This document shows positions 1 through 64,000 of a DNA stretch of 64,000 nt, piece by piece. The notes beneath the pieces were generated by a model, which saw only the letters and a program-made list of their open reading frames with translations, did not search any database and was not told the origin of the DNA. Each line of letters starts with the position of its first letter. The stretch's first letter is position 1. The DNA is from Hongsoonwoonella zoysiae (GTDB taxonomy: Bacteria > Pseudomonadota > Alphaproteobacteria > Rhizobiales > Stappiaceae): contig NZ_JABRXF010000001.1 of the NCBI RefSeq assembly GCF_013266695.1, forward strand, positions 1,119,236 through 1,183,235, written 5' to 3'. The position numbers were made by a program, and so were the translations under genes.

Positions 1-153
1 AAGGAACAGCTGCGCAGCGGCCCGGGCGAGAACAGCAAGGGCGCGGGCATCGGCTTCATCGAGATCGCCAGGCGCGCTTCGAGCCCGATCGAGTTCGATT
101 TCATGAATATCGACGGGAAGCTCGCCTTCTTCGCGTTGAAAGCTAAGATCTGA
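1..153 (+). CDS. SiaB-like protein kinase, C-terminal end (partial)
   Basis: The window opens inside a frame that runs without a stop to TGA at 151-153, giving about 50 C-terminal residues. The visible motifs GAGIGFIEIARR and, at the end, KLAFFALKAKI resemble the C-terminal end of SiaB family kinases (DUF6272), whose fold is GHKL/anti-sigma-kinase-like. In Pseudomonas, SiaB phosphorylates SiaC. The next gene, 12 bases downstream, is a clear SiaC homologue, which is the main support for the call. The N-terminal and catalytic parts lie outside the window, so activity cannot be judged. Confidence 0.7.
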   Translation, partial: KEQLRSGPGENSKGAGIGFIEIARRASSPIEFDFMNIDGKLAFFALKAKI

Positions 154-165
154 GCGGGGGTGGAT

Positions 166-555
166 ATGGAAAATCTCGAGATTCCAGCCTCGACGCGCAC
201 GCCCGCAGTTGCGTTCGACTTTGCCAGGCACCACCTCAAGATCAGTGGAGAATCCTATCCCGAGGACGTGACGAGCTTCTACACACCCTTGTTCGATGCG
301 CTCGATATTTATCTGGAGGGGCGCGTGGATGGCTCATGCCGGTTCGATTTCGAGCTGATCTACTTCAACTCGAGTAGCGCCAAGGCGATCATGATGCTGA
401 TGGAAAAGCTGGATGAGGCGGCGAAAGCCGGCATGAACGTCGATGTCCACTGGTTCTACGACCCGCAGGACGAGACGATGCACGAACTGGGCGAGGAATT
501 CGGCGAAGATCTTCAGCATGCCGCATTTCACCTCGAGAGCATTCCACGCCGATGA
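166..555 (+). CDS. SiaC family regulatory phosphoprotein (DUF1987)
   Basis: A 129-residue protein that matches the small SiaC/DUF1987 family end to end: N-terminal IPAS.TP, a central FELIYFNSSSAKAI block, and WFYDPQDETMHELGEEFGED near the C-terminus. In Pseudomonas aeruginosa, unphosphorylated SiaC binds and activates the diguanylate cyclase SiaD, and SiaB phosphorylates a Thr near residue 68. Here the equivalent place is a Ser run (about 69-71), so a Ser may be the phosphosite; that is inference. ATG 166 is preferred over GTG 160 because GGGGG at 156-160 is a reasonable ribosome site for it. The stop overlaps the cyclase start (ATGA), so the two are probably translationally coupled. Confidence 0.88.
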   Translation: MENLEIPASTRTPAVAFDFARHHLKISGESYPEDVTSFYTPLFDALDIYLEGRVDGSCRFDFELIYFNSSSAKAIMMLMEKLDEAAKAGMNVDVHWFYDPQDETMHELGEEFGEDLQHAAFHLESIPRR

Positions 556-1622
556 CGACCGACGATCTGTTCGCCAGGGAAGAAAAGGTTATCGCCGCGG
601 CGGAAAGCCGGCTCGCCGAAAATCCGCCTGATGATGGGGAAAACCGCGCTGCCTTCGAAAGGCTGCTTTCCGAATACCGCAAGCTCTTCAAGACGACCCG
701 GCGAATGATGCGCCTGAGCGACCGCAACGAGCGCGAACTCAACGCATTGGCCGAGCAGCGCCAGAAGGCGGCCGACGAAATCTCTCGCAAGAACCACGAG
801 TTGGAAGCGCTTTCGGTAAAGCTGTCCAAATACCTTTCGCCGCAGGTCTATGGATCGATCTTTTCGGGCCAGCAGGAGGTGAAGCTTGCAAGCCGGCGCG
901 AGAAGCTGACGGTGCTTTTTTCCGATATCGCCGGCTTCACCGAACTGACAGACAAGATGGAATCAGAGGATCTCACCCTCCTCCTCAACCAGTATCTGAC
1001 CGAAATGTCGCGCGTCGCGCTCGAATTCGGGGCGACGATCGACAAATACATCGGCGACGCGATCATGATTTTCTTCGGCGATCCGGAAACGCGCGGCGTG
1101 CGCGAGGATGCGCTCGCCTGCGTGAAAATGGCGATCGCCATGCAGGCGCGCCTGCAGGACCTTCAGGGCGAGTGGCACGACCAGGGTCTTCGCGAAGCGC
1201 TTGCCTGCCGTATCGGCATCAACACCGGCTATTGCACGGTTGGCAATTTCGGCAGCGAAGACCGCATGGACTATACGATCATCGGCGGCGCGGTGAACGT
1301 CGCCTCGCGCCTTGAGCATGAAGCGGGCGCCGGCGAGATCTATATTTCCTATGAAACCTACGCCCATATCCGTGACGAGGTGGAATGCGAGGAAATCGGC
1401 TCGCTGCGGGTCAAGGGCGTCGCCTATCCCGTCACCGTCTACCGGGTGGTGGGGCTTGCGGGCGAGGCCGAACGCTCCCGCAGGATCGTTGCCGACAGTC
1501 CCCATTTCCGCATGCATATGGAGCCTGAAAGAATGGGCCCGGACGAGCGGGAGGAAAGTGCCGCGCTCCTGCGCAGGGCCCTCGCTGCGCTGGGCGAGCA
1601 GGCGGGAAAAGAACATCCGTAA
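552..1622 (+). CDS. class III adenylate/guanylate cyclase with SiaD-like N-terminal coiled coil
   Basis: A 356-residue soluble protein. Residues about 30-95 are charged and heptad-like (EYRKLFKTTRRMMRLSDRNE and onward), consistent with a coiled coil of the kind preceding the GGDEF domain in SiaD. Residues about 117-300 form a class III cyclase domain with the catalytic set present: metal Asp125 (FSDIAGFT) and Asp169 (IGDA), substrate-contact Lys165 and Asp240 (DYTIIG), and Asn249/Arg253 (VNVASR). It should therefore make cAMP or cGMP. No membrane segment is seen. It overlaps the SiaC-like gene by 4 bases. The natural hypothesis is that SiaC controls this cyclase as it controls SiaD elsewhere. 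Nucleotide specificity is not certain; Lys and Asp favour ATP. Confidence 0.88.
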   Translation: MTTDDLFAREEKVIAAAESRLAENPPDDGENRAAFERLLSEYRKLFKTTRRMMRLSDRNERELNALAEQRQKAADEISRKNHELEALSVKLSKYLSPQVYGSIFSGQQEVKLASRREKLTVLFSDIAGFTELTDKMESEDLTLLLNQYLTEMSRVALEFGATIDKYIGDAIMIFFGDPETRGVREDALACVKMAIAMQARLQDLQGEWHDQGLREALACRIGINTGYCTVGNFGSEDRMDYTIIGGAVNVASRLEHEAGAGEIYISYETYAHIRDEVECEEIGSLRVKGVAYPVTVYRVVGLAGEAERSRRIVADSPHFRMHMEPERMGPDEREESAALLRRALAALGEQAGKEHP

Positions 1623-1693
1623 TTGCTCCGCAACGTAAACCGTCGCAAGCTGCGGGACATCGGATGGCCGCAACGACAGGCGGAGTGGTGGAG

Positions 1694-3277
1694 ATGGCGG
1701 AGCTTTCCTTCTTCGGTGCGGCGGGCACGGTTACGGGTTCCTGCTCTCAGGTGCAAACCGGAAACTGCCGTTTCCTGATCGACTGCGGCATGTTCCAGGG
1801 CAACCGTTCGGTGCGGGAATTGAACGCCAAACCGTTCCCTTTCGACGCCGCCTCGCTCGATTTCGTTATCCTGACGCACGCGCATATCGACCATACCGGC
1901 CTCGTGCCGAAGTTGATCCATCACGGCTTTCGCGGGCCGATCTACACGACGCCGGCGACGCGTGACCTGCTGGAGTTCATGCTGCCGGACTCCGCCTCCA
2001 TCGTGGAATCCGATGCCGAACGCATCTCCCGGCGAAAGCAGAGGCGCAATGCCCCGCCGATTCAGCCGCTCTACCGCATGGAGGATGCCGAACAGGCGCT
2101 GAAGCAGATCGAGACGCGTGAGTTCGAAACATGGTTCGAACCAGCGCCCGGCGTTTCGGCGCGCTACTGGAATGCAGGCCACATCCTGGGGTCGGCTTCC
2201 GTTGAACTGAAGATCCTGGAAGACGGGAACGAGCACACGCTCAGGCTCCTGTTTTCCGGCGATATCGGCCCGGACGAAAAGGCTTTTTATCCCGAGCCCG
2301 AAGCGGGCGAGGGCTTCGACTATGTGGTTTGCGAAAGCACCTATGGCGACAGGGACCGGGAAGACTACACCCTTGAAAAACGCCGCGAAGCCTTGAGAAA
2401 TGAACTCGTCGAGGGGTTGGAACGGGGCGGCAATATCGTGATCCCCGCCTTCGCCGTGGAACGCAGCCAGGAGCTTCTGCACGATATCGGCGTTCTTCTG
2501 GCCCAAAAGGAGATTCCGCCCGCCGCCGTCTTTCTGGATTCGCCGCTGGCCAACAAGGTGACGGAGGTTTTTATCCGTCACGCCCATACGTTCGACGATA
2601 TCGCGCTCAGCGAGGCCGAGCTTTTCCGCGATCCGCGCTTCCGGCTGGTGAAAAGCGTGGAGGAAAGCAAGGCGATCAACCGCGTGACCGGTGGTGCGAT
2701 CATAATTTCGGCAAGCGGAATGTGCGAGGCCGGACGCATCAAGCACCACCTGAAGAACAATATCTGGCGGAAGGAGGCGACGATCCTCTTCGTCGGCTAT
2801 CAGGCGCCGGGAACGCTCGGGCAGATCATCCAGTCGGGCAGGCAAGATGTCCGCATTCATGGGCGCGAATTCAAGGTGCGCGCGGCCATCCGCCAGATCG
2901 GAAACTACTCCGCCCACGCCGACCGCAGCGAACTTGTTGAATGGATTCTGGAGCGCGGGCCTATCGTCGGCGGGCTGTTCCTCAACCACGGCGAACACGA
3001 AGCGCGTATGAACCTGCGCCTTCTGCTTGGCGAAAAGGGGTTGGAACTGGAAAAGATCCTGCTGCCGATGTTCGACGAAACCTTCGAACTCCTGGCCGGT
3101 ACCGCCCAGTCCAAGGGGCGCGCGGCGAGGCGCATCGCGGATGAAGAACTCGCCCACGACTGGCACAACCAATATGCCGAATTCAGCCTGGCGCTTTCGA
3201 ACCGCCTGGAGGGTCTGGAAGACCCGCGCGAACGCGAAGAGCTCTTGAAACAGTTGCAGGAAGCCTTGGGTGGGTAA
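1694..3277 (+). CDS. beta-CASP metallo-beta-lactamase RNA-processing nuclease
   Basis: A 527-residue MBL-fold protein of the CPSF/YSH1-type RNA-specificity group. Visible motifs are the zinc site HAHIDHTG, the SGDIG loop, ESTYGDR, the beta-CASP signature SASGMCEAGRI, and a late NHGE element. These families are endo- or exoribonucleases; the substrate here is unknown. ATG 1694 (MAELSFFGAAG) is preferred to the in-frame ATG 1664 because family members start at this point and GGCGGAG at about 1679 is suitably placed. It follows the cyclase by 71 bases on the same strand but need not share a transcript. Confidence 0.85.
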   Translation: MAELSFFGAAGTVTGSCSQVQTGNCRFLIDCGMFQGNRSVRELNAKPFPFDAASLDFVILTHAHIDHTGLVPKLIHHGFRGPIYTTPATRDLLEFMLPDSASIVESDAERISRRKQRRNAPPIQPLYRMEDAEQALKQIETREFETWFEPAPGVSARYWNAGHILGSASVELKILEDGNEHTLRLLFSGDIGPDEKAFYPEPEAGEGFDYVVCESTYGDRDREDYTLEKRREALRNELVEGLERGGNIVIPAFAVERSQELLHDIGVLLAQKEIPPAAVFLDSPLANKVTEVFIRHAHTFDDIALSEAELFRDPRFRLVKSVEESKAINRVTGGAIIISASGMCEAGRIKHHLKNNIWRKEATILFVGYQAPGTLGQIIQSGRQDVRIHGREFKVRAAIRQIGNYSAHADRSELVEWILERGPIVGGLFLNHGEHEARMNLRLLLGEKGLELEKILLPMFDETFELLAGTAQSKGRAARRIADEELAHDWHNQYAEFSLALSNRLEGLEDPREREELLKQLQEALGG

Positions 3278-3353
3278 TCCTGTGAAGGGTTTCGCAAATT
3301 TCTCTTATTTAACGTCGCGAAATCAACGATCTGCCACAATCGCGCGCTTCACA

Positions 3354-3388
3354 GTGGCCTGACGCGAGCGAGTCTCGCTTGAGGCCAC
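3354..3388 (+). promoter_or_regulatory. stem-loop just upstream of the opgG ribosome-binding site
   Basis: GTGGCCT at 3354-3360 pairs with AGGCCAC at 3382-3388, and inside it GCGAG (3364-3368) pairs with CTCGC (3374-3378). The hairpin ends directly before the GAGGG ribosome site of opgG (3389-3393). It could be a translational control element; no T-tract follows, so it is not a standard terminator. Function is inferred from position only. Confidence 0.4.
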
Positions 3389-3397
3389 GAGGGTTTC

Positions 3398-4963
3398 ATG
3401 CGCTTTTCCCGTGCCGCCGCCCGGCTTTTTCTTGCAGGATTCACGTTTGCTACCGCAACCTCGTCCGCGGCTTCCATCGAATTGGGGGAGCGGCAGGTGT
3501 TTTCCTTTGACCGGCTCACCGAGCGGGCGGGGAAACTGGCGGCGAAGCCCCATGATGCACCGAAGATCCGCGCCGGTCAGGCGCTGGAAGCCATCGACTA
3601 CGACGCCCACTGGAAAATCGTCTTCGACAAGGCGCATACGGTCGATATTGCCGACGGCGTGCCCTTGCAGATGTTTCACATGGGGCGCTACTTCAAGGAA
3701 CCGGTGAAGCTTCATCTGGTGGAGGGCGGAAGCGCCCGCGAAATCCTCTATTCGCCGGAGTATTTCGACATTCCGGAGGGCAGCCCCGCTCGCGAACTGC
3801 CGGACGATATCGGCTTCGCCGGCTTCCGGGTGATGCGCGAGGATCTCGGGACCGACTGGATATCCTTTCTTGGCGCAAGCTATTTCCGCACCGATGGCGC
3901 TTCGAGGCAGTATGGCCAGTCGGCACGTGCGCTTTCCATCGACACGGGGTTGTCGACGCCGGAGGAGTTTCCGCGCTTTTCCGAATTCTGGCTGGGCGGA
4001 CCGGAGGATGGCGACACGACGATGACGATCCATGCGCTTCTGGAAAGCGGAAGCGTCGTCGGCGCCTATCGCATGAAGCTGCGGAACACGGACGACGAGG
4101 GCCAGATCGTCGATGTGGAGGCAAGGCTCTTTTTCCGGGAGAAGGTGGAGCGCCTCGGCATCGCGCCGCTGACCAGCATGTATTGGTATTCGGAAACGAA
4201 CCGGGCAAGTGCCGCCGATTGGCGGCCCGAGGTGCATGATACCGATGGCCTTGCGATCCTGACCGGTAATGGCGAGCGCATCTGGCGCCCGCTCAACAAT
4301 CCGAAGATCATCCGCACATCCAGTTTCCTCGTCGGCGACGTGAAGGGATTCGGCCTTGCGCAGCGCGACCGGGCGTTCGAGAACTATCAGGACGACGGCG
4401 TTTTCTATAATCGCCGGCCCTCGGTCTGGATCGAACCCTTGAGGCCCTTCGGCAGGGGCATGGTGCAACTGGTCGAACTGCCGACGGATGACGAGATCTA
4501 CGACAATATCGTCGCCTATTGGTCGCCTCAGAAAATGCCGGAAAAGGGCGATGCGCTGGAATTTTCCTACCGAATGCACTGGGCCGATGACCATCCGCAG
4601 GCGGGTGCGGGTTCACGCGTCGTTGCCACACGAATCGGCCAGGGCGGCGTGCCGGGACAGCCGAGGCCGAAGGGGCAAGTGAAAATCGTGCTCGATTTCA
4701 AAGGCGAAGCGCTGAAGGGCCTTGGCCATGAGGATGGGCTGGAGCCCGCGGTGGAGCTTTCGCGTGGCGAGCCGATCAACTCTTATCTTCTGCCTGTCGT
4801 CGGCACCGATCGCTGGCGGCTTGTCTTCGACGCGAAGATCGAGGGCGGCGACCCTGTTGATGCGCGCGTCTACCTGAAGAAGGGTGAAGACGCTTTGTCG
4901 GAAACCTGGCTCGGCCAGCTTATTCCCGCTTATGTGAAGTCGGACAAGGCCACTTTGCAATAG
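3398..4963 (+). CDS. opgG: periplasmic glucan biosynthesis protein OpgG/MdoG
   Basis: A 521-residue OpgG-family protein. Residues 1-25 form a Sec signal peptide with an AXA-type end (TATSSAA), then the large beta-sandwich domain begins (FSFDRLTERAGKLA). The middle holds conserved stretches such as IYDNIVAYWSPQ and LEFSYRMHW, and a C-terminal Ig-like domain follows. OpgG acts in the periplasm on beta-glucan backbones made by the membrane glucosyltransferase OpgH, giving osmoregulated periplasmic glucans. opgH usually follows opgG, but here the next gene is convergent and unrelated, so the partner must be elsewhere. ATG 3398 has GAGGG at a workable distance. Confidence 0.9.
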   Translation: MRFSRAAARLFLAGFTFATATSSAASIELGERQVFSFDRLTERAGKLAAKPHDAPKIRAGQALEAIDYDAHWKIVFDKAHTVDIADGVPLQMFHMGRYFKEPVKLHLVEGGSAREILYSPEYFDIPEGSPARELPDDIGFAGFRVMREDLGTDWISFLGASYFRTDGASRQYGQSARALSIDTGLSTPEEFPRFSEFWLGGPEDGDTTMTIHALLESGSVVGAYRMKLRNTDDEGQIVDVEARLFFREKVERLGIAPLTSMYWYSETNRASAADWRPEVHDTDGLAILTGNGERIWRPLNNPKIIRTSSFLVGDVKGFGLAQRDRAFENYQDDGVFYNRRPSVWIEPLRPFGRGMVQLVELPTDDEIYDNIVAYWSPQKMPEKGDALEFSYRMHWADDHPQAGAGSRVVATRIGQGGVPGQPRPKGQVKIVLDFKGEALKGLGHEDGLEPAVELSRGEPINSYLLPVVGTDRWRLVFDAKIEGGDPVDARVYLKKGEDALSETWLGQLIPAYVKSDKATLQ

Positions 4964-4979
4964 GATCGCGAAGCAGCAC

Positions 4980-5432
4980 TCAGGGCTCAAAGCCTTCGGG
5001 CGCCATTTCGAATCCGGAGAATTCAAAACCCGGCGCGACCGTGCAGCCAACGAGCGTCCATGGCCCCATGCTTTTCGCCGATTGCCATGCATGTCGGGGC
5101 ACGACGCCTTGCGGGCGCTCGCCGCCGGCAAGATCGGGGCCGAGCTTGATTTCCTGCCGCGCGCCGTCATCTCCCGCGATCGACAGGACAAGCGGCCCGC
5201 CTGCGTACCAGTGCCAGATTTCCACGGCACCCACCCGGTGCCAGGCGGAAACTTCACCGCCTGGCAGCAGATAGTAAATCGCGGTGGAGGCCGCCCGCCC
5301 CGCCTCGTCGCACTCGGAATCGCGAAAGGTTTCCCTGTAGAAGCCGCCTTCCGGGTGCGGCCTCATTTCAAGAAGTTTCACGACCTGATCGAGCGAAAGG
5401 TCGGGTATCGAACCTATGCGATCGGGCGTCAT
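4980..5432 (-). CDS. cupin family protein (DUF985)
   Basis: A 150-residue protein with the DUF985/cupin_5 signature: MRPHPEGGFYRETFR near residues 26-40, then AIYYLLPGGEVSAWHRV and EIWHWYAGGPL, which line the cupin barrel. Biochemical function of this family is mostly unknown; some members have been proposed to act on sugar nucleotides. It lies 24 bases upstream of gloB on the same strand order (gloB downstream coordinate-wise, transcribed first), so the two probably share a transcript starting at gloB. Confidence 0.85.
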   Translation of the reverse strand: MTPDRIGSIPDLSLDQVVKLLEMRPHPEGGFYRETFRDSECDEAGRAASTAIYYLLPGGEVSAWHRVGAVEIWHWYAGGPLVLSIAGDDGARQEIKLGPDLAGGERPQGVVPRHAWQSAKSMGPWTLVGCTVAPGFEFSGFEMAPEGFEP

Positions 5433-5456
5433 GCTGGCCTCCGGCTTCGGCGTGTT

Positions 5457-6248
5457 TCAGCCGCGGAAATTGTCCTTGCGCGTGCGAAGTTCGGCGAAAA
5501 CCTCTGCCTGTGAAGCGCCTTCCTTGCCAACCGTCTTTTGGATCGAGGCATCGCTCGTGCGCAGGAAGGGGTTGGTGGCAAGCTCCTGTTCCATCGTCGT
5601 CGGCAGGGTGGATTTGCCTGCGTTCCTGAGATCGGCGACTTCCTTCGCGCGGCGGGCAAGAGCGGGATTGTCCGCATCCACCGTCAGGGCGAATTTCACG
5701 TTGGCCGCCGTGTATTCATGGCCGCAGTAGATGTTCGTATCGCCCGGCAGCAGGCGGGTGAGCTTTTCAAGGGAGGCCGACATCATCTCCATGTCGCCCT
5801 CCATCACGCGGCCGCAGCCGACGGAAAACAGGGTATCGCCCGTGTGGGCGAATTTCGCGTCCGGCGCCCACCATGAAATCTGGTCGATCGTGTGTCCAGG
5901 CGTGCCGACGGCGTGAAATTCGAGGTCGCCGACCATGACCCGGTCGCCATCCTCCACATAGGCATCGACGTCGGCAATTTTGCCTTTTGAGATGTTCGGG
6001 GCGGTTACTTTCGCTCCCGTAGCCTGCTTCAGTTCGCTTAGGCCTTCCACATGGTCCCAATGGTGGTGGGTGATCAGAATGTCGGTCAGTTTCCAGCCTG
6101 TTTCTTCGAGAGCTTCGAGATATGGCCCGGCGGCGGGAACGTCGAACGCGACGGTGCGCCCGCTGTCGGGCAGGTGGATGAGCACTCCGAAATTATCGCT
6201 GAGGCAGGGAAACTGTTTGATTTCAAAGCGCGGGGTGTCGGCGGACAT
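5457..6248 (-). CDS. gloB: hydroxyacylglutathione hydrolase (glyoxalase II)
   Basis: A 263-residue glyoxalase II. It hydrolyses S-D-lactoylglutathione to D-lactate and glutathione in methylglyoxal detoxification. The MBL zinc motif THHHWDHVEG, the GHTIDQISWW loop, HTGDTLFSVGCGR and the C-terminal IYCGHEYT block are all present, so both metal sites look intact. The start at 6248 (MSADTPRFEIKQ) is chosen because GAGGAGA lies just before it; an in-frame start at 6338 would add 30 residues with no family match. A 192-base divergent gap separates it from the next methyltransferase gene. Confidence 0.93.
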   Translation of the reverse strand: MSADTPRFEIKQFPCLSDNFGVLIHLPDSGRTVAFDVPAAGPYLEALEETGWKLTDILITHHHWDHVEGLSELKQATGAKVTAPNISKGKIADVDAYVEDGDRVMVGDLEFHAVGTPGHTIDQISWWAPDAKFAHTGDTLFSVGCGRVMEGDMEMMSASLEKLTRLLPGDTNIYCGHEYTAANVKFALTVDADNPALARRAKEVADLRNAGKSTLPTTMEQELATNPFLRTSDASIQKTVGKEGASQAEVFAELRTRKDNFRG

Positions 6249-6440
6249 GGTCGTCTCCTCGTAACGGATTGGCGTGATTTGCTTGGGAGACTGGCAAAGC
6301 CTTTCGGCTACCGCAAGGCCACAATGTCTCTTGCGCATTCAATGTTGCGTTCCGTTTGAAGGAACGGTTCAATCCATTGGCCTTGTGGGGATTGTCCGGG
6401 ATAAGCTGATCTCTCGTTCGGGGAGCGGCAAGGGCTGAGC

Positions 6441-7220
6441 ATGTATCTTGACGTCGTCGATCTAAAGACGTTTTACGATCTGCCGCTGGGGCGGATGCTG
6501 CGCGTGCTCGTGGGCCAGCGGTTGCGCGCGGCGTGGCCGACGGTCGCCGGCCAGCGCCTGCTCGGCCTCGGTTATGCGGGCCCCTACCTTCGACCATTCA
6601 TGGATGAGGCGGAGCGCACCGTTGCGGCCATGCCCGCCGCGCAAGGGGTGGTCGCCTGGCCGCGCGAGCGCGACAATGCTGCGACGCTGGTGGACGAGAT
6701 CCGGCTGCCGTTTCCCGACAGCATGTTCGACCGCATCCTGGTCGTCCACGCCATCGACCACTGCCGCGATCCGGTGGAGCTTTTGCACGACGCGTGGCGG
6801 GTTCTGGTGCCGGGCGGCAAGATTGTCGTGGTGGTTGCCAACCGCCGTGGGCTTTGGGCGCGCGCCGAGACCTCGCCCTTCGGCTATGGGCGGCCATACT
6901 CGAGGGGGCAACTCGAGGCGCTCCTGAAGGATTGCCAATTCAATGTATCGGCAAGCGACGAGGCGCTTTTCCTGCCGCCGACGCGTTCCCGCTTCCTCCT
7001 GAGGTCGGCGCGGACGTGGGAGCGGGTCGGCCGCCGGCTCTGGCCGGCCTTTGCCGGGCTGCTGGTGATAGAAGCGGAAAAGCAGCTTTTCCGGGGGCTG
7101 GCTGCGGGAGAGGGCAAGCGGGTGCGGGCGCTCAAGCCTGTCTTCATCCCGCAAGGGGTCGCGGGCCTGAACGGGCGCACCGGCTGCCCGGAGGCTCAAA
7201 AACCCGGGATATCGACCTGA
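6441..7220 (+). CDS. class I SAM-dependent methyltransferase
   Basis: A 259-residue protein with a methyltransferase type 11-like core. The N-terminus MYLDVVDLKTFYDLPLG is typical of a conserved alphaproteobacterial family found next to gloB. The SAM pocket is degenerate: the usual DxGxGxG is only loosely present as LGLGYAGPYLRPF (about residues 34-46), while FDRILVVHAIDHCRDP and VLVPGGKIVVVVANRRG are standard downstream motifs. Substrate unknown. Its divergent neighbour gloB is a conserved partner in position. The C-terminal 40 residues are basic and probably flexible. Confidence 0.78.
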   Translation: MYLDVVDLKTFYDLPLGRMLRVLVGQRLRAAWPTVAGQRLLGLGYAGPYLRPFMDEAERTVAAMPAAQGVVAWPRERDNAATLVDEIRLPFPDSMFDRILVVHAIDHCRDPVELLHDAWRVLVPGGKIVVVVANRRGLWARAETSPFGYGRPYSRGQLEALLKDCQFNVSASDEALFLPPTRSRFLLRSARTWERVGRRLWPAFAGLLVIEAEKQLFRGLAAGEGKRVRALKPVFIPQGVAGLNGRTGCPEAQKPGIST

Positions 7221-7224
7221 GTTC

Positions 7225-7875
7225 TCAACGTTTCAGGAGAAAGACGGCCTGCTGGCCGACGAGATTCCAGACCCACCAGGGCGCGTTGAATCCGACTTTG
7301 CGGCCCTTGTCGTTGAGCGCCATCGCCTTGACAACCTCGGCATCGACCTCCTCGCAAAGCGCGACGAAATCGCGGATCGTGCAGAAGTGGATGTTCGGTG
7401 TGTCGTACCAGGAATAGGGTAGATAGTCGGTCACCGGCATGCGGCCATAGAAAAGCAGCTGCAGGCGGTTCTTCCAAAAGCCGAAGTTCGGGAAGGAGAC
7501 GACCACGTTCGAGCCGATGCGCAGCAGTTGCTTCAGAACCGTCTTTGGCTCGCGCGTTGCCTGCAGCGTCTGGCTCAAAATGACGAAGTCGAAGGCGTCG
7601 TCCGGATAGTCGGCAAGGTCCCTGTCGGCATCGCCCTGCACGGCGGAAAGACCGCGCGCGACGCAGGCGTTCACGCCGGCCTGGCTGATTTCCATGCCCC
7701 GTCCGTCGACGCCGCGCTCCCGCGTCAGAAGATCGAGCAGCGCCCCGTCCTCGCAACCGACGTCAAGCACCCGCGCGCCCTGGGTCACCAGGTCGCAGAC
7801 GAGCCTGTGGTCGCCGCGTATCGCCTTCTGAAGCGTGCCGTTTTCTTCGATAAGCGCGGAGGAGACGGCGGTCAT
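7225..7875 (-). CDS. metW: methionine biosynthesis protein MetW
   Basis: A 216-residue MetW protein with a SAM-binding motif [14 protein letters not shown], then [19 protein letters not shown] and [16 protein letters not shown], which are diagnostic of the family. MetW works with MetX in making O-acyl-homoserine for methionine synthesis; its exact chemistry is unresolved. The start at 7875 overlaps the metX stop as ATGA, so metXW is one translationally coupled operon. A much longer in-frame extension antisense-like to metX exists upstream and is ignored. Confidence 0.93.
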
Positions 7876-9092
7876 AGCCCGCCTCCCGGCGCCGGAATGC
7901 CGCGCGCGTTCGCGGCTCCCGTCAGGAAGCCGCGGATCGTGCGGAACATCTCGGGCTCGTCGAGCAGGAAGGCGTCGTGCCCGCGGTCGCTTTCCACCTC
8001 CACGAAGGAGACGTTGGCGGCTGCCGCGTTCAGCGCCTTCACGACCACCTTGCTTTCCTGTGTCGGAAACAGCCAGTCGGAGGTGAAGGACATGACGAAG
8101 AAGCGCGTCTGCGAATGCAGGAAAGCGCGCGCCAGCGATCCCTCGTAATCGGCGGCGAGATCGAAATAGTCCATCGCCCGGGTCACATAAAGGTAGCTGT
8201 TCGGGTCGAACCGGTCGACGAAGGTCATGCCCTGGTGACGCAGGTAGCTTTCGATCTGGAAGTCGGCGTCGAAACCGAAGGTTATCGCCTCGCGGTCCTG
8301 GAGGTTGCGCCCGAACTTGCGATGCAGGGCCGCGTCCGAGAGGTAGGTGATATGCGCGGCCATGCGCGCAACCGCAAGGCCCTTGGAAGGTCTCAGGCCT
8401 TTCTCGTGATAGGCGCCGCCGGCCCAGTTCGGGTCGGCCATGACGGCCTGGCGGCCGACCTCGTGAAAGGCGATATTCTGCGAGGAATGACGCGCGGCCG
8501 CCGCGATCGGAAGGGCGGAGAAAACACGCTCCGGATAGCTTGCCGCCCATTGCAGCACCTGCATGCCGCCCATGGAACCGCCGATGACGGCGAAGAGTGT
8601 ATCGATGCCGAGATGATCGATCAGCCGCGCCTGCGAGCGTACCATGTCGCGGATCGTCACGACGGGCAGGTCGAGCGCCCAGGGCTTTCCTGTCGCGGGA
8701 TTGAGAGAAGCCGGTCCCGTGGTGCCGAGGCACCCGCCGAGCACATTGGCGCAGATGACGAAATATTTGTCGGTGTCGACCGGGCGTCCCGGCCCGACCA
8801 TCAGCGACCACCAGCCGGGCTTGCCCGTGATCGGGTTTTCCGAAGCGACATATTGATCGCCCGTCAGCGCATGGCACACAAGCACGGCGTTCGTCCGCTC
8901 GGCATTGAGGGTGCCGTACGTCTCATAGGCGATCTGCCAGGGGCCGAGCTCTTCACCGGCATCGAGCGCAAGCGCGCGGTCCGCGCCGAAGACGACCTTC
9001 TTGCTCGAAGGGTTGTCCGCCTCGTTTTGCGCGACGAGCCGCGTGGCGGGCTCATTGTCAGTGTCGTCTGCTTTGCTGGTCGTGCTCGTCAT
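7872..9092 (-). CDS. metX: homoserine O-acyltransferase MetX
   Basis: About 406 residues of alpha/beta-hydrolase fold. It transfers an acyl group (acetyl-CoA or succinyl-CoA, which cannot be told by eye) to homoserine, committing it to methionine. The catalytic set is visible: nucleophile in GGSMGGMQ, Asp in [10 protein letters not shown], His in DRGHDAFL, and the oxyanion region CHALTGDQY. Start is uncertain: ATG 9092 ([10 protein letters not shown]) or ATG 9113 (MELYENAM) are both possible, and neither has a strong ribosome site. TTG 9173 is unlikely because it sits inside the probable -35 element. No SAM-II riboswitch could be recognised upstream. Confidence 0.93.
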
Positions 9093-9144
9093 GGCGTTTT
9101 CGTACAATTCCATATGCGCCCGTGCAACCGGCGCAAGGCCACCC

Positions 9145-9173
9145 GAGGTAGGCCCCGACTGCCTGTCCGTCAA
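9145..9173 (-). promoter_or_regulatory. candidate metX promoter
   Basis: On the minus strand TTGACG (9168-9173) is followed 17 bases later by TACCTC (9145-9150). The -35 is close to consensus and the -10 is weak. Position and strand fit a start for metXW a few tens of bases before ATG 9113/9092. Confidence 0.35.
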
Positions 9174-9210
9174 TGTTTTCTTTTGCTTTCACGGCCCCCG
9201 TTACATATGA

Positions 9211-10116
9211 ATGCTGCGCCTGAGGAACGAGGTCTGGAAGGCGAAGGACGTGCCAAGCGAAAGCGACAGGAATGGCCAAACCGTCATGACCGGTGGCGAC
9301 GCAGCGATCGCGGATGCTGCCGCGCGGCTGGAAAGGATCGACCGCGAATTGCAGGCGTTGATCGGCGAACGTCTTGCCGCGGCGGCAAATATCCGCGGGA
9401 ATCCGGGCGCTGCCGACGTGCTGTTTGCCGAGCCGTTCAACGAAGCCTTGCGTGCGCTGGTCGAACGTTGCGAAGACGGAGCCTCGCTCACCGCGCTGGA
9501 ACCCATCTGGCGAGCATTGGCGGCGGCAGGTGCCGGGTGCCTTGCAATTCATTGCGAGGAAACGGAAGAATCGGCCGCGCTCCTGGAATCCGCGCACTAC
9601 CATTTCGGCTTTTCAATTTCGGTTGAACCGGCGGGCGATGCTCCGGACGTGATCCGTGCGGCGGCGGAAGATGCGCGGGCGATCGGCCTGATCCGGCTCG
9701 ATGAACGCGCCGAATTGCCATGGTGGCGCAGCCTTGGCGCGCCCGCGCCGGAAATCGTCGCACGACTGCCCTTCTTCGTGGCCGAGGAAAGGCCGGCCGA
9801 TCTGCCGTTGGTTGTCGTCGCGAAAAGCGCGGCTGCTGCGGAAGCGCGGGATATCGCCACCTATGACGCGCGCTGGCGCGGCACGTTGCCAGGGCGGCTG
9901 ATGGATGGCGGGCTGGAGGTGCTGGCCTTCCACCGTACGGCGGAAGGTGTGGATGCGCTGATTGCTGCGCGTGGCGACCTTTCGGCTGGCGATGTGGCCC
10001 GTTTATGCGCCGAGGCGGGGGCGGAACCCGACACGCTTCGAAGGGTCGGCGCCTATGCCGCGCCGATCGACATCGACGAAGCCACCGACGAGACCTGGGA
10101 CGAGAAAGAAAGCTGA
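9211..10116 (+). CDS. chorismate mutase-domain protein
   Basis: Up to 301 residues. The N-terminal part (LERIDRELQALIGERLAAAANI, about residues 36-60) resembles the first helix of an AroQ-type chorismate mutase; the remainder (about 100-280) is not a standard domain I recognise but is typical of a rhizobial protein annotated as chorismate mutase. It directly precedes hisC and is one gene away from tyrA, so a role in Tyr/Phe synthesis or its regulation fits. Starts at ATG 9211, GTG 9250 (GGAAGG 8 bases upstream) and ATG 9286 are all possible; GTG 9250 has the best ribosome site. Confidence 0.7.
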   Translation: MLRLRNEVWKAKDVPSESDRNGQTVMTGGDAAIADAAARLERIDRELQALIGERLAAAANIRGNPGAADVLFAEPFNEALRALVERCEDGASLTALEPIWRALAAAGAGCLAIHCEETEESAALLESAHYHFGFSISVEPAGDAPDVIRAAAEDARAIGLIRLDERAELPWWRSLGAPAPEIVARLPFFVAEERPADLPLVVVAKSAAAAEARDIATYDARWRGTLPGRLMDGGLEVLAFHRTAEGVDALIAARGDLSAGDVARLCAEAGAEPDTLRRVGAYAAPIDIDEATDETWDEKES

Positions 10117-10122
10117 GTGACG

Positions 10123-11244
10123 ATGACCATGACCGACGTTGCTTCCGAGCGTGCAGCAAAGCGCCCCGTACCGCGTGCCGGCGTCCTGGAGATAGCGCCT
10201 TATATTCCAGGCCGCTCCAAGGCGACAGGCGGCGACAAACTGCACAAGCTTTCCTCCAACGAAACGCCGCTTGGCCCAAGCCCGCGCGCCATTGAGGCGC
10301 TGCGTTCGCTGGATCATCTCGAGCACTATCCGGACGGCGCGGCGACGGACCTTCGCGCGGCGATCGCGCGCGTGAACGGGCTGAACGCAGACCGCATCAT
10401 CTGCGGCACCGGGTCGGACGAGATCCTGGAGCTTGTCGCACGTGCCTATATCGGTCCGGGCGACGAGGCGATCTACAGCGAATATGGTTTTCTCGTTTAC
10501 AAGATCGCGATCCTGGGCGCCGGCGGAACGCCGGTCGTTGCGCCTGAAAAGGACATGACGGCCGATGTCGACGCGATCCTTGCCCGCGTTACCGAGCGTA
10601 CGAAGGTTGTCTTCCTCGCCAATCCCAATAATCCGACCGGCACCTACCTGCCGTTCAGCGAGATACGCCGCCTGCACGCCGGCCTGCCGGGGCACACATT
10701 GCTCGTGCTCGATGCAGCCTATGCGGAATATGTGCGCCGCAACGATTACGAGGCGGGCGTGGAACTGGCGGCGACGGCCGATAACGTGCTCATGACGCGC
10801 ACTTTTTCGAAGATTTACGGCCTTGCGGCTCTTCGTCTCGGCTGGGCCTACGGGCCGGATCACGTCATTGATGCGCTGAACCGTATTCGCGGCCCTTTCA
10901 ACGTAAATTCGGCGGCGATGGCCGCCGGCATCGCGGCAATCGAGGATCGGGCGTTCACGGACCGCGCGGCGGAACATAACGAAAAATGGCTGCCGTGGGT
11001 AACGCGCGAGATCGAGGCGCTTGGTCTCAAGGTCACGCCGAGCGTCGGAAATTTTATCCTCATCCACTTCCCCGAAGGTGTTGGCCAGACGGCGGCGGAT
11101 GCGGATCTCTATCTGTCGGGGCGCGGCTGCGTGCTGCGTCAGGTCGCCGCCTACGGCCTTCCCAATGCACTACGCATGTCGATCGGCGCTGAGGAGGCCA
11201 ACCGGGACGTCATCGCCGCCCTCAAGGAATTTATGGGTGCCTAG
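10123..11244 (+). CDS. hisC: histidinol-phosphate / aromatic aminotransferase HisC
   Basis: About 373 residues of class I/II PLP aminotransferase. [13 protein letters not shown] near the N-terminus, [11 protein letters not shown], and the PLP-lysine block [17 protein letters not shown] identify the HisC family. It converts imidazole-acetol phosphate to histidinol phosphate and in many bacteria also transaminates aromatic keto acids. The place between a chorismate mutase-like gene and tyrA suggests an aromatic role here. GTG 10117 directly after the upstream stop, ATG 10123 and ATG 10129 are alternative starts. Confidence 0.9.
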
Positions 11245-11253
11245 AGCGCTTTC

Positions 11254-11277
11254 CACGAAAGCGACTTCGCTTTCGTG
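11254..11277 (+). repeat. perfect 10-bp hairpin between hisC and tyrA
   Basis: CACGAAAGCG (11254-11263) and CGCTTTCGTG (11268-11277) form a perfect stem with an ACTT loop, just after hisC. There is no T-tract. The flanking AGCGCTTTCC and GAATTCGCTCC look like the arms of a dispersed rhizobial extragenic palindrome; this is from memory and not checked. Confidence 0.5.
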
Positions 11278-11342
11278 ATAAGAATTCGCTCCAAAATCAA
11301 CGTGCTATCGAGCGCCCCTATAAAGGAAACTTGCCCCAGCTC

Positions 11343-12278
11343 ATGTCCGCTCCAATCGTTCGCCGTCTTGCCCTCATCGGTATCGGCCTGATCGGCTCCT
11401 CGCTCGCGCGCGCTGCGCGAAAGGGGGGGCTTGCCGAGGAAATCGTGATCTCCACCCGCTCGGAAGAAACCCTGCAGCGGGCGGAGGAACTCGGGCTTGG
11501 CGACCGATATTGCCTGGATGCGGGCGAAGCGGTGGAGGATGCCGATCTCGTCATCGTTTCGGTGCCGGTCGGTGCCAGCGGGGCGGTCGCCAAATGGATC
11601 GCGCCATCTCTGAAGCCCGGCGCGATCCTGACGGATGCCGGCTCGACGAAGCGTTCGGTTGTCGAACAGATGGCGCCGCATGTGCCGGAGGGTGTGCATT
11701 TCATTCCCGGGCACCCCATCGCAGGCACGGAACAGTCCGGCCCGGACGCGGGTTTCGCGGAACTTTTCCGCAATCGCTGGTGCATTCTCACCCCCCTTGA
11801 GGGAACGGATCCGGCTGCGGTTGCGAAGCTCACCGCCTTCTGGGAGGGCTGCGGATCGACGGTCGACATGATGGATGCCGAACACCATGACCTGGTGCTC
11901 GCCATCGTCTCGCATCTGCCGCATATCATCGCCTATAACATCGTCGGCACGGCGGACGATCTGGAGGCGGTCACGAAGTCGGAAGTGATCAAATATTCCG
12001 CTTCCGGCTTTCGCGACTTCACGCGTCTTGCAGCTTCCGACCCGACCATGTGGCGCGACGTCTGCCTGCACAACAAGGATGCGATCCTGGAGATGCTGGC
12101 GCGGTTTTCCGAGGATCTGGCAGCCCTTCAACGGGCGATCCGCTGGTCCGACGGGGACAAGCTGTTCGACATCTTCACCCGCACGCGCGAAATCCGCCGC
12201 TCCATCGTTGAGGCTGGACAGGACACCGCCGTCCCGAACTTCGGGCGCGACCTGGCAAAGGCGGAGGCCGGGGAGTAG
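11343..12278 (+). CDS. tyrA: prephenate/arogenate dehydrogenase TyrA
   Basis: A 311-residue TyrA. The Rossmann motif GIGLIGSSLARA (residues about 13-24), the substrate block HPIAGTEQSGP and the later SGFRDFTRLAASDPTMW are all family hallmarks. It oxidatively decarboxylates prephenate or arogenate toward tyrosine. ATG 11343 is used; TTG 11331 in the same frame is closer to AAAGGAAAC but adds only four residues. Same orientation as hisC, 98 bases apart with a hairpin between, so co-transcription is possible but not sure. Confidence 0.92.
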   Translation: MSAPIVRRLALIGIGLIGSSLARAARKGGLAEEIVISTRSEETLQRAEELGLGDRYCLDAGEAVEDADLVIVSVPVGASGAVAKWIAPSLKPGAILTDAGSTKRSVVEQMAPHVPEGVHFIPGHPIAGTEQSGPDAGFAELFRNRWCILTPLEGTDPAAVAKLTAFWEGCGSTVDMMDAEHHDLVLAIVSHLPHIIAYNIVGTADDLEAVTKSEVIKYSASGFRDFTRLAASDPTMWRDVCLHNKDAILEMLARFSEDLAALQRAIRWSDGDKLFDIFTRTREIRRSIVEAGQDTAVPNFGRDLAKAEAGE

Positions 12279-12308
12279 CCAAGGGCCTAACCGGCATTCG
12301 GCGCGCTT

Positions 12309-12797
12309 TCAAAGCCGGGTGATGTCTTCCTTGCCGGGGCAGTTCTTCAGGGCCTCGGTCGCGGTACGCCCGTCGCCTATGGGCGCATCCGGCCAGATTT
12401 CGGCAAGCGGAACCAGCACGAAGGCGCGCTCGCCCATGCGCGGATGGGGGATGGACAGTCCTTCTTCGTCGACCCTGGCGTTCCCATAGACGAGGACGTC
12501 GATGTCGATCAGGCGCGGGCCCCAGCGCTGGTCGCGCACGCGGCCCATTTCCCGCTCCACTTCAAGACAATGCTCGAGCAGTTCGCGCGCCGGCAGCGTC
12601 GTCTCGACAACCGCGCAGGCATTTCGGAAGTCATCCTGCGCGACGGGGCCCCACGGTGGGGTGCGATAGTCGCTCGAGCGAGTGATGACCTCAATGCCGC
12701 CGATTTCGGAAAGACGGCTGAGCGCCTCGTCGAGGTTCGATTTCGTGTCGCCGATGTTGGAGCCGAGGCCAAGGGCGGCGCGGGTCGTGTCTGTCAT
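12309..12797 (-). CDS. folK: 2-amino-4-hydroxy-6-hydroxymethyldihydropteridine pyrophosphokinase
   Basis: A 162-residue FolK. It transfers pyrophosphate from ATP to 6-hydroxymethyl-dihydropterin in folate synthesis. Motifs GLGSNIGD, TPPWG, RWGPRLIDIDVLVYG and HPRMGERAFVLVPLAEI are all present. Its start overlaps the folP stop by 4 bases (ATGA), so it is translated behind folP. In many relatives folB lies between the two, but there is no room for it here. Confidence 0.94.
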   Translation of the reverse strand: MTDTTRAALGLGSNIGDTKSNLDEALSRLSEIGGIEVITRSSDYRTPPWGPVAQDDFRNACAVVETTLPARELLEHCLEVEREMGRVRDQRWGPRLIDIDVLVYGNARVDEEGLSIPHPRMGERAFVLVPLAEIWPDAPIGDGRTATEALKNCPGKEDITRL

Positions 12798-13636
12798 CGG
12801 TCGGTAGCGCTTTCGCGGTGGATCGCGGCGATGAGGCGTGCCGCGTCCTTGTGGGGTTTCACATCGTGGGCGCGGATGATCGCGGCCCCCTTGTGCATGG
12901 CGATGGTGTGGGCGGCAAGCGAGCCGTAAAGCCTGTCGTCGGTCGGCACGTCCAGAACGGCGCCGATCATCTTCTTGCGAGAAGCGCCGACCAGAAGCGG
13001 CAGGCCGTGCTTTGAAAGCGTTTCCAGCCGGTTCAGGATCAAGAAGTTCTGGTCGATCGTCTTGCCGAAGCCGATACCGGGATCGAGCATCTGGAAGGAG
13101 CGGGGAATGCCAGCCCTTTCGGCCAGTTCCATTGAGCGTTCGAAGAAACGGTCGATATCGGCGAGTATGTCGATTTCGGCATCCGCCGCCTCGCGATTGT
13201 GCATCATGATCACGGGAACACCCAGGTCGGCGGCCGTGTCGGCCATCGCCGGGTCTTTCTGCAGGCCCCAGACGTCGTTGACGATTCTGGTGCCTGCGTG
13301 GACGGCACGGCGCGCAGTTTCCGCCTTGTAGGTATCGATCGACACCGGCACGCCCATGGCGACGATCTGCTTTATCACCGGTGCGATGCGCTGCCATTCC
13401 TCTTCGGCCGGCACGGGCGTCGCGCCGGGGCGCGTGCTCTCGCCGCCGATATCGAGGATGTCCGCACCTTCCTCCACCATGATCCTGGCGTGCGCGACGG
13501 CAAGAGCGGGCGCGTCATGGCGTCCGCCGTCGGAAAAGGAATCGGGTGTTACGTTGAGAACGCCCATGATGGCAGGATTGGGGAGTGCCAGCTTCGGCGC
13601 CCCGAAATCGAGCGTTTTGGAATCTGAGGTCGTCAT
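12794..13636 (-). CDS. folP: dihydropteroate synthase
   Basis: A 280-residue FolP, the sulfonamide target, joining p-aminobenzoate to the pterin pyrophosphate. GVLNVTPDSFSDGG, LDIGGESTRPGA, and the loop KRPVSIDT-like PVSIDTYKAE are visible. ATG 13636 is chosen; ATG 13645 three residues earlier is also possible, and AGGAACG lies just before that. An in-frame extension to 13894 has no family match. The 217 bases upstream (13637-13853) carry no recognisable gene and should hold the folPK promoter. Confidence 0.94.
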   Translation of the reverse strand: MTTSDSKTLDFGAPKLALPNPAIMGVLNVTPDSFSDGGRHDAPALAVAHARIMVEEGADILDIGGESTRPGATPVPAEEEWQRIAPVIKQIVAMGVPVSIDTYKAETARRAVHAGTRIVNDVWGLQKDPAMADTAADLGVPVIMMHNREAADAEIDILADIDRFFERSMELAERAGIPRSFQMLDPGIGFGKTIDQNFLILNRLETLSKHGLPLLVGASRKKMIGAVLDVPTDDRLYGSLAAHTIAMHKGAAIIRAHDVKPHKDAARLIAAIHRESATDR

Positions 13637-13853
13637 GGCGCCCATCGTTCCTGGCGGTTTCGACTGAAATCGCTTTGTAGCAAACCGGAAGCCGAAGGTG
13701 ATGGCCCCATCTGCCAGTGACGTCAAGAGACGTGTGGTTCCGCCTCTTGATATCGCCAGCGCTTCGGAAAGGGCATTGCCGAAACGTCGGACCGCTGTCG
13801 CCAAGCGACATCGCATGTGTCCGCCAAGAGGCGGGCGGGGCCGGCGCTTTAGG

Positions 13854-15095
13854 TTACTCGCCCGGTTCTCCCGCGGGCTCCGGATAGGGAGCATCCGGCA
13901 TCAGGGAAAGGACAAGGGCGATCGCTCCCATCACCGGGACAACGATGCCGAGGCCCGCAACCGGATCGCCGATGAGAACGGCGGCGAAACTGCCGAGAAG
14001 GCCGCCGCCCATCTGGAAAAAGCCCATCATCGCCGAGGCCGCGCCGGCGATCTCGGGAAAGGGAAAGAGCGCTCGCGTCGACATGGACGGCAGGATGACT
14101 GCGATGCCGAAAGCGAAAATGGCGACCGGGCCCATGACGTGCCAGAGCGTCAGCCCTTCGAAACGGGCAAGGATCGCCATGGAGACGATCGCCGCGAGGA
14201 CCAGCGCCATGCCCGCGGGAACGATCCGCTCCGCCGTGTGGCGCTTCAGGAGCTTGCGCGTGACGAGCGAACCCAGAAAAAACGAACCCGATTGCAGCAT
14301 CATAGAATAGCCGAACTGGGACGGCGTGAGGCCGACTTTATCGATGATGACGAAGGGCAGGATCGTCGCGAGCGTATAGATGCCGCCGAGCGTCGTGCCG
14401 AGGATGATCGAGGGTTTCAGAAAGCGCGGTTCGCGGAGAAGCCGAAGGTAGGAGGAGGCAAGCCGCTTCGGCGACATGTGGTTGCGGTCCCGAAATGCGT
14501 TGGTCTCTTCCATGAAGAAGATCGCAAGCACGCCGATGCCGACCCCGTAGATGACCATGATCAGGAAGATCGCCCGCCAGCCGAGCGCTTCCAGCGTCAG
14601 GCCGCCGATGGTGGGCGCAAGCGCGGGGCCAATCGCGAGCATTAGCCCGATCAGGTTCATGATGCGCGCCGATGCCTGGCCGACGAACTGGTCGCGCACG
14701 ATGGCGCGCGAGATTGCGATGCCGACCGAGGCGCCGATGCCTTGCAGGAGGCGGGCGGCAAGAAGCGCCCCGATACCCGAGGCCGCGAAGGCGATGAAGC
14801 TGCCGACGAGGTAGATGCCGGAAAAGGCGAGCACGATCGGCCGTCGTCCGAAGGCGTCGGACAGCGGGCCGCAGACGAGCTGGGCCAGCGTGAAGCCGGC
14901 GAAATAGATCGTCAGCGTCAGTTTGACGGAAGAGATGTCGGTGCTGAAAACCTCGACGAGACGCGGCATCGCGGGCGTATAAATCGCCATGGAGACGGGG
15001 CCGAGAGCGACAAGAATCGCGCCGATGATCGCCGTCTTGCGCTCGCTCATCAAAGTGGCGCCGGGGGGTGCGGCGGCCGGCTTGGTCGGGTTCAT
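13854..15095 (-). CDS. Bcr/CflA-type MFS drug efflux transporter
   Basis: A 413-residue, 12-helix major facilitator. The early motif YTPAMPRLVEVFSTD and the motif A-like PLSDAFGRRPIVL are typical of the Bcr/CflA (DHA1) subgroup, proton-driven exporters of drugs or small metabolites in the inner membrane. Its start overlaps the stop of a MarR gene (15092-15095), so a MarR-controlled efflux operon is the obvious reading. The 15-residue N-terminal tail before MSERKT may not be translated. Confidence 0.87.
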   Translation of the reverse strand: MNPTKPAAAPPGATLMSERKTAIIGAILVALGPVSMAIYTPAMPRLVEVFSTDISSVKLTLTIYFAGFTLAQLVCGPLSDAFGRRPIVLAFSGIYLVGSFIAFAASGIGALLAARLLQGIGASVGIAISRAIVRDQFVGQASARIMNLIGLMLAIGPALAPTIGGLTLEALGWRAIFLIMVIYGVGIGVLAIFFMEETNAFRDRNHMSPKRLASSYLRLLREPRFLKPSIILGTTLGGIYTLATILPFVIIDKVGLTPSQFGYSMMLQSGSFFLGSLVTRKLLKRHTAERIVPAGMALVLAAIVSMAILARFEGLTLWHVMGPVAIFAFGIAVILPSMSTRALFPFPEIAGAASAMMGFFQMGGGLLGSFAAVLIGDPVAGLGIVVPVMGAIALVLSLMPDAPYPEPAGEPGE

Positions 15096-15580
15096 GCCGA
15101 GCCCTCGAGTTCCGGCGACTTCTTCCCCGGCCTGTCGTTCATGGGCGTTTCGGCGAGCCTGTCACGGATGCTGAGCAGCGTCAGCCGGAGCGTTTCCACC
15201 TCTTCGTCATTCATGCCTTTGGTGGCGAGGCCGCGCACCCTGGCGCCCACCTCGCGCATATCCGAAATCGTCGCTTCCGCCTCACGTGTCGCGCGGATCA
15301 GCTTGCAACGCCGGTCGCTGGGGTCGGCGGCGCGTTCGATCAGCCCCTTGCCTTCGAGTTGGTCGAGATAGCCGACGAGCGTCATCGGCTCCACGCCCAT
15401 GCGTTCGGCAAGGTCGCGCTGGCGCATTCCCTCGTAAACATAGGCATAGGCGAGCGCGCGCGCCGCACCGGGCGTCAGCCCTATCCCGGACTTGAGAAGA
15501 CCCACCTCGAAGTGCTTGCGGTAGAGCCGCGAAAGATCGGACAGCACGAAGCCGAGCGTCTCGTATTGCGTTGCCGACAT
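15092..15580 (-). CDS. MarR family transcriptional regulator
   Basis: A 162-residue winged-helix regulator. The wHTH lies at about residues 50-110 (RQRDLAERMGVEPMTLVGYL, then DPSDRRCKLIRAT in the wing). It is first in an operon with the MFS exporter and overlaps it by 4 bases, the usual arrangement for a ligand-released repressor of efflux. Direct repeats 40-65 bases upstream may be its operator. Confidence 0.9.
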   Translation of the reverse strand: MSATQYETLGFVLSDLSRLYRKHFEVGLLKSGIGLTPGAARALAYAYVYEGMRQRDLAERMGVEPMTLVGYLDQLEGKGLIERAADPSDRRCKLIRATREAEATISDMREVGARVRGLATKGMNDEEVETLRLTLLSIRDRLAETPMNDRPGKKSPELEGSA

Positions 15581-15618
15581 GGGTGCCTCGAATTTCGTAA
15601 GTTTGCCTTATTATCCGA

Positions 15619-15645
15619 AATCCTGATTGTCTGGCAATCCTGATT
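15619..15645 (-). promoter_or_regulatory. 10-bp direct repeats upstream of the MarR gene
   Basis: AATCCTGATT occurs at 15619-15628 and again at 15636-15645, a 17-base spacing, 39 bases upstream of the MarR start. This could be an operator or a promoter-overlapping site. MarR sites are usually inverted repeats, so the link is weak. Confidence 0.3.
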
Positions 15646-15839
15646 TTCGCGCGACAGCCATGCGTTGCGGCGCTTTTGCCGGGCGGTCTGCGGTTTTGCG
15701 TTCAAATCGTCACGGAAATGGGCTAGAAGGCGCCATCTCGAAACATCTCATGCGCTCGAGTGCGCCCCGCCGGACGGCTGGATGGCCGTTTCCCCTGGCG
15801 CTTGGGCCCGAATTTGACCGGCATGCTCCTGGAGCTTTC

Positions 15840-17657
15840 ATGAACCTTCGCAATATCGCGATCATCGCGCACGTCGACCATGGCAAGACCACGCTCATCG
15901 ACGTCCTATTGAAGCAATCCGGCTCCTTCCGAGAGAACCAGCGCACGGAAGAGCGGATGATGGATTCAAACGACCTGGAACGCGAGCGCGGGATTACCAT
16001 CCTCGCCAAGGTCACCTCGCTCGAATGGGGCGAGACGCGCATCAACATCGTCGACACGCCGGGCCATGCCGATTTCGGCGGCGAGGTGGAGCGTATCCTG
16101 CACATGGTCGATGGCGTCGTCCTGCTGGTCGATGCGGCGGAAGGGCCTATGCCGCAGACGAAATTCGTGCTCGGCAAGGCGCTGAAGCTCGGCCTTCGTC
16201 CGATCGTCGCGATCAACAAGATTGACAAGCCCGAACAGCGCGCCGAAGAGGTGCTGGACGAAGTGTTCGACCTGTTCGCGGCACTTGACGCCAATGAGGA
16301 ACAGCTCGACTTCCCCGTAGTCTACGGCTCCGCCAAGCAGGGCTGGATGGCGAACGACCCTTCCGGCCCGCAGGACGGCATGGGCCCGCTGTTCGACCTG
16401 GTGCTCAAGCATGTCGAGGCGCCGAAGGCGGAGGAAGGCTCCTTCCGCATGCTGGCGACGACGATTGAATCGAACCCCTTCCTCGGCCGCATCCTGACGG
16501 GGCGCATCGTCTCTGGCTCCGTTACGCCGAACATGGCCGTCAAGGCCCTTTCGCGCGACGGCAAGACGGTTGAAACGGGCCGCCTTTCCAAGGTGCTCGC
16601 CTTCCGCGGGTTGGAGCGTCAGCCGATCGAAAAGGGCGAGGCGGGCGACATCGTCTCGCTGGCCGGCCTTGCGGAGGCCACGGTTTCCGACACGCTCTGC
16701 GCGCCTGACGTGAAGGAGCCGCTGTCCGCCCAACCGATCGACCCACCCACCCTTTCCATGACCTTCTTCGTCAACGACGGCCCGCTTGCCGGCACCGAGG
16801 GCGACAAGGTGCAGTCCCGCGTCATCCGCAAGCGTTTGTATGACGAAGCGGAAGGCAACGTCGCCCTGAAAGTCGAGGATGCGCCGGGCGGCGACGCCTT
16901 CATCGTTTCCGGCCGTGGCGAGCTTCAGCTTGCCATCCTGATCGAGAACATGCGCCGCGAAGGCTTCGAGATCTGCGTCGGCCGCCCGCGCGTCGTCTAC
17001 CAGACGGGGGAAAACGGCCAGCGTCTGGAACCGGTGGAGGAAGTGACCATCGACGTCGACGAGGAGCATTCCGGCGCGGTCGTGCAGAAGCTGTCGGAAC
17101 GCAAGGCCGAGCTTCTGGAAATGCGCCCGTCGGGTGGCGGGCGCACGCGCCTCGTCTTCAACGCGCCGACGCGCGGGCTCATCGGCTATCAGTCGGAGCT
17201 TCTGTCGGACACGCGCGGCACGGCGATCTTCAACCGCGTCTTCCACGCCTATGAGCCCTACAAGGGCGAGATCCCGAGCCGCCATACCGGCGTGCTCATT
17301 TCCAACGGAGATGGCGAGGCGGTCGCCTATGCGCTGTGGAACCTTGAGGATCGCGGGCCGATGCTGATCGATCCGGGCATCAAGGTCTATCGCGGCATGA
17401 TCGTCGGCGAGCATACGCGTGGAAACGATCTCGAGGTGAACGTGCTGAAGGGCAAGCAGCTCACCAATATCCGCTCCGCCGGCAAGGATGAGGCGGTGAA
17501 GCTGACGACGCCGATCCGCCTCAGCCTCGAAGCCGCACTTTCCTATATCGCGGACGATGAACTGGTCGAGGTGACGCCGAAGACGATCCGCCTGCGCAAG
17601 GCGATCCTCGATCCGAACGACCGCAAGAAGGCCGAGCGCGCGGCGAAAAGCGCGTAA
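15840..17657 (+). CDS. typA: translational GTPase TypA/BipA
   Basis: A 605-residue ribosome-associated GTPase. G motifs are present: AHVDHGKTT, RGITILAK, DTPGHADFGGE and NKIDKPEQR. EF-G-like domains follow, then the TypA C-terminal domain (RHTGVLISNGDGEAVAYALWNLEDRG). It acts in ribosome assembly and stress or cold growth. ATG 15840 has GGAG six bases upstream; the in-frame extension to 15627 has no family match. An intrinsic terminator closes the gene. Confidence 0.96.
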   Translation: MNLRNIAIIAHVDHGKTTLIDVLLKQSGSFRENQRTEERMMDSNDLERERGITILAKVTSLEWGETRINIVDTPGHADFGGEVERILHMVDGVVLLVDAAEGPMPQTKFVLGKALKLGLRPIVAINKIDKPEQRAEEVLDEVFDLFAALDANEEQLDFPVVYGSAKQGWMANDPSGPQDGMGPLFDLVLKHVEAPKAEEGSFRMLATTIESNPFLGRILTGRIVSGSVTPNMAVKALSRDGKTVETGRLSKVLAFRGLERQPIEKGEAGDIVSLAGLAEATVSDTLCAPDVKEPLSAQPIDPPTLSMTFFVNDGPLAGTEGDKVQSRVIRKRLYDEAEGNVALKVEDAPGGDAFIVSGRGELQLAILIENMRREGFEICVGRPRVVYQTGENGQRLEPVEEVTIDVDEEHSGAVVQKLSERKAELLEMRPSGGGRTRLVFNAPTRGLIGYQSELLSDTRGTAIFNRVFHAYEPYKGEIPSRHTGVLISNGDGEAVAYALWNLEDRGPMLIDPGIKVYRGMIVGEHTRGNDLEVNVLKGKQLTNIRSAGKDEAVKLTTPIRLSLEAALSYIADDELVEVTPKTIRLRKAILDPNDRKKAERAAKSA

Positions 17658-17684
17658 TCGGCATTTTCCTTCAAGCAATCATGA

Positions 17685-17715
17685 CCCCGCCGAGTTTCGG
17701 CGGGGCGTTTTATTT
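17685..17715 (+). terminator. intrinsic terminator after typA
   Basis: CCCCGCCGA (17685-17693) pairs with TCGGCGGGG (17697-17705), followed by CGTTTTATTT. It lies between typA and the convergent DUF4399 gene. Confidence 0.85.
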
Positions 17716-17720
17716 CGCGC

Positions 17721-18149
17721 CTATTCCACCGTAATGGTGATCCGCTCCGATATCACGGGCGGATTGTGCGGAATGTGGTTGAGATCGCCGAGAACGAGCT
17801 GCAGCGTATGCTCGCCTGGCGAAAGCTCCACCCTTGCCTCCTTCTGGCCGCTGCCGAAGTGGATGTGCTGTTCGTCCGCCGGGATCGGCACATCCAGCGA
17901 AGCGCCATCCAGCGTGGTGTCGATCAAGAGGTGGTGGTGGCCGGAATACTCCTGCTCGGTGCCCGCGGGCACAATCTGCATGCCTTCTATGCCGAATCGG
18001 ATGTCGATCGGGCTCGATACCTTGTCGCCGTCGTTCAAATCGATGAAATAAACCTTCGCATCTGCGGGTGCGGGCGTTTCGCCTGCTGTTGCGGTCGTCG
18101 AGAGTGTGAAGGTCAGCGCTGCGAAAGCGGCGGCGTAAAGTCGGTCCAT
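17721..18149 (-). CDS. exported DUF4399 protein
   Basis: A 142-residue protein with a signal peptide (MDRLYAAAFAALTFTLSTTATAG) and a DUF4399 domain: YFIDLNDGDKVSSPIDIRFG and GHHHLLIDT, then GQKEARVELSPGEHTLQLVLGD. The family is a small secreted beta-sandwich of unknown role, His-rich at the GHHH segment, so metal binding is possible. The start at 18149 is supported by GAGGG upstream; the longer frame to 18209 lacks a signal sequence. Confidence 0.85.
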   Translation of the reverse strand: MDRLYAAAFAALTFTLSTTATAGETPAPADAKVYFIDLNDGDKVSSPIDIRFGIEGMQIVPAGTEQEYSGHHHLLIDTTLDGASLDVPIPADEQHIHFGSGQKEARVELSPGEHTLQLVLGDLNHIPHNPPVISERITITVE

Positions 18150-18313
18150 GGCACCCTCTTCCGATTGCCGCCGAGAAGTTCGGCGGGCAGGCACAATATC
18201 ACGAAGCATCGTAATTTAACGCAGGGTTATTATGTGCAGTCCTTCACATCGCCCACATGCCGCCCCATCTCTATGAAATGTCTACCCATACGCAAAACCG
18301 CGCGGACGAAACG

Positions 18314-18685
18314 ATGAACCGCACCTTCGACGAACTGGGCTTCGATCCGGAAATACTGGGTCCGGAGGAGGAGCAGAAAAGCAAGGTCCGGGATAGGCTG
18401 TTCCGCACCGCGCGAAAGGCCGCGCGGCAGGTGCCGTTCATGGAAGACGTGATCGCGTCCTATTACTGCACTCTCGATCCCGCAACGCCGACCAAGGTGC
18501 GCACTACCCTTCTGGGCACGCTTGCCTATTTCGTCCTGCCGCTCGATGTGGTGCCGGATTTCCTGCTGGGCTTGGGCTTCGGCGACGATGCGACCGTTTT
18601 GATGGCGGCGATCGCCATGGTTCGCGCTCACATCCGCGACGAGCATTACGATGCGGCGAAGGAAGCGCTGAAGGACGAAGGGTAA
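18314..18685 (+). CDS. YkvA family protein (DUF1232)
   Basis: About 123 residues with the DUF1232 hallmark ALYFVLPLDVVPDFL-like segment (LAYFVLPLDVVPDFLLGLG) forming one hydrophobic hairpin, and a second helix at DDATVLMAAIAMV. Function unknown. Start is uncertain: ATG 18314 has GGACGA upstream, ATG 18278 would add 12 residues. A near-CtrA motif (TTAA-N7-TTAT, 18216-18230) lies upstream but is not convincing. Confidence 0.8.
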   Translation: MNRTFDELGFDPEILGPEEEQKSKVRDRLFRTARKAARQVPFMEDVIASYYCTLDPATPTKVRTTLLGTLAYFVLPLDVVPDFLLGLGFGDDATVLMAAIAMVRAHIRDEHYDAAKEALKDEG

Positions 18686-18689
18686 GATA

Positions 18690-19583
18690 TTACCCGTTGA
18701 AGATCAGCGCGCAGCCGATGATGACGAGGATCGCCCCCGCCCAGGCGCCAGGGGCGGGAATTTCCTTCGTACGCCACCACAACAGCGGCAGTTGTAGCGC
18801 GGGCGTCGTCGCCGACAGCGTGGAAATGATGCCGACTTCGCCGCCTGAAAGAGCGAACAGGATCAGCGTCATGCCGACACCCATGCCGAGCACGCCGGAA
18901 AGGGCGACCAGGCTTGTCACCCGCCACGTCAGCGGATTGGCCGGCTGAAACCGCTGCACCGGCAGGCGCATGAGGAGCGTCAGGCCAAGCGCCGCCGTGC
19001 CGACGCGAAGGGCGGAAACCGCGACGGGATCGACGCCGGTTTCCATGACCGGCCGAGCGATCAGCGAACCGATCGATTGCGCGAGCGCCGCCGCCAGCCC
19101 AAGCAGGATGCCGGCCCATAGCGGGCCCTTGACGCTTTCCCACTGGTGAAGTTGCGAGCGGCGCTTGCCGAAGGCGATGGCGAGAACCACGCCGCCGAAG
19201 GTTATCAGCGCACCGATCAGGGCACTTGGCGACAGATATTCGCCAAGCAGCAGCCAGCCGAGCAGCACGGACATGGGAGCATTGAGCGAGAACAGGATCG
19301 CGGTGCGGCGCGGGCCCATGCGGTTCATGGTCAAAAACAGCGCGGTATCTCCGAGAAAAATGCCGATGAAACCGGAGGCGAAGATTGCCGGAAGCTGGTC
19401 CGCACCGATCGTCTGCCATGTTCCGGCGACGATCGCATAGACGGCGAGCATGACGAAGACGATCGCCATGCGGATTCGGTTGAAGGCGATTGCGCCGAGA
19501 TGGGCGGCGGGGCCGGCTGCGATCAGGCCGGTCATGGCCCAGGTCAGCGCAGCGGCAAGCGCCGCGAATTCATAAATGAACAT
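18690..19583 (-). CDS. EamA/DMT family exporter
   Basis: A 297-residue membrane protein with ten hydrophobic helices in two EamA repeats (repeat one ends near GALITFGGVVLAIAFG; repeat two ends near WAGAILVIIGCALIFNG). It is a drug/metabolite transporter superfamily permease; substrate unknown. Convergent with the DUF1232 gene with only four bases between stops. Confidence 0.87.
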   Translation of the reverse strand: MFIYEFAALAAALTWAMTGLIAAGPAAHLGAIAFNRIRMAIVFVMLAVYAIVAGTWQTIGADQLPAIFASGFIGIFLGDTALFLTMNRMGPRRTAILFSLNAPMSVLLGWLLLGEYLSPSALIGALITFGGVVLAIAFGKRRSQLHQWESVKGPLWAGILLGLAAALAQSIGSLIARPVMETGVDPVAVSALRVGTAALGLTLLMRLPVQRFQPANPLTWRVTSLVALSGVLGMGVGMTLILFALSGGEVGIISTLSATTPALQLPLLWWRTKEIPAPGAWAGAILVIIGCALIFNG

Positions 19584-19642
19584 CGGGTGTTCCGGGTCGC
19601 GGAGCGTTCAGCTTGTGCCGCGAAATGAAAGAATGAAGAAGG

Positions 19643-19701
19643 CCGGGCGGCGCTAGTGTGGTGGATTTGAAATACGCCTCACCATTGCAGCCGCCGCCCG
19701 G
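19643..19701 (-). terminator. long stem-loop downstream of asd
   Basis: CCGGGCGGCG (19643-19652) and CGCCGCCCGG (19692-19701) are a perfect 10-bp inverted repeat with a 39-base loop, starting 17 bases after the asd stop. The minus strand continues as CCTTCTTCATTC, so the T-tract is imperfect. The loop holds a shorter TGGTG/TCACCA repeat. It may be a terminator, or a remnant of a dispersed element. Confidence 0.45.
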
Positions 19702-19717
19702 AGAATATGGAAATTCG

Positions 19718-20752
19718 TCAGGCAGCCTGCTTCTTGGGCTGGATGAGCTTTCGGTTCACCAGAAGCTCTGCGATCTGGACCGTGTTGAGCGCGGCACCCT
19801 TCCTGAGATTGTCCGAGACAACCCAGATGTTGAGGCCGTTCTCGACCGTCGCATCCTCGCGGATGCGCGAAATGAAGGTCGCGTCCTCGCCCGCGCATTC
19901 GTAAGGCGTGACGTAGCCACCGTCCTCCTGCTTGTCGACGACGAGGCAGCCCGGCGCCTCGCGCAGGATCGAGCGGGCTTCTTCCGCCGAAAGCGGCTTT
20001 TCGAACTCGATGTTCACGGATTCCGCATGGCCGATGAAGACCGGCACACGCACGGCGGTGCAGGTGACCTTGATCTTCGGGTCGAGCATCTTCTTCGTTT
20101 CGGCCAGCACCTTCCACTCTTCCTTGGTGTAGCCGTCTTCCATGAACTGGTCGATGTGCGGGATTACGTTGAAGGCGATGCGCTTGGTGAAATTCTCGTT
20201 TTCAATCGGATCGTTCACGAAAACAGCGCGCGTCTGGTTGAAAAGCTCGTCCATCGCGTCCTTGCCCGCGCCTGAGACGGACTGGTAGGTCGAAACGACG
20301 ATCCGCTTGATGTTGGCCGCCTCATGCAGTGGCTTCAGCGCCACGACGAGCTGCGCCGTCGAGCAGTTCGGATTGGCGATGATGTTTTTCCGGCTAAAGC
20401 CCGAAATGGCGTCGGCATTCACTTCCGGCACGATCAGCGGCACGTCGGCGTCGTAGCGCCATGCGGAAGAATTGTCGATGACAACACAGCCCTTGGCGGC
20501 GATCTTCGGCGCCCATTCCTTTGAAACGTTGCCGCCGGCGGACATCAGGCAGATGTCCGTGTCGGAAAAGTCGTAGTTTTCCAGGGCCTGGCACTTCAGC
20601 GTGTCGTCGCCGTAGGAAACGTCCACCCCTTGCGAGCGGCGCGAGGCGATCGGCACCACCTTGTCGGCGGGAAAGCCGCGTTCGTGAAGGATATCGAGCA
20701 TTTCGCGGCCCACATTTCCCGTGGCGCCGACAACTGCGACCTTGTAACCCAT
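19718..20752 (-). CDS. asd: aspartate-semialdehyde dehydrogenase
   Basis: A 344-residue Asd, reducing aspartyl-phosphate to aspartate semialdehyde, the branch precursor of Lys/DAP, Thr and Met. Motifs: NADP site VVGATGNVGREML, catalytic Cys in NPNCSTAQLV, STYQSVSGAG and the His in VFIGHAESVN. Start at 20752 has GAGAGGAAG nine bases upstream. Its 5' region is notable: a Thr/Lys-rich small ORF and alternative stem-loops lie between a promoter-like site and asd, suggesting leader-peptide control. Confidence 0.96.
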   Translation of the reverse strand: MGYKVAVVGATGNVGREMLDILHERGFPADKVVPIASRRSQGVDVSYGDDTLKCQALENYDFSDTDICLMSAGGNVSKEWAPKIAAKGCVVIDNSSAWRYDADVPLIVPEVNADAISGFSRKNIIANPNCSTAQLVVALKPLHEAANIKRIVVSTYQSVSGAGKDAMDELFNQTRAVFVNDPIENENFTKRIAFNVIPHIDQFMEDGYTKEEWKVLAETKKMLDPKIKVTCTAVRVPVFIGHAESVNIEFEKPLSAEEARSILREAPGCLVVDKQEDGGYVTPYECAGEDATFISRIREDATVENGLNIWVVSDNLRKGAALNTVQIAELLVNRKLIQPKKQAA

Positions 20753-20862
20753 TTCGGTTCTTCCTCTCTTGTCCGCTCCCCGCGGCCTTTCGGTCGCATT
20801 TCACGACCGCCGGCCCGCTCGCGCCCCTCGTATCCCGGGGGAGCGCGGGACGAGAGGCACCG
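20753..20862 (-). promoter_or_regulatory. structured leader of asd (possible attenuator-like region)
   Basis: On the minus strand this 110-base stretch can fold in more than one way. CGGTCG (20804-20809) pairs with CGACCG (20791-20796) in a local hairpin. The same region, GGTCGTG (20802-20808), can instead pair with CACGACC (20881-20887) inside the Thr codons of the upstream small ORF. CGCTCCCC (20837-20844) can pair with GGGGAGCG (20774-20781) close to the asd ribosome site. No T-tract is present, so control would be translational or Rho-type rather than classical intrinsic attenuation. Confidence 0.45.
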
Positions 20863-20994
20863 TCAGACGGTGGTTTTCGTGGTCGTGGTTTTGGAAACGG
20901 TCGTCGTTCGAACGGTCTGGCGCGCGCGCGTCATCGCCACCGCGCCGAAGGCGGTCCTGAACAGGCTGGCGATGTCGTCAAGGCGGCGGGCCAT
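20863..20994 (-). CDS. candidate Thr/Lys-rich leader peptide upstream of asd
   Basis: A 43-codon frame (MARRLDDIASLFRTAFG...) ending in TTTVSKTTTTKTTV and TGA, 110 bases before asd on the same strand. An internal ATG at 20934 would give a 23-residue peptide beginning MTRARQTVR, close to typical leader peptide size and reminiscent of enterobacterial ThrL. Nine of the last 14 codons are Thr and two are Lys, both end products of the aspartate pathway that asd feeds. The stop codon lies in a hairpin (CACCGT/ACGGTG). Ribosome sites for both starts are weak. It has not been shown to be translated. Confidence 0.5.
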   Translation of the reverse strand: MARRLDDIASLFRTAFGAVAMTRARQTVRTTTVSKTTTTKTTV

Positions 20995-21029
20995 GAAATG
21001 AAAATCCGTTCGCTTCGAATTCGCCGCAC

Positions 21030-21058
21030 GTCATGACGGGAATGGCGGTGAAAGTCAA
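21030..21058 (-). promoter_or_regulatory. candidate promoter of the asd leader
   Basis: TTGACT (21053-21058, minus strand) with CATGAC 17 bases later (21030-21035). This would start a transcript about 30 bases before the leader ORF. The -35 is good, the -10 poor. Confidence 0.35.
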
Positions 21059-21101
21059 CTGTCATGCGCGTGATTGGAGGTCGCCGGGCCCGGAATGGCG
21101 C

Positions 21102-21569
21102 TTATTCGGCATTTCCGGCCGGATCTTGCGTTCGCCGGGCGATGCGCCAGCTTCCAGCCGTTCTCCCGGCCACAAGCCAGTAGACGAAACCTGCCACGAA
21201 GCCAGCTGCAAGCGCGACGCTCGTTCCGGGGCGCAGCGCGGGTTCGCCCGCCGTCACGCCCGGTTCGCCGAGGCTCCACAGCCCGAAGGCGATCAGCCCG
21301 CCCGCAGCGAGGTTGAGGATGAGTGATTTCATGCGCAGGATTTCGGCGACAAGAATCGCCGCGAATGCGGGAACCGCCGCCATTCCGCCGATGATCATGC
21401 CGGAAACCGCTCCGGTCCAGACGGTCGCGGCAAAGCGCGCCGGATCGCCCTCTATACCTTGCGGCTGGAACAGGCCCCAGGCGAGGAAAAGCCCGGCCGA
21501 GGCAAGCGCCAGCCCGTATCCGAAGACGATCTTGACGACCTGCCAGAGAAGCTTGCCCGCGTCGATCAT
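21102..21569 (-). CDS. membrane protein of unknown function, downstream of rlmN
   Basis: A 155-residue protein with four predicted hydrophobic helices (about 8-30, 45-72, 80-96, 115-135). I recognise no domain. It starts three bases after the rlmN stop and is surely in the same operon. The C-terminus (RRTQDPAGNAE) is cytoplasmic-looking. Confidence 0.75.
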   Translation of the reverse strand: MIDAGKLLWQVVKIVFGYGLALASAGLFLAWGLFQPQGIEGDPARFAATVWTGAVSGMIIGGMAAVPAFAAILVAEILRMKSLILNLAAGGLIAFGLWSLGEPGVTAGEPALRPGTSVALAAGFVAGFVYWLVAGRTAGSWRIARRTQDPAGNAE

Positions 21570-21572
21570 CGA

Positions 21573-22820
21573 TCAGGAAGCGTTTGCGCCGGTTTCCAGC
21601 GCCTCGCGGTCGCGCTTTCTCATCCGCTCGGATTCGGACTTGAGCTGGCCACAGGCGGCGAAAATGTCGCGCCCGCGCGGCGTCCTGATCGGCGAAGCAT
21701 ATCCCGCCCGGTTCACGACATCGGCGAATTCCTCGATCCGCTCCCAGTCGGAACACTCGTAAGGCGAGCCCGGCCACGGATTGAAGGGGATCAGGTTGAT
21801 CTTCGCCGGAATGCCCTTGAGAAGGCGTACGAGTTCCCTGGCGTCCGCAAGGCTGTCGTTCACGCCCTTCAGCATCACGTATTCGAAGGTAATGCGCTTG
21901 GCGTTGGAAAGACCGGGATAGTTGCGGCAGGCGTCCAGGAGTGCCGCGATGTTCCATTTCTTGTTGATCGGCACCAGCTCGTCGCGAAGGTCGTCGCGTA
22001 CGGCATGGAGTGATATGGCGAGCATGCAGCCGATCTCGTCTCCGGTACGCTCGATCATCGGTACGACGCCTGAGGTCGACAGGGTGATGCGCCGCTTGGA
22101 AAGCGACAGGCCTTCGCCGTCTGACGCGATCAGCAGCGCCTTTTTCACCTGGTCGAAATTATAAAGCGGCTCGCCCATGCCCATCATCACGACGTTCGTG
22201 ACGAGGCGGCCTTCGGACGGCACGACCGCGCCCTGCGGCGTCTCGGCGTCGGGAAAATCGCCCAGTCGGTCGCGCGCGATCAGCACCTGAGAGAGGATTT
22301 CCTCCGCAGTCAGATTGCGCACCAGCTTCTGGGTTCCGGTATGGCAGAAGGTGCAGGTGAGCGTGCAGCCGACCTGCGAGGAAACGCAAAGCGTGCCCCG
22401 GCCTTCCTCGGGGATATAGACGGTTTCCACCTCGACGGGCCGGCCCGCGCCGCGTGCCGGGAAGCGGAACAGCCATTTGCGCGTGCCGTCGACCGAAATC
22501 TGCTCGGAGACGATTTCCGGCCGCGCGATGGAAAAGTTTTCGGCAAGCTTGGCCCTGAGTTCCTTGGAAACATTGGTCATGCCCGAAAAATCGGAGACGC
22601 CGCGAACGTAGAGCCAGTGCCAGAGCTGGCTCACGCGCATGCGGGCCTGCTTTTCAGCAACCCCGATATCCTTCAAGGCCTGCGCAAGATCCTCGCGATC
22701 CATACCGACAAGGGAGGGCTTTTCCTGCACCCCCGTCGTTTCACGGGCAGCCGATGCCACCGCCTCCGCGAGCGGAGCGCCGGTTCGGGATTCATGCGCG
22801 ATATCGAGCGTTACGGGCAT
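21573..22820 (-). CDS. rlmN: 23S rRNA/tRNA (adenine C2) methyltransferase RlmN
   Basis: A 415-residue radical SAM enzyme that methylates C2 of A2503 in 23S rRNA and A37 in some tRNAs. The cluster motif [14 protein letters not shown] gives the C-x3-C-x2-C pattern; [32 protein letters not shown] and the catalytic Cys near the C-terminus (FAACGQL) follow. Start at 22820 ([12 protein letters not shown]) is chosen; the frame upstream to 22937 is not family-like. Confidence 0.95.
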
Positions 22821-22908
22821 AATGTTTCGTCCGGTAATTCGGTTTGCGTCCACGCTCGGTTTTCTCAAACCGCCGACGGAGGCGCAATCCAGCAGTATCT
22901 CGAACAGC

Positions 22909-22941
22909 AAAAACGGCGCCCGTGGGAGGGGTCCCACGGGC
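22909..22941 (-). terminator. intrinsic terminator on the minus strand (after ialB)
   Basis: GCCCGTGGGA (22918-22927) and TCCCACGGGC (22932-22941) form a perfect 10-bp stem with a four-base loop; the minus strand continues GCCGTTTTTGCTG. It sits about 110 bases past the ialB stop and 89 bases before the rlmN start, so it separates these two transcripts. Confidence 0.75.
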
Positions 22942-23050
22942 TCCGCAATTCGCTTCGTTGCCGCTCATATAACTCAAATACGGCTTTTTGTGACCCCCCT
23001 CGCTTGCGATTGGAGCGAGAACGGGAGTTTAAGCCTGGTCTGCCGGCAGC

Positions 23051-23569
23051 TTACTGGCAGGCCTTGCCGGCGGCGTCGATCGCAGCCGTTACGCCTGAGA
23101 GCGAGTACCTGTAGCTCGTTTGCGTGTCGCGGCTGGAAACGCCGGAAACGGTCATCGAGCGGCCGGCCTTCATGGCGCCGACGAGTTCCTGTTCCTTGGC
23201 CGCGTTTTCCACCCAGGCGCCGTCGCCCTTGGTAAACAGCGTGAACTTGTTGCCGTCGACGTCGATCTCCACCGAGGAGCCGTCCTTGAAGGGATAGCCG
23301 ACCATCACCATGGGTTCGTTAGCTACTCCCTCCGCCGGCCGCGTGGAGACGAAGAAAAAGACGTCGCCATGGTTGCGGTCGCTCGGTTTCATCTCCAGCG
23401 GCTTCGACAGCGCGTAGCAGACTTTGCCTTTCGGACCGCCATACGTGTAGGTCGCCCAATCCTTGAACTGATTGACGAGGGTTGGTGTCTGCGCGCTCGC
23501 CGAGACGCCCGAAAGGGCGAGCGCCAGGACGGCCGGAACCAGGATTCTTGCGAGGGTTCGTACGTGCAT
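23051..23569 (-). CDS. invasion-associated locus B (IalB) family protein
   Basis: A 172-residue exported protein: signal peptide to about residue 27 (LALALSGVSASAQ), then an IalB domain (FKDWATYTY, CYALSKPLEMKP, VFFFVSTRPAEG, MVGYPFKDGSSVEIDVDG). IalB is known in Bartonella for erythrocyte entry, but homologues are widespread in free-living Hyphomicrobiales, where the role is unknown. GGAG lies just before ATG 23569. It is divergent from an ECF sigma gene, with a perfect palindrome between them. Confidence 0.88.
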   Translation of the reverse strand: MHVRTLARILVPAVLALALSGVSASAQTPTLVNQFKDWATYTYGGPKGKVCYALSKPLEMKPSDRNHGDVFFFVSTRPAEGVANEPMVMVGYPFKDGSSVEIDVDGNKFTLFTKGDGAWVENAAKEQELVGAMKAGRSMTVSGVSSRDTQTSYRYSLSGVTAAIDAAGKACQ

Positions 23570-23635
23570 GATCTCCAAACCGCTTCTCGTTTGCGCTTCA
23601 GGTTCGTTTCGAATTGTCATTCGCCTATACACCGA

Positions 23636-23656
23636 GTTTTAAGGTTACCTTAAAAC
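23636..23656. promoter_or_regulatory. perfect 21-bp palindrome between ialB and the ECF sigma gene
   Basis: GTTTTAAGGT (23636-23645), one central T, then ACCTTAAAAC (23647-23656). AGGTTAC is repeated at 23642-23648 and 23657-23663. The spot is 67 bases from the ialB start and 135 from the sigma start, good for a shared operator. The binding protein is not identifiable from sequence. Confidence 0.5.
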
Positions 23657-23790
23657 AGGTTACGAAAGGGTTGAATGCCCGTTCGGCATTGTGGCGGGCG
23701 GGCGAGGCGGGCTACTATCGGCGAAACTCACCCGCCCCACTGGCGGCAAGATTCGGGCGAGAATTTGACGGCGGGGCGCGGGAATGCGAC

Positions 23791-24393
23791 ATGCCGTTGC
23801 GGCAACGAAGTAATGAGGCGGCCAACTTGGCGAACGCGGAGCATTTGAACGGTTTGATCCTGCGCGTGGCCGAAAGTCGCGATCAAGCGGCATTCGCCGA
23901 GCTGTTCGACCATTTTGCGCCGCGAATCAAGGCTTATCTCATCAAGCTTGGCTCCGATCAGACATTGGCCGAGGAGCTTGCGCAGGAGGTGATGATCACG
24001 CTCTGGCGCAAGGCGGCGCTGTTCAATCCCGCGAAATCTTCCGCAGCGACGTGGCTCTTCCGGATCGCGCGAAACCGAAGGATCGACGCCGCGCGGCGCG
24101 ACAGGTCGGGCATGATCGATGCCGAAGACCCCTCGCTGCGGCCGGCCGCACCCGAAGAACCGGGGGAGGAGCTGGATGCGCGCCTGCGCGAAAAGCGCAT
24201 CCGTATCGCCTTGAAAACGCTGCCGGAAGAGCAGGCGGACCTTGTGAGAAGAGCCTTTTTCTCTGGCCTTTCCCATAGCCAGATCGCCGAGGATACGGGC
24301 CTGCCGCTTGGCACCGTGAAATCCAGGATCAGGCTCGCGTTCGGCCGTCTTCGCAGGACGCTCGAAGCCGATCAGGCCGTCGACACCGACTGA
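23791..24393 (+). CDS. ECF-type sigma-70 family factor
   Basis: A 200-residue ECF sigma factor. Region 2 is at about 20-90 (FAELFDHFAPRIKAYL, EELAQEVMITLWRKA, ATWLFRIARNRRID) and region 4 at about 125-185 (LPEEQADLVRRAFFSGLSHSQIAEDTGLPLGTVKSR). It resembles the RpoE/ChrR-type (ECF11) sigma of Rhodobacter that answers singlet oxygen, by memory of the family. In that group a ChrR anti-sigma gene normally follows at once; none is here, the next gene being convergent. GGGA lies seven bases before ATG 23791; the frame to 23614 crosses the palindrome and is unlikely. Confidence 0.9.
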   Translation: MPLRQRSNEAANLANAEHLNGLILRVAESRDQAAFAELFDHFAPRIKAYLIKLGSDQTLAEELAQEVMITLWRKAALFNPAKSSAATWLFRIARNRRIDAARRDRSGMIDAEDPSLRPAAPEEPGEELDARLREKRIRIALKTLPEEQADLVRRAFFSGLSHSQIAEDTGLPLGTVKSRIRLAFGRLRRTLEADQAVDTD

Positions 24394-24400
24394 GATTTCC

Positions 24401-24423
24401 CCGGTTTATCCCGGCGAAACCGG
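24401..24423 (+). terminator. weak stem-loop after the ECF sigma gene
   Basis: CCGGTTT (24401-24407) and AAACCGG (24417-24423), seven bases past the stop codon. No T-tract follows, so terminator function is doubtful. Confidence 0.3.
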
Positions 24424-24508
24424 CGTCGAGGAGAATTCCAATCAGGGATTTTTCGTTGCCAGACCGGCCGGAAAGATATCCCGAGAAATCCTTCACGGCG
24501 TTTTCTCC

Positions 24509-25048
24509 TCAGCCGGGAAGGCGGCTCGGGCGGATGTCGCGCCGGGTCTTGCGGCTCGCCTCGCGCGCCTCGGTCGGCGCGCCGGAGCGGACCGGGCGCG
24601 GAGCGAACTGACCGAGCACGCGGTAGCGGTCGTACATGACGATGGCGCCCGCCATGGCGACATTGATGCAAAAGCGCGTCGGGATCCTGATGGTGTGGGA
24701 ACAGCGCGCGACCATTTCCGGCGAAAGCGAGCCCTGCTCGGGACCAAGCACATAGGCCGCGCGCGCTGGATGACCGAAACTCGGCAGGTCGATGGCGTCT
24801 TCCGTCAGTTCCACGCCGACGAGCTTGCAGTCCTGCGGCAGGTCCATCTGATCGATCGACGGCCAATGGAACAGCGGCAGATGCTCCGTGCTGTTGGAGG
24901 TGTCCGACTTCGGCGCGGACAGAATTCGCTTGTGAGCATCCACCGTGAAGAAAAAGCTTGCGCCGAAAGCATGCGCGGAGCGCATCAGGTTGCCGAGGTT
25001 CATCGGCTTTGAAATGCCTTCGGCACCGATTGCGAAATAGCCGCGCAT
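24509..25048 (-). CDS. TrmH/SpoU family RNA methyltransferase
   Basis: A 179-residue SPOUT methyltransferase. The three motifs are NLGNLMRSAHAFG (about 18-30), YVLGPEQGSLS (about 98-108) and IPTRFCINVAMAGAIVMYDRY (about 122-142). It probably 2'-O-methylates rRNA or tRNA; target unknown. The third motif has CINVAMAG where the family usually has S(L/V)NV. The C-terminal tail is basic (RKTRRDIRPSRLPG). Start 25048 (MRGYFAIG) is preferred over 25087. Confidence 0.85.
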   Translation of the reverse strand: MRGYFAIGAEGISKPMNLGNLMRSAHAFGASFFFTVDAHKRILSAPKSDTSNSTEHLPLFHWPSIDQMDLPQDCKLVGVELTEDAIDLPSFGHPARAAYVLGPEQGSLSPEMVARCSHTIRIPTRFCINVAMAGAIVMYDRYRVLGQFAPRPVRSGAPTEAREASRKTRRDIRPSRLPG

Positions 25049-25243
25049 CAAGGAGTTCCCGAAATTCCGTCGTGAAGAGGTCAGCACATAGCCTCATGCG
25101 TTCCGTTCGGCAAGGAGCGGACCCATCGTAGCATTGTCAGAATTGGCGAGGATTTCTTACGCCGGCCGTCTTTTCATGGTTAACAACCCGTGTTAGGCGA
25201 ATTGCGGGGTGCAACCCATCCGGTTGCCATGAGGGGAAAACAC

Positions 25244-26218
25244 GTGAAAGCCGTTCTTTGCGAGAAATTCGGTCCGCCGTCCGAACTCACCTTGCGTGAA
25301 ATCGAAGCGCCATCCGCCGGCCCGGGCGAGGTCGTGGTGTCGGTGAAGGCAGCCGCGCTCAATTTCTTCGACACGCTTATCATCGAGGGCAAATACCAGT
25401 ACCGGCCCGAAATGCCGTTTTCGCCGAGCGCGGAAATGGCGGGCGTCGTGAAGGCGATCGGCGAGGGCGTGGAGCGCGTCAAACCCGGCGACCGAGTGCT
25501 CGCCTACGTGAGATGGGGCGCGGCGCGCGAGGAAGTGCTGGTCAACGAGGACGACCTGGTGCTTCTGCCCGAGGGCGTTTCCTTCGAGCAGGCGGCGGGG
25601 CTGACCGTTACCTACGGCACCACGCTGCATGCGCTTAAGGACCGGGCGAAGCTTGAGCCGGGCGAAACGGTCGCCGTGCTCGGCGCGTCGGGCGGGGTGG
25701 GTCAGGCGGCGGTGGAGATCGCCAAGGTGATGGGCGCGCGGGTGATCGCCTGCGCCTCAAGCGCGGAAAAGCTTGAATTCGCGAAGCGGTTCGGCGCTGA
25801 CGAACTCGTCAATTACGCCGATGAGGATCTGAAGACGCGGCTGAAGGACCTGACCGACGGTTGCGGTGTCGACGTGGTCTACGATCCCGTCGGCGGCGAC
25901 CTCGCCGAAGCGGCGCTGCGCGCGACCGGGTGGGAAGGGCGCTACCTCGTCGTCGGCTTCGCCTCCGGCGACATCCCGAAGATTCCGCTCAACCTCGTGC
26001 TCCTGAAGGGCTGCGACGTGCTTGGCGTCTTCTGGGGGGAGGCGATCGTGCGCGATCCGGAAGGCCACTGGGAGAACATGGAGACCCTGCTTTCCTGGGT
26101 GCGCGACGGCAAGCTGAAGCCGCATGTGCATAAAGCGTTCAAGCTGGAGGACACGGCGTCGGCCTTGCAGGAAATCGCCGAGCGCAAGGCGAGAGGCAAG
26201 GTGATCGTGACCCCGTGA
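25244..26218 (+). CDS. NADPH:quinone oxidoreductase family protein (zinc-free MDR)
   Basis: A 324-residue medium-chain dehydrogenase/reductase of the quinone-oxidoreductase type. N-terminal GroES-like domain, then the Rossmann motif VLGASGGVGQAAVEIAK, then DVVYDPVGGDLAEAALR. No zinc-site cysteines are seen. It reduces quinones or other enones with NADPH. GTG 25244 (VKAVLCEKFG) is chosen because GAGGGG lies seven bases before it and homologues start there; ATG 25229 is an alternative. Confidence 0.88.
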   Translation: MKAVLCEKFGPPSELTLREIEAPSAGPGEVVVSVKAAALNFFDTLIIEGKYQYRPEMPFSPSAEMAGVVKAIGEGVERVKPGDRVLAYVRWGAAREEVLVNEDDLVLLPEGVSFEQAAGLTVTYGTTLHALKDRAKLEPGETVAVLGASGGVGQAAVEIAKVMGARVIACASSAEKLEFAKRFGADELVNYADEDLKTRLKDLTDGCGVDVVYDPVGGDLAEAALRATGWEGRYLVVGFASGDIPKIPLNLVLLKGCDVLGVFWGEAIVRDPEGHWENMETLLSWVRDGKLKPHVHKAFKLEDTASALQEIAERKARGKVIVTP

Positions 26219-26242
26219 GGGGCTTTGTCCCAAAAGCATCGT

Positions 26243-26289
26243 ATCCCGTGCCCGCTGTGCGGCATTTCGCACCGCGCAGCGCACGGGAT
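26243..26289. terminator. large hairpin between convergent genes
   Basis: ATCCCGTGC (26243-26251) pairs with GCACGGGAT (26281-26289), with GTGCG/CGCAC (26257-26261, 26268-26272) nested inside. It separates two convergent genes and may act as a bidirectional terminator, though no T-tract is present. Confidence 0.5.
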
Positions 26290-26297
26290 GACGTCTC

Positions 26298-26678
26298 TCA
26301 ACCTTGTTCCGCCGTCCCGTCTTCCGTGATCCAGACGCGCGCTTCTTCCGCTTCCGCCTTGGAAAACATCTTCAGCTCGAACGGCATGATCGGCCTCAGG
26401 AACGCATAGGCGCGTTTCACCCAGTCCGCGTCGGAAACGATGGCGATCCGCCCCCAGCTCATGAGATGGCGCGTGCCGAACACCGCGTCTTCCAGGATCA
26501 GCCCCATGCTGGGGTCGGCATCGTCCTCGATCTGGATGAAGACCCGCACCTTCACATGCTTTGCCATTGCCGCTTCTGCTGCGGGCACGACCGTTTGCAC
26601 ATAATCGGCGCGCGTGACCGCGCCGCTTGCGCGCACCGCCACCACGTAATCGGGAAAACTCGTCAGCTGTTCGATCAT
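26298..26678 (-). CDS. SpoIIAA-like STAS/SEC14-domain protein
   Basis: A 126-residue protein of the SpoIIAA-like group (GAVTRADYVQTVVPAAEAAM, then VRVFIQIEDDADPSMGLILEDA, GRIAIVSDADWVKRA). These are small cytoplasmic domains of unknown role. AAGGGGAAAGCC just upstream of ATG 26678 supports the start. Confidence 0.8.
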   Translation of the reverse strand: MIEQLTSFPDYVVAVRASGAVTRADYVQTVVPAAEAAMAKHVKVRVFIQIEDDADPSMGLILEDAVFGTRHLMSWGRIAIVSDADWVKRAYAFLRPIMPFELKMFSKAEAEEARVWITEDGTAEQG

Positions 26679-26756
26679 GGCTTTCCCCTTCGTGCATGTT
26701 ACCTGCCGGATGAGGTATGACGACAACTTTGCATGGAAAGGGCGAAAAACGCTACG

Positions 26757-27485
26757 TCATGTCGTCAAGGCTGCGCCCTCGCCGTCCCAGTCGCCCCAGC
26801 CGGGGAAGGAAAGCGGTTCGTCGTGCGCGATGGTTTCAAGCCGGGATTTCCAGTTTTCAAGGTGGCCGTTCAAGAGCGCGTCGAACGCCCCGTCATCGGC
26901 ATATGAATAGCCATGACCGGCGACGCCGAAAGCCAGGAACGGCGGCAGCACGGCAAACCCCATGTAGTGCAGGGAATAGTGAACCGGCCACAACAGACGC
27001 TCGATGTCGCCGCCGCGTCCGCCCGGACCCATGGCGGCGGCCGGTGCGCCCGTGGTCAGCGAAGCGATGGCGCGCCTGCCTTTGAAATAGCCCCGCTCGT
27101 AGCGCATCCGGCTTGTGTAAAGCCCACCGTTGACGAACACCCGGTCCATCCAGCCCTTCAGCATCGCCGGCATCTGGTGCCACCAGAGCGGAAACTGGAA
27201 TATCACGAGATCGGCCCGCTCCAGCCGTTCGATCTCGCGTGCGACATCCGCAGGCAGTTGGCCTGCCTCACTGGCGTGACGCTGTTCCGCCAATGGCGAG
27301 AACGTTCCGCCGTCGACCCTCGGGCTGTAGTGTTCGCCCCGCTCGACGGGGTCGAAGCCTTGAGCATATAGGTCGGACAGGGTGACGTTATGACCTTCGC
27401 ACGCAAGGCTTTCGCGCGCGGCCCGCGTCATCGCGCCGTTGAACGAGGCCGGCTCCGGGTGAACGTGAACGATATGGACTTGCAT
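26757..27485 (-). CDS. flavodoxin-like NAD(P)H oxidoreductase
   Basis: A 242-residue NQO1/KefF-type FMN flavoprotein. MQVHIVHVHPEPASFNGAM is the phosphate-binding start, FQFPLWWHQMPAMLKGWMDRVF is the family hallmark, and TTGAPAAAMGPGG is the second flavin loop. It probably reduces quinones or xenobiotics. A LysR gene is divergent 110 bases away, the usual arrangement for its regulator. Confidence 0.9.
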   Translation of the reverse strand: MQVHIVHVHPEPASFNGAMTRAARESLACEGHNVTLSDLYAQGFDPVERGEHYSPRVDGGTFSPLAEQRHASEAGQLPADVAREIERLERADLVIFQFPLWWHQMPAMLKGWMDRVFVNGGLYTSRMRYERGYFKGRRAIASLTTGAPAAAMGPGGRGGDIERLLWPVHYSLHYMGFAVLPPFLAFGVAGHGYSYADDGAFDALLNGHLENWKSRLETIAHDEPLSFPGWGDWDGEGAALTT

Positions 27486-27595
27486 CGGCGTCTGCTCCGT
27501 GTCCTTGCGGGCGTAACTTGATGGAGGTGCGGAGCAGGCTATATCGTTCGTTATTGGAGGATAATTCCCAAAATCTGCCGATTCGATTTGCAAAA

Positions 27596-28489
27596 ATGAA
27601 CAACAAACTTGCCTGGGACGACCTGAAGCTGATCCTCGCCATTGTTGAGGCCGGCACGCTTTCGGGCGCGGGGCGCGCGCTCGGCTGCAGCCATGCGACC
27701 GTTTTCCGCCGGCTTGGCGATGTGGAAACACGGCTTGGCGCGAGGCTGTTCGAGCGTTCGCGTTCGGGATACGAAGCGACGCCCGCCGGAGAGGAGGCGG
27801 CGGATGCCGCGCGCGACATGGCGGCATCCGTTGCGGATCTGGAACGGCGCATCGCCGGGCGTGACCTGAGGCCATCAGGCACCGTTCGCGTGACGACGAC
27901 CGACACGCTTCTTGCCGGCCTGCTTGCCCCGGTCTTCGTCGAATTCCAGCGTTCCTTTCCCGAAATCGGCCTTGAAATCGCGGTGTCGAACGACGTTTTC
28001 AGCCTTTCCAAACGGGAGGCGGATATCGCCATCCGTCCGTCAGATACCCCTCCGGATACTCTCGTCGGGCGCAAGGCGGGGCGTATCGCCCAGGCGATCT
28101 ATGCGGCGACCGACCTCGCCACAAAGCTCGAATCGGGGGACGGTTTCGCCTGCGGCTGGATCGGGCCGGACGAACGCATGGTCTATCCAGCTCTGCGCCG
28201 CTGGTTTACCGGGCGGAATCTCGACAAAAAATGCCAAATGCGGCTCGATACCATCCTCGGCATTCATGCGGCAGTGCGAGCGGGCGCGGGCCTTGCCGTC
28301 CTGCCCTGTTACCTTGCCGAAGGCGATGCCGCGCTCCGGCGCATCGGCGCGCCCCTGCCGGAGCTTGCGGTGGATCTCTGGATCCTGACGCATCAGGACC
28401 TGCGCAAGGCCGCGCGCATCCGCGCCTTCATGGATTTCACCTTCGAGGAAATATCGGCGCGCGGGGATAGCCTTGCAGGCGTTGCGTAA
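27596..28489 (+). CDS. LysR family transcriptional regulator
   Basis: A 297-residue LysR protein: N-terminal wHTH (KLAWDDLKLILAIVEAGTLSG, then CSHATVFRRLGDVETRLG), then a periplasmic-binding-like effector domain from about residue 90. Divergent from the NQO-type oxidoreductase gene, which is its probable target. A short TTAT-N6-ATAA pair lies in the gap at 27551-27564. ATG 27596 is chosen by homology; the frame opens at 27518. Confidence 0.9.
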   Translation: MNNKLAWDDLKLILAIVEAGTLSGAGRALGCSHATVFRRLGDVETRLGARLFERSRSGYEATPAGEEAADAARDMAASVADLERRIAGRDLRPSGTVRVTTTDTLLAGLLAPVFVEFQRSFPEIGLEIAVSNDVFSLSKREADIAIRPSDTPPDTLVGRKAGRIAQAIYAATDLATKLESGDGFACGWIGPDERMVYPALRRWFTGRNLDKKCQMRLDTILGIHAAVRAGAGLAVLPCYLAEGDAALRRIGAPLPELAVDLWILTHQDLRKAARIRAFMDFTFEEISARGDSLAGVA

Positions 28490-28580
28490 AAGCCTTGCCG
28501 CCGCACTCCGGCCTTCTATTTGCAGAAATTGCCTTTGCCGCGACTGGCCGAGAGGATTGGCCGAGAGAAGGAGACCGGGA

Positions 28581-29321
28581 ATGATCCATCGGATGTTCGT
28601 CCGCCTGGCGGGGCTTCTCGCGTTTTTCTTCCTCGGCCAGATCGCCCTCGCGCAGGACGGCAAGACGGTCGATATCGAGCTTGTTCTGCTGGCGGATGCC
28701 ACCGGCTCCATCGACAATGCCGAAATCCGCTTCCAGCGGGAAGGCTACGCCCGGGCGATCACCGACCCTTCGGTGATTGCGGCCATCACGAGCGGCATCC
28801 ACGGGCGCATCGCCGTTACCTATGTCGAATGGGGAAGTGCCGAATCGCAGGAAGTCGTCGTCGGCTGGACGGTTGTGGACGGCGAGGTATCCGCCAACCG
28901 CTTTGCGAGCGCCCTTCTTGAGCCGCCGCGCCGCGCCTTCGGGCGCAACGCCATAGGTGCCGCCCTTTTGTTCGGCAAGGCGCTGATCGACCAAAATGAC
29001 ATTCAGGGCGTGAAGCGCGTGATCGACCTTTCCGCCGACAGCGCCAACAACTGGAACGGCCCGCCGATCGAGGAAGCGCGCGAGATCGTCGTCTTGTCGG
29101 GTATCGTCATCAACGGCCTCGCCGTTCTCTGCCGGCACTGTTCGGGGCGTCCCGCCGCCTACAACCTTGAGGACGCCTTCGCCGCCCGCATCATCGGCGG
29201 GCCGGGCTCCTTCGTGATTACCGCCGACGAACATACGACGTTTTCCGAAGCCGTGCGCCGGAAGCTGATCCTGGAAATAGCCGGGCCGGCTTCGGACCGG
29301 AAATTTGCCGAAGCTGACTGA
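28581..29321 (+). CDS. exported DUF1194 protein (von Willebrand A-like)
   Basis: A 246-residue protein with a signal peptide (LAGLLAFFFLGQIALAQ) and a DUF1194/vWA-type domain. VDIELVLLADATGSIDNAEI holds a MIDAS-like DxTxS motif; DLSADSANNWNG resembles the second metal loop. The family is exported and likely binds a protein partner; role unknown. AAGGAG lies before ATG 28581. It begins about 90 bases after the LysR stop. Confidence 0.87.
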   Translation: MIHRMFVRLAGLLAFFFLGQIALAQDGKTVDIELVLLADATGSIDNAEIRFQREGYARAITDPSVIAAITSGIHGRIAVTYVEWGSAESQEVVVGWTVVDGEVSANRFASALLEPPRRAFGRNAIGAALLFGKALIDQNDIQGVKRVIDLSADSANNWNGPPIEEAREIVVLSGIVINGLAVLCRHCSGRPAAYNLEDAFAARIIGGPGSFVITADEHTTFSEAVRRKLILEIAGPASDRKFAEAD

Positions 29322-29369
29322 AAACCAGGGACCAGACCCCAATCGCCAGACAAAACGAGGAGGGAATTA

Positions 29370-30278
29370 ATGAACGACCAGACGCCGATACGCCGCAAGA
29401 CGGCAAAGGATTTTCCGCAGGAACTTCTCGACCTTTACGATTATTACGCCCACGGCAAGATCACCAAGCGCGAATTCCTGGACCGCGCGGCGAAATTCGC
29501 CGTTGCGGGCGTGACCGCAGCCGCCCTTCTGAAAGAGCTTTCGCCGGATTACGCGCTTGCCCGGCAGGTTGCGCCGGACGACCCGGACATCGCGACGAGC
29601 CACATCACCTATCCCTCACCCAACGGCCACGGCGAGGTGAACGCCTATCTGGTGCGCCCGGCCGGTGTCGACGACAAGCTGCCGGCCATTCTCGTCATTC
29701 ACGAAAACCGGGGCCTCAATCCCTATATCGAGGATGTCGCGCGCAGGCTCGGCAAGGCGGGTTTCATGGCGATGGCGCCGGACGGGCTCACCTCCGTCGG
29801 CGGTTATCCGGGCAATGACGACGAGGGGCGCGAATTGCAGCGCACCGTCGACCGGGAAAAGCTGTTGAACGACTTTTTCGCCGGCTTCGAATTCCTGCTG
29901 AACCATGACGAGAGCACCGGCAAGGTGGGCGCCGTGGGCTTTTGCTACGGCGGCGGCGTGGTGAACGCGATCGCGGTCGCCTATCCGGAGCTTGCCGCCG
30001 GCGTGCCCTTCTACGGGCGCCAGCCCGCGGCCGAGGATGTTTCGCAGATCGAAGCGCCGCTTCTCATCCAGTACGCGGAGCTTGACGAGCGCATCAACGC
30101 CGGCTGGCCGGCTTACAAGCAGGCGCTTGACGAAGCGGGCAAGACCTACACCATGCATATGTACAAAGGCGTCAACCACGGCTTCCACAACGACACGACG
30201 CCGCGCTACGACAAGGATGCGGCGACGCTTGCCGAGGAACGCACCATCGCCTTTTTCAGGCAGCATTTGACCGACTGA
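29370..30278 (+). CDS. dienelactone hydrolase family protein, exported
   Basis: A 302-residue alpha/beta hydrolase. Residues about 30-62 hold [22 protein letters not shown], a KR-type Tat-like or anchor segment. The DLH triad is visible: Cys in GFCYGGG, Asp in AELDERIN, His in [10 protein letters not shown]. The first block [19 protein letters not shown] is typical of carboxymethylenebutenolidase-like enzymes. Substrate unknown; ester or lactone hydrolysis in the periplasm is inferred. GAGGAGGG precedes ATG 29370 closely. Confidence 0.88.
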
Positions 30279-30286
30279 ACAAGAAT

Positions 30287-30309
30287 GCCGGGGCGGCGGG
30301 CGCCCCGGC
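30287..30309 (+). terminator. GC-rich hairpin after the dienelactone hydrolase gene
   Basis: GCCGGGGCG (30287-30295) and CGCCCCGGC (30301-30309), perfect 9-bp stem, five-base loop, no T-tract. It lies between two genes of the same direction and may attenuate read-through. Confidence 0.45.
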
Positions 30310-30342
30310 CATCTCCCGCCAACGCGAATGTAAGAGGCTCTA

Positions 30343-30915
30343 TTGACCGACAGAGGCGATACGGAAACCGCACTTGAAAGCCGTACCGGCCTGCCGGAGG
30401 AACTGCGCGTTCTGGCGCAAGCGCTGCCGCGCGCCGACTGGCCGCGCCACGCCAATTTCGATGGCCTCACCCGCTTCTGGCTGGAACGCCACGTGATGTT
30501 TCGCGAGGTGCTTTCCCGGATTGCGGCGGAGACGGATGCCTTTTCGGCGGGCGATATGGAGGCGCGAAGCTACGGGCAGAGACTGTCGCGGCTTGCCGGT
30601 TTCTTCGTCCAGCAGCTTCATGAGCATCACCACATAGAGGATGCGCATTATTTCCCCGAGCTTGAGCGGCTCGACGAGCGGCTGAAGCGCGGCTTTGCGA
30701 TCCTGGACCTCGACCATCATTCGCTCGACCGGAGCCTGCGAACATTCGCGGCAGATACGAATGAGGTGTTGGACGCCATTCGTGACGGGGGCGCGGCCAT
30801 CGAACGGGCGAAGGCCTATCGCGATGAGTTCGCCCCGTTCGAGCGGATGCTGGTGCGCCACCTGGAGGACGAGGAGGAGATTATCGTTCCACTCCTTTTG
30901 AAATATGGCGGATAA
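30343..30915 (+). CDS. hemerythrin-like domain protein
   Basis: A 190-residue helical protein with the HHE pattern: QLHEHHHIEDAHYFPEL, LDLDHHSLDRSL and VRHLEDEEEIIVPLLL. It should bind a di-iron centre and sense or store O2, NO or iron. TTG 30343 is used because GAGGC lies just upstream and no ATG fits before the first helix; the start is therefore less sure. Confidence 0.82.
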   Translation: MTDRGDTETALESRTGLPEELRVLAQALPRADWPRHANFDGLTRFWLERHVMFREVLSRIAAETDAFSAGDMEARSYGQRLSRLAGFFVQQLHEHHHIEDAHYFPELERLDERLKRGFAILDLDHHSLDRSLRTFAADTNEVLDAIRDGGAAIERAKAYRDEFAPFERMLVRHLEDEEEIIVPLLLKYGG

Positions 30916-31158
30916 CAGCCGTTTTTCTATTTCAAGGCGTGGAATTTCGGGTTTATGCAGCGATTGTTCTTGTAATCGGCAGCATAAAAGTCCATATATC
31001 GCCCATCGATATTTGGCCGGACTACTGGGCCGCGACGCCTCGTTTGACTACGAGTAGCACGTTTCAGACTTCTTCCAAGATCGACAAGCCGAAACAAGGA
31101 TCGCGCAAGTTCTGCGTGCCCTGTTTCACGTGCAAATTCCGTAAAACGAGGTATTCCC

Positions 31159-31368
31159 ATGGATAACGGCACAGTCAAGTTCTACAACAGCCAGAAGGGC
31201 TTCGGCTTCATTCAGCCCACGAACGGCGCGAAGGACGTTTTCGTTCACGCGACCGCTTTGGAGCGCGCCGGCATCTTCGGCCTGAACGAAGGCGATAAGG
31301 TGAACTACACGACGCGCGAAGATCAGCGCAGCGGCAAGATCGCCGTCGACGCGATCGAACTCGCGTAA
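31159..31368 (+). CDS. cold-shock protein (CspA family)
   Basis: A 69-residue cold-shock domain with both RNA-binding motifs, KGFGFI and DVFVHAT. It is an RNA/ssDNA chaperone. The 243-base region before it (30916-31158) has no plausible gene and probably contains a long 5' leader, as is usual for cspA-type genes. A strong terminator follows. Confidence 0.95.
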   Translation: MDNGTVKFYNSQKGFGFIQPTNGAKDVFVHATALERAGIFGLNEGDKVNYTTREDQRSGKIAVDAIELA

Positions 31369-31407
31369 CGGGTTCTCCCGTTCATCGGAGCGACAAGCTC
31401 TGAAAGA

Positions 31408-31441
31408 AACCGCGGCAGCACACGCTCGCCGCGGTTTTTTT
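31408..31441 (+). terminator. intrinsic terminator after the cold-shock gene
   Basis: AACCGCGGC (31408-31416) and GCCGCGGTT (31428-31436) form a 9-bp stem followed by a run of T to 31441. Confidence 0.88.
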
Positions 31442-31459
31442 ATGTGTCTTTTTTATGCG

Positions 31460-32047
31460 TCAAAGCGGTTTCGTCATCAAAACCCAGTTTTCACCGTCGT
31501 TCTTCCAGCCTTCCTTCACCATCGGGCGGGAAGCGATTTCGCGGTAGCCGCAGCGTTCGTAAAGCTTTCGCGCGCGCATGTTGGCGTCCGACACGATCAG
31601 GCTCATTCCCGATTTGCCGAGCTTGCGCCCCGTCTCCTCGGCAAGCTTCAGAAGTTCGCTGCCAAGGCCGAGGCCGCGACACTCCGGCAGCACGGCCAGA
31701 ACGTTCACGTACCATGTGTCAGGCGCAAGGTTCTCAAGCTCCTGAAGGGGCACGAACATCGCCGGCGTATCGTCGCCGACAGGCTCCGGCGCATCCGCCG
31801 TCTCGTAGCCGATCAGGCAGCCGGCGGGTTTGCCGTCGTGCTCGATGATGGTGGCATTGCAATAGGAGAACGAGCCTTCCTCGCGCGCGGCACGCATGCG
31901 GCCCACGTCCCACGGCGTCTGGCCGGGTTCGGCCATGCCGGCCCAGAGATAAAGCGGAAGGCCCTCGCCGGCCTGGTTGACCAGTTCGGCCAGCACCGGC
32001 GCATCGGCTTTCGTCGCGGGGCGGATGGTGTTCACGGCGGTCGTCAT
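31460..32047 (-). CDS. GNAT family N-acetyltransferase
   Basis: A 195-residue GNAT protein. IRPATKADAPVLAELVNQA is the first strand-helix, VLPECRGLGLGSELLKLAEE the acetyl-CoA pocket (R/Q-x2-G-x-G/A pattern RGLGLG), and NMRARKLYERCGYRE the closing motif. Substrate unknown. It is convergent with the cold-shock gene. Confidence 0.86.
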   Translation of the reverse strand: MTTAVNTIRPATKADAPVLAELVNQAGEGLPLYLWAGMAEPGQTPWDVGRMRAAREEGSFSYCNATIIEHDGKPAGCLIGYETADAPEPVGDDTPAMFVPLQELENLAPDTWYVNVLAVLPECRGLGLGSELLKLAEETGRKLGKSGMSLIVSDANMRARKLYERCGYREIASRPMVKEGWKNDGENWVLMTKPL

Positions 32048-32168
32048 GGCGCTCTCATTCGTTCGTTCATGGATGTCCGAACGCCGCCTGGTCAGGCGGC
32101 ACGAGGCCTGTTTAGGTTTGAAACGGCGATATGCCTGTGATGCGGTTCACAGGCGGTGCTGGCGAGCC

Positions 32169-32441
32169 TCAACTCGATTCATGCGCGAACCAGATCTGCA
32201 CGGGGCTCGAGACGCCGAGCGCGCGCATCCTTTCCGCAAGACCTTCCGAACTCGCGAATTTTTTGGCGTGCTCCAGCGTGTCGAAATCATGCATGACGGT
32301 GATGTCGTTCGGGTCGTCCGAGGAGCGGTAGACGGCGTGGTCCAGCACGCCCCAATCTTTCCGGAACTCCGTGCCCTTGTCGTAGCCGGCCTTCCAGGCA
32401 TCGAAATCCTTCACGGTATGGCGAACGAACAGACGGATCAT
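32169..32441 (-). CDS. small protein, possible antibiotic-biosynthesis-monooxygenase-like fold
   Basis: A 90-residue protein (MIRLFVRHTVKDFDAWKAGYD). The start resembles small alpha+beta-barrel (ABM/DUF1330-like) proteins: a first strand, then D.F..WK..YD. No catalytic residues can be named. GAGG lies before ATG 32441. Function not assigned. Confidence 0.65.
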   Translation of the reverse strand: MIRLFVRHTVKDFDAWKAGYDKGTEFRKDWGVLDHAVYRSSDDPNDITVMHDFDTLEHAKKFASSEGLAERMRALGVSSPVQIWFAHESS

Positions 32442-32561
32442 GTCGGCCTCCCGGGCTTGGCGCGCTATAGATCGCAAATTGCCCATAGGGAAAGTTAACA
32501 TACTCGGCGCGTTTTCTGTGCCGCGATATCCCGCATGTCATTTCCGGCTTGATAGATACCC

Positions 32562-33530
32562 TCACTCCTTCGCAAAAACCGCCAGTACAATCGGGAGGGC
32601 CCAACGTCGATTGCCAAATACAGGTTGCAGTAACTGGATTTCGTCATCCTCTGTGGCGGTCTCCCACGCACCGCAGAAATCGCGCGTGTAGCCAAGTCGA
32701 TTGATCGCCTGACAGGCCACAGGTCCACCATCGAGGTTGAGCGCAATCGACAGGTTGAGAGGAGCCGCTTTCAAGAACGAGGAAAGGCGCTGAAGCGAGA
32801 AATATGCGTCTTTCGTCGTGCCGATGACGATCATACCTTGATTGTCCTTGGCAACAAAACTTCGGTTCGCCAACCAACGAGGATTTGATTTTACTTGTTG
32901 CGGGCGGTCTTTTGCGACGAGAAGAGGATATGACACCATTCCGTGATCCGCATTTTTCAGGACCGAATGCCAATCTTTTTCGTGAAGATCGTGGATTGCG
33001 ACTTTGCCATCTTCGACGACAAAAGCTCCGTGCGTCGCTGAATATTCCGTTGGCCCCAGCAGGGCTCCGTTGCTCACAAGCGGTGTGTCGGGCCGACCAT
33101 AGCGGTCATAATAGCTTCCATTGACAAGGAGAACGGCATCCGTTCGCTCCACCCAACCGTCCAGATCGAGGTTGCCCGCAGGAGAGGTAAGGACTTCGAA
33201 TTGAAAGTGCTCCGGATCAATTCGCGCCAGCAGAAATCTATCGACCTCTATTTGATCGACCATGACAGGCAATTCCGCCACTTCGAGACCGCGGTCCACT
33301 TCTTGCCACTTAAGTTCACCCGGTTTCGCTTCGAGTGCATCGTTCGCCAGCGCTGTCCGCATTGACGAAGAAATTCTTAAATCATCTTCCTCAACGCCGA
33401 CCCAGGTCGTTCCGCCCCTAAGCAGAACTGCGTTTATGCCGTAAGTCCCCGCGTAAAGATAAAATGCCCCCACAATCAAGCCTGAGACCGCAACGCAAAC
33501 AGTCAACCCAATCAGGAATATTCGTCGCAT
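32562..33530 (-). CDS. phosphodiester glycosidase (NAGPA-like) family protein
   Basis: A 322-residue protein with an N-terminal membrane anchor or signal (FLIGLTVCVAVSGLIVGAFYLYAG) and a NAGPA-like domain: VLLVNGSYYDRYGRPDTPLV, VIGTTKDAY, and NLSIALNLDGGPVA. Such domains cleave sugar phosphodiesters, in bacteria often in cell-envelope polymers. The gene is visibly AT-richer with different codon choices from its neighbours, which suggests horizontal transfer. The C-terminal tail (LPIVLAVFAKE) is normal for this type. Confidence 0.72.
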   Translation of the reverse strand: MRRIFLIGLTVCVAVSGLIVGAFYLYAGTYGINAVLLRGGTTWVGVEEDDLRISSSMRTALANDALEAKPGELKWQEVDRGLEVAELPVMVDQIEVDRFLLARIDPEHFQFEVLTSPAGNLDLDGWVERTDAVLLVNGSYYDRYGRPDTPLVSNGALLGPTEYSATHGAFVVEDGKVAIHDLHEKDWHSVLKNADHGMVSYPLLVAKDRPQQVKSNPRWLANRSFVAKDNQGMIVIGTTKDAYFSLQRLSSFLKAAPLNLSIALNLDGGPVACQAINRLGYTRDFCGAWETATEDDEIQLLQPVFGNRRWALPIVLAVFAKE

Positions 33531-33878
33531 TGTTTATACACCACTCATAATTGCAATATTTCCCTCGTACTGAGGCAAAATGGCGAATAAGTGGCAGAAT
33601 ATTCTTTTACAATTTTAGCGCGTTTTGACCGTTCAGATACGTCGCTTCGCGGTGCCTCTCAGAAGTTGAGGTTATGACAAGTTGCTTCAAGAGCAGGAGA
33701 GGCTGGCACGAATGCGCCGGGCGAGGGCAGCTTCGACTAATTGTTGCGGCAAAAACCGCACACCCTCACCCCGGCCCTCTCCCTTCAAGGGAGAGGGGGC
33801 GCCTGTGTCGTGTGCTTTAGTTTGTCAGGAAATACAGCATTTGCGCCACGTTACGCAGGCATGAATTGGCACTGCCCC
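33531..33878. other. 348-base gene-free region with low-GC part and a palindromic repeat
   Basis: The first 150 bases (33531-33680) are AT-rich and probably contain the promoter of the minus-strand glycosidase-like gene. The rest holds an extragenic palindrome at about 33761-33797. I see no coding frame of note and no RNA gene. Confidence 0.6.
33761..33797. repeat. extragenic palindrome (CCCTCACCCCGGCCCTCTCCC type)
   Basis: CCCTCTCCC (33775-33783) and GGGAGAGGG (33789-33797) form a perfect stem with loop TTCAA, preceded by CACCCTCACCCCGG. This element is common in intergenic regions of many Proteobacteria (from general knowledge). It lies at the edge of the AT-rich segment. Confidence 0.7.
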
Positions 33879-33901
33879 TCACCCCGACCGTCTTTCTCCC
33901 G
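33872..33901. repeat. diverged partial copy of the same palindrome
   Basis: CCCCTCACCCCGACCGTCT and the following TTCTCCC repeat the left arm of the element at 33761. The right arm is missing. The copy covers the stop codon of the GH25 gene, so the last residues (RRSG) are coded by it. Confidence 0.5.
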
Positions 33902-34604
33902 TCAGCCATTCTTCCCACTCAGAGCGGGTGCCGTAGAAGACGTTACGGTCGACCGGGCCGTCGATGCCGTCGACCTCGCCTTCCGCCGTGTACTGCCAGA
34001 AGGTCCAGCCGTCGCGGCCGTCGTATTTGTGGCGCGGGTGGCTGGCGACGGAGCGTAGCCAGAACTCATAGCCGTTCTTCTCGCCCACCAGCCGCTCGCG
34101 GTGAAAGTCGACCGAGGAATAGATGATCGGCTTCTTGCCGTAATGCGCCTCGACCGTGTGGAGGAAGGCCTTCATCTCGCGGATGACCTCATCCTTGCCG
34201 GGGCGCTTCTTGCAGGTCTTGGAATGGCCGTTCCATTCCATATCGAGGACGGGGGGCAGCGCGTCCGGGTCGTAAGGCACGTTCTCGATGAACCATTGCG
34301 CCTGTTCCAGCCCCGTGCGGCAGAAGTAATAGAAGTGGTAGGCACCGCGCGGAATTCCGGCGGCCTTGGCCTTGTACCAGTATTCCATGAACTTCGGGTC
34401 GGCATAGTCGCCGCCCTCCGTCGCCTTGATGAAGGCGAATTCCACATCGTCGCGCTTGGCGGCCCGCCAGTCGATATCGCCCTGGTAGCGCGACACGTCG
34501 ATGCCGTGGATCGCGAAATCCTCCGGCGTGGGGTCCGGAAAATCGTAAACCGCGCAGGCGGCGACGAAAAAAGAGCATAGAAGTGCAAGCACGTGCCTGG
34601 TCAT
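33879..34604 (-). CDS. lipoprotein glycoside hydrolase family 25 (lysozyme)
   Basis: A 241-residue GH25 muramidase. A lipobox FFVAAC at about residues 12-17 marks it as a lipoprotein. GIDVSRYQGDIDW starts the barrel, and PPVLDMEWNG holds the catalytic DxE pair. EFAFIKATEGGDY and FWQYTAEGEVDGIDGPVDRNVF are family motifs. It should cut peptidoglycan, with a role in remodelling. The stop lies in a repeat copy. An intrinsic terminator and a micro-ORF on the same strand lie upstream. Confidence 0.92.
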   Translation of the reverse strand: MTRHVLALLCSFFVAACAVYDFPDPTPEDFAIHGIDVSRYQGDIDWRAAKRDDVEFAFIKATEGGDYADPKFMEYWYKAKAAGIPRGAYHFYYFCRTGLEQAQWFIENVPYDPDALPPVLDMEWNGHSKTCKKRPGKDEVIREMKAFLHTVEAHYGKKPIIYSSVDFHRERLVGEKNGYEFWLRSVASHPRHKYDGRDGWTFWQYTAEGEVDGIDGPVDRNVFYGTRSEWEEWLTGERRSG

Positions 34605-34694
34605 CAGCTTTCCGTTCGATCGGAGCCCCCCAACGATCGAGGCGGAGTGTAGTTCAAACGGTTAACGGGAAACTTACCATAGGGGCGTCCGCGT

Positions 34695-34726
34695 CAAAAA
34701 AAGGGCGGCGCGGGCGCCGGCGCCGC
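34695..34726 (-). terminator. intrinsic terminator upstream of the GH25 gene
   Basis: GCGGCGC (34705-34711) and GCGCCGC (34720-34726) form a stem; the minus strand then reads CC and a run of seven T. It points at a minus-strand transcript that ends before the GH25 gene, such as a short RNA or a premature stop. Confidence 0.65.
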
Positions 34727-34730
34727 GATA

Positions 34731-34781
34731 TCACGAATTCGTGATTAGAATCTTCGGCCATCTTCCGTCGGGGCCTTTCAT
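34731..34781 (-). CDS. 16-codon micro-ORF directly before a terminator
   Basis: MKGPDGRWPKILITNS, with GGGCGGAAGC just upstream of ATG 34781 and TGA at 34731-34733, five bases before the terminator stem. The last codons and stop lie in the palindrome ATCACGAATTCGTGAT (34730-34745). It may be a real small protein, a leader, or chance. It is antisense to nothing and lies between divergent GH25 and xth. Confidence 0.3.
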   Translation of the reverse strand: MKGPDGRWPKILITNS

Positions 34782-34879
34782 GCTTCCGCCCCTTCCGGCT
34801 TGCATCCCCGCGCGAGGACTGGCATCCCCCTGAGAGGGTCTTTTTTGCCGTTTCCTTCCACGAAGATCGAGTTCTCCCC

Positions 34880-35683
34880 ATGCCCGACACGCTGACGATC
34901 GCGACCTGGAACATCAACTCGGTGCGCCTGCGCCTGCCGATCGTCGAGCGGTTTCTGACCGAATTCGCCCCGGACGTTCTCTGCCTGCAGGAAACGAAGT
35001 GCCCGGATGCAAATTTTCCGCTGAACGCGCTGCGCAAGCTCGGCTACGAACATATCGCGATCCACGGGCAGAAGGGCTATCACGGAGTTGCCACCATTTC
35101 GCGGCGGCCCTTCGTCGCGCAGGAAAAGCGCGAGTTTTGCGGCAAGGGCGACAGCCGCCACGTGGCGACCGACATCGCCTTCAACGGATCGTCGGTGCGG
35201 CTGCATAATTTCTACGTGCCGGCGGGCGGTGACGAACCCGACCCGGAAGTGAACGACAAATTCGCCCACAAGCTCGCCTTCCTGGACGAGATGACCGAAT
35301 GGTTCGCGGATACCGCGCAGCCGACCGTCATCGTCGGCGACCTGAACATCGCCCCTTACGAGCATGACGTCTGGTCGCACAAGAAGCTTCTGAAGGTCGT
35401 CAGCCACACCCCGCTGGAGTGCGAGAAGCTTGAAACCGTGCGCAAGGCGGGCGGCTTCGTCGACCTCATGCGCCAGCATGTGCCGATGGAGGAAAAGCTC
35501 TACACATGGTGGAGCTACCGCGCGCGAGACTGGTCGGCCGCCGACAAGGGCCGGCGCCTCGACCATGTCTGGTCGACACCCGATCTCGCCCCCCTTTCAA
35601 GCAAGATAAATGTGCTGCGCGATGCCCGCGGCTGGGAAAAACCTTCCGATCATGCCCCCGTCCTCGCGACGTTTGAGGGATGA
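34880..35683 (+). CDS. xth: exodeoxyribonuclease III
   Basis: A 267-residue ExoIII/AP endonuclease. TIATWNINSVRLRL, LQETKC, GDLNIAPYEHDVWS and the terminal SDHAPVLATF cover the metal, Asn and catalytic His residues. It cuts at abasic sites in base-excision repair. The downstream end meets a bidirectional terminator and a convergent response-regulator gene. Confidence 0.95.
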   Translation: MPDTLTIATWNINSVRLRLPIVERFLTEFAPDVLCLQETKCPDANFPLNALRKLGYEHIAIHGQKGYHGVATISRRPFVAQEKREFCGKGDSRHVATDIAFNGSSVRLHNFYVPAGGDEPDPEVNDKFAHKLAFLDEMTEWFADTAQPTVIVGDLNIAPYEHDVWSHKKLLKVVSHTPLECEKLETVRKAGGFVDLMRQHVPMEEKLYTWWSYRARDWSAADKGRRLDHVWSTPDLAPLSSKINVLRDARGWEKPSDHAPVLATFEG

Positions 35684-35775
35684 GGGCGAGGGATGAGCTG
35701 TGAGCGGTGAGCGGTGAGGCGGCCGCCGCCGAAGTCCCGGAATATCCCTAAACGCGCGACGTGAATTGCAAATCG

Positions 35776-35810
35776 AAAAGGGCCGCCCGCGATCCGCGAG
35801 CGGCCCTTTT
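35776..35810. terminator. bidirectional intrinsic terminator between xth and a response regulator
   Basis: AAAAGGGCCGC (35776-35786) and GCGGCCCTTTT (35800-35810) form an 11-bp stem with A on one side and T on the other, so both convergent transcripts can end here. Confidence 0.88.
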
Positions 35811-35885
35811 CCTTATTGCGGATGCGTGTGGTCAGGCGAGAGCGTGCTTCGACAGGGAAAGCTCGCTCACACGCCCGTTCCGCGA

Positions 35886-36569
35886 TTACGGGACGAGCTT
35901 GTAGCCGCCGGCGTCGGTGACCAGCAGTTCCGCGTTCGACGGATCGCGCTCGATCTTCTGGCGCAGGCGATAAATGTGGGTTTCCAGCGTGTGAGTGGTG
36001 ACGCCGGAGTTGTAGCCCCAGACCTCATGCAGGAGAACGTCGCGCGTGACCGGCTTTTCGCCCGCGCGATAGAGGTATTTCAGGATCGCCGTTTCCTTCT
36101 CCGTCAGGCGGATCTTGGCGCCCTTTTCATCGACCATCAGCTTCTGCGCGGGGCGGAAGGAAAAGCGGCCGATGGTGAAAACGGCATCCTCGCTCTGCTC
36201 GTGCTGGCGAAGATGCGCGCGGATGCGCGCAAGCAGCACGGCGAACTTGAAGGGCTTTGCGACATAATCGTTCGCGCCGGCCTCAAGCCCGAGGATCGTG
36301 TCCGAATCGGTGTCGTGCCCGGTCAGCATGATAACCGGGGCCTTGAAGCCGTTCTTGCGCAGAAGCTTCACCGCCTCGCGCCCGTCGATATCCGGCAGGC
36401 CGACATCCATCAGCAGAAGATCGACATGCTCGCTCTTGGCGGCGCTGATGCCGGTCGTGGCGTTATCCGCCTGCAAGGTCTCGAACTCGTCGTAAAGCGA
36501 CAGTTGCTCGACGAGCGCCTCGCGCAGATCATTGTCGTCGTCGACGATCAGGATATTCCGCGCGCTCAT
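35886..36569 (-). CDS. OmpR/PhoB-type response regulator (CenR/OtpR-like)
   Basis: A 227-residue regulator: receiver domain 1-120 with acidic pocket VDDDND, phospho-Asp in LLLMDVGLPD and Lys in AKPF; winged helix 130-227 (LTEKETAILKYLYRAGEKPVTRDVLL, GVTTHTLETHIYRLRQKI). By memory it is close to the conserved envelope regulator called CenR in Caulobacter and OtpR in Brucella; the name is not certain. There is no adjacent histidine kinase. Start 36569 is chosen by homology. Confidence 0.88.
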   Translation of the reverse strand: MSARNILIVDDDNDLREALVEQLSLYDEFETLQADNATTGISAAKSEHVDLLLMDVGLPDIDGREAVKLLRKNGFKAPVIMLTGHDTDSDTILGLEAGANDYVAKPFKFAVLLARIRAHLRQHEQSEDAVFTIGRFSFRPAQKLMVDEKGAKIRLTEKETAILKYLYRAGEKPVTRDVLLHEVWGYNSGVTTHTLETHIYRLRQKIERDPSNAELLVTDAGGYKLVP

Positions 36570-36680
36570 GGCTCTTACTCCCTTCAAATCCGCCAAACCG
36601 GTTGCCGACACACTTAGTGTTCGCGAGGCGGTAGCGCGAGATAAAATCTTCTCCAATTGCCTGTGAACTCGTCAATTCTT

Positions 36681-36725
36681 CTTCACGCGACCTTTACCGG
36701 AAGGTTATCAGGAAATTTCGTGAAG
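36681..36725. promoter_or_regulatory. inverted repeats in the divergent promoter region
   Basis: CTTCACG (36681-36687) and CGTGAAG (36719-36725), with ACCTT/AAGGT (36690-36694, 36701-36705) inside. It lies between the response-regulator gene and the L,D-transpeptidase gene and could be an operator. Weak evidence. Confidence 0.3.
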
Positions 36726-36763
36726 AGGAGGTGAAATGCGATGCGAAGCGGGAGGCGGGACGG

Positions 36764-37297
36764 ATGAAGGACGGTAAAATGGCGGAAGTCCTTGCCGTTC
36801 GGGCAAGGCCTGGTGCGCCGCAGAAGGGCACGCTGAGTTTAGAATCGATCACGGTCCCGTGTGTCTTGGGAAAATCGGGCCTCGCCGTCAGAAAGCGCGA
36901 AGGCGACGGCAAGACGCCCGTCGGGCGCTTCGCGCTGCTTTCGGTCTACTATCGCCCGGATCGCTTGCGCCGCCCGATAACCCGATTGCCGGTCAGTGAA
37001 ATTTCGCCCGACCTCGGCTGGTGCGACGATCCCGGCCATCCGCGCTACAACCGCCCCGTGAAGCTTCCCTTTTCCGCGAGCCACGAAAGAATGTGGCGCG
37101 AGGACGGGCTCTACGACGTCGTCGTGGTGCTCGACCACAATCTTCATCCACCCGTGCCGGGGCTTGGGTCCGCGATCTTCTTTCACTGCGCAAGGCCCGG
37201 TTATTCGCCGACGGAAGGCTGCGTCGCGGTTTCCCGGAAGGACATGCTGAAGATCCTCGAACGCTGCGGGCCGGGCACAGCCATGGCGATCGGCTGA
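36764..37297 (+). CDS. L,D-transpeptidase (YkuD) family protein without a signal peptide
   Basis: A 177-residue YkuD-domain protein. The catalytic block is visible: FFHCARPGYSPTEGCVAVSR with His and Cys in the H-x(n)-S-x-GC pattern. These enzymes make 3-3 crosslinks or anchor proteins in peptidoglycan. Neither ATG 36764 nor GTG 36731 gives a signal peptide or membrane helix, which is odd for a periplasmic enzyme. GGGAGG lies eight bases before ATG 36764. Confidence 0.85.
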   Translation: MKDGKMAEVLAVRARPGAPQKGTLSLESITVPCVLGKSGLAVRKREGDGKTPVGRFALLSVYYRPDRLRRPITRLPVSEISPDLGWCDDPGHPRYNRPVKLPFSASHERMWREDGLYDVVVVLDHNLHPPVPGLGSAIFFHCARPGYSPTEGCVAVSRKDMLKILERCGPGTAMAIG

Positions 37298-37415
37298 AAG
37301 CACGGTCGATAAAGAGCTTGTGATTGTCGCCGGGCGCCTCGCCGTGCTTTTATGGAACATATGCGGAACAAAGTTTCGTTAAGTCATTCATGATCTGTCA
37401 TTGCGGAGAAATGCC

Positions 37416-38054
37416 TTGTCCGACATTCAAACCATTCTGCCCGGTATCCTGCTTGCGCTCGGCGGAACGGCGCTGGGCCTGATGACGCCGGGGCCGAACA
37501 TTCTTTCGGTCATCGGCACGTCGATGAGCGCGGGCCGCGCGGCGGGCAAGGCGCTCGCCTATGGCATAGGGTTCGGCGCCTGTATCTGGGCGACGCTTGC
37601 CTGGGCGGGGCTTGCCGGGCTCCTTTCGGTCTATGCCTCCGCGATAACGGCGCTGAAGATCGCCGGTGCCGCCTATCTGCTCTGGCTGGCGTTCAAGGCC
37701 TTTCGCTCGGCGGCGAGCCCGAAGCCGCTGGAGCTTCGCGAGACGATGTCGACGGCGAACGGAAACGCATATTTCCGGCGCGGTTTCCTGATCGTCATGA
37801 CGAACCCGAAGGCCGTTCTCGTGTGGATCGCGATCATGTCACTTGGCGTAAGAGCGGATTCGCCCTGGTGGGTCGGCGGGGTGATCATGGCCGTCGGCGG
37901 GTCGATGTCGATTTTCGCGCATCAGCTTTATGCCATCGCTTTTTCCACCAGCCCGATGATCCGGTTTTATTCCCGTGCCCGGCGCTGGATCGAAGCCGGG
38001 CTCGGCACTTTTTTCTGCTTCGCGAGCTACAAGCTGCTGACGTCGAAAAGCTGA
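37416..38054 (+). CDS. LysE/RhtB family amino-acid exporter
   Basis: A 212-residue protein with six helices. GLMTPGPNILSVIGTSMSAGRAAGKALAYGIGFG is the family's first-loop signature. It exports amino acids or derivatives; substrate unknown. TTG 37416 is used as start because GGAGA lies six bases upstream and no in-frame ATG fits. Confidence 0.87.
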   Translation: MSDIQTILPGILLALGGTALGLMTPGPNILSVIGTSMSAGRAAGKALAYGIGFGACIWATLAWAGLAGLLSVYASAITALKIAGAAYLLWLAFKAFRSAASPKPLELRETMSTANGNAYFRRGFLIVMTNPKAVLVWIAIMSLGVRADSPWWVGGVIMAVGGSMSIFAHQLYAIAFSTSPMIRFYSRARRWIEAGLGTFFCFASYKLLTSKS

Positions 38055-38264
38055 GCGGGAGGGAGCCGATCCTTCGCGCGGGCGAATGATTTGCCAATTC
38101 GAGGCGCCGGAATGGCTATTCTTGCGCGGCACTGGAAAATCGCGGCGTTTTCGGCCATATAGTGCCCGCAACGGACGGACGTGGCGGGCCAGGCTGTTCC
38201 TGTGGAGGGAAGCGCCGCATGACGCGGTGTCCGCAGGCGGCGGTTTTCGAAAGCAGTCAAACCC

Positions 38265-39173
38265 ATGGGCGAGCGGCGCATACCATTCCTGAAAATGAAC
38301 GGGCTCGGCAACGAATTCGTTGTCTGGGACGCCCGAGCCGAGCCGTTAAGCTTTTCGCCCGAGCAGATCATGGCGATTGGCGATCCGCAGGCCGGCATCG
38401 GCTTCGACCAGATGATCACCGTCGAAACCTCGCCCATCGGCGCAGATGCCTTTATGCGCATTCACAATCGCGACGGCGGCCAAGTCGACGCCTGCGGTAA
38501 CGCGACGCGCTGCGTCGGCAGGCTCCTGATGGAAGAAGCGGGTACGGATGCCGCGACCATCCAGACGAATGCGGGCCTGCTCCACGCCTATCGCACGGAC
38601 GACCCGCTCAGGATCACCGCCGACATGGGCGAGCCGCGCTTCGCCTGGAACGAGATACCGCTTGCCGAGGAATTCCATGACACGCGGGCGGTCGAACTGC
38701 AGATCGGGCCGATCGACCAGCCGATCCTGCACACGCCGAGCGTCGTCAACATGGGCAATCCGCATGCGGTGTTCTGGGTGAAGGACATTGAGGCCTACGA
38801 CCTTTCGCGCATCGGTCCTCTGCTTGAAAGTCACCCGATCTTCCCCGAAAAGGCGAATATTTCGCTGGCCCACGTGCTTTCGGACACGGAAATCGAGGTG
38901 AAGGTGTGGGAACGCGGGGCGGGCCTGACGCGTGCCTGCGGCACGGCGGCCTGCGCCGTTGCGGTGGCGGCCGCCCGCGACAGGCGCACCGGCCGCAAGG
39001 TGACGATCCATCTTCCCGGTGGGCCGCTTGAGATCGAATGGCGGACAAGCGACAACCACGTGATGATGACGGGCGGCACGGAAGTCGAATACGAAGGCCT
39101 TCTCGACCTAGAAACACTCGAATTCCAGCGCACCGGACCGGGCGACAAGCCGATCCTGGAGGTCGTGAAGTGA
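38265..39173 (+). CDS. dapF: diaminopimelate epimerase
   Basis: A 302-residue DapF converting LL- to meso-DAP for lysine and peptidoglycan. Active-site Cys pair: VDACGNATRCVGR and TRACGTAACAV. FLKMNGLGNEFVVWD is the N-terminal hallmark. It overlaps the start of mtaB by 4 bases (GTGA), heading the dapF-mtaB-ftsY-ispZ cluster. Confidence 0.96.
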   Translation: MGERRIPFLKMNGLGNEFVVWDARAEPLSFSPEQIMAIGDPQAGIGFDQMITVETSPIGADAFMRIHNRDGGQVDACGNATRCVGRLLMEEAGTDAATIQTNAGLLHAYRTDDPLRITADMGEPRFAWNEIPLAEEFHDTRAVELQIGPIDQPILHTPSVVNMGNPHAVFWVKDIEAYDLSRIGPLLESHPIFPEKANISLAHVLSDTEIEVKVWERGAGLTRACGTAACAVAVAAARDRRTGRKVTIHLPGGPLEIEWRTSDNHVMMTGGTEVEYEGLLDLETLEFQRTGPGDKPILEVVK

Positions 39174-40438
39174 GCATCGACGTCGTCACATTCGGCTGCC
39201 GCCTCAACGCCTATGAATCGGAGGTCATGAAGCGCGAGGCCGAGGCCGCCGGGCTGAAGGAGGCCGTGCTCGTCAACACCTGCGCCGTGACGAACGAAGC
39301 CGTGCGTCAGGCGCGCCAGGCGATCCGAAAGGCGCGGCGCGAGAACCCGGACGCGCGCATCATCGTGACCGGCTGCGCGGCTCAGACGGAAAGCGGCACA
39401 TTCGCAGGGATGGAAGAGGTCGACCTCGTGCTCGGCAACAGCGAGAAGCTGGAGCGCGCCTCTTACGGCCGTGTCGCGCAATTCGGCATCGAGGAGAGCG
39501 AGAAGGTCCGCGTCAACGACATCATGAGCGTGCGCGAGACGGCGGGCCACCTGATCGACGGGCTGGAGGGCCGCGCGCGCGCCTTCGTCCAGATCCAGAA
39601 CGGCTGCGACCATCGCTGCACCTTCTGCATTATTCCCTACGGGCGCGGCAACTCGCGTTCGGTGCCCATGGGCGTGGTGATCGACCAGATCCGCCGTCTT
39701 GTCGAAAACGGCCACCGCGAAATCGTGCTGTCGGGTGTGGACATCACCAGCTATGGCGCGGATCTGCCGGGTGCGCCGACGCTGGGCCAACTCACGCTGA
39801 AGATCCTGAAGATGGTGCCGGGGCTCGATCGCCTCAGGCTTTCCTCCATCGACAGCATCGAGGCGGACGAAGCGCTGATGCGCGCGATCGCCGAGGAAGA
39901 GCGGCTGATGCCGCATTTCCACCTGTCGCTGCAGGCGGGCGACGACCTGATCCTCAAGCGCATGAAGCGCCGGCACCTGCGCGCGGATACGATCCGATTC
40001 TGCGAGGAAGTGCGGGCGCTGCGCCCGGATGTCGTCTTCGGCGCCGATATCATCGCGGGTTTCCCGACCGAAACGGAGGCGATGTTCGAAAACACGTTGA
40101 AGATCGTCGACGAATGCGGGTTGACACATCTTCACGTCTTTCCGTTCTCGGCCCGCCCCGGAACGCCGGCCGCGCGTATGCCGCAGGTCGATCGTGCGCT
40201 TGTGAAGGAGCGTGCCGGACGACTGCGCGAAAAGGGCGAGGCAGCGCTGAAGGTACATCTTGAGCGCGAGGTGGGCACCCGCCGTTTCGTGCTTGTCGAG
40301 CGCGAGGGCCTTGGCCGTACGGAGCAGTTTACCCAGGTCGAATTCGAGGGTCATGCTTCCGGCGACCTTGTGGAGATGGCGATAAAGGGGCATACCGGGC
40401 GCCACCTCCTGGCGGACCGGATTTCAAAGGCAGCTTGA
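39170..40438 (+). CDS. mtaB: tRNA threonylcarbamoyladenosine methylthiotransferase MtaB
   Basis: A 422-residue radical SAM methylthiotransferase adding a methylthio group to t6A37 of tRNAs. The N-terminal cluster cysteines are in GCRLNAYESE, NTCAVTNEA and VTGCAAQT; the radical SAM cysteines in GCDHRCTFCIIPYGRG; a TRAM domain ends the protein. GTG 39170 overlaps the dapF stop and the protein begins MSIDVVTFGCRLN as in homologues. Confidence 0.95.
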   Translation: MSIDVVTFGCRLNAYESEVMKREAEAAGLKEAVLVNTCAVTNEAVRQARQAIRKARRENPDARIIVTGCAAQTESGTFAGMEEVDLVLGNSEKLERASYGRVAQFGIEESEKVRVNDIMSVRETAGHLIDGLEGRARAFVQIQNGCDHRCTFCIIPYGRGNSRSVPMGVVIDQIRRLVENGHREIVLSGVDITSYGADLPGAPTLGQLTLKILKMVPGLDRLRLSSIDSIEADEALMRAIAEEERLMPHFHLSLQAGDDLILKRMKRRHLRADTIRFCEEVRALRPDVVFGADIIAGFPTETEAMFENTLKIVDECGLTHLHVFPFSARPGTPAARMPQVDRALVKERAGRLREKGEAALKVHLEREVGTRRFVLVEREGLGRTEQFTQVEFEGHASGDLVEMAIKGHTGRHLLADRISKAA

Positions 40439-40442
40439 TTTC

Positions 40443-41669
40443 ATGAGCGAAAAGAAACGCGGATTCCTCGGCCGTTTATTCGGCGCGAAGGACGAGGCGG
40501 CGCCCGAAGGCACGCCTTCCGAGGAAAGCCGCGCAAGCGAAGCGGAAGCGGCTGCGGATATATCCGAAGAAAGGCAAGCCGGCAGCGCTGCCGAACCGGA
40601 GGTTAAAGAAGCCGAGGCGGAAGCCGCGCCCGATGCCGAAGTTGGCGAAGAGGAGCCGGCGGAAACCACACTTGAAACCTTCGAACCGGAGCCGGTGACG
40701 GCGCAACCTGAACCCTCGTCCACTGTCCAGCCGAAGCCGGCGAAAGAAAAGAAAAGCTGGTTTTCGAAGCTGCGCGACGGGCTGTCGCGCTCATCCTCCG
40801 CGCTGACCGGCGGCATTTCGGCGATTTTCACCAAGCGCAAGCTCGACGCCGATACGTTGGAGGAACTGGAAGACATCCTGATCCAGGCGGACCTTGGCGT
40901 TGAAACGGCGATGAACATCACCGAACGGCTGGCCGACGGACGCTACGACAAGGAAATTTCCGAAGAAGAGGTGCGCCGCATTCTGGCTGAAGAGGTGAAA
41001 AGCGTGCTGGAGCCGGTGGCGAAGCCGCTTGAGATCGACGCATCGCTGAAGCCGCATGTCATTCTCGTCGTCGGGGTCAACGGCACGGGCAAGACGACCA
41101 CAATCGGCAAGCTTTCGGCGAAATTCGCGGCCGAAGGCAGGCGCGTGATGCTGGCCGCCGGCGACACCTTCCGCGCCGCCGCCGTGGAGCAGCTCAAGAT
41201 CTGGGGCGAGCGCACGGGGGCGGACGTTATCGCGCGCGATACCGGTGCGGATGCGGCGGGCCTCGTCTTCGACGCTATGAAGGAAGCGCGCGAAAAGGCG
41301 ATGGACGTGCTGCTGATCGATACGGCGGGCCGCCTGCAGAATCGGGCGGAGCTGATGGCCGAGCTTGAAAAGGTCGTGCGCGTCATCAAGAAGCACGACG
41401 AGAGCGCGCCTCATACGGTGCTTTTGACACTCGACGCCACCACGGGCCAGAACGCCATGAACCAGGTGGAAATCTTCGGCCGGACGGCGGGGGTCTCGGG
41501 TCTCGTCATGACGAAGCTGGACGGAACGGCGCGTGGCGGCATACTCGTCGCCATATCGGCAAAGCACCGCATGCCGGTGCATTTCATCGGGGTCGGCGAG
41601 GGCGTCGACGATCTCGAACCCTTCAAGGCGGAAGATTTTGCGAAGGCGATTGCCGGTTTGGCGGGATGA
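40443..41669 (+). CDS. ftsY: signal recognition particle receptor FtsY
   Basis: A 408-residue SRP receptor. Residues about 15-105 are an acidic, Glu/Ala-rich A domain of low complexity; the NG domain follows with GVNGTGKTTTIGKL, DTAGRLQNRAELM and TKLDGTARGG. It docks ribosome-SRP complexes at the membrane. It begins four bases after mtaB. Confidence 0.96.
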   Translation: MSEKKRGFLGRLFGAKDEAAPEGTPSEESRASEAEAAADISEERQAGSAAEPEVKEAEAEAAPDAEVGEEEPAETTLETFEPEPVTAQPEPSSTVQPKPAKEKKSWFSKLRDGLSRSSSALTGGISAIFTKRKLDADTLEELEDILIQADLGVETAMNITERLADGRYDKEISEEEVRRILAEEVKSVLEPVAKPLEIDASLKPHVILVVGVNGTGKTTTIGKLSAKFAAEGRRVMLAAGDTFRAAAVEQLKIWGERTGADVIARDTGADAAGLVFDAMKEAREKAMDVLLIDTAGRLQNRAELMAELEKVVRVIKKHDESAPHTVLLTLDATTGQNAMNQVEIFGRTAGVSGLVMTKLDGTARGGILVAISAKHRMPVHFIGVGEGVDDLEPFKAEDFAKAIAGLAG

Positions 41670-41744
41670 TGCCCAACCGGTGCCAATTTCTGCCGCCAAG
41701 ACTCCCTTGAAGAGACAGGATTGCAAGGAACGGATTTGCGCCAA

Positions 41745-42380
41745 ATGGAATTTGAACACGAGCCCAACGCAGCCGACCGCCGCGAACTCGCGCCGTTTCC
41801 GAAGCTGGTTCTGGAACTGGGGCCGCTGGTTTTGTTCTTCTTCGCCAATGCGCGGGGCGAAATGCTGGCAGAAATGTTCCCCGCACTCGGCGAACTCGGC
41901 GGCCCGATCTTCATCGCCACCGCCGTCTTCATGGTGGCGATCACGGCCTCTCTCTTCGTTTCCTATGTCCTGACGAAGCGCCTGCCCGTCATGCCGGTCG
42001 TTTCCGGCGTGGTGGTACTCGTCTTCGGCGCGCTGACGCTTTGGCTGCATGACGAGCTTTTCATCAAGCTGAAGCCGACGATCGTGAACTTGCTTTTCGG
42101 TTCGATACTGCTCGGCGGACTTTTCTTCAAAAAGTCTTTGCTCGGCTACGTCTTCGACAGCGTGTTCCATCTGGACGACGACGGCTGGCGAAAGCTCACT
42201 TTCCGCTGGGGCGTGTTCTTCTTCGTGCTCGCCGCGCTGAACGAATTCGTGTGGCGTTCGTTTTCGACCGATTTCTGGGTTTCCTTCAAGGTGTTCGGCA
42301 TCATGCCGATCACCGTTGCCTTCACGCTGTTCCAGTTGCCGCTGATCCAGCGCCATTCGCTGGATCAGGAGAAGGGATGA
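41745..42380 (+). CDS. ispZ: inner membrane septation protein A (IspZ/YciB)
   Basis: About 211 residues, five to six helices. [35 protein letters not shown] and [13 protein letters not shown] are family motifs. It is thought to take part in envelope or septum integrity. The start may also be TTG 41736 or 41721; ATG 41745 is the conservative choice. Last gene of the dapF cluster. Confidence 0.92.
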
Positions 42381-42393
42381 CCGGCGTGCAGGC

Positions 42394-42600
42394 TTATTGT
42401 TCGCCGAGCTTCATGTCCGGCGAATAGGTCTTGCCGTTGACTTCCTTGACGACCGCCTGGCCGCAGATGGTTACGCCGCGCACGCTGTCGAAGGTAAGCG
42501 ACGGCGAGCCGTGAAGCTCCCACCCCTTGTCGAGCGCCGCCGAAATGCGGTGGCAGAATTCGCTGTCGTCCTTGCCGGTGATGATGCGGTAGAGCTTCAT
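42394..42600 (-). CDS. DUF1737 protein
   Basis: A 68-residue protein: MKLYRIITGKDDSEFCHRIS at the start and LDKGWELHGSPSLTFD in the middle match DUF1737, a small family of unknown function found widely in Alphaproteobacteria. It is convergent with ispZ. Confidence 0.85.
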   Translation of the reverse strand: MKLYRIITGKDDSEFCHRISAALDKGWELHGSPSLTFDSVRGVTICGQAVVKEVNGKTYSPDMKLGEQ

Positions 42601-42636
42601 GGCGGGTCCGATTCACGCAGGTTATGTCGAAAGTCT

Positions 42637-43527
42637 TTATGCGCGCGCCGCGATCGCTTCGGCAAGCGCTACGGTACGCCGGCCCATATCCGCGTGCAGG
42701 CGCTCCACCATTTTCCCGTCCACCTGGATTGCGCCTTTGCGCGCATTTTCGGGCTTGTCGAATTCCGCGATTATCTTGCGCGCCCGGTTCACTTCCTCGT
42801 CAGAGGGCGAAAAGGCGACATTGGCCGGCCCGATCTGCTTCGGGTGGATCAGCGTCTTGCCGTCCATGCCGATTTCCGCGCCCTCCAGGCATTCGGCGGC
42901 AAAGCCGCTTTCGTCGTTGAAATCATTATAGACGCCGTCGACGATGTCGAGGCCATAGGCACGTGCTGCCGCCACGCAAGCCATCAGCCAGGGCATCATC
43001 GGCGCGCGGCCCGGCAGGATGCGCGCCCGCGTTTCCTTGGCAAGGTCGTTGGTGCCCATCACGAAGCAGGCAAGCCGCGTTTCTGGGTTGCGGGCGGCAG
43101 CGGCGATATCGCGCGCATTCAGCATGGCAAGCGGTGTTTCCATCATTGCCCAGAGCTTGACCCTCGCCGGGGCGTGGCCGGCGTTTACCCGGTCGGCGAT
43201 GCGCTCGATATCGGCCGAGACCGACACTTTTGGAATAAGGATCGCGTCGGGCCGGGCCTCTATTGCCGCCTCAAGGTCCGCCGCGCCCCAGGGCGTATCG
43301 GCAGCGTTGATGCGGATGACAAGTTCACGGTGTCCGTATCCGCCCGATTTGACGGCAGCCGCAACCGCATCGCGCGCGGCTTCCTTCGCATCGGGCGCCA
43401 CGGCATCCTCAAGGTCGAGGATGAGGGTGTCGGCATCGAGCGTCCTGGCCTTTTCCAGCGCGCGGGCGTTGGAACCCGGCATGTAGAGAACGCTGCGGCG
43501 GGGGCGGAAGTCGGTCACGTTTGTCAT
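42637..43527 (-). CDS. HpcH/HpaI-fold CoA ester lyase
   Basis: A 296-residue lyase of the citrate lyase beta/malyl-CoA lyase family. RRSVLYMPGSNARALEKA binds CoA, LILDLEDAVAPDAK holds metal residues, and KLWAMMETPLAM follows. It likely cleaves malyl-CoA-like substrates; exact substrate not clear. GGAGAGGG precedes ATG 43527. Confidence 0.88.
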   Translation of the reverse strand: MTNVTDFRPRRSVLYMPGSNARALEKARTLDADTLILDLEDAVAPDAKEAARDAVAAAVKSGGYGHRELVIRINAADTPWGAADLEAAIEARPDAILIPKVSVSADIERIADRVNAGHAPARVKLWAMMETPLAMLNARDIAAAARNPETRLACFVMGTNDLAKETRARILPGRAPMMPWLMACVAAARAYGLDIVDGVYNDFNDESGFAAECLEGAEIGMDGKTLIHPKQIGPANVAFSPSDEEVNRARKIIAEFDKPENARKGAIQVDGKMVERLHADMGRRTVALAEAIAARA

Positions 43528-43568
43528 CGTCCCTCTCCTGTCTCGGGCGGGTATAGCGTGCCTCGAGA

Positions 43569-44492
43569 CTATTCCCCCACAGGCGCGCCGGCCACTGTCC
43601 GTTCGGCGGAGCGGCGGCGGAAGAACATGTCCTTCGCCGCGATGACGGCGCCGAGCGTAATCATCAGGCAAGCAAGCCCGATGACGGCGTTAAAGTCGCC
43701 AAATCCGAACGCGATCAGAAGCAGTGTCGAAAGAAGCGGCGCGGCATAGGCGCCCGCGCCCAGCACCTGGATGTCGCCGCGCTTCACACCGATGTCCCAG
43801 GCGAAAAAGGCAAGGCCAACCGGAAAGGCGGCAAGGCCGAGGACGGCAGCCCATTCAGCCGCGTTTGCCGGCAAGACGGTTTCCTCCAACACCAGATGCG
43901 CGGCAACGGAAAGGGCGGATGTCGACAGGCAGAACCCGGCAACGGCTTGAGTAGGCACCGCGCCCAGCCTGCGCGACAGGACGGAATAGCTCGACCAGAA
44001 GAGGCAAGAGCAGATGGCGGCGAGATAGCCGAGTGCATAGGCCGGATCGAGCGAAAGGCCCTTGCCCTTCGTCACCAGCAGCGCCGCCCCACCAAGGCCG
44101 AGCAGCGTGCCGATGATGTGATGAACGCGCAATCTTTCCCCCGGCAGGAGGGCTGAAAAGACGACGATCAGAAGCGGCCATGTGTAGTTGATGAGATTGG
44201 CGTCGACCGGCGGGGCATTGCGGATCGCGGTGAAGTAAAAAAAGTGGAAGCCGAAAAGGCCGGCGGTGCCGAACGCCCAGACCTTCAGCGGCTGGCGAAA
44301 CGCGGCAAGCCCGCCCGGACGAAGCGCCAGCCAGACGGTTGCCGCGATGCCGGAGATGCCGAAGCAAAGCGCGTTCAGAAGAAACGGCGGTACGTTGCCG
44401 GAGGCCGCGCCAAAGAGGCCGAGCGTCGACCACATGAGGACGGCGGTAAGGCCGATGAGCGTGGCGCGCACGCGTGAAACGGAGGAAGACAC
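43569..44492 (-). CDS. EamA/DMT family transporter
   Basis: A 307-residue ten-helix permease with two EamA halves (LIGLTAVLMWSTLGLFG at the start). GTG 44492 is used as GGGAG lies upstream and it starts right before the first helix; the frame opens at 44627. Substrate unknown. It is upstream of the CoA ester lyase gene on the same strand, 41 bases apart. Confidence 0.86.
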   Translation of the reverse strand: MSSSVSRVRATLIGLTAVLMWSTLGLFGAASGNVPPFLLNALCFGISGIAATVWLALRPGGLAAFRQPLKVWAFGTAGLFGFHFFYFTAIRNAPPVDANLINYTWPLLIVVFSALLPGERLRVHHIIGTLLGLGGAALLVTKGKGLSLDPAYALGYLAAICSCLFWSSYSVLSRRLGAVPTQAVAGFCLSTSALSVAAHLVLEETVLPANAAEWAAVLGLAAFPVGLAFFAWDIGVKRGDIQVLGAGAYAAPLLSTLLLIAFGFGDFNAVIGLACLMITLGAVIAAKDMFFRRRSAERTVAGAPVGE

Positions 44493-44607
44493 GGGAAATC
44501 GCTCCCGGAAAATGGGAAAAAGACTGGATGAAACTTTCAGGCGCGCCGGGCAGGCGGGACAATGCTTGGAATTGCCCGGCCCCGCAAGATGGGGATGAAA
44601 ATTTTCA

Positions 44608-45384
44608 CTACCGCTTTGTTGCCGCAACCACGAAATGTGAGATGGTGAAGAAGAAGCGGCCGGTGCGTGCCAGTTCGAACTGCTCGTCGGCCCAGGCCTC
44701 GACGATCGCCGGGTCGAGAAGTTCCTTCTGGACCGTGTAATTTTTCATGAGAACGATCATCATGTGCGCGAGCCCGTCCGGCCTCAGCGTCCGGTCGACA
44801 TATGTCAGGGGCCTGATTTCTTCCACGAGAAAGCCTGCGTCTTCCATCATGGCTGGCAGGATCGCCGGTACCCGCCGCTCCACCATGTGACGGTCCCAGA
44901 TGGAGCGCATCAGGCCCATGCGCGGCCGGTCGTCGGTAAACATGGCCATCGTGTCCCAATGCATGTCGCCGATGACGAGCCGCCCGTCGCGGCCAAGCAC
45001 CCTGTTGATTTCCCTGAGCGCGCCGGGAATATCCTCCACATATTCGAACACCTGAACGGCGACCGCCTTGTCGACGCTTTCACCGGCAAGGGGCAGGTCG
45101 TTTGCCGACCCTTCGTGGATTTCGATGTTTTCACGCACCGAACAGCGCGAAGTCGCATATTCACGCATCTCCGCACTCGGGTCGATGGCGATCACGCGGC
45201 CTTTTTCGCCGACGGCGCGGGAAAGCTCCAGCGTCATGAGGCCGGTGCCGCAACCGATGTCGAGGACACGGTCGCCCGCCCTGATGTCCAGCGCATCGAA
45301 ATTCGCCATGCGCCGCTTGACGATGTCCGAGCCCTGATAGGCGTCATCCAGAATCCGGGCCGTTTGCGCATCGAACTTCAGCAT
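44608..45384 (-). CDS. class I SAM-dependent methyltransferase
   Basis: A 258-residue methyltransferase of the UbiE/type 11 kind. VLDIGCGTGLMTLELSRAVG is the SAM motif, then VDKAVAVQVFEYVEDIPGALREINRVL. Substrate unknown. Start 45384 (MLKFDAQTARI) is chosen; upstream frame is AT-rich intergenic sequence. Confidence 0.87.
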   Translation of the reverse strand: MLKFDAQTARILDDAYQGSDIVKRRMANFDALDIRAGDRVLDIGCGTGLMTLELSRAVGEKGRVIAIDPSAEMREYATSRCSVRENIEIHEGSANDLPLAGESVDKAVAVQVFEYVEDIPGALREINRVLGRDGRLVIGDMHWDTMAMFTDDRPRMGLMRSIWDRHMVERRVPAILPAMMEDAGFLVEEIRPLTYVDRTLRPDGLAHMMIVLMKNYTVQKELLDPAIVEAWADEQFELARTGRFFFTISHFVVAATKR

Positions 45385-45556
45385 GGCTTCGCCTCCGGAT
45401 TGGATGTTGTCGAAATCCGCAAAAAAGCGACGTCCACGCACGGTCGTACGGGAGGAGGAGTGGCGTGGGTCGATATGACTTACTATACGATAGTTTATAT
45501 CCAGGGGCGTGGGTGGAAAACACAAATTCTCGCAATAATCGCTCGCCGGCTTGCCA

Positions 45557-45583
45557 ATAAAAAAGGGCGACCGGAGCCGCCCT
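45557..45583 (-). terminator. intrinsic terminator after ppa
   Basis: AGGGCG (45564-45569) and CGCCCT (45578-45583) form a stem; on the minus strand it is followed by a T-run (45558-45564). It is 24 bases past the ppa stop. Confidence 0.8.
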
Positions 45584-45606
45584 GTGCAAATTCTGCTGTT
45601 TTTTTC

Positions 45607-46143
45607 TTATTTTGCCTTGTCGTTTTCGCGCTCGATCGATTCCATGATGATCCGCTTGGCGTCGTCCGGGCCGCCCCAACCGACGATCTTGACCCATTTG
45701 CCGGCCTCCAGGTCCTTGTAATGCTCAAAGAAGTGCTGCACCTGGTCGAGCGTGATTTTCGGTAAATCCTCATAGTGATTGACGCTTTCGTAGCGCCGGG
45801 TGATCTTGGTCGAGGGAACGGCAAGCAGCTTTTCGTCCATTCCCGCCTCGTCCTCCATGAAGAGCACGCCGATCGGGCGGCAGTTGATGATGGCGCCGGG
45901 AACGATCGGCCGCTGGTTCACGACCACCACGTCGAGCGGGTCGCCATCGCCGCAAAGCGTGTGCGGAATGAAGCCGTAATTGCCGGGATAGCGCATCGGC
46001 GTATACAGAAAGCGGTCGACGTACATGGCGCCCGCCTCCTTGTCCATTTCGTATTTGATCGGCTCGCCGCCCACCGGCACTTCGACGATCACGTTGATGT
46101 CCTCGGGCGGGTTCTTGCCGATCGGCACAGCATCGATACGCAT
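45607..46143 (-). CDS. ppa: inorganic pyrophosphatase, family I
   Basis: A 178-residue soluble pyrophosphatase. Catalytic blocks [34 protein letters not shown] and [14 protein letters not shown] carry the metal-binding acids. It hydrolyses PPi to drive biosynthesis. Confidence 0.96.
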
Positions 46144-46298
46144 GGTCGTTCAGGCTCCTGAATTTGTTTTGCGCGCTGTATGGCAAGGCGGACCGCCGAT
46201 GGCAAGCCGCGAATTGTGCGCTGCAACGATATAACTAGATGGACAGGCCGTGCTGCCGTATGGTCGGCGGAAGGTGAAAAATTATATATTACAATAGT

Positions 46299-46823
46299 TT
46301 ATGATGCGTCGCTGTCGGCGAACCAGCCGAAGACGGAAAGCTCCACAGAGGTGCCGGCCACCTGCTCCTGGCTGTTCATCAGAAGCTGACCGCCGAGCGA
46401 ACGATAAAACCGCATGGCGGCCTCGTTTTCGGAAAGCACGCGGACCGTGGCGCCGGACAGGCGCATGCGAACGAGTGCGCGGCGCGTCGCCTGAAAAAGC
46501 TTGGTGCCGAAACCGAGGCCCTGGTATTCGGGCAGGATGTAAAGCTCGTAAATCTCGCCCTCGAAGGGCAGTTCACGCATGCGCGAGCGCCCGTATGTGG
46601 CATAGCCAACGGTCTTCCCGGCAACTTCCAGCACCTGGATCAACACGCCGCGTGACAGCGCTCCGCGCCACCACCGGGGGCCGCGCCGGGAGATCATCCG
46701 CTCAAGGTCGACGCCGGAAAGAAGGCCGCGATAAGCTCCGCGCCACGCTTCCAGATGGATGGTGGACAGTGTTTCGGCATCGATCGGCCTTGCCGGCCGC
46801 GTGGCGATGAGATCCGTACTCAT
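46299..46823 (-). CDS. GNAT family N-acetyltransferase
   Basis: A 174-residue GNAT protein. ARPIDAETLSTIHLEAWRGAYRGLL at the start, YILPEYQGLGFGTKLFQA the acetyl-CoA site, and NEAAMRFYRSLGGQ the closing motif. Substrate unknown. It is followed downstream by an AT-rich gap before ppa. Confidence 0.86.
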   Translation of the reverse strand: MSTDLIATRPARPIDAETLSTIHLEAWRGAYRGLLSGVDLERMISRRGPRWWRGALSRGVLIQVLEVAGKTVGYATYGRSRMRELPFEGEIYELYILPEYQGLGFGTKLFQATRRALVRMRLSGATVRVLSENEAAMRFYRSLGGQLLMNSQEQVAGTSVELSVFGWFADSDAS

Positions 46824-46923
46824 GCCAAAAGCATAGCCCGCTTGAACGTTCTACGGAAGAACGGCCTGTGAATTCTCGGCGAAAAATCGCCGGGAGAAAC
46901 GGGAATCGTGAACGGGTGCTGAA

Positions 46924-47064
46924 AAAGGAGAGGGCCGGCTTGACAGCCGGCCCTTCGGGTTACCTTGCGGGATTGAACCGTAACCGGATCAATTCCCGAT
47001 CTTCTCGCGACCCCGGGGGGCTGGGGGGCTAGTGCGTTCCGAAGTCTCCTCGAAGATCGGTTCT
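46924..47064 (-). ncRNA. candidate small RNA, about 140 nt
   Basis: On the minus strand three stems are seen in order. CCGATCTTC (47052-47060) pairs with GAAGATCGG (46996-47004), enclosing a C-rich loop with two GCCCCCC runs. GGTTAC (46980-46985) pairs with GTAACC (46958-46963). AGGGCCGGCT (46945-46954) pairs with AGCCGGCCCT (46931-46940), followed by CTCCTTTTTC, a weak terminator. CTTGAC (47091-47096) lies at -35 distance from the first stem. No coding frame fits. The 415-base gap (46824-47238) holds nothing else apparent. It matches no RNA family I can name. Confidence 0.5.
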
Positions 47065-47238
47065 CTGAGGCAACTTCTCTTTTATCGAAGGTCAAGATGG
47101 CGCGGTAAGGGCCGGATTGGGGCGAAAATATGAATAATCCGTATCTTTCTCGGTCAACTTTCGTCGGGCATTTTCGCCCGCCTCTTGCATCCGCGCGGCG
47201 GCTGGGCGCAAGATGTCGATTATGCGACAGGAGGCGCC

Positions 47239-47649
47239 ATGAGCGAATTCGATGAAGATGCGCTATCCGGCGGAGCGCCGGCATCGGTCGAGGCCGGATA
47301 CTCGCCGGTGCAACGCTCCGCCCCGCCCGCACAGCGCGCCGTTCCCCTCGTGGCGTTTCACCGACGCGAACTCGACCAGATCCTGAGGCTTTACGGCAGG
47401 ATGGTGGCAAGTGGCGAGTGGCGCGATTATGCCATCGACCACATGAAGGAAAAGGCCGTTTTCTCCGTATTCCGGCGCACGTCGGAAATGCCGCTTTTCC
47501 GCATCGAAAAGGTTCCGAAAAACGCTCGCCGGCAGGGCGCCTACGCGGTCATCGGCGCGGGCGGCGCGATCCTGAAGCGCGGATCGGAACTGGCGCAGGT
47601 GCTGAAGGTTTTCGAGAAAAAGCGGCATTTGCGATTGGTGGACGCCTGA
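47239..47649 (+). CDS. DUF2794 protein
   Basis: A 136-residue protein of DUF2794, common in Alphaproteobacteria. LVAFHRRELDQILRLYGRMVASGEWRDYAID and FRRTSEMPLFRIEKVPKNARRQGAYAVIGA are the conserved parts. Function unknown. AGGAGG precedes ATG 47239. The N-terminal 30 residues look disordered. Confidence 0.87.
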   Translation: MSEFDEDALSGGAPASVEAGYSPVQRSAPPAQRAVPLVAFHRRELDQILRLYGRMVASGEWRDYAIDHMKEKAVFSVFRRTSEMPLFRIEKVPKNARRQGAYAVIGAGGAILKRGSELAQVLKVFEKKRHLRLVDA

Positions 47650-47790
47650 AGGCTCGCTGCTCCATCCTTCATCATAACGCCGTGCGCATTGGGAGATCGC
47701 CCGCGATCCCGTTCATTCCGATGCGAATGAAACCGGCCCATGCGGCATTAACCCTTTGTGCGGCCTTGCGTCTCTGCTAAATCTCAGGGC

Positions 47791-48294
47791 ATGAGTCTCG
47801 CCCGCGACATGAACCTATTGCGCCAGGTGCCGCTGCTCGCCGACTTTCCGGACGATCAGTTGCGGCTGCTTGCGTTTTCGGCGGAGAACCTGACATACCG
47901 CGATGGCCAGGTGATTTTTCGAGAAGGCGAGCGCGCGGACGGGGGATACGTCATCGCGACCGGCGAAGTCAGCCTTGAGCGCGGGCAGGACGAGCGGGAG
48001 CACCTTGGCACCTTCGGATCGGGCACACTGATCGGCGAACTGGCGCTTCTGGTGGAAACGCGGCGCCCGGCGCGGGCGGTCGCCTCCGGCGATGTCGAAC
48101 TCATTCGCATCCGCCGCGCGCTTTTCAAGCGCATGTTGCAGGAGTTCCCCGAAATCGCGGCGTCGCTGTTCGAAGCGCATGTGACGCGCTTTCAAAAGAC
48201 GACGCGCGCACTTTCGCGCGTGGGCAACGTGCTTGACCAGATCGAGCGGGAAGCCAGTGCCTATCGGAAATCGAAACGTCCGCTCGCCGATTGA
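47791..48294 (+). CDS. stand-alone cyclic nucleotide-binding domain protein
   Basis: A 167-residue protein that is almost only a Crp-like sensor domain: IFREGERADGGYVIATGEVSL, FGSGTLIGELALLVETRRPARAVA (phosphate-binding cassette with the E and R residues) and a C-helix to the end. There is no DNA-binding HTH, so it probably works through a protein partner. It could read the product of the class III cyclase at 552-1622, but that is a guess. Confidence 0.87.
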   Translation: MSLARDMNLLRQVPLLADFPDDQLRLLAFSAENLTYRDGQVIFREGERADGGYVIATGEVSLERGQDEREHLGTFGSGTLIGELALLVETRRPARAVASGDVELIRIRRALFKRMLQEFPEIAASLFEAHVTRFQKTTRALSRVGNVLDQIEREASAYRKSKRPLAD

Positions 48295-48345
48295 GCAGCG
48301 CGCACAGGCGTTGCGTTGGCCTGCCGGAAGGCAAGCCGCGGGGTC

Positions 48346-49242
48346 TCAGGTTCGCGCCGATGAAACCCGCGGGCCCGAACTCTTGAAAAGCCGGTCCCTC
48401 AGGAAGACCAGGATCGGGAGGGCAGTGACCGCGAAGCCCGTGAAGGCCACCCACCATGCAGGGCGGATCGAGTAGCTGAAATCGAGGTTTGCGGCGAGCA
48501 CCCGCTCGGCCGGAATGCCGGTCGCTATCGCATACCAGGCATACTCCAGGCCCGCCGTGGCGAGACCGGAAAGGGCGGCGACAACTGCGAGCGTGAGCGG
48601 CGAAGCGATGTCGAACTTCAGCCTGTGGGCGATACGATATCCCATCAGGAGCACGAAGAAGCCGCTCATCAAGGTGGCCTCCGTGACGTCGGATTTCGAC
48701 TGCATGAAGAAGTGGAGGCCGGCGAGAATGGCGATGGCGTAGGCAACCTTGTGCAGCCGGTTCCAGTTCGCCCCCATCTTGCGGATCGCGCCGTCTGTCG
48801 ACGTCGCGCCCAGAAGGGCCATCATGAAAAGAGCGGTAAAGCCGATGGTGAGATAGATGCGCAGTACGATCTCGCTTGCCACCTTCTGCAGGTCCCAGGC
48901 CTCGTCGGCTGCATAAAACGTCAGATGCAGGAGGGCATAACCTAGGGCGGCAAGACCCAGCATTCGCCGGACCTGGATGAGCTTCGGCCAGCTTGCGATA
49001 CGCCTGAGCGGCGTGATGGAGAGTGACAGGAACAGGTAACGGATCGCCCAGTCGCCCGTTTCGTGGATGGCCGCCTCGACAGGTTTCGAGCCGAGTGTTC
49101 CGGCGAGAAGCCCGTAGGCGAGCAGGAGACCGGGAAGAAGAATGCCAAGAAAAACGAAAAGCTTGAAAGGCGAAAGCCGTCCCCTCGCGTCGGTCCAGGG
49201 GATATAGGGCGTCAGGCTGGTGATCGCTTGGGCGCTCGTCAT
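48346..49242 (-). CDS. msrQ: protein-methionine-sulfoxide reductase heme-binding subunit MsrQ
   Basis: A 298-residue membrane protein with six or seven helices. RRMLGLAALGYALLHLTFY, NWNRLHKVAYAIAILAGLHFFM and RIYLTIGFTALFMMALLGATS carry the heme ligand histidines. It passes electrons to periplasmic MsrP, which repairs oxidised methionines. msrP is normally next to it but is not in this window. Confidence 0.9.
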   Translation of the reverse strand: MTSAQAITSLTPYIPWTDARGRLSPFKLFVFLGILLPGLLLAYGLLAGTLGSKPVEAAIHETGDWAIRYLFLSLSITPLRRIASWPKLIQVRRMLGLAALGYALLHLTFYAADEAWDLQKVASEIVLRIYLTIGFTALFMMALLGATSTDGAIRKMGANWNRLHKVAYAIAILAGLHFFMQSKSDVTEATLMSGFFVLLMGYRIAHRLKFDIASPLTLAVVAALSGLATAGLEYAWYAIATGIPAERVLAANLDFSYSIRPAWWVAFTGFAVTALPILVFLRDRLFKSSGPRVSSART

Positions 49243-49351
49243 GGGTTTCCGTACTGTTTGTTCAGTTAATCTACAGATACGAACGAAGAAGCGAAATGTC
49301 TCGACACGGCCGATCAAGCTGCCGTGAAAATGGCGGAGCTTGCCGGGTGAG

Positions 49352-49383
49352 ATAAACAAAGGCCGGGGAAATGCCCCGGCCTT
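49352..49383 (-). terminator. intrinsic terminator after leuD
   Basis: AAGGCCGGGG (49359-49368) and CCCCGGCCTT (49374-49383) form a 10-bp stem; the minus strand continues TTTGTTTATC. It follows the leuD stop by 33 bases. Confidence 0.85.
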
Positions 49384-49416
49384 CGAATATTTTCGTAGAA
49401 TTTGCGTCGGCCTGTC

Positions 49417-50022
49417 TCAGACCCAGGGGCGCGCTTCGCCCAGCTTGCTCTCGAAGCTGTCGATCGAAGGGGCCTTTTCCATCGTCAGGCCGATATCGTC
49501 GAGCCCGTTCAGCAGGCAGTGCTTGCGGTGCGGGTCGATATCGAAGGTGATGACGCCGCCGTCCGGCCCCTTGATCTCCTGCGCTTCCAGGTCGACGGTG
49601 AGCGTCGCGTTCGCGCCGCGGCGCGCGTCGTCCATCAGCTTGTCGAGTTCTTCCTGGGAAACGACGATCGGCAGGATGCCGTTCTTGAAGCAGTTGTTGT
49701 AAAAGATGTCCGCGAAGGAGGTGGAGATCACGCAGCGGATGCCGTAGTCGAGCAACGCCCACGGGGCGTGTTCGCGGCTCGATCCGCAGCCGAAATTGTC
49801 GCCCGCGACCAGGATCTGCGCATTGCGGTAGGCCGGCTGGTTGAGCACGAATTCGGTGTTCTCCGAGCCGTCCTCATGGGTGCGCATCTCGTGAAACAGC
49901 GCCGTGCCGAGGCCGGTGCGCTTGATCGTCTTCAGGAACTGCTTGGGGATGATCATGTCGGTATCGACATTGACGATCGGCATGGGGGCCGCGACCCCGG
50001 TGAGCGTGGTGAATTTTTCCAC
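49417..50022 (-). CDS. leuD: 3-isopropylmalate dehydratase small subunit
   Basis: A 201-residue LeuD, partner of LeuC in leucine synthesis. [16 protein letters not shown] and [17 protein letters not shown] are the swivel-domain hallmarks. GTG 50022 has AAGGAGAA upstream. It lies 31 bases after argC in the same direction, an unusual pairing that suggests a shared transcript. Confidence 0.95.
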
Positions 50023-50053
50023 GGACAGTTCTCCTTGGGTTTTCAGCGCAACG

Positions 50054-51004
50054 TCAGGCGGCGAGGCTCGTCGAACCGTCGACGCCAAGCATCAGGTTCA
50101 GGTTCTGGACGGCGGCACCCGAAGCGCCCTTGCCCAGATTGTCGTAAACGGCGACCAGCAGCGCCTGCGCGCGCTTGTCGTTGGCGAAGACATGCAGGTG
50201 CATGCGATTTGTGCCGTTGAAGGTCTGCGGGTCGAGATCCGGCAGCTTGTCCACCACCTCGTAAGGCGCGACGTCGACGAAGCTGTTGGTGATCGACGCA
50301 TAATGGTCGGCGACGGCCGCGTGAAGCTCCGCCCCCCTCGGCACCTTCGGCAGGGTCTCGAGCTGCAGCGGTACGAAGGTCACCATGCCTTGCGCATAGT
50401 CGCCGACCGCCGGCTGGAAAAGCGGCGTCTTTTCGAGCTTCGAATAAAGCTGCATTTCCGGCAAATGCTTGTGGTTGAGGCCGAGCGCATAGGGCATGAA
50501 GGGCGCATTTCCGCCTTCGCCATTCTCGTATGCCTCGATCATGGAGCGCCCGCCGCCCGAGTAACCGGAAATCGCGTTGACGGTGACCGGCAGGCTTTCC
50601 GGTACGAGGCCGGCACCCACCAGAGGGCGCAGGAAGGCGATCACCCCTTGCGGATAGCAGCCCGGGTTCGCCACGCGCTTCGAGGCGGCGATGCGCGCGC
50701 CATGGTCCCGGTCCATCTCGGCGAAGCCATAGTCCCAGCCTTGCGCCACGCGATGGGCGGTCGAGGCGTCGATCACCCTTGTGGTGTCGTTTTCGATGAG
50801 CGAGACGCTTTCGCGCGCTGCATCGTCCGGCAGGCAGAGAATGGCGACATCAGCCTCGTTCAAAAGCGCCTTGCGCGTTTCGACGTCCTTGCGCTTGTCG
50901 GCGGGAATCGAGACGAGGTCCATGTCGCGGCGACGGGCAAGGCGCTCGCGGATCTGCAAACCCGTTGTGCCGGCTTCACCGTCAATGAAAATCTTCGCGA
51001 CCAT
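50054..51004 (-). CDS. argC: N-acetyl-gamma-glutamyl-phosphate reductase
   Basis: A 316-residue ArgC, the third step of arginine synthesis. [17 protein letters not shown] is the NADP motif, NPGCYPQG holds the catalytic Cys, and [11 protein letters not shown] follows. Its length fits the shorter type-2 ArgC. First gene of an argC-leuD unit. Confidence 0.94.
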
Positions 51005-51160
51005 TGCTCCCGTCTCCGAATTGAAGAGGTTTGCGCCCGCCGCATCGGCGCAACCAAAGCGCGGGCGGGCATTCGTGCGGACAATTCGCCCGCGGCGGCG
51101 CTTCTTCTACACCAAACTGCGGTGCCTTGTCATCGTGCCGAAGAAATTTGCCGGCAGTTC

Positions 51161-51733
51161 CTATCGGGCCATGCCGTGATATTCGTCGTTCGGCTGCATG
51201 TCGACCGCGGATGCGACACGGTTCGACATGTTGAAGAAGGCGGCGACCGAGGCGATGTCCCATATGTCTCGGTCGGAGAAGCCGGCCTTGCGCAGGGCTT
51301 CGCGGTCGGCCTCCAGGATCGCTTCCGGCTCCTTCGTCAGCTTCACCGCGAAATCGAGCATGGCACGGTGGCGGGGCGTGAGGTCGGCGACCCGGTAGTT
51401 CATGACCATCAGTTCGCCGAGCTTCGGATCGCCCGAAAGCTGGCGTACGGCCGCGCCATGCGCAGTCAGGCAATAAAAGCAGTGATTTACCGAGGAAACG
51501 GCGACGGCGATCATCTCCCGTTCCAGCTTGGAAAGTCCGCTGTCGCCCAGCATCAGGTCATTATACATCTGCGTGAAGGCGCGCAGCTTCCCGTCGTCGA
51601 AGGCATAAGCCCTCAATACGTTCGGCACGAGGCCGAGTTTTTCCTCGCATTTCGCGAAATAGGCGGCGGTTTCCGGGCTTTGCGGCGAGCCATCGCCGAG
51701 ATCAAGCGCGGTGATCCGTTCATTTTCCGTCAT
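51161..51733 (-). CDS. AhpD-like peroxidase-related protein (carboxymuconolactone decarboxylase fold)
   Basis: A 190-residue protein of the peroxidase-related AhpD group. SSVNHCFYCLTAHGAAVRQL carries the redox CxxC plus His. The helix RDIWDIASVAAFFNMSNRVA near the C-terminus is typical. It likely reduces peroxides or acts as a disulfide relay; partner unknown. Confidence 0.87.
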   Translation of the reverse strand: MTENERITALDLGDGSPQSPETAAYFAKCEEKLGLVPNVLRAYAFDDGKLRAFTQMYNDLMLGDSGLSKLEREMIAVAVSSVNHCFYCLTAHGAAVRQLSGDPKLGELMVMNYRVADLTPRHRAMLDFAVKLTKEPEAILEADREALRKAGFSDRDIWDIASVAAFFNMSNRVASAVDMQPNDEYHGMAR

Positions 51734-51900
51734 GATGCGATCCTTATGCGGATTAAATCATTTCCGTCATTGCCGTTTCTGTCGGTCAGGCTAGCATGGA
51801 GCCTGGCGGGCGTGGAGTGTCCGAATCGGACGGACCTTGCGATCAGCCGACCGTTAGCCGCAGCCGAACGACAATCGACAATCATAAGTCGGGGGGAGTT

Positions 51901-54900
51901 ATGCCCGAAGCCAAGGACAATGCGAAAAACCGTCTGATCGAGGGCGTGGTCGGCGCACTGGAAGCCGAACTTGCACCCTTCGCGAAGGCGCTGTTCGAGC
52001 GGGGGGCCGCCGAAGACCTCGTTACCTACACCAGGGACGAGCTTGCCGCCTTCGCCCGTGAGGCGTGGAAGGATATGGCGAACCACCCCGTCGGCACGCA
52101 CCGGGTAAACGTCTATAACCCCGCATTCCGGGCCGACGGCGTGCGCGCGGGCGACGTCACGGTCGTCGAGGTCGTCAACGACAACATGCCGTTCCTGGTG
52201 GATTCCGTCATGGCGGAGCTGCAGGACAGCGGGTTGGAAGTTCGCCTTGTTCTGCATCCGATCCTGATGGTCGAACGTGACGAGGAAGGCAGGCTGATCG
52301 CTTGCCACGGCAAGTTCACCGGCAAGGAGAAAAAGAACGTCCGCAAGGAAAGCCTCATCCATATCCATGTCGCGCGCATCGATGCCGAGATCGAGCGCGG
52401 TGGCCTTATGGACCGGCTGGACGGGGTGATGAACGATGTTCGCCGCGCGGTAACGGACTGGAGCGACATGCGCGGGCGCCTGCAGCGGGCGATCTCGACC
52501 TACAAGGAAAGCCCGCCGCCCTTCGCCGCCGACGATCTGGCGGAGGCCGTGCAGTTCCTGGAGTGGATGGAGGCCGACAACTTCATCCTGCTCGGCATGC
52601 GCGAATACCATTTCGAGGGGGGCGCGCAGCGCGGCGAGCTTTCCCACAAGGAAGGCACGGGCCTCGGCCTTTTGAAGGACCCGGATGTGCGCGTTCTCAG
52701 GCGCGGGTCCGAATTCGTGGTGATGACGCCGGAAATCCGCGAATTCCTGATGAAGCCGGAACCGCTCATCATCGCCAAGGCCAATGTGAAGAGCCGGGTG
52801 CACCGGCGCGTGCACATGGACTATGTCGGCGTGAAGCTTTTCGACGATGCCGGCGAACTTTGCGGCGAACTCAGGATCGTCGGCCTCTTCACGGCAACCG
52901 CCTATACGCTGTCAACGCGCTCAATTCCCTATTTGAGGCGCAAGGTCGACAGCGTCTTTACGCGCGCAGGCTACGAGCCGGAAAGCCATTCGGGCCGCGC
53001 GCTCATGAACATCATGGAAGGCTATCCCCGCGATGAGCTTTTCCAGATCGATCCCGACCTTTTCTATCAGTTCTCCATGGCGATCCTGCAGCTCGAGGAG
53101 CGCCCGCGCATTCGCGTGCTGGCCCGCCGGGATCGGTTCGACCGCTACGTGTCGATCCTCTGCTTCGTCCCGCGCGACCGTTATTCGACGGAAATGCGCC
53201 TGAAGATCGGGCATTATCTGGCGGATGTCTTCGACGGGCGCCTGTCCGCCTGGTACGTCACCTATCCGGAAGGCCCGCTCGCGCGCGTGCATTTCATCGT
53301 CGGCCGCTATGAGGGCGAAACGCCGAACCCGGACCAGGACGAGCTGGAGCAGGCGGTCTCGGAAATCGTGCGCACCTGGGCGGACGATCTGAAAGAGGTG
53401 CTGCGCACCGCCTATGGCGGCAACCGCGCGCTCGAGGAAGCGCGCCGCTATGCCGATGCCTTTCAGGAAGGCTACAAGGAGGTCTTCTCCGCCGAAACCG
53501 CGATCGAGGACATTCGCGTCATCGAGAAGCTTTCCAAGCGGCGCGACACATCGATCCGCTTTACCCGCAGGCCGGACGACGCACCCAACAGGCTGACGCT
53601 GAAGGTCTTCCATCACGAAAAGCCGATTCCGCTTTCCGCGCGCGTTCCGATCCTGGAAAACATGGGTTTTCGCGTCATCAACGAACGGACCTACCGCATA
53701 ACGCCCGCGGACCGACCGCTCGCCTATCTGCACGAGAAAACGCTGGAGCGCGCCACGGGCAGCGATATCAAGCTCAGCAACGACGAGCGCGAGCGGCTGG
53801 AGGCGCTTTTCATCGCAATCTGGCAAAACCGCGCGGAATCGGACGGCTACAACGCGCTCGTGCTGTCGGCGGGCCTTGCGTGGCGCGACATCGCCATGCT
53901 GCGGGCGCTGTCGCGCTATCTGCGTCAGGCCGGCATCCGCTTTTCGGAAGACTATATGTGGGGCACGCTGAACCGCTATGCGGACATCACGCGCCAGCTT
54001 GTCGAGCTTTTCCACATCCGCTTCGACCCGGCACATGATGACGGAGACCGTTCGTTGGGTGCGGCGCGTCTGGAACAGGAACTGACGGCGGCTTTCGACC
54101 AGGTGGAAAGCCTTGACGACGACCGCATCCTGCGCCGCTTCCAGAACGTCATCGACGCGATGCTGCGAACGAATTTCTACCAGCTCGACGTACATGGACA
54201 GCCGAAGCCGACCTTCGCCTTCAAGCTCGATCCGCGCCGGCTGGAGGAACTGCCCGAGCCGAGGCCGTTCCGCGAAATCTTCGTCTATTCGCCGCGCGTG
54301 GAAGGCGTGCATCTGCGCTTCGGCAAGGTCTCGCGCGGCGGCTTGCGCTGGTCTGACCGCCCGCAGGACTTCCGCACCGAAATTCTGGGCCTCGTAAAGG
54401 CGCAGCAGGTGAAGAATGCCGTCATCGTGCCCGTGGGCGCGAAGGGTGGTTTCGTGCCCAAATGGCTGCCCGCGGGCGGTTCGCGAGAGGAAATTTTCGC
54501 GGAAGGCACGGAAGCCTACAAGATCTTCATCTCCTCATTGCTCGACGTGACCGACAACCTGGATGGCGACACGGTCTGGCCGCCGGAACTTGTCGTGCGC
54601 CACGACGACGACGACCCCTATCTGGTCGTTGCCGCGGACAAGGGCACGGCAACCTTCTCCGACACCGCAAACGAGATTTCGTCCGACCGCAATTTCTGGC
54701 TGGGCGACGCTTTCGCTTCGGGCGGTTCCGCCGGGTACGACCACAAGAAGATGGGCATTACCGCGCGGGGCGCCTGGGAGGCGGTGAAGCGCCATTTCCG
54801 CGAAATGGACCGCGACATCCAGACGGAGCCCTTCACGGTCGCTGGCGTGGGCGACATGTCGGGCGACGTCTTCGGCAACGGTATGCTTTTGTCCAAGGCG

Positions 54901-56700
54901 ATCAGGCTTGTCGCCGCTTTCGACCATCGCGACATCTTCATCGATCCGAACCCGGACCCGGAAACCTCCTGGAACGAACGCAAGCGCGTGTTCGATCTCG
55001 GCCGGTCGTCCTGGAACGACTATGACGCGGCGCTGATTTCCGAAGGCGGCGGCATCTTCTCGCGCGCGGCCAAGTCGATCCCGCTGTCGAAGCAGATGCA
55101 GGAGCTTCTCGGCCTGGAAAAGACGAAGGCGACACCGCAGGAGGTCATGAACGCGATCTTGAAGATGAAGGTCGATCTCTTCTGGTTCGGCGGCATCGGC
55201 ACCTATGTGCGCTCAAGCGAGGAGACGGATGCGGATGCGGGCGACCGCGCCAACGACCCGATCCGCGTGACGGCGGCGCAACTGGGGGCGAAGGTCGTGG
55301 GCGAGGGCGCCAACCTCGGCATGACGCAGAAGGCGCGCATCGAGTTTCACCGCAAGGGCGGACGCTGCAATTCGGACGCCATCGACAATTCGGCCGGCGT
55401 GAATTCCTCCGACATGGAGGTCAACATCAAGATCGCGCTGGGCGCGGCGGTGCGTTCCGGCAAGCTCGACATCTACGACCGAAACCGCCTGCTTGCCGAC
55501 ATGACGGATGATGTCGCCTCGCTGGTCCTGCGCAACAATTACCTGCAGACGCTTGCGCTTTCGCTTGCAGAGCGGCGCGGACTTGAGGATTTCGGCTATC
55601 AGGCGCGCATGATGCAGCGGCTGGAGGCGGCGGGCCACCTCAACCGCGAGGTTGAGGAACTGCCCGACGACAATCAGATTCGCGCCATGGAAAAAGCGGG
55701 ACTGACGCTTACGCGCGCGGAAATCGGCATCCTGCTCGCCTATGCCAAGATCCTGCTCTTCGACGATCTGCTGGCAAGTTCGGTTCCCGATGACAGTTAC
55801 CTCGGCAAGGAGCTTTTCCGCTATTTCCCAGAGGCCATGCGCGAAGACTATTCGCAAGAGCTTTCGGGCCACCGTCTGCGCCGGGAGATCATCGCGACCA
55901 TGCTCGCCAATTCCATGATCAACCGTGGCGGGCCGACCTATCTGACCCGCATTTCCGACCAGACCGGGGTGGAGGCGCCGCAGATAGCGCAGGCTTTCGC
56001 CGCCGTTCGCGACGCCTTCGGGCTGACGGACCTGAACACCGAGATCGACGCGCTCGACAATAAGATCGCGGGCGATCTTCAGCTCGAACTTTATTCCGCG
56101 GTACAAAACCTTGTCCTCGGTCAGTCCGTCTGGTTCCTGCGCAACGTCTCCTTCGCCGACGGTATCGAAGCGATCGTCAACCGTTTCCGGCCCGGTATCG
56201 TCGGCCTGGCGGCGAAATTCGCCGAGATCGCCCCCGTCGGCATGGTGGAGCGGCTGCAGGCGGAGGTCATGCGCCTGACCGACGGAGGTGTGCCGCCGCA
56301 ACTGGCGGACAGGATCGCCCGTCTGCCTGGCGAAGCGGCGATCCCCGATATCGTCCTGATCTCGGAGGAATCGGGGCGCGATCTCGAGGATGTCGCGCGC
56401 ACCTACTTCGATGTCGCCGGACACTTCCGCCTCGGCGCGATGGACCAGCAGGCGCGCTCCATGGACCTTCGCGATTATTACGACGGGCTTGCGCTCGACC
56501 GGGCGCGGGCGACGCTTGACATCGCGCAGCGCCGCCTGACCCTGGATGCCCTTGAAGCGGGTGGCCTTGAAAACTGGCTGGAAGCCAACGAGTTGCGCGT
56601 CAAACGCACGTCGCGGGCTGCCGGAGAGATTATGGACGGGGAACTGACCGTCTCCAAGTTCTCCGTCGCGGCCAGCCTGTTCGCCGAGCTCACGCGCTGA
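51901..56700 (+). CDS. NAD-specific glutamate dehydrogenase, large (180 kDa) type
   Basis: A 1,599-residue enzyme of the large NAD-GDH class, converting glutamate to 2-oxoglutarate and ammonia. Regions in order: N-terminal regulatory ACT-like domains (about 1-500), a helical linker, the catalytic domain with substrate Lys848 in PVGAKGGF and GMSGDVFGNGM-like NAD loop near 990, and a long C-terminal helical part. GGGGGGAG lies before ATG 51901. It is the main gene of an operon with the MFS gene that overlaps its stop. Confidence 0.95.
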   Translation: MPEAKDNAKNRLIEGVVGALEAELAPFAKALFERGAAEDLVTYTRDELAAFAREAWKDMANHPVGTHRVNVYNPAFRADGVRAGDVTVVEVVNDNMPFLVDSVMAELQDSGLEVRLVLHPILMVERDEEGRLIACHGKFTGKEKKNVRKESLIHIHVARIDAEIERGGLMDRLDGVMNDVRRAVTDWSDMRGRLQRAISTYKESPPPFAADDLAEAVQFLEWMEADNFILLGMREYHFEGGAQRGELSHKEGTGLGLLKDPDVRVLRRGSEFVVMTPEIREFLMKPEPLIIAKANVKSRVHRRVHMDYVGVKLFDDAGELCGELRIVGLFTATAYTLSTRSIPYLRRKVDSVFTRAGYEPESHSGRALMNIMEGYPRDELFQIDPDLFYQFSMAILQLEERPRIRVLARRDRFDRYVSILCFVPRDRYSTEMRLKIGHYLADVFDGRLSAWYVTYPEGPLARVHFIVGRYEGETPNPDQDELEQAVSEIVRTWADDLKEVLRTAYGGNRALEEARRYADAFQEGYKEVFSAETAIEDIRVIEKLSKRRDTSIRFTRRPDDAPNRLTLKVFHHEKPIPLSARVPILENMGFRVINERTYRITPADRPLAYLHEKTLERATGSDIKLSNDERERLEALFIAIWQNRAESDGYNALVLSAGLAWRDIAMLRALSRYLRQAGIRFSEDYMWGTLNRYADITRQLVELFHIRFDPAHDDGDRSLGAARLEQELTAAFDQVESLDDDRILRRFQNVIDAMLRTNFYQLDVHGQPKPTFAFKLDPRRLEELPEPRPFREIFVYSPRVEGVHLRFGKVSRGGLRWSDRPQDFRTEILGLVKAQQVKNAVIVPVGAKGGFVPKWLPAGGSREEIFAEGTEAYKIFISSLLDVTDNLDGDTVWPPELVVRHDDDDPYLVVAADKGTATFSDTANEISSDRNFWLGDAFASGGSAGYDHKKMGITARGAWEAVKRHFREMDRDIQTEPFTVAGVGDMSGDVFGNGMLLSKAIRLVAAFDHRDIFIDPNPDPETSWNERKRVFDLGRSSWNDYDAALISEGGGIFSRAAKSIPLSKQMQELLGLEKTKATPQEVMNAILKMKVDLFWFGGIGTYVRSSEETDADAGDRANDPIRVTAAQLGAKVVGEGANLGMTQKARIEFHRKGGRCNSDAIDNSAGVNSSDMEVNIKIALGAAVRSGKLDIYDRNRLLADMTDDVASLVLRNNYLQTLALSLAERRGLEDFGYQARMMQRLEAAGHLNREVEELPDDNQIRAMEKAGLTLTRAEIGILLAYAKILLFDDLLASSVPDDSYLGKELFRYFPEAMREDYSQELSGHRLRREIIATMLANSMINRGGPTYLTRISDQTGVEAPQIAQAFAAVRDAFGLTDLNTEIDALDNKIAGDLQLELYSAVQNLVLGQSVWFLRNVSFADGIEAIVNRFRPGIVGLAAKFAEIAPVGMVERLQAEVMRLTDGGVPPQLADRIARLPGEAAIPDIVLISEESGRDLEDVARTYFDVAGHFRLGAMDQQARSMDLRDYYDGLALDRARATLDIAQRRLTLDALEAGGLENWLEANELRVKRTSRAAGEIMDGELTVSKFSVAASLFAELTR

Positions 56701-58073
56701 TGAGTGTTGCCAGGGTGGAAGGCGGCCCGATGGCCGACCGCAAGGCCGTCGGCGGCTGGCTTCTGTTCGACTGGGCCTCGCAGCCCGTCCACACCCTGGT
56801 GACGACTTTCGTCTTCGGCCCGTTCTTCGCCTCGGCACTCGCGGCAACACCCGCTGAAGGCCAGACGCTCTGGGGCTACGCGACGGCGGCCGCCGGGCTG
56901 TGCATCGCGTTTCTCGCTCCGGTGCTCGGCGCCATTGCCGACAGGACGGGGGCCAGGAAACCGTGGATTGCGGCTTTTTCGGTGCCGCTCGTCATCGGTT
57001 GCCTGATGCTGTGGCGGGCGGAGCCCGGCTCGCCATACGCGGTGCCGCTCGCCCTCATCGGCTTTGCGGTCGCGACACTCGGCGTTGAATTCGCAACCGT
57101 CTTCACGAATGCGATGATGCCGGATCTTGTACCCAGAAGCAGGCTCGGGCGGCTGTCCGGCTCAGGCTGGGCGCTGGGCTATGCCGGAGGGCTCGTCTCT
57201 CTTGTCATCGCGCTCGGCTTTATGGCCGCGAACCCGGAAACGGGCCGCACGCTTCTGGGATTCGTGCCGATCCTGGGCCTCGATCCGTCAACGGGTGCGG
57301 GAGATCGCGCCTCCGGGCCGTTTTCTGCGATCTGGTATCTCGTCTTCATTGCGCCGTTGTTTCTGTTCACGCCGGATGTGGCGAAGCGCTCAGCGCTTGC
57401 GCCCGCCGTCCGGGCCGGCCTTGCGGATTTGAAGGGCACCTTCCTGAAGGCGCGCGCTCACAAACCGATGCTGATCTTTCTCATCGCCAACATGATCTAC
57501 AAGGACGGGCTGGTGGCGCTTTTCGCCTTCGGCGGTATTTACGCCGCCGGCGCGCTCGGCTGGAGCACGATCGAAATCGGCACCTTCGGCATCCTGCTCA
57601 CCATCACCGGCACAATCGGGGCCGTCGCCGGCGGCAGGCTGGATGATCTGCTCGGGCCGAAGACGGTGATTTCCGGAGCGCTCCTGATCCTAATCGTCTG
57701 CGGGCTCGGCCTTGTCTCGGTCGATCGTGAAACGGTGTTCTTCGTGGTGGATACGGCGCCCAATTCCGGCGGGCTGTTTTCCTCGGCTCCGGAGGTGGTC
57801 TTTCTCGTGCTTGGCGGGTTTCTGGGAGCCGCCGCCGGCCCGCTTCAGGCGGCCTCGCGCACGCTTCTCGTGCATCTCGCGCCGCCCGGCGAAATGACCC
57901 GGCACTTCGGTCTCTTCGCGCTGTCGGGCAAGATCACCAGCTTCCTTGCGCCCTTTTCGGTCAGCGTGGTCACGGGTGTGACCGGCAGCCAGGCGGCGGG
58001 GATATCCGTCATCCTCGCCTTCTTCACGCTTGGTCTCGTGCTGCTCGCGCGCGTGGACGACCCGCGCGACTAA
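56700..58073 (+). CDS. MFS transporter (UMF1/Atg22-like)
   Basis: A 457-residue transporter with about 12 helices. [26 protein letters not shown] and [16 protein letters not shown] are hallmarks of the UMF1 family, related to vacuolar amino-acid effluxers. Its ATG shares its A with the GDH stop codon, so co-translation is expected; a role in amino-acid movement would fit but is inferred. ATG 56730 is an alternative start. Confidence 0.88.
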
Positions 58074-58088
58074 AAACCTGGAACCGGA

Positions 58089-59705
58089 TCAGTGCCGGAA
58101 GTGGCGCATGCCGGTGAAGACCATGGCAAGGCCGGCCTCGTCGGCGGCCTTGATCACCTCGTCGTCGCGCATGGAACCGCCTGGCTGGATGACCGCCGTC
58201 GCTCCTGCCTCCGCTGCCGACAGAAGCCCGTCGGCGAAGGGGAAGAAGGCGTCGGAAGCGACCACGCAATCCTTGGTCAGCGGCTCGGCGAGGTTCGCTG
58301 CTTCTGCTGCGTCCTGCGCCTTACGGGCGGCGATCCGCGCGCTGTCGATGCGGCTCATCTGTCCGGCCCCCACGCCGACCGTCGCGCCATCTTTCGCATA
58401 GACGATGGCGTTCGACTTCACGTGCTTGGCGACGCGGAAGGCGAAGCGCAGATCGGCCATTTCCCGTTCGCTCGGCGCGCGTTTCGTCACGACCCTGAGG
58501 TCGAGATCGTCGACGACGCCGTTGTCGCGCGACTGTACCAAAAGCCCGCCGGCAACGGTCTTCACCGCAAGGCCCGGCGCGCGCGGGTCCGCCACACCGC
58601 CCGTGACAAGCAGGCGCAGGTTCTTTTTCGCGGCGATGAGCGTCGCGGCTTCGTCGGAGACGTCGGGCGCTATGATCACTTCGGTGAAGGTCTTGACGAT
58701 TTCCTCCGCAGCTTCGGCGTCGAGCGTGTCGTTCAACGCGACGATGCCGCCAAAGGCGGAGACCGGGTCGCAAAGAAGCGCCTTGCGGTAAGCCTCGGTC
58801 AGGCTTGCGCCCTCCGCCACGCCGCAGGGGTTGGCGTGTTTTATGATCGCAACGGCCTTCGTGCGGGCGGGGTCGAATTCGGATACGAGCTCGAAGGCGG
58901 CATCCGTGTCGTTGATGTTGTTGTAGGAAAGCGTCTTGCCCTGGAGCTGGCGGGCGGTCGCAACGCCCGCGCGCCTTTCGCCCGTTACGTAGAAACCTGC
59001 GGACTGATGCGGGTTTTCGCCGTAGCGCATCACCTCGGCCAGCTTGCCGCCGATTGCGCGGTAGTCCGTGGTCTCTGCGCCGATTTCGGAGGCGAGCCAA
59101 TTGGAAACGGCGGCATCATAGGCTGCCGTCCTGGCAAAAGCCTTCTGCGCGAGCGTCTTGCGAAGGTTGAGCGGTATGCTGCCGCCGTTCGCCTGCAGTG
59201 CCTCGACCACCGAAGCATAGTCGGAAGGATCGCTGACGACGGTGACATAGGCGTGGTTCTTGGCGCCCGCGCGCGTCATCGCCGGGCCGCCGATATCGAT
59301 ATTCTCAACACCTGTCGCGTAGTCAGCGCCCTTGGCGACCGTTTCCTCGAAGGGGTAGAGGTTGACGCACAGAAGGTCGATCCCGGCGATCGCGTGCTGC
59401 TTCATGGCTTTTGCGTGTTCGGCATCGTCGCGGATGGCGAGCAGCCCGCCGTGAACCCCCGGATGCAGCGTCTTTACCCGCCCGTCCATGATCTCGGGAA
59501 AGCCCGTGACGTCTGAAACGTCGAGGACGTCGAGCCCGGCTTCCTGAAGCGCCGCGCGCGTACCGCCGGTGGAGATCAGCTCCACGCCGCGTCCGGCAAG
59601 CGCCTTCGCGAAATCGACGAGACCCGTCTTGTCCGAAACGGACAAAAGCGCGCGTTTTACGGCAACGAGTTCGGGAACGGGGACGTGTTTCGACACCACG
59701 GCCAT
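58089..59705 (-). CDS. purH: bifunctional AICAR formyltransferase/IMP cyclohydrolase
   Basis: A 538-residue PurH making the last two steps to IMP. IMP cyclohydrolase part (about 1-200): [15 protein letters not shown] and STGGT; formyltransferase part: [10 protein letters not shown] and [12 protein letters not shown]. Start 59705 ([11 protein letters not shown]) fits homologues; the frame to 59810 does not. Confidence 0.96.
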
Positions 59706-59835
59706 GGTCTTGAGCCTCACAGGTTTGCAAACGGGGAATATACGCGAGCCTGCTAACATGATCGCGTTGAAACTGGAAGGCGGCAAAGGGAGAAAGGGCC
59801 GTCGCGGCAATCAATTGCCGGCATGCGCAGCGGCG

Positions 59836-61584
59836 TCAGAGGTCCAGTTCGGGAGCGGCGCTTTCGCCGACGCGCTTTCTCACCGTTTTGGGGGTTGCCG
59901 TGCGGCGAAGCTGCCAGCGCGTTTCGGGTTCCGTCTTCGCCCGGCCGAACAGCACGATCTGTTCCGTGCGGCGGTGGCTGTAGACATCCGACAGGTAAAT
60001 CGATTCCTCGATCGCCATTTCCGCATGCGGGGCGACGAATTCCCACGCCTCCCCGTCGGGGCAGACAAGTAGGACGGCGGTGCCCGCGCGGGTCAGGCTC
60101 GCCTTCACCTGCGGATGGAGATGGAAGCGGACGGCATAGGCATCCTCGTTGCCGAGCGTGCTCGTCGGCTTGAACCGGTCGATGCCGTCGATCACCGTGC
60201 CGTCGCCGGACAGCGTGATGTCGCGTTCATGGACGATGCGGAAGCGCTCCTGATAGCCGTTATGGCTGGCGGCGACGCGGGTGCCTGCTTCGCTTTCCTC
60301 GCGGGCGACCGGCACGTTCGTCGGTCCGGAAATGATCGGCGCGCCGAGCCAGCGGCCGGAATAGCGCCCGCTCAGGAACCTCGCCGAAGAAGTGTCCTCG
60401 ATAATCGCGGTGGAGTGGGCGGCGGATGATCTTGCGACCGCGCTCCAGCGCCCGCGCGAGATGCCGGAAACGCCGCAGTTGATGATCAGCCTGTTGCGGC
60501 GCGAGGAGATTTCGATGGAAAGGCAGCCTGCGTGCGCGCGGTCGCTTACGGAAATCGGCGGGGGTTTGCCGGTTTCTATCAAAACGACCGTGTCGCCGCC
60601 GGTCAGACGCTGGTAGCCCGAATGCGGCGCGTTGACGGGCGCTGCGCCGCGGGCATCGTCATAGGCGAGGATGGTGGCCAGAATATCGGCGGCGGTCGAG
60701 CCACAGCCGTTGAAATGCGCGAACGCCCCGTCCCCGTGGCGGAAGAAGCGGATCATCGGCATCATCCGGTCGATCGCCGTCATCACGTTCTGCGGGGCCG
60801 GAAGGCCCTGCATGCTGAGCGCCTGTCGAACGGGAAGCAGATCGACCAGGATTTCGACGAGTGCCGCCGGATTGCGCGAGATATGCCCGCCGTCGGCAAG
60901 GATCTGACGGGCAAGCTCCTGGTCGAGCCGGCGCAGGCTTTGTCGCACGAAACGGTTCTGGCCCGCCATGCACACCGTTGCCGCGGCAATGGCGATCGCC
61001 ACCGTCAGGCGCGGCACGCCGTCATGCGTTTCGTTGATCGTCTTGCGCAGGTAGCGCACCTGCCGGGCGATGGAGCGCAGGAAGCGGCGGTAGAAATCGC
61101 GGTCGCAGCCTTCAAGGATCAGCGGCGACTGCGATAGCCAGGAAAGAATTCGCCGGGCGACGACAGGCTCTTCCCAGCCGACAGGGTGCCAGCGCCCGCA
61201 GGACTTGATCCAGTCGTCGACGAGCGCACGCGCGTTCTGCCTTGCGACATTGGTGTTTGCCGCGCGCATGTGCCGCAGCCAGCCGAAACCGTGCAGTGCG
61301 CGCGACCAGTCGTCGGACGGCGGCTCGACCTCGAAGGGAGACCTGCCGCCGGTTTCAACCAGATAGCCGGCGAAGAGGAAGCGTCCGGCGTAAATATCGG
61401 CGGCATTGGTGGAATCGGCGGTGCGCAGGTCTTGCGGTGCGATAAGCAGGCGCGAGGGCGTCGGCGAGAAGGGCTGCCAACGGAACATGGGCCCACCGTG
61501 GAGCCAGCGCAGGCCCGACTGCCATGCGGAATGGGCAAGCAGCCGCCACACGCGCGCCTGTTCGGAAACCGCTCCGAACGCCAT
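59836..61584 (-). CDS. heparinase II/III family protein
   Basis: A 582-residue protein of the rhizobial heparinase II/III-like family. The N-terminal all-helical half (about 1-320) includes SGLRWLHGG and WIKSCGRW; the C-terminal beta half (about 330-560) begins YQRLTGGDTVVLIETGKPP and LSIEISSRRNRLIINCG. Lyase activity on an uronic-acid polymer is predicted, but the true substrate is unknown. AGGAAAGGC before ATG 61584 supports the start. It is transcribed toward purH. Confidence 0.88.
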   Translation of the reverse strand: MAFGAVSEQARVWRLLAHSAWQSGLRWLHGGPMFRWQPFSPTPSRLLIAPQDLRTADSTNAADIYAGRFLFAGYLVETGGRSPFEVEPPSDDWSRALHGFGWLRHMRAANTNVARQNARALVDDWIKSCGRWHPVGWEEPVVARRILSWLSQSPLILEGCDRDFYRRFLRSIARQVRYLRKTINETHDGVPRLTVAIAIAAATVCMAGQNRFVRQSLRRLDQELARQILADGGHISRNPAALVEILVDLLPVRQALSMQGLPAPQNVMTAIDRMMPMIRFFRHGDGAFAHFNGCGSTAADILATILAYDDARGAAPVNAPHSGYQRLTGGDTVVLIETGKPPPISVSDRAHAGCLSIEISSRRNRLIINCGVSGISRGRWSAVARSSAAHSTAIIEDTSSARFLSGRYSGRWLGAPIISGPTNVPVAREESEAGTRVAASHNGYQERFRIVHERDITLSGDGTVIDGIDRFKPTSTLGNEDAYAVRFHLHPQVKASLTRAGTAVLLVCPDGEAWEFVAPHAEMAIEESIYLSDVYSHRRTEQIVLFGRAKTEPETRWQLRRTATPKTVRKRVGESAAPELDL

Positions 61585-61712
61585 GCCTTTCCTAAGCCCC
61601 CTCGCCTGCGACACCACGTCTGATGCCGACCCTTCTACGCCGTTGAAGTGCTTTAATATGTAAACATTAACGTTAGCAGTCGGTTACCAAAATTTCAGGA
61701 AGTTCCTTGCCT

Positions 61713-63089
61713 TCATCCCGCGGCTTTGCCGATACGTGCGGCGAAGAACCCGTCGAGGCCGCCATGCTCCGGCGGCTCAGCGGGCAGGAGCGAGGGCAGC
61801 GTCCTGAGGTCGCCATCCGGGGTGATGGCTCCCTCTATCCCGCCGATTTCCGCCGGTTCGACGGGGATGCGCCGTGCGTCCGGCGTGGCATTCAGAAAGG
61901 CTTCGATCCGCCTTTCGCCTTCTTCCGGTTCCAGGGAACAGGTGCAGAAGACCATGGTCCCGCCAGGCTTCAGCCAGGTGAAGGCGCGGGCGAGAAGATC
62001 TTCCTGGACGGCGGCGAGCATTTCGATATCCATCGGCGTCTTCGCCCAGGCGACGTCGGGATGCCGGCGAATCGTTCCGGTTGCCGAGCAGGGCGCATCC
62101 AGCAGGATCGCCTCATAGGGTTCGTCCGGCGTGAAGTAGCGAAGGTCCGTTGCCACGATCGCGGCCTTCAGGCCGAGGCGAGAGAGATTGCGCTCCAGCC
62201 GCTTCAGCCTGCTTGCGGAAATATCGATGGCAGTAACATCGGCGCCCATGGCGGCAAGCTGCGCGGTCTTGCCGCCAGGTGCCGCGCAAAGATCGCCGAC
62301 GCGCTTGCCCGCGATATCGCCGAGAAGAAGCGCAGGCAGGCTTGCCGCGGCATCCTGCACCCACCACGCGCCGTCGGAAAAGCCCTCAAGCTCGTCAATC
62401 GGGCCGGAATGGTCGGAAAGGCGCACCGTGGTCTTGCCGATCCGCGTTCCGCCCAGCCTTTGCGCCCAGCCGTCGGCATCCTCCTTCGTTGTGAGGTCAA
62501 GGTTCGGTTCCAGCAGATGCATGGCGGCAATCGCTATCGCCGTCTCCTCGCCATAGGCCGCGCGCCAGCGGTTGAACAGCCACTCGGGCGCGGCCAGTTC
62601 CGGCTTGCCGAAGCTTTCGAGAATATCCGCCTTTTCGCGCGCCGCGCGGCGCAGGACGGCATTCACCAACCCCTTGTACGGAACGCAGCGGCGGTCCCTT
62701 TCGCACATCGTCACGGCAATATCGACCGCGGCGTGGTCGGGCACGTCCATGAACAGGATCTGCGCAAGGCCGACGTGCAGGAGATTTTCGACGACGCCCG
62801 TCTTCTCCGGGATCGGCCGTTCCAGCAATGCCGCGAGAATGGCGGTGATCTGCCCCCGGCGGCGCAACGCCGTGCCGAGGATCGCGCGAACCAGCGCGCG
62901 GTCGCGCGTATCCAGCGCCTTGAAGCCGGCATGTCCGTTCAGCGGGTCCACTTCCTGGTCGAGCGGGCGGCCCTTGCCGGTCACGCGGCCCAGAATATCG
63001 CTTGCCGCCTTGCGTGCGGCCATGCCCGGTACACCCGCGCCGCCGGATTTGCCGGAGGGCTTCGGCGCGCCTTTTTTCCTGTTGGTCAA
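61713..63089 (-). CDS. rsmB: RsmB/NOP2 family RNA (cytosine-5) methyltransferase
   Basis: A 458-residue protein: N-terminal NusB-like RNA-binding region (about 20-160), then the methyltransferase domain with DLCAAPGGKTAQLA, LLDAPCSATGTIRRHPDV and FCTCSLEPEEGE, where the two catalytic Cys lie. It probably methylates C967 of 16S rRNA. It is upstream of the heparinase-like gene on the same strand. Confidence 0.93.
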   Translation of the reverse strand: MTNRKKGAPKPSGKSGGAGVPGMAARKAASDILGRVTGKGRPLDQEVDPLNGHAGFKALDTRDRALVRAILGTALRRRGQITAILAALLERPIPEKTGVVENLLHVGLAQILFMDVPDHAAVDIAVTMCERDRRCVPYKGLVNAVLRRAAREKADILESFGKPELAAPEWLFNRWRAAYGEETAIAIAAMHLLEPNLDLTTKEDADGWAQRLGGTRIGKTTVRLSDHSGPIDELEGFSDGAWWVQDAAASLPALLLGDIAGKRVGDLCAAPGGKTAQLAAMGADVTAIDISASRLKRLERNLSRLGLKAAIVATDLRYFTPDEPYEAILLDAPCSATGTIRRHPDVAWAKTPMDIEMLAAVQEDLLARAFTWLKPGGTMVFCTCSLEPEEGERRIEAFLNATPDARRIPVEPAEIGGIEGAITPDGDLRTLPSLLPAEPPEHGGLDGFFAARIGKAAG

Positions 63090-63212
63090 TTCGTTCTCGC
63101 TCTGTCCGTTGGGCAGTCGCCCGATCGGTCACATTACCATCGATCGGGCCCGCTTCCATCGGTGCGCGCGGCGGAATTGTCAATCCCGCAAAGAGGGCGC
63201 GCCCTCCAGCGC

Positions 63213-64000
63213 CTATCCCCAGGGGCCGCGCCTGCGCGGCGGGTCGGATCGCGCGCCGCCCCACGGCCCATGCTGAGACCCGCGTCGGGGTGCGCCGCCG
63301 CCGCCCATCTCCTGCGCCAGGTTCTGCAGCGCCGCGATCCGGTTGTTCGTGTTCGGGTGGGTGGAGAAAAGATTGTCCATCCGCTCGCCCGACAGCGGGT
63401 TGACGATGAACATATGCGCGGTCGCCGGATTGCGCTCGGCATCTTCGTTATGGATGTGCTTCACCCCGCCGGCGATCTTGTTCAAGGCGGAGGCGAGCCA
63501 CATCGGCTGACCGCAGATCATCGCTCCCATGCGGTCGGCGGCATATTCGCGGGTGCGCGAGATCGCCATCTGGACGAGCATCGCGGCAAGCGGCGCGACG
63601 ATGGCCGCCACCAGTACGCCAATGAAGCCGAACGGGTTGTTGTTGTCGCGCGAACCTCCGAAGAAGAAGGCAAAATTGGCAAGCATCGATATCGCACCGG
63701 CAATCGTCGCGGTGATGGTCATGATAAGCGTGTCGTGGTTCTTCACGTGGGCAAGCTCATGCGCCATCACGCCCGCCACTTCCTCGCGCGTCAGCATGTT
63801 CAAAAGGCCGGTTGTCGCCGCAACTGCAGCGTTTTCGGGGTTTCTGCCGGTCGCGAAGGCATTCGGCTGCGGATTGTCGATGATATAGACCTTCGGCATC
63901 GGCAGGCCCGCGTTGGCGGCAAGTTCGCGCACGAGGTTGTAGAACTCCGGTGCCTGCCGCTCGTCAACCTCCACCGCATGGTGCATCCTCAGCACCATCT
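63213..64000 (-). CDS. htpX: protease HtpX, cut by the window end
   Basis: About 262 C-terminal residues of the membrane metalloprotease HtpX. The zinc motif [14 protein letters not shown], two helices ([21 protein letters not shown] and [18 protein letters not shown]) and the EYAADRMGA third-ligand region are present. The N-terminal helices are beyond base 64000. The C-terminal tail is Gly/Arg/Pro-rich. It degrades damaged membrane proteins. The 123-base gap to rsmB is too short for the DUF1674 gene often found here in relatives. Confidence 0.93.

Follow-up and report, generated by a model that had tools for sequence, protein, structure and literature searches.

A predicted threonine/lysine-codon leader peptide and competing RNA folds upstream of asd in Stappiaceae and related families

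The asd locus and the reading frame upstream of it

The window that we analysed, a stretch of 64,000 nucleotides from the genome of Hongsoonwoonella zoysiae (Alphaproteobacteria; Stappiaceae), carries on its minus strand the gene for aspartate-semialdehyde dehydrogenase (asd, 19718-20752), which is the gene thought to be controlled. It was identified as an open reading frame (ORF) whose product matched the TIGR01296 asd_B profile with 464.6 bits (cut-off 324.2); among named relatives, Stappia sediminis is nearest, with an asd protein that is 97% identical. The enzyme stands at a branch point, feeding the synthesis of lysine (and of diaminopimelate for the cell wall), threonine, methionine and isoleucine. 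The next ORF upstream (21102-21569, minus strand) leaves a gap of 349 nt before asd. Also on the minus strand near asd are genes for an RlmN-type radical-SAM protein upstream (21573-22937) and an EamA-family transporter downstream (18690-19583).

An ORF of 43 codons lies in this gap (20863-20994, minus strand), reads MARRLDDIASLFRTAFGAVAMTRARQTVRTTTVSKTTTTKTTV and ends 110 nt ahead of the asd ATG. Its last 14 codons, TTTVSKTTTTKTTV (20866-20907, minus strand), comprise nine threonine and two lysine codons and were assigned as the putative sensing run from the codon count and from comparison with relatives. An inner ATG would give a peptide of 23 residues. On re-reading, the frame, its codon content, the inner start and the length of the gap were all as the original prediction had described them. 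Leader starts resemble each other in some relatives (MARRLADIA, MVRRIADIA, MARYSADIA and MALRHDDIA), and the ATG of the 43-codon frame is therefore the likely start; the inner ATG is also present in loci L003 and L004. The leader peptide had no match in Pfam or NCBIfam, and a search of its own genome with the peptide returned a single match, itself. No same-strand threonine/lysine tail was found near the homoserine dehydrogenase gene or the four amino-acid-kinase genes of this genome. Among the homoserine dehydrogenase and kinase loci checked, L289 had one weak tail of this type, on the opposite strand.

The short frame would be translated from a promoter of its own. TTGACT at 21053-21058 (minus strand), where the original prediction had placed it, is the probable -35 element, as judged from the sequence and from comparison: of 150 leader loci, 142 had TTGAC at a distance of 70-215 nt ahead of the stop of the leader, against 14.4 expected from mononucleotide shuffles. 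A generic sigma-70 scan scored no promoter at the TTGACT site of the window.

Recurrence of the leader and selection on its codons

Regions of up to 450 nt before asd were taken from related genomes. For every stop codon situated 40-230 nt upstream of asd, threonine plus lysine codons (T+K) were counted among the 14 preceding codons, and the highest count served as the score of the region. A count of at least 7 was taken as a leader, and loci with counts of 5 or 6 were treated as negatives. The regions came from 61 family genomes (30 loci), further contigs (80 loci), 141 of 193 genomes of the window's order with an asd match, and 38 of 169 genomes of the class outside that order (a hand count). 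The weakest asd matches, some listed ones and 9 of the 52 families of the order were left out, L120 was dropped because of its short contig, and asd starts were uncertain in a few loci (L214 and L218).

Of the 269 distinct regions before asd, 158 had a leader, compared with 3 of 5,380 dinucleotide shuffles, though 158/269 is not a prevalence because close relatives are abundant in the sample. None of the 269 reverse complements reached the threshold, the maximum being 5. At least one locus with a leader was found in 26 of the 43 families sampled within the window's order and in 2 of the 32 sampled outside it, several families being represented by one locus; the remaining 17 of the 43 families had no leader at this threshold. 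Conservation of threonine and lysine codons in the asd 5' regions of relatives, which had been proposed as a check of the prediction, was thus observed. Since the arrangement is kept in many related families, it is probably a built-in amino-acid sensor.

Several loci departed from the common form. Agrobacterium and similar loci (L059, L060, L065, L066, L071 and L075) had a weaker tail, for example ITAKTTIKTV, with T+K of 5 and 6 in L059 and L060 and the other four judged by eye. The sequence after the leader looks retained in these loci, in which the sensed residues may have shifted or the leader may be decaying. The leaders outside the order were those of L138 (f172) and L149 (f53), for which ancient origin, transfer and convergence are all candidate origins; L149 lacks the typical A/B/C layout described below. 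Other residue-rich tails in the leaderless loci followed no common pattern, save for leucine-rich tails in two loci of family f34.

We compared synonymous with non-synonymous differences in the last eight leader codons of Stappiaceae (f1; this name, and that of Rhizobiaceae for f24, was taken from named loci in each). In frame, 1997 of 3785 differences were synonymous and 1788 non-synonymous, compared with 313 of 3355 synonymous (313:3042) and 394 of 3303 (394:2909) in the two shifted frames. The in-frame counts for Rhizobiaceae were 498 synonymous and 234 non-synonymous, a figure that has no shifted-frame control. In families f41 and f20 the in-frame synonymous share was above the shifted-frame controls, and in f44 (9:48, 9/57) it was not above one of the two shifted frames (11:39, 11/50). 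These counts indicate that selection acts on the leader reading frame in the two large families, clearly so in Stappiaceae, and at most weakly in small ones.

Weighted by family, the last 14 codons were 44% threonine and 16% lysine. With a filter that did not require lysine, at least one lysine codon was present in all 150 distinct leader loci and at least two in 132, and asparagine codons were nearly absent (0.2 against 66.1 lysine codons, family-weighted). The AAA:AAG ratio of the lysine codons was 45.9:20.2 in the leaders (family-weighted). The asd genes, in contrast, avoid AAA, with a ratio of 70:1055 at the 7032-nt leader loci, most of which are from Rhizobiaceae, and of 1:22 in the window. 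The codons concerned are simple repeats, as would be expected if the leader were a functionless ACC/AAA-rich stretch arising by low-complexity coincidence. This explanation is scarcely credible in view of the excess of real loci over shuffles, the in-frame synonymous turnover in Stappiaceae, and the presence of lysine with hardly any asparagine codons.

Leader peptides diverge across families and retain mainly their threonine/lysine character, as illustrated by the tails GQTTLTTTTTTTKV, TLTTFTTTTSVKTT, TTTTKTTTATKVAG, GATKTTTTTKTTEL, VSSKTKAKTTTKTV and ITTPTTKTKTGITV found among relatives. The tail CKTTAKTTTKTV, which precedes asd in the Ensifer loci L079, L081 and L095, has six threonine and three lysine residues. 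A Ribo-seq study of Sinorhizobium meliloti (2023; PMC10117765) describes, in the portion available to us, a small ORF termed SEP5 with six threonine and three lysine codons near its 3' end, located in the 5' UTR of an 'aspartate dehydrogenase' gene and called 'possibly a leader peptide'. Its translation was verified there by Ribo-seq and Western blot, and its conservation was given as Sinorhizobium only. As the Ensifer tails have exactly the codon count of SEP5, we took SEP5 to be the asd leader of these loci. The statement of the original prediction that no such asd leader had been described in this lineage therefore needs amendment to include this earlier suggestion; beyond it, titles and abstract openings of the open-access literature gave no asd leader in these bacteria, and the terms asd and semialdehyde were absent where queried in the accessible parts of PMC7298713, PMC1273637, PMC2965389 and PMC8632094. 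SEP5 and the leader of the window are both small ORFs with threonine/lysine codons lying upstream of a gene. In the available portion of the report, SEP5 is described without an RNA fold or mechanism and as restricted to Sinorhizobium, whereas the asd leaders studied here recur in many families together with competing folds.

A tagged SEP5 protein was detected and was soluble (PMC10117765, as far as its accessible text goes) and N-termini are similar in some relatives, both of which would fit a small protein that is itself the functional product and acts in trans, as has been reported for S. meliloti peTrpL, without controlling asd. We consider this improbable, given that mainly threonine/lysine character is retained across families and that the RNA between leader and asd has competing, partly covarying folds. 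The constant position of the leader before asd carries no weight here, because asd upstream regions were the only ones sampled.

Competing folds between the leader stop and asd

The leader stop was 97-124 nt from the asd start in 134 of 150 loci, and the intervening segments followed a usual order, given here with the minus-strand coordinates of the window. A C-rich post-stop segment, R2 (20846-20860), is followed by A, an CUCUCCCC-like segment which in the window is CGCTCCCC (20838-20845), and by B (20821-20837), the complement of A. A variable spacer hairpin comes next (approximately 20784-20815), which contains GGTCGTG and is not conserved in sequence. Segment C (GGGGAGCG, 20774-20781), a second complement of A, lies immediately upstream of the asd Shine-Dalgarno (SD) region, GAGAGG (20763-20768), which is complementary to CCTCTC of R2; in families f14 and f11, C is much farther upstream of the SD. 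R2 may pair with B or, in Stappiaceae, with the SD region, as suggested by covariation and the own-partner test described below, and A with B or C, as suggested by own-partner tests. The assignment of B, for which R2 and A would compete, rests on pairing tests, folding and covariation. Segment A was located by a regular expression, which had no match in 11 of 150 loci; a default position was used for these and where A began before position 12.

The original prediction had placed CGCTCCCC at 20837-20844; the segment is present, one base away from that position, and its proposed pairing with GGGGAGCG, correctly located, is conserved. CACGACC (20881-20887) and GGTCGTG (20802-20808) are likewise where they had been placed, but the switch stem that they were proposed to form was found in 2 of 40 distinct Stappiaceae loci, those of the window and of L003, its closest relative there (swap p=0.41). 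This stem was ruled out as a general switch, and better support was obtained for a switch just past the stop of the leader, a choice between R2:B and A:B.

For the R2:B hairpin of Stappiaceae, pairing was seen in 89.5% of cells; 24 cells had changed on both sides of a pair, compared with 3.3 +/- 2.2 in shuffled and 2-9 in slid versions. These changes were spread over 6 pairs, against 2.4 when shuffled, and the number of pair types was not raised (16 compared with 14.6). In Rhizobiaceae, R2:B forms in 98.8% of cells, with seven both-side cells, all at a single pair. The rival fold there, in which the 5' half of A pairs with the SD and the 3' half with B, forms in 99.3% of cells and has three both-side cells, one of which, from one sequence, sits in the SD helix. 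Both folds are thus nearly universal in Rhizobiaceae though B is common to both. Covariation of the stems was evident for R2:B in Stappiaceae and thin in Rhizobiaceae, and A:C together with R2:SD showed none on alignment A1, in which the SD columns are misregistered.

We also used an alignment-free own-partner test, which asks whether a segment pairs better with the partner from its own locus than with those of other loci, using double-centring and narrow segments. Thirteen pairs were tested in three sets (39 tests, two of them empty) with 5,000 permutations and with kinship ignored. Over the 29 groups, A:B gave p=0.0002 and A:C p=0.0016, each in 22 of 29, and the value for A:C would fail Bonferroni correction. 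R2:SD in Stappiaceae (28/40) and R2:B in Rhizobiaceae (40/48) both gave p=0.0002, while in Rhizobiaceae R2:SD and A:C ran opposite to expectation (p>0.99). L:R2 gave no signal. Low values were also obtained for pairings outside the model, namely L:SD in Stappiaceae (0.022) and L:SD (0.011) and M1:M2 (0.048) among the representatives. In Stappiaceae, pairing of B was also better with the C/SD region of the same locus than with those of other loci (p=0.0002, 37/40), a pairing that the model does not use.

An exact 6-mer with two well-separated downstream complements was found in 12 of 29 group representatives; among shuffles the figure was 42 of 1,160, and among leaderless loci it was 7 of 106. 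The Stappiaceae and Rhizobiaceae representatives had none. The longest helix that the SD region can form with the 34 nt following the stop averaged 5.37 bp against 4.84 bp in shuffles (p=0.003), the excess arising mainly in some families. Minimum-energy z-scores separated leader loci (mean -1.46, 29 representatives) from leaderless loci (-0.93, 36 loci) weakly. Broad duplex swaps across families also gave a weak signal, because pyrimidine-rich and purine-rich strands pair with nearly anything. Taken with kinship ignored, the comparisons support mutually exclusive folds, R2:B and A:B, downstream of the leader.

Two other results were set aside. A column-pair G-test on alignment A1 returned plausible pairs and phylogenetic noise together, and a pairing of the leader 3' end with R2 in Stappiaceae (CACCG:CGGTG) gave no own-partner signal and had a probability of 0.09 without a ribosome. 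Its Rhizobiaceae counterpart, GGCCA:UGGCC, was predicted (0.55) but is nearly invariant.

We modelled the effect of ribosome position by folding the RNA up to the end of B with the upstream sequence masked by the ribosome footprint. The mean probability of A:B was 0.40 with the ribosome on the first threonine/lysine codon, 0.38 in mid-run, 0.68 on the last such codon and 0.81 at the stop, so that a ribosome on the last codon already comes close to the effect of one that has reached the stop; in many families no gap separates the run from the stop. Moving the ribosome from mid-run to the stop raised the probability in 22 of 29 groups and lowered it in 1. This change was 0.425, compared with 0.142 for shuffled downstream parts, and was larger than shuffled in 20 of 29 groups (p=0.001; at most six loci per group were used here and in the SD-helix/CACGACC test). 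In silico, then, ribosome position picks the hairpin, mid-run favouring one fold and the stop the other. In Rhizobiaceae the values were 0.69 without a ribosome, 0.19-0.33 with one stalled at the mid or first codon and 0.85 at the stop; the state without a ribosome thus favours A:B, as in classical trp logic, unlike that of Stappiaceae (0.18). Over the 29 groups the ribosome-free value was above mid-run in 12 and below it in 7, and was not clearly repressive. In f20, f14 and f28 the run is diluted or parted from the stop by other codons (for example GGTAG, GTTGA or KVAG endings), and the coverage by a stalled ribosome should differ from that in families where the run abuts the stop.

Output at asd and relation to known attenuators

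The core of the original prediction, that a threonine/lysine leader peptide precedes asd and is followed by alternative folds, was strongly supported by comparison, and we regard a leader with a fold switch as very probable. Its function, as read from sequence, is probably that of a ribosome-mediated attenuator that senses the supply of threonyl- and lysyl-tRNA and sets asd expression. When threonine or lysine is scarce, the ribosome would stall within the run and leave R2 free, R2:B would form and asd would stay on. With ample supplies of both, the ribosome would run on to the stop codon and cover part of R2, and B would pair with A; once the ribosome has gone, R2 (in Stappiaceae) or the 5' half of A (in Rhizobiaceae) would pair with the asd SD, and asd translation would be turned down.

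A terminator scan of 20600-21200 found none on the minus strand, the sole terminator-like site being on the plus strand, and the locus of the window shows no intrinsic terminator, in which a U-tract would follow a GC-rich hairpin. TTTTT was present in the interval from leader stop to asd in 2 of 150 loci, and TTTT in 16 of 150. Complementarity to the asd SD is conserved in both Stappiaceae and Rhizobiaceae. The lack of a minus-strand terminator or U-tract, together with this complementarity, favours translational attenuation in these two families, and since one of the folds there can sequester the ribosome-binding site of asd, it is the best reading, with about an even chance of being correct.

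The main rival keeps the leader and the fold switch as proposed but has premature transcription termination as the output, either Rho-dependent or at a terminator lacking a U-tract. The A:B hairpin is a GC-rich stem at the classical terminator position, C is far from the SD in some families (f14 and f11), and models of SD opening gave no consistent effect. Folding the whole leader to equilibrium gave group means for SD opening of 0.52 free, 0.48 mid-run and 0.54 at the stop. When the first-formed hairpin was locked, opening was greater in the stalled than in the released state in 16 of 29 groups (p=0.16); in Stappiaceae the values were 0.67 stalled and 0.55 released. The scarcity of U-tracts, the position of the only terminator-like site on the plus strand and the conserved SD complementarity speak against termination, which we regard as unlikely.

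The 5' region of asd is structured, and asd is riboswitch-controlled in other phyla. A metabolite-binding riboswitch after the leader, with the threonine/lysine ORF incidental, is nevertheless very improbable given the Rfam results and the frame-level selection on threonine and lysine codons. The window had no Rfam match, including none to the lysine riboswitch aptamer, and the locus from its own genome (L002) and five relatives had none at the gathering score; a search of 20700-21100 at E<5 gave two plus-strand matches (E=3.8 and E=4.6).

The thr operon attenuator of Enterobacteria, with its leader peptide ThrL, combines a threonine-codon run with competing RNA folds, a likeness shared by the asd leader. 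The run is threonine plus isoleucine in ThrL and threonine plus lysine here, the gene is asd, and, unlike ThrL, the asd leader lacks an evident U-tract terminator and matches no Rfam family. Lysine riboswitches exert feedback on lysine-pathway genes through the 5' leader; they share lysine-branch feedback via a 5' leader with the asd system but sense by an aptamer, whereas the asd leader would sense by codons. In ermC-type translational attenuation, a ribosome stalled on the leader alters a fold governing translation of the next gene. The trigger for ermC is an antibiotic, whereas for the asd leader it would be amino-acid supply and the target is a biosynthetic gene. This type of attenuation is named in the accessible part of PMC2965389. 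The trpL leader of S. meliloti, in what is available of PMC7298713 and PMC10117765, acts by transcription attenuation that releases an attenuator sRNA; it is likewise a ribosome-dependent attenuator in the same bacterial class, whereas the asd leader has no evident terminator.

What is new here, on the comparative evidence, is a widely conserved threonine/lysine leader with a comparatively supported fold switch, a variant of leader-peptide attenuation for which there was one published hint. We put forward, tentatively and as slightly short of an even chance, a widespread, uncatalogued alphaproteobacterial asd attenuator without an intrinsic terminator and with two inputs, threonine and lysine (the latter mostly via AAA, which is avoided in asd genes), in which a ribosome-set choice of hairpin frees or buries the ribosome-binding site. 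If this is true, many small ORFs that now lack annotation would gain a function as codon sensors for threonine and lysine at a shared step, and such sensors would explain feedback at the asd enzyme. S. meliloti allows direct testing, translation of what is presumably the same leader being documented in the available text of PMC10117765.

A different arrangement was seen by eye in order family f36, which is leaderless. In the last 80 nt before asd of L176, L177, L183 and L193, a hairpin followed by TTTTT abuts the asd SD, and TTTTT precedes asd in five of the six f36 loci; asd in this family is perhaps under a different, terminator-based control.
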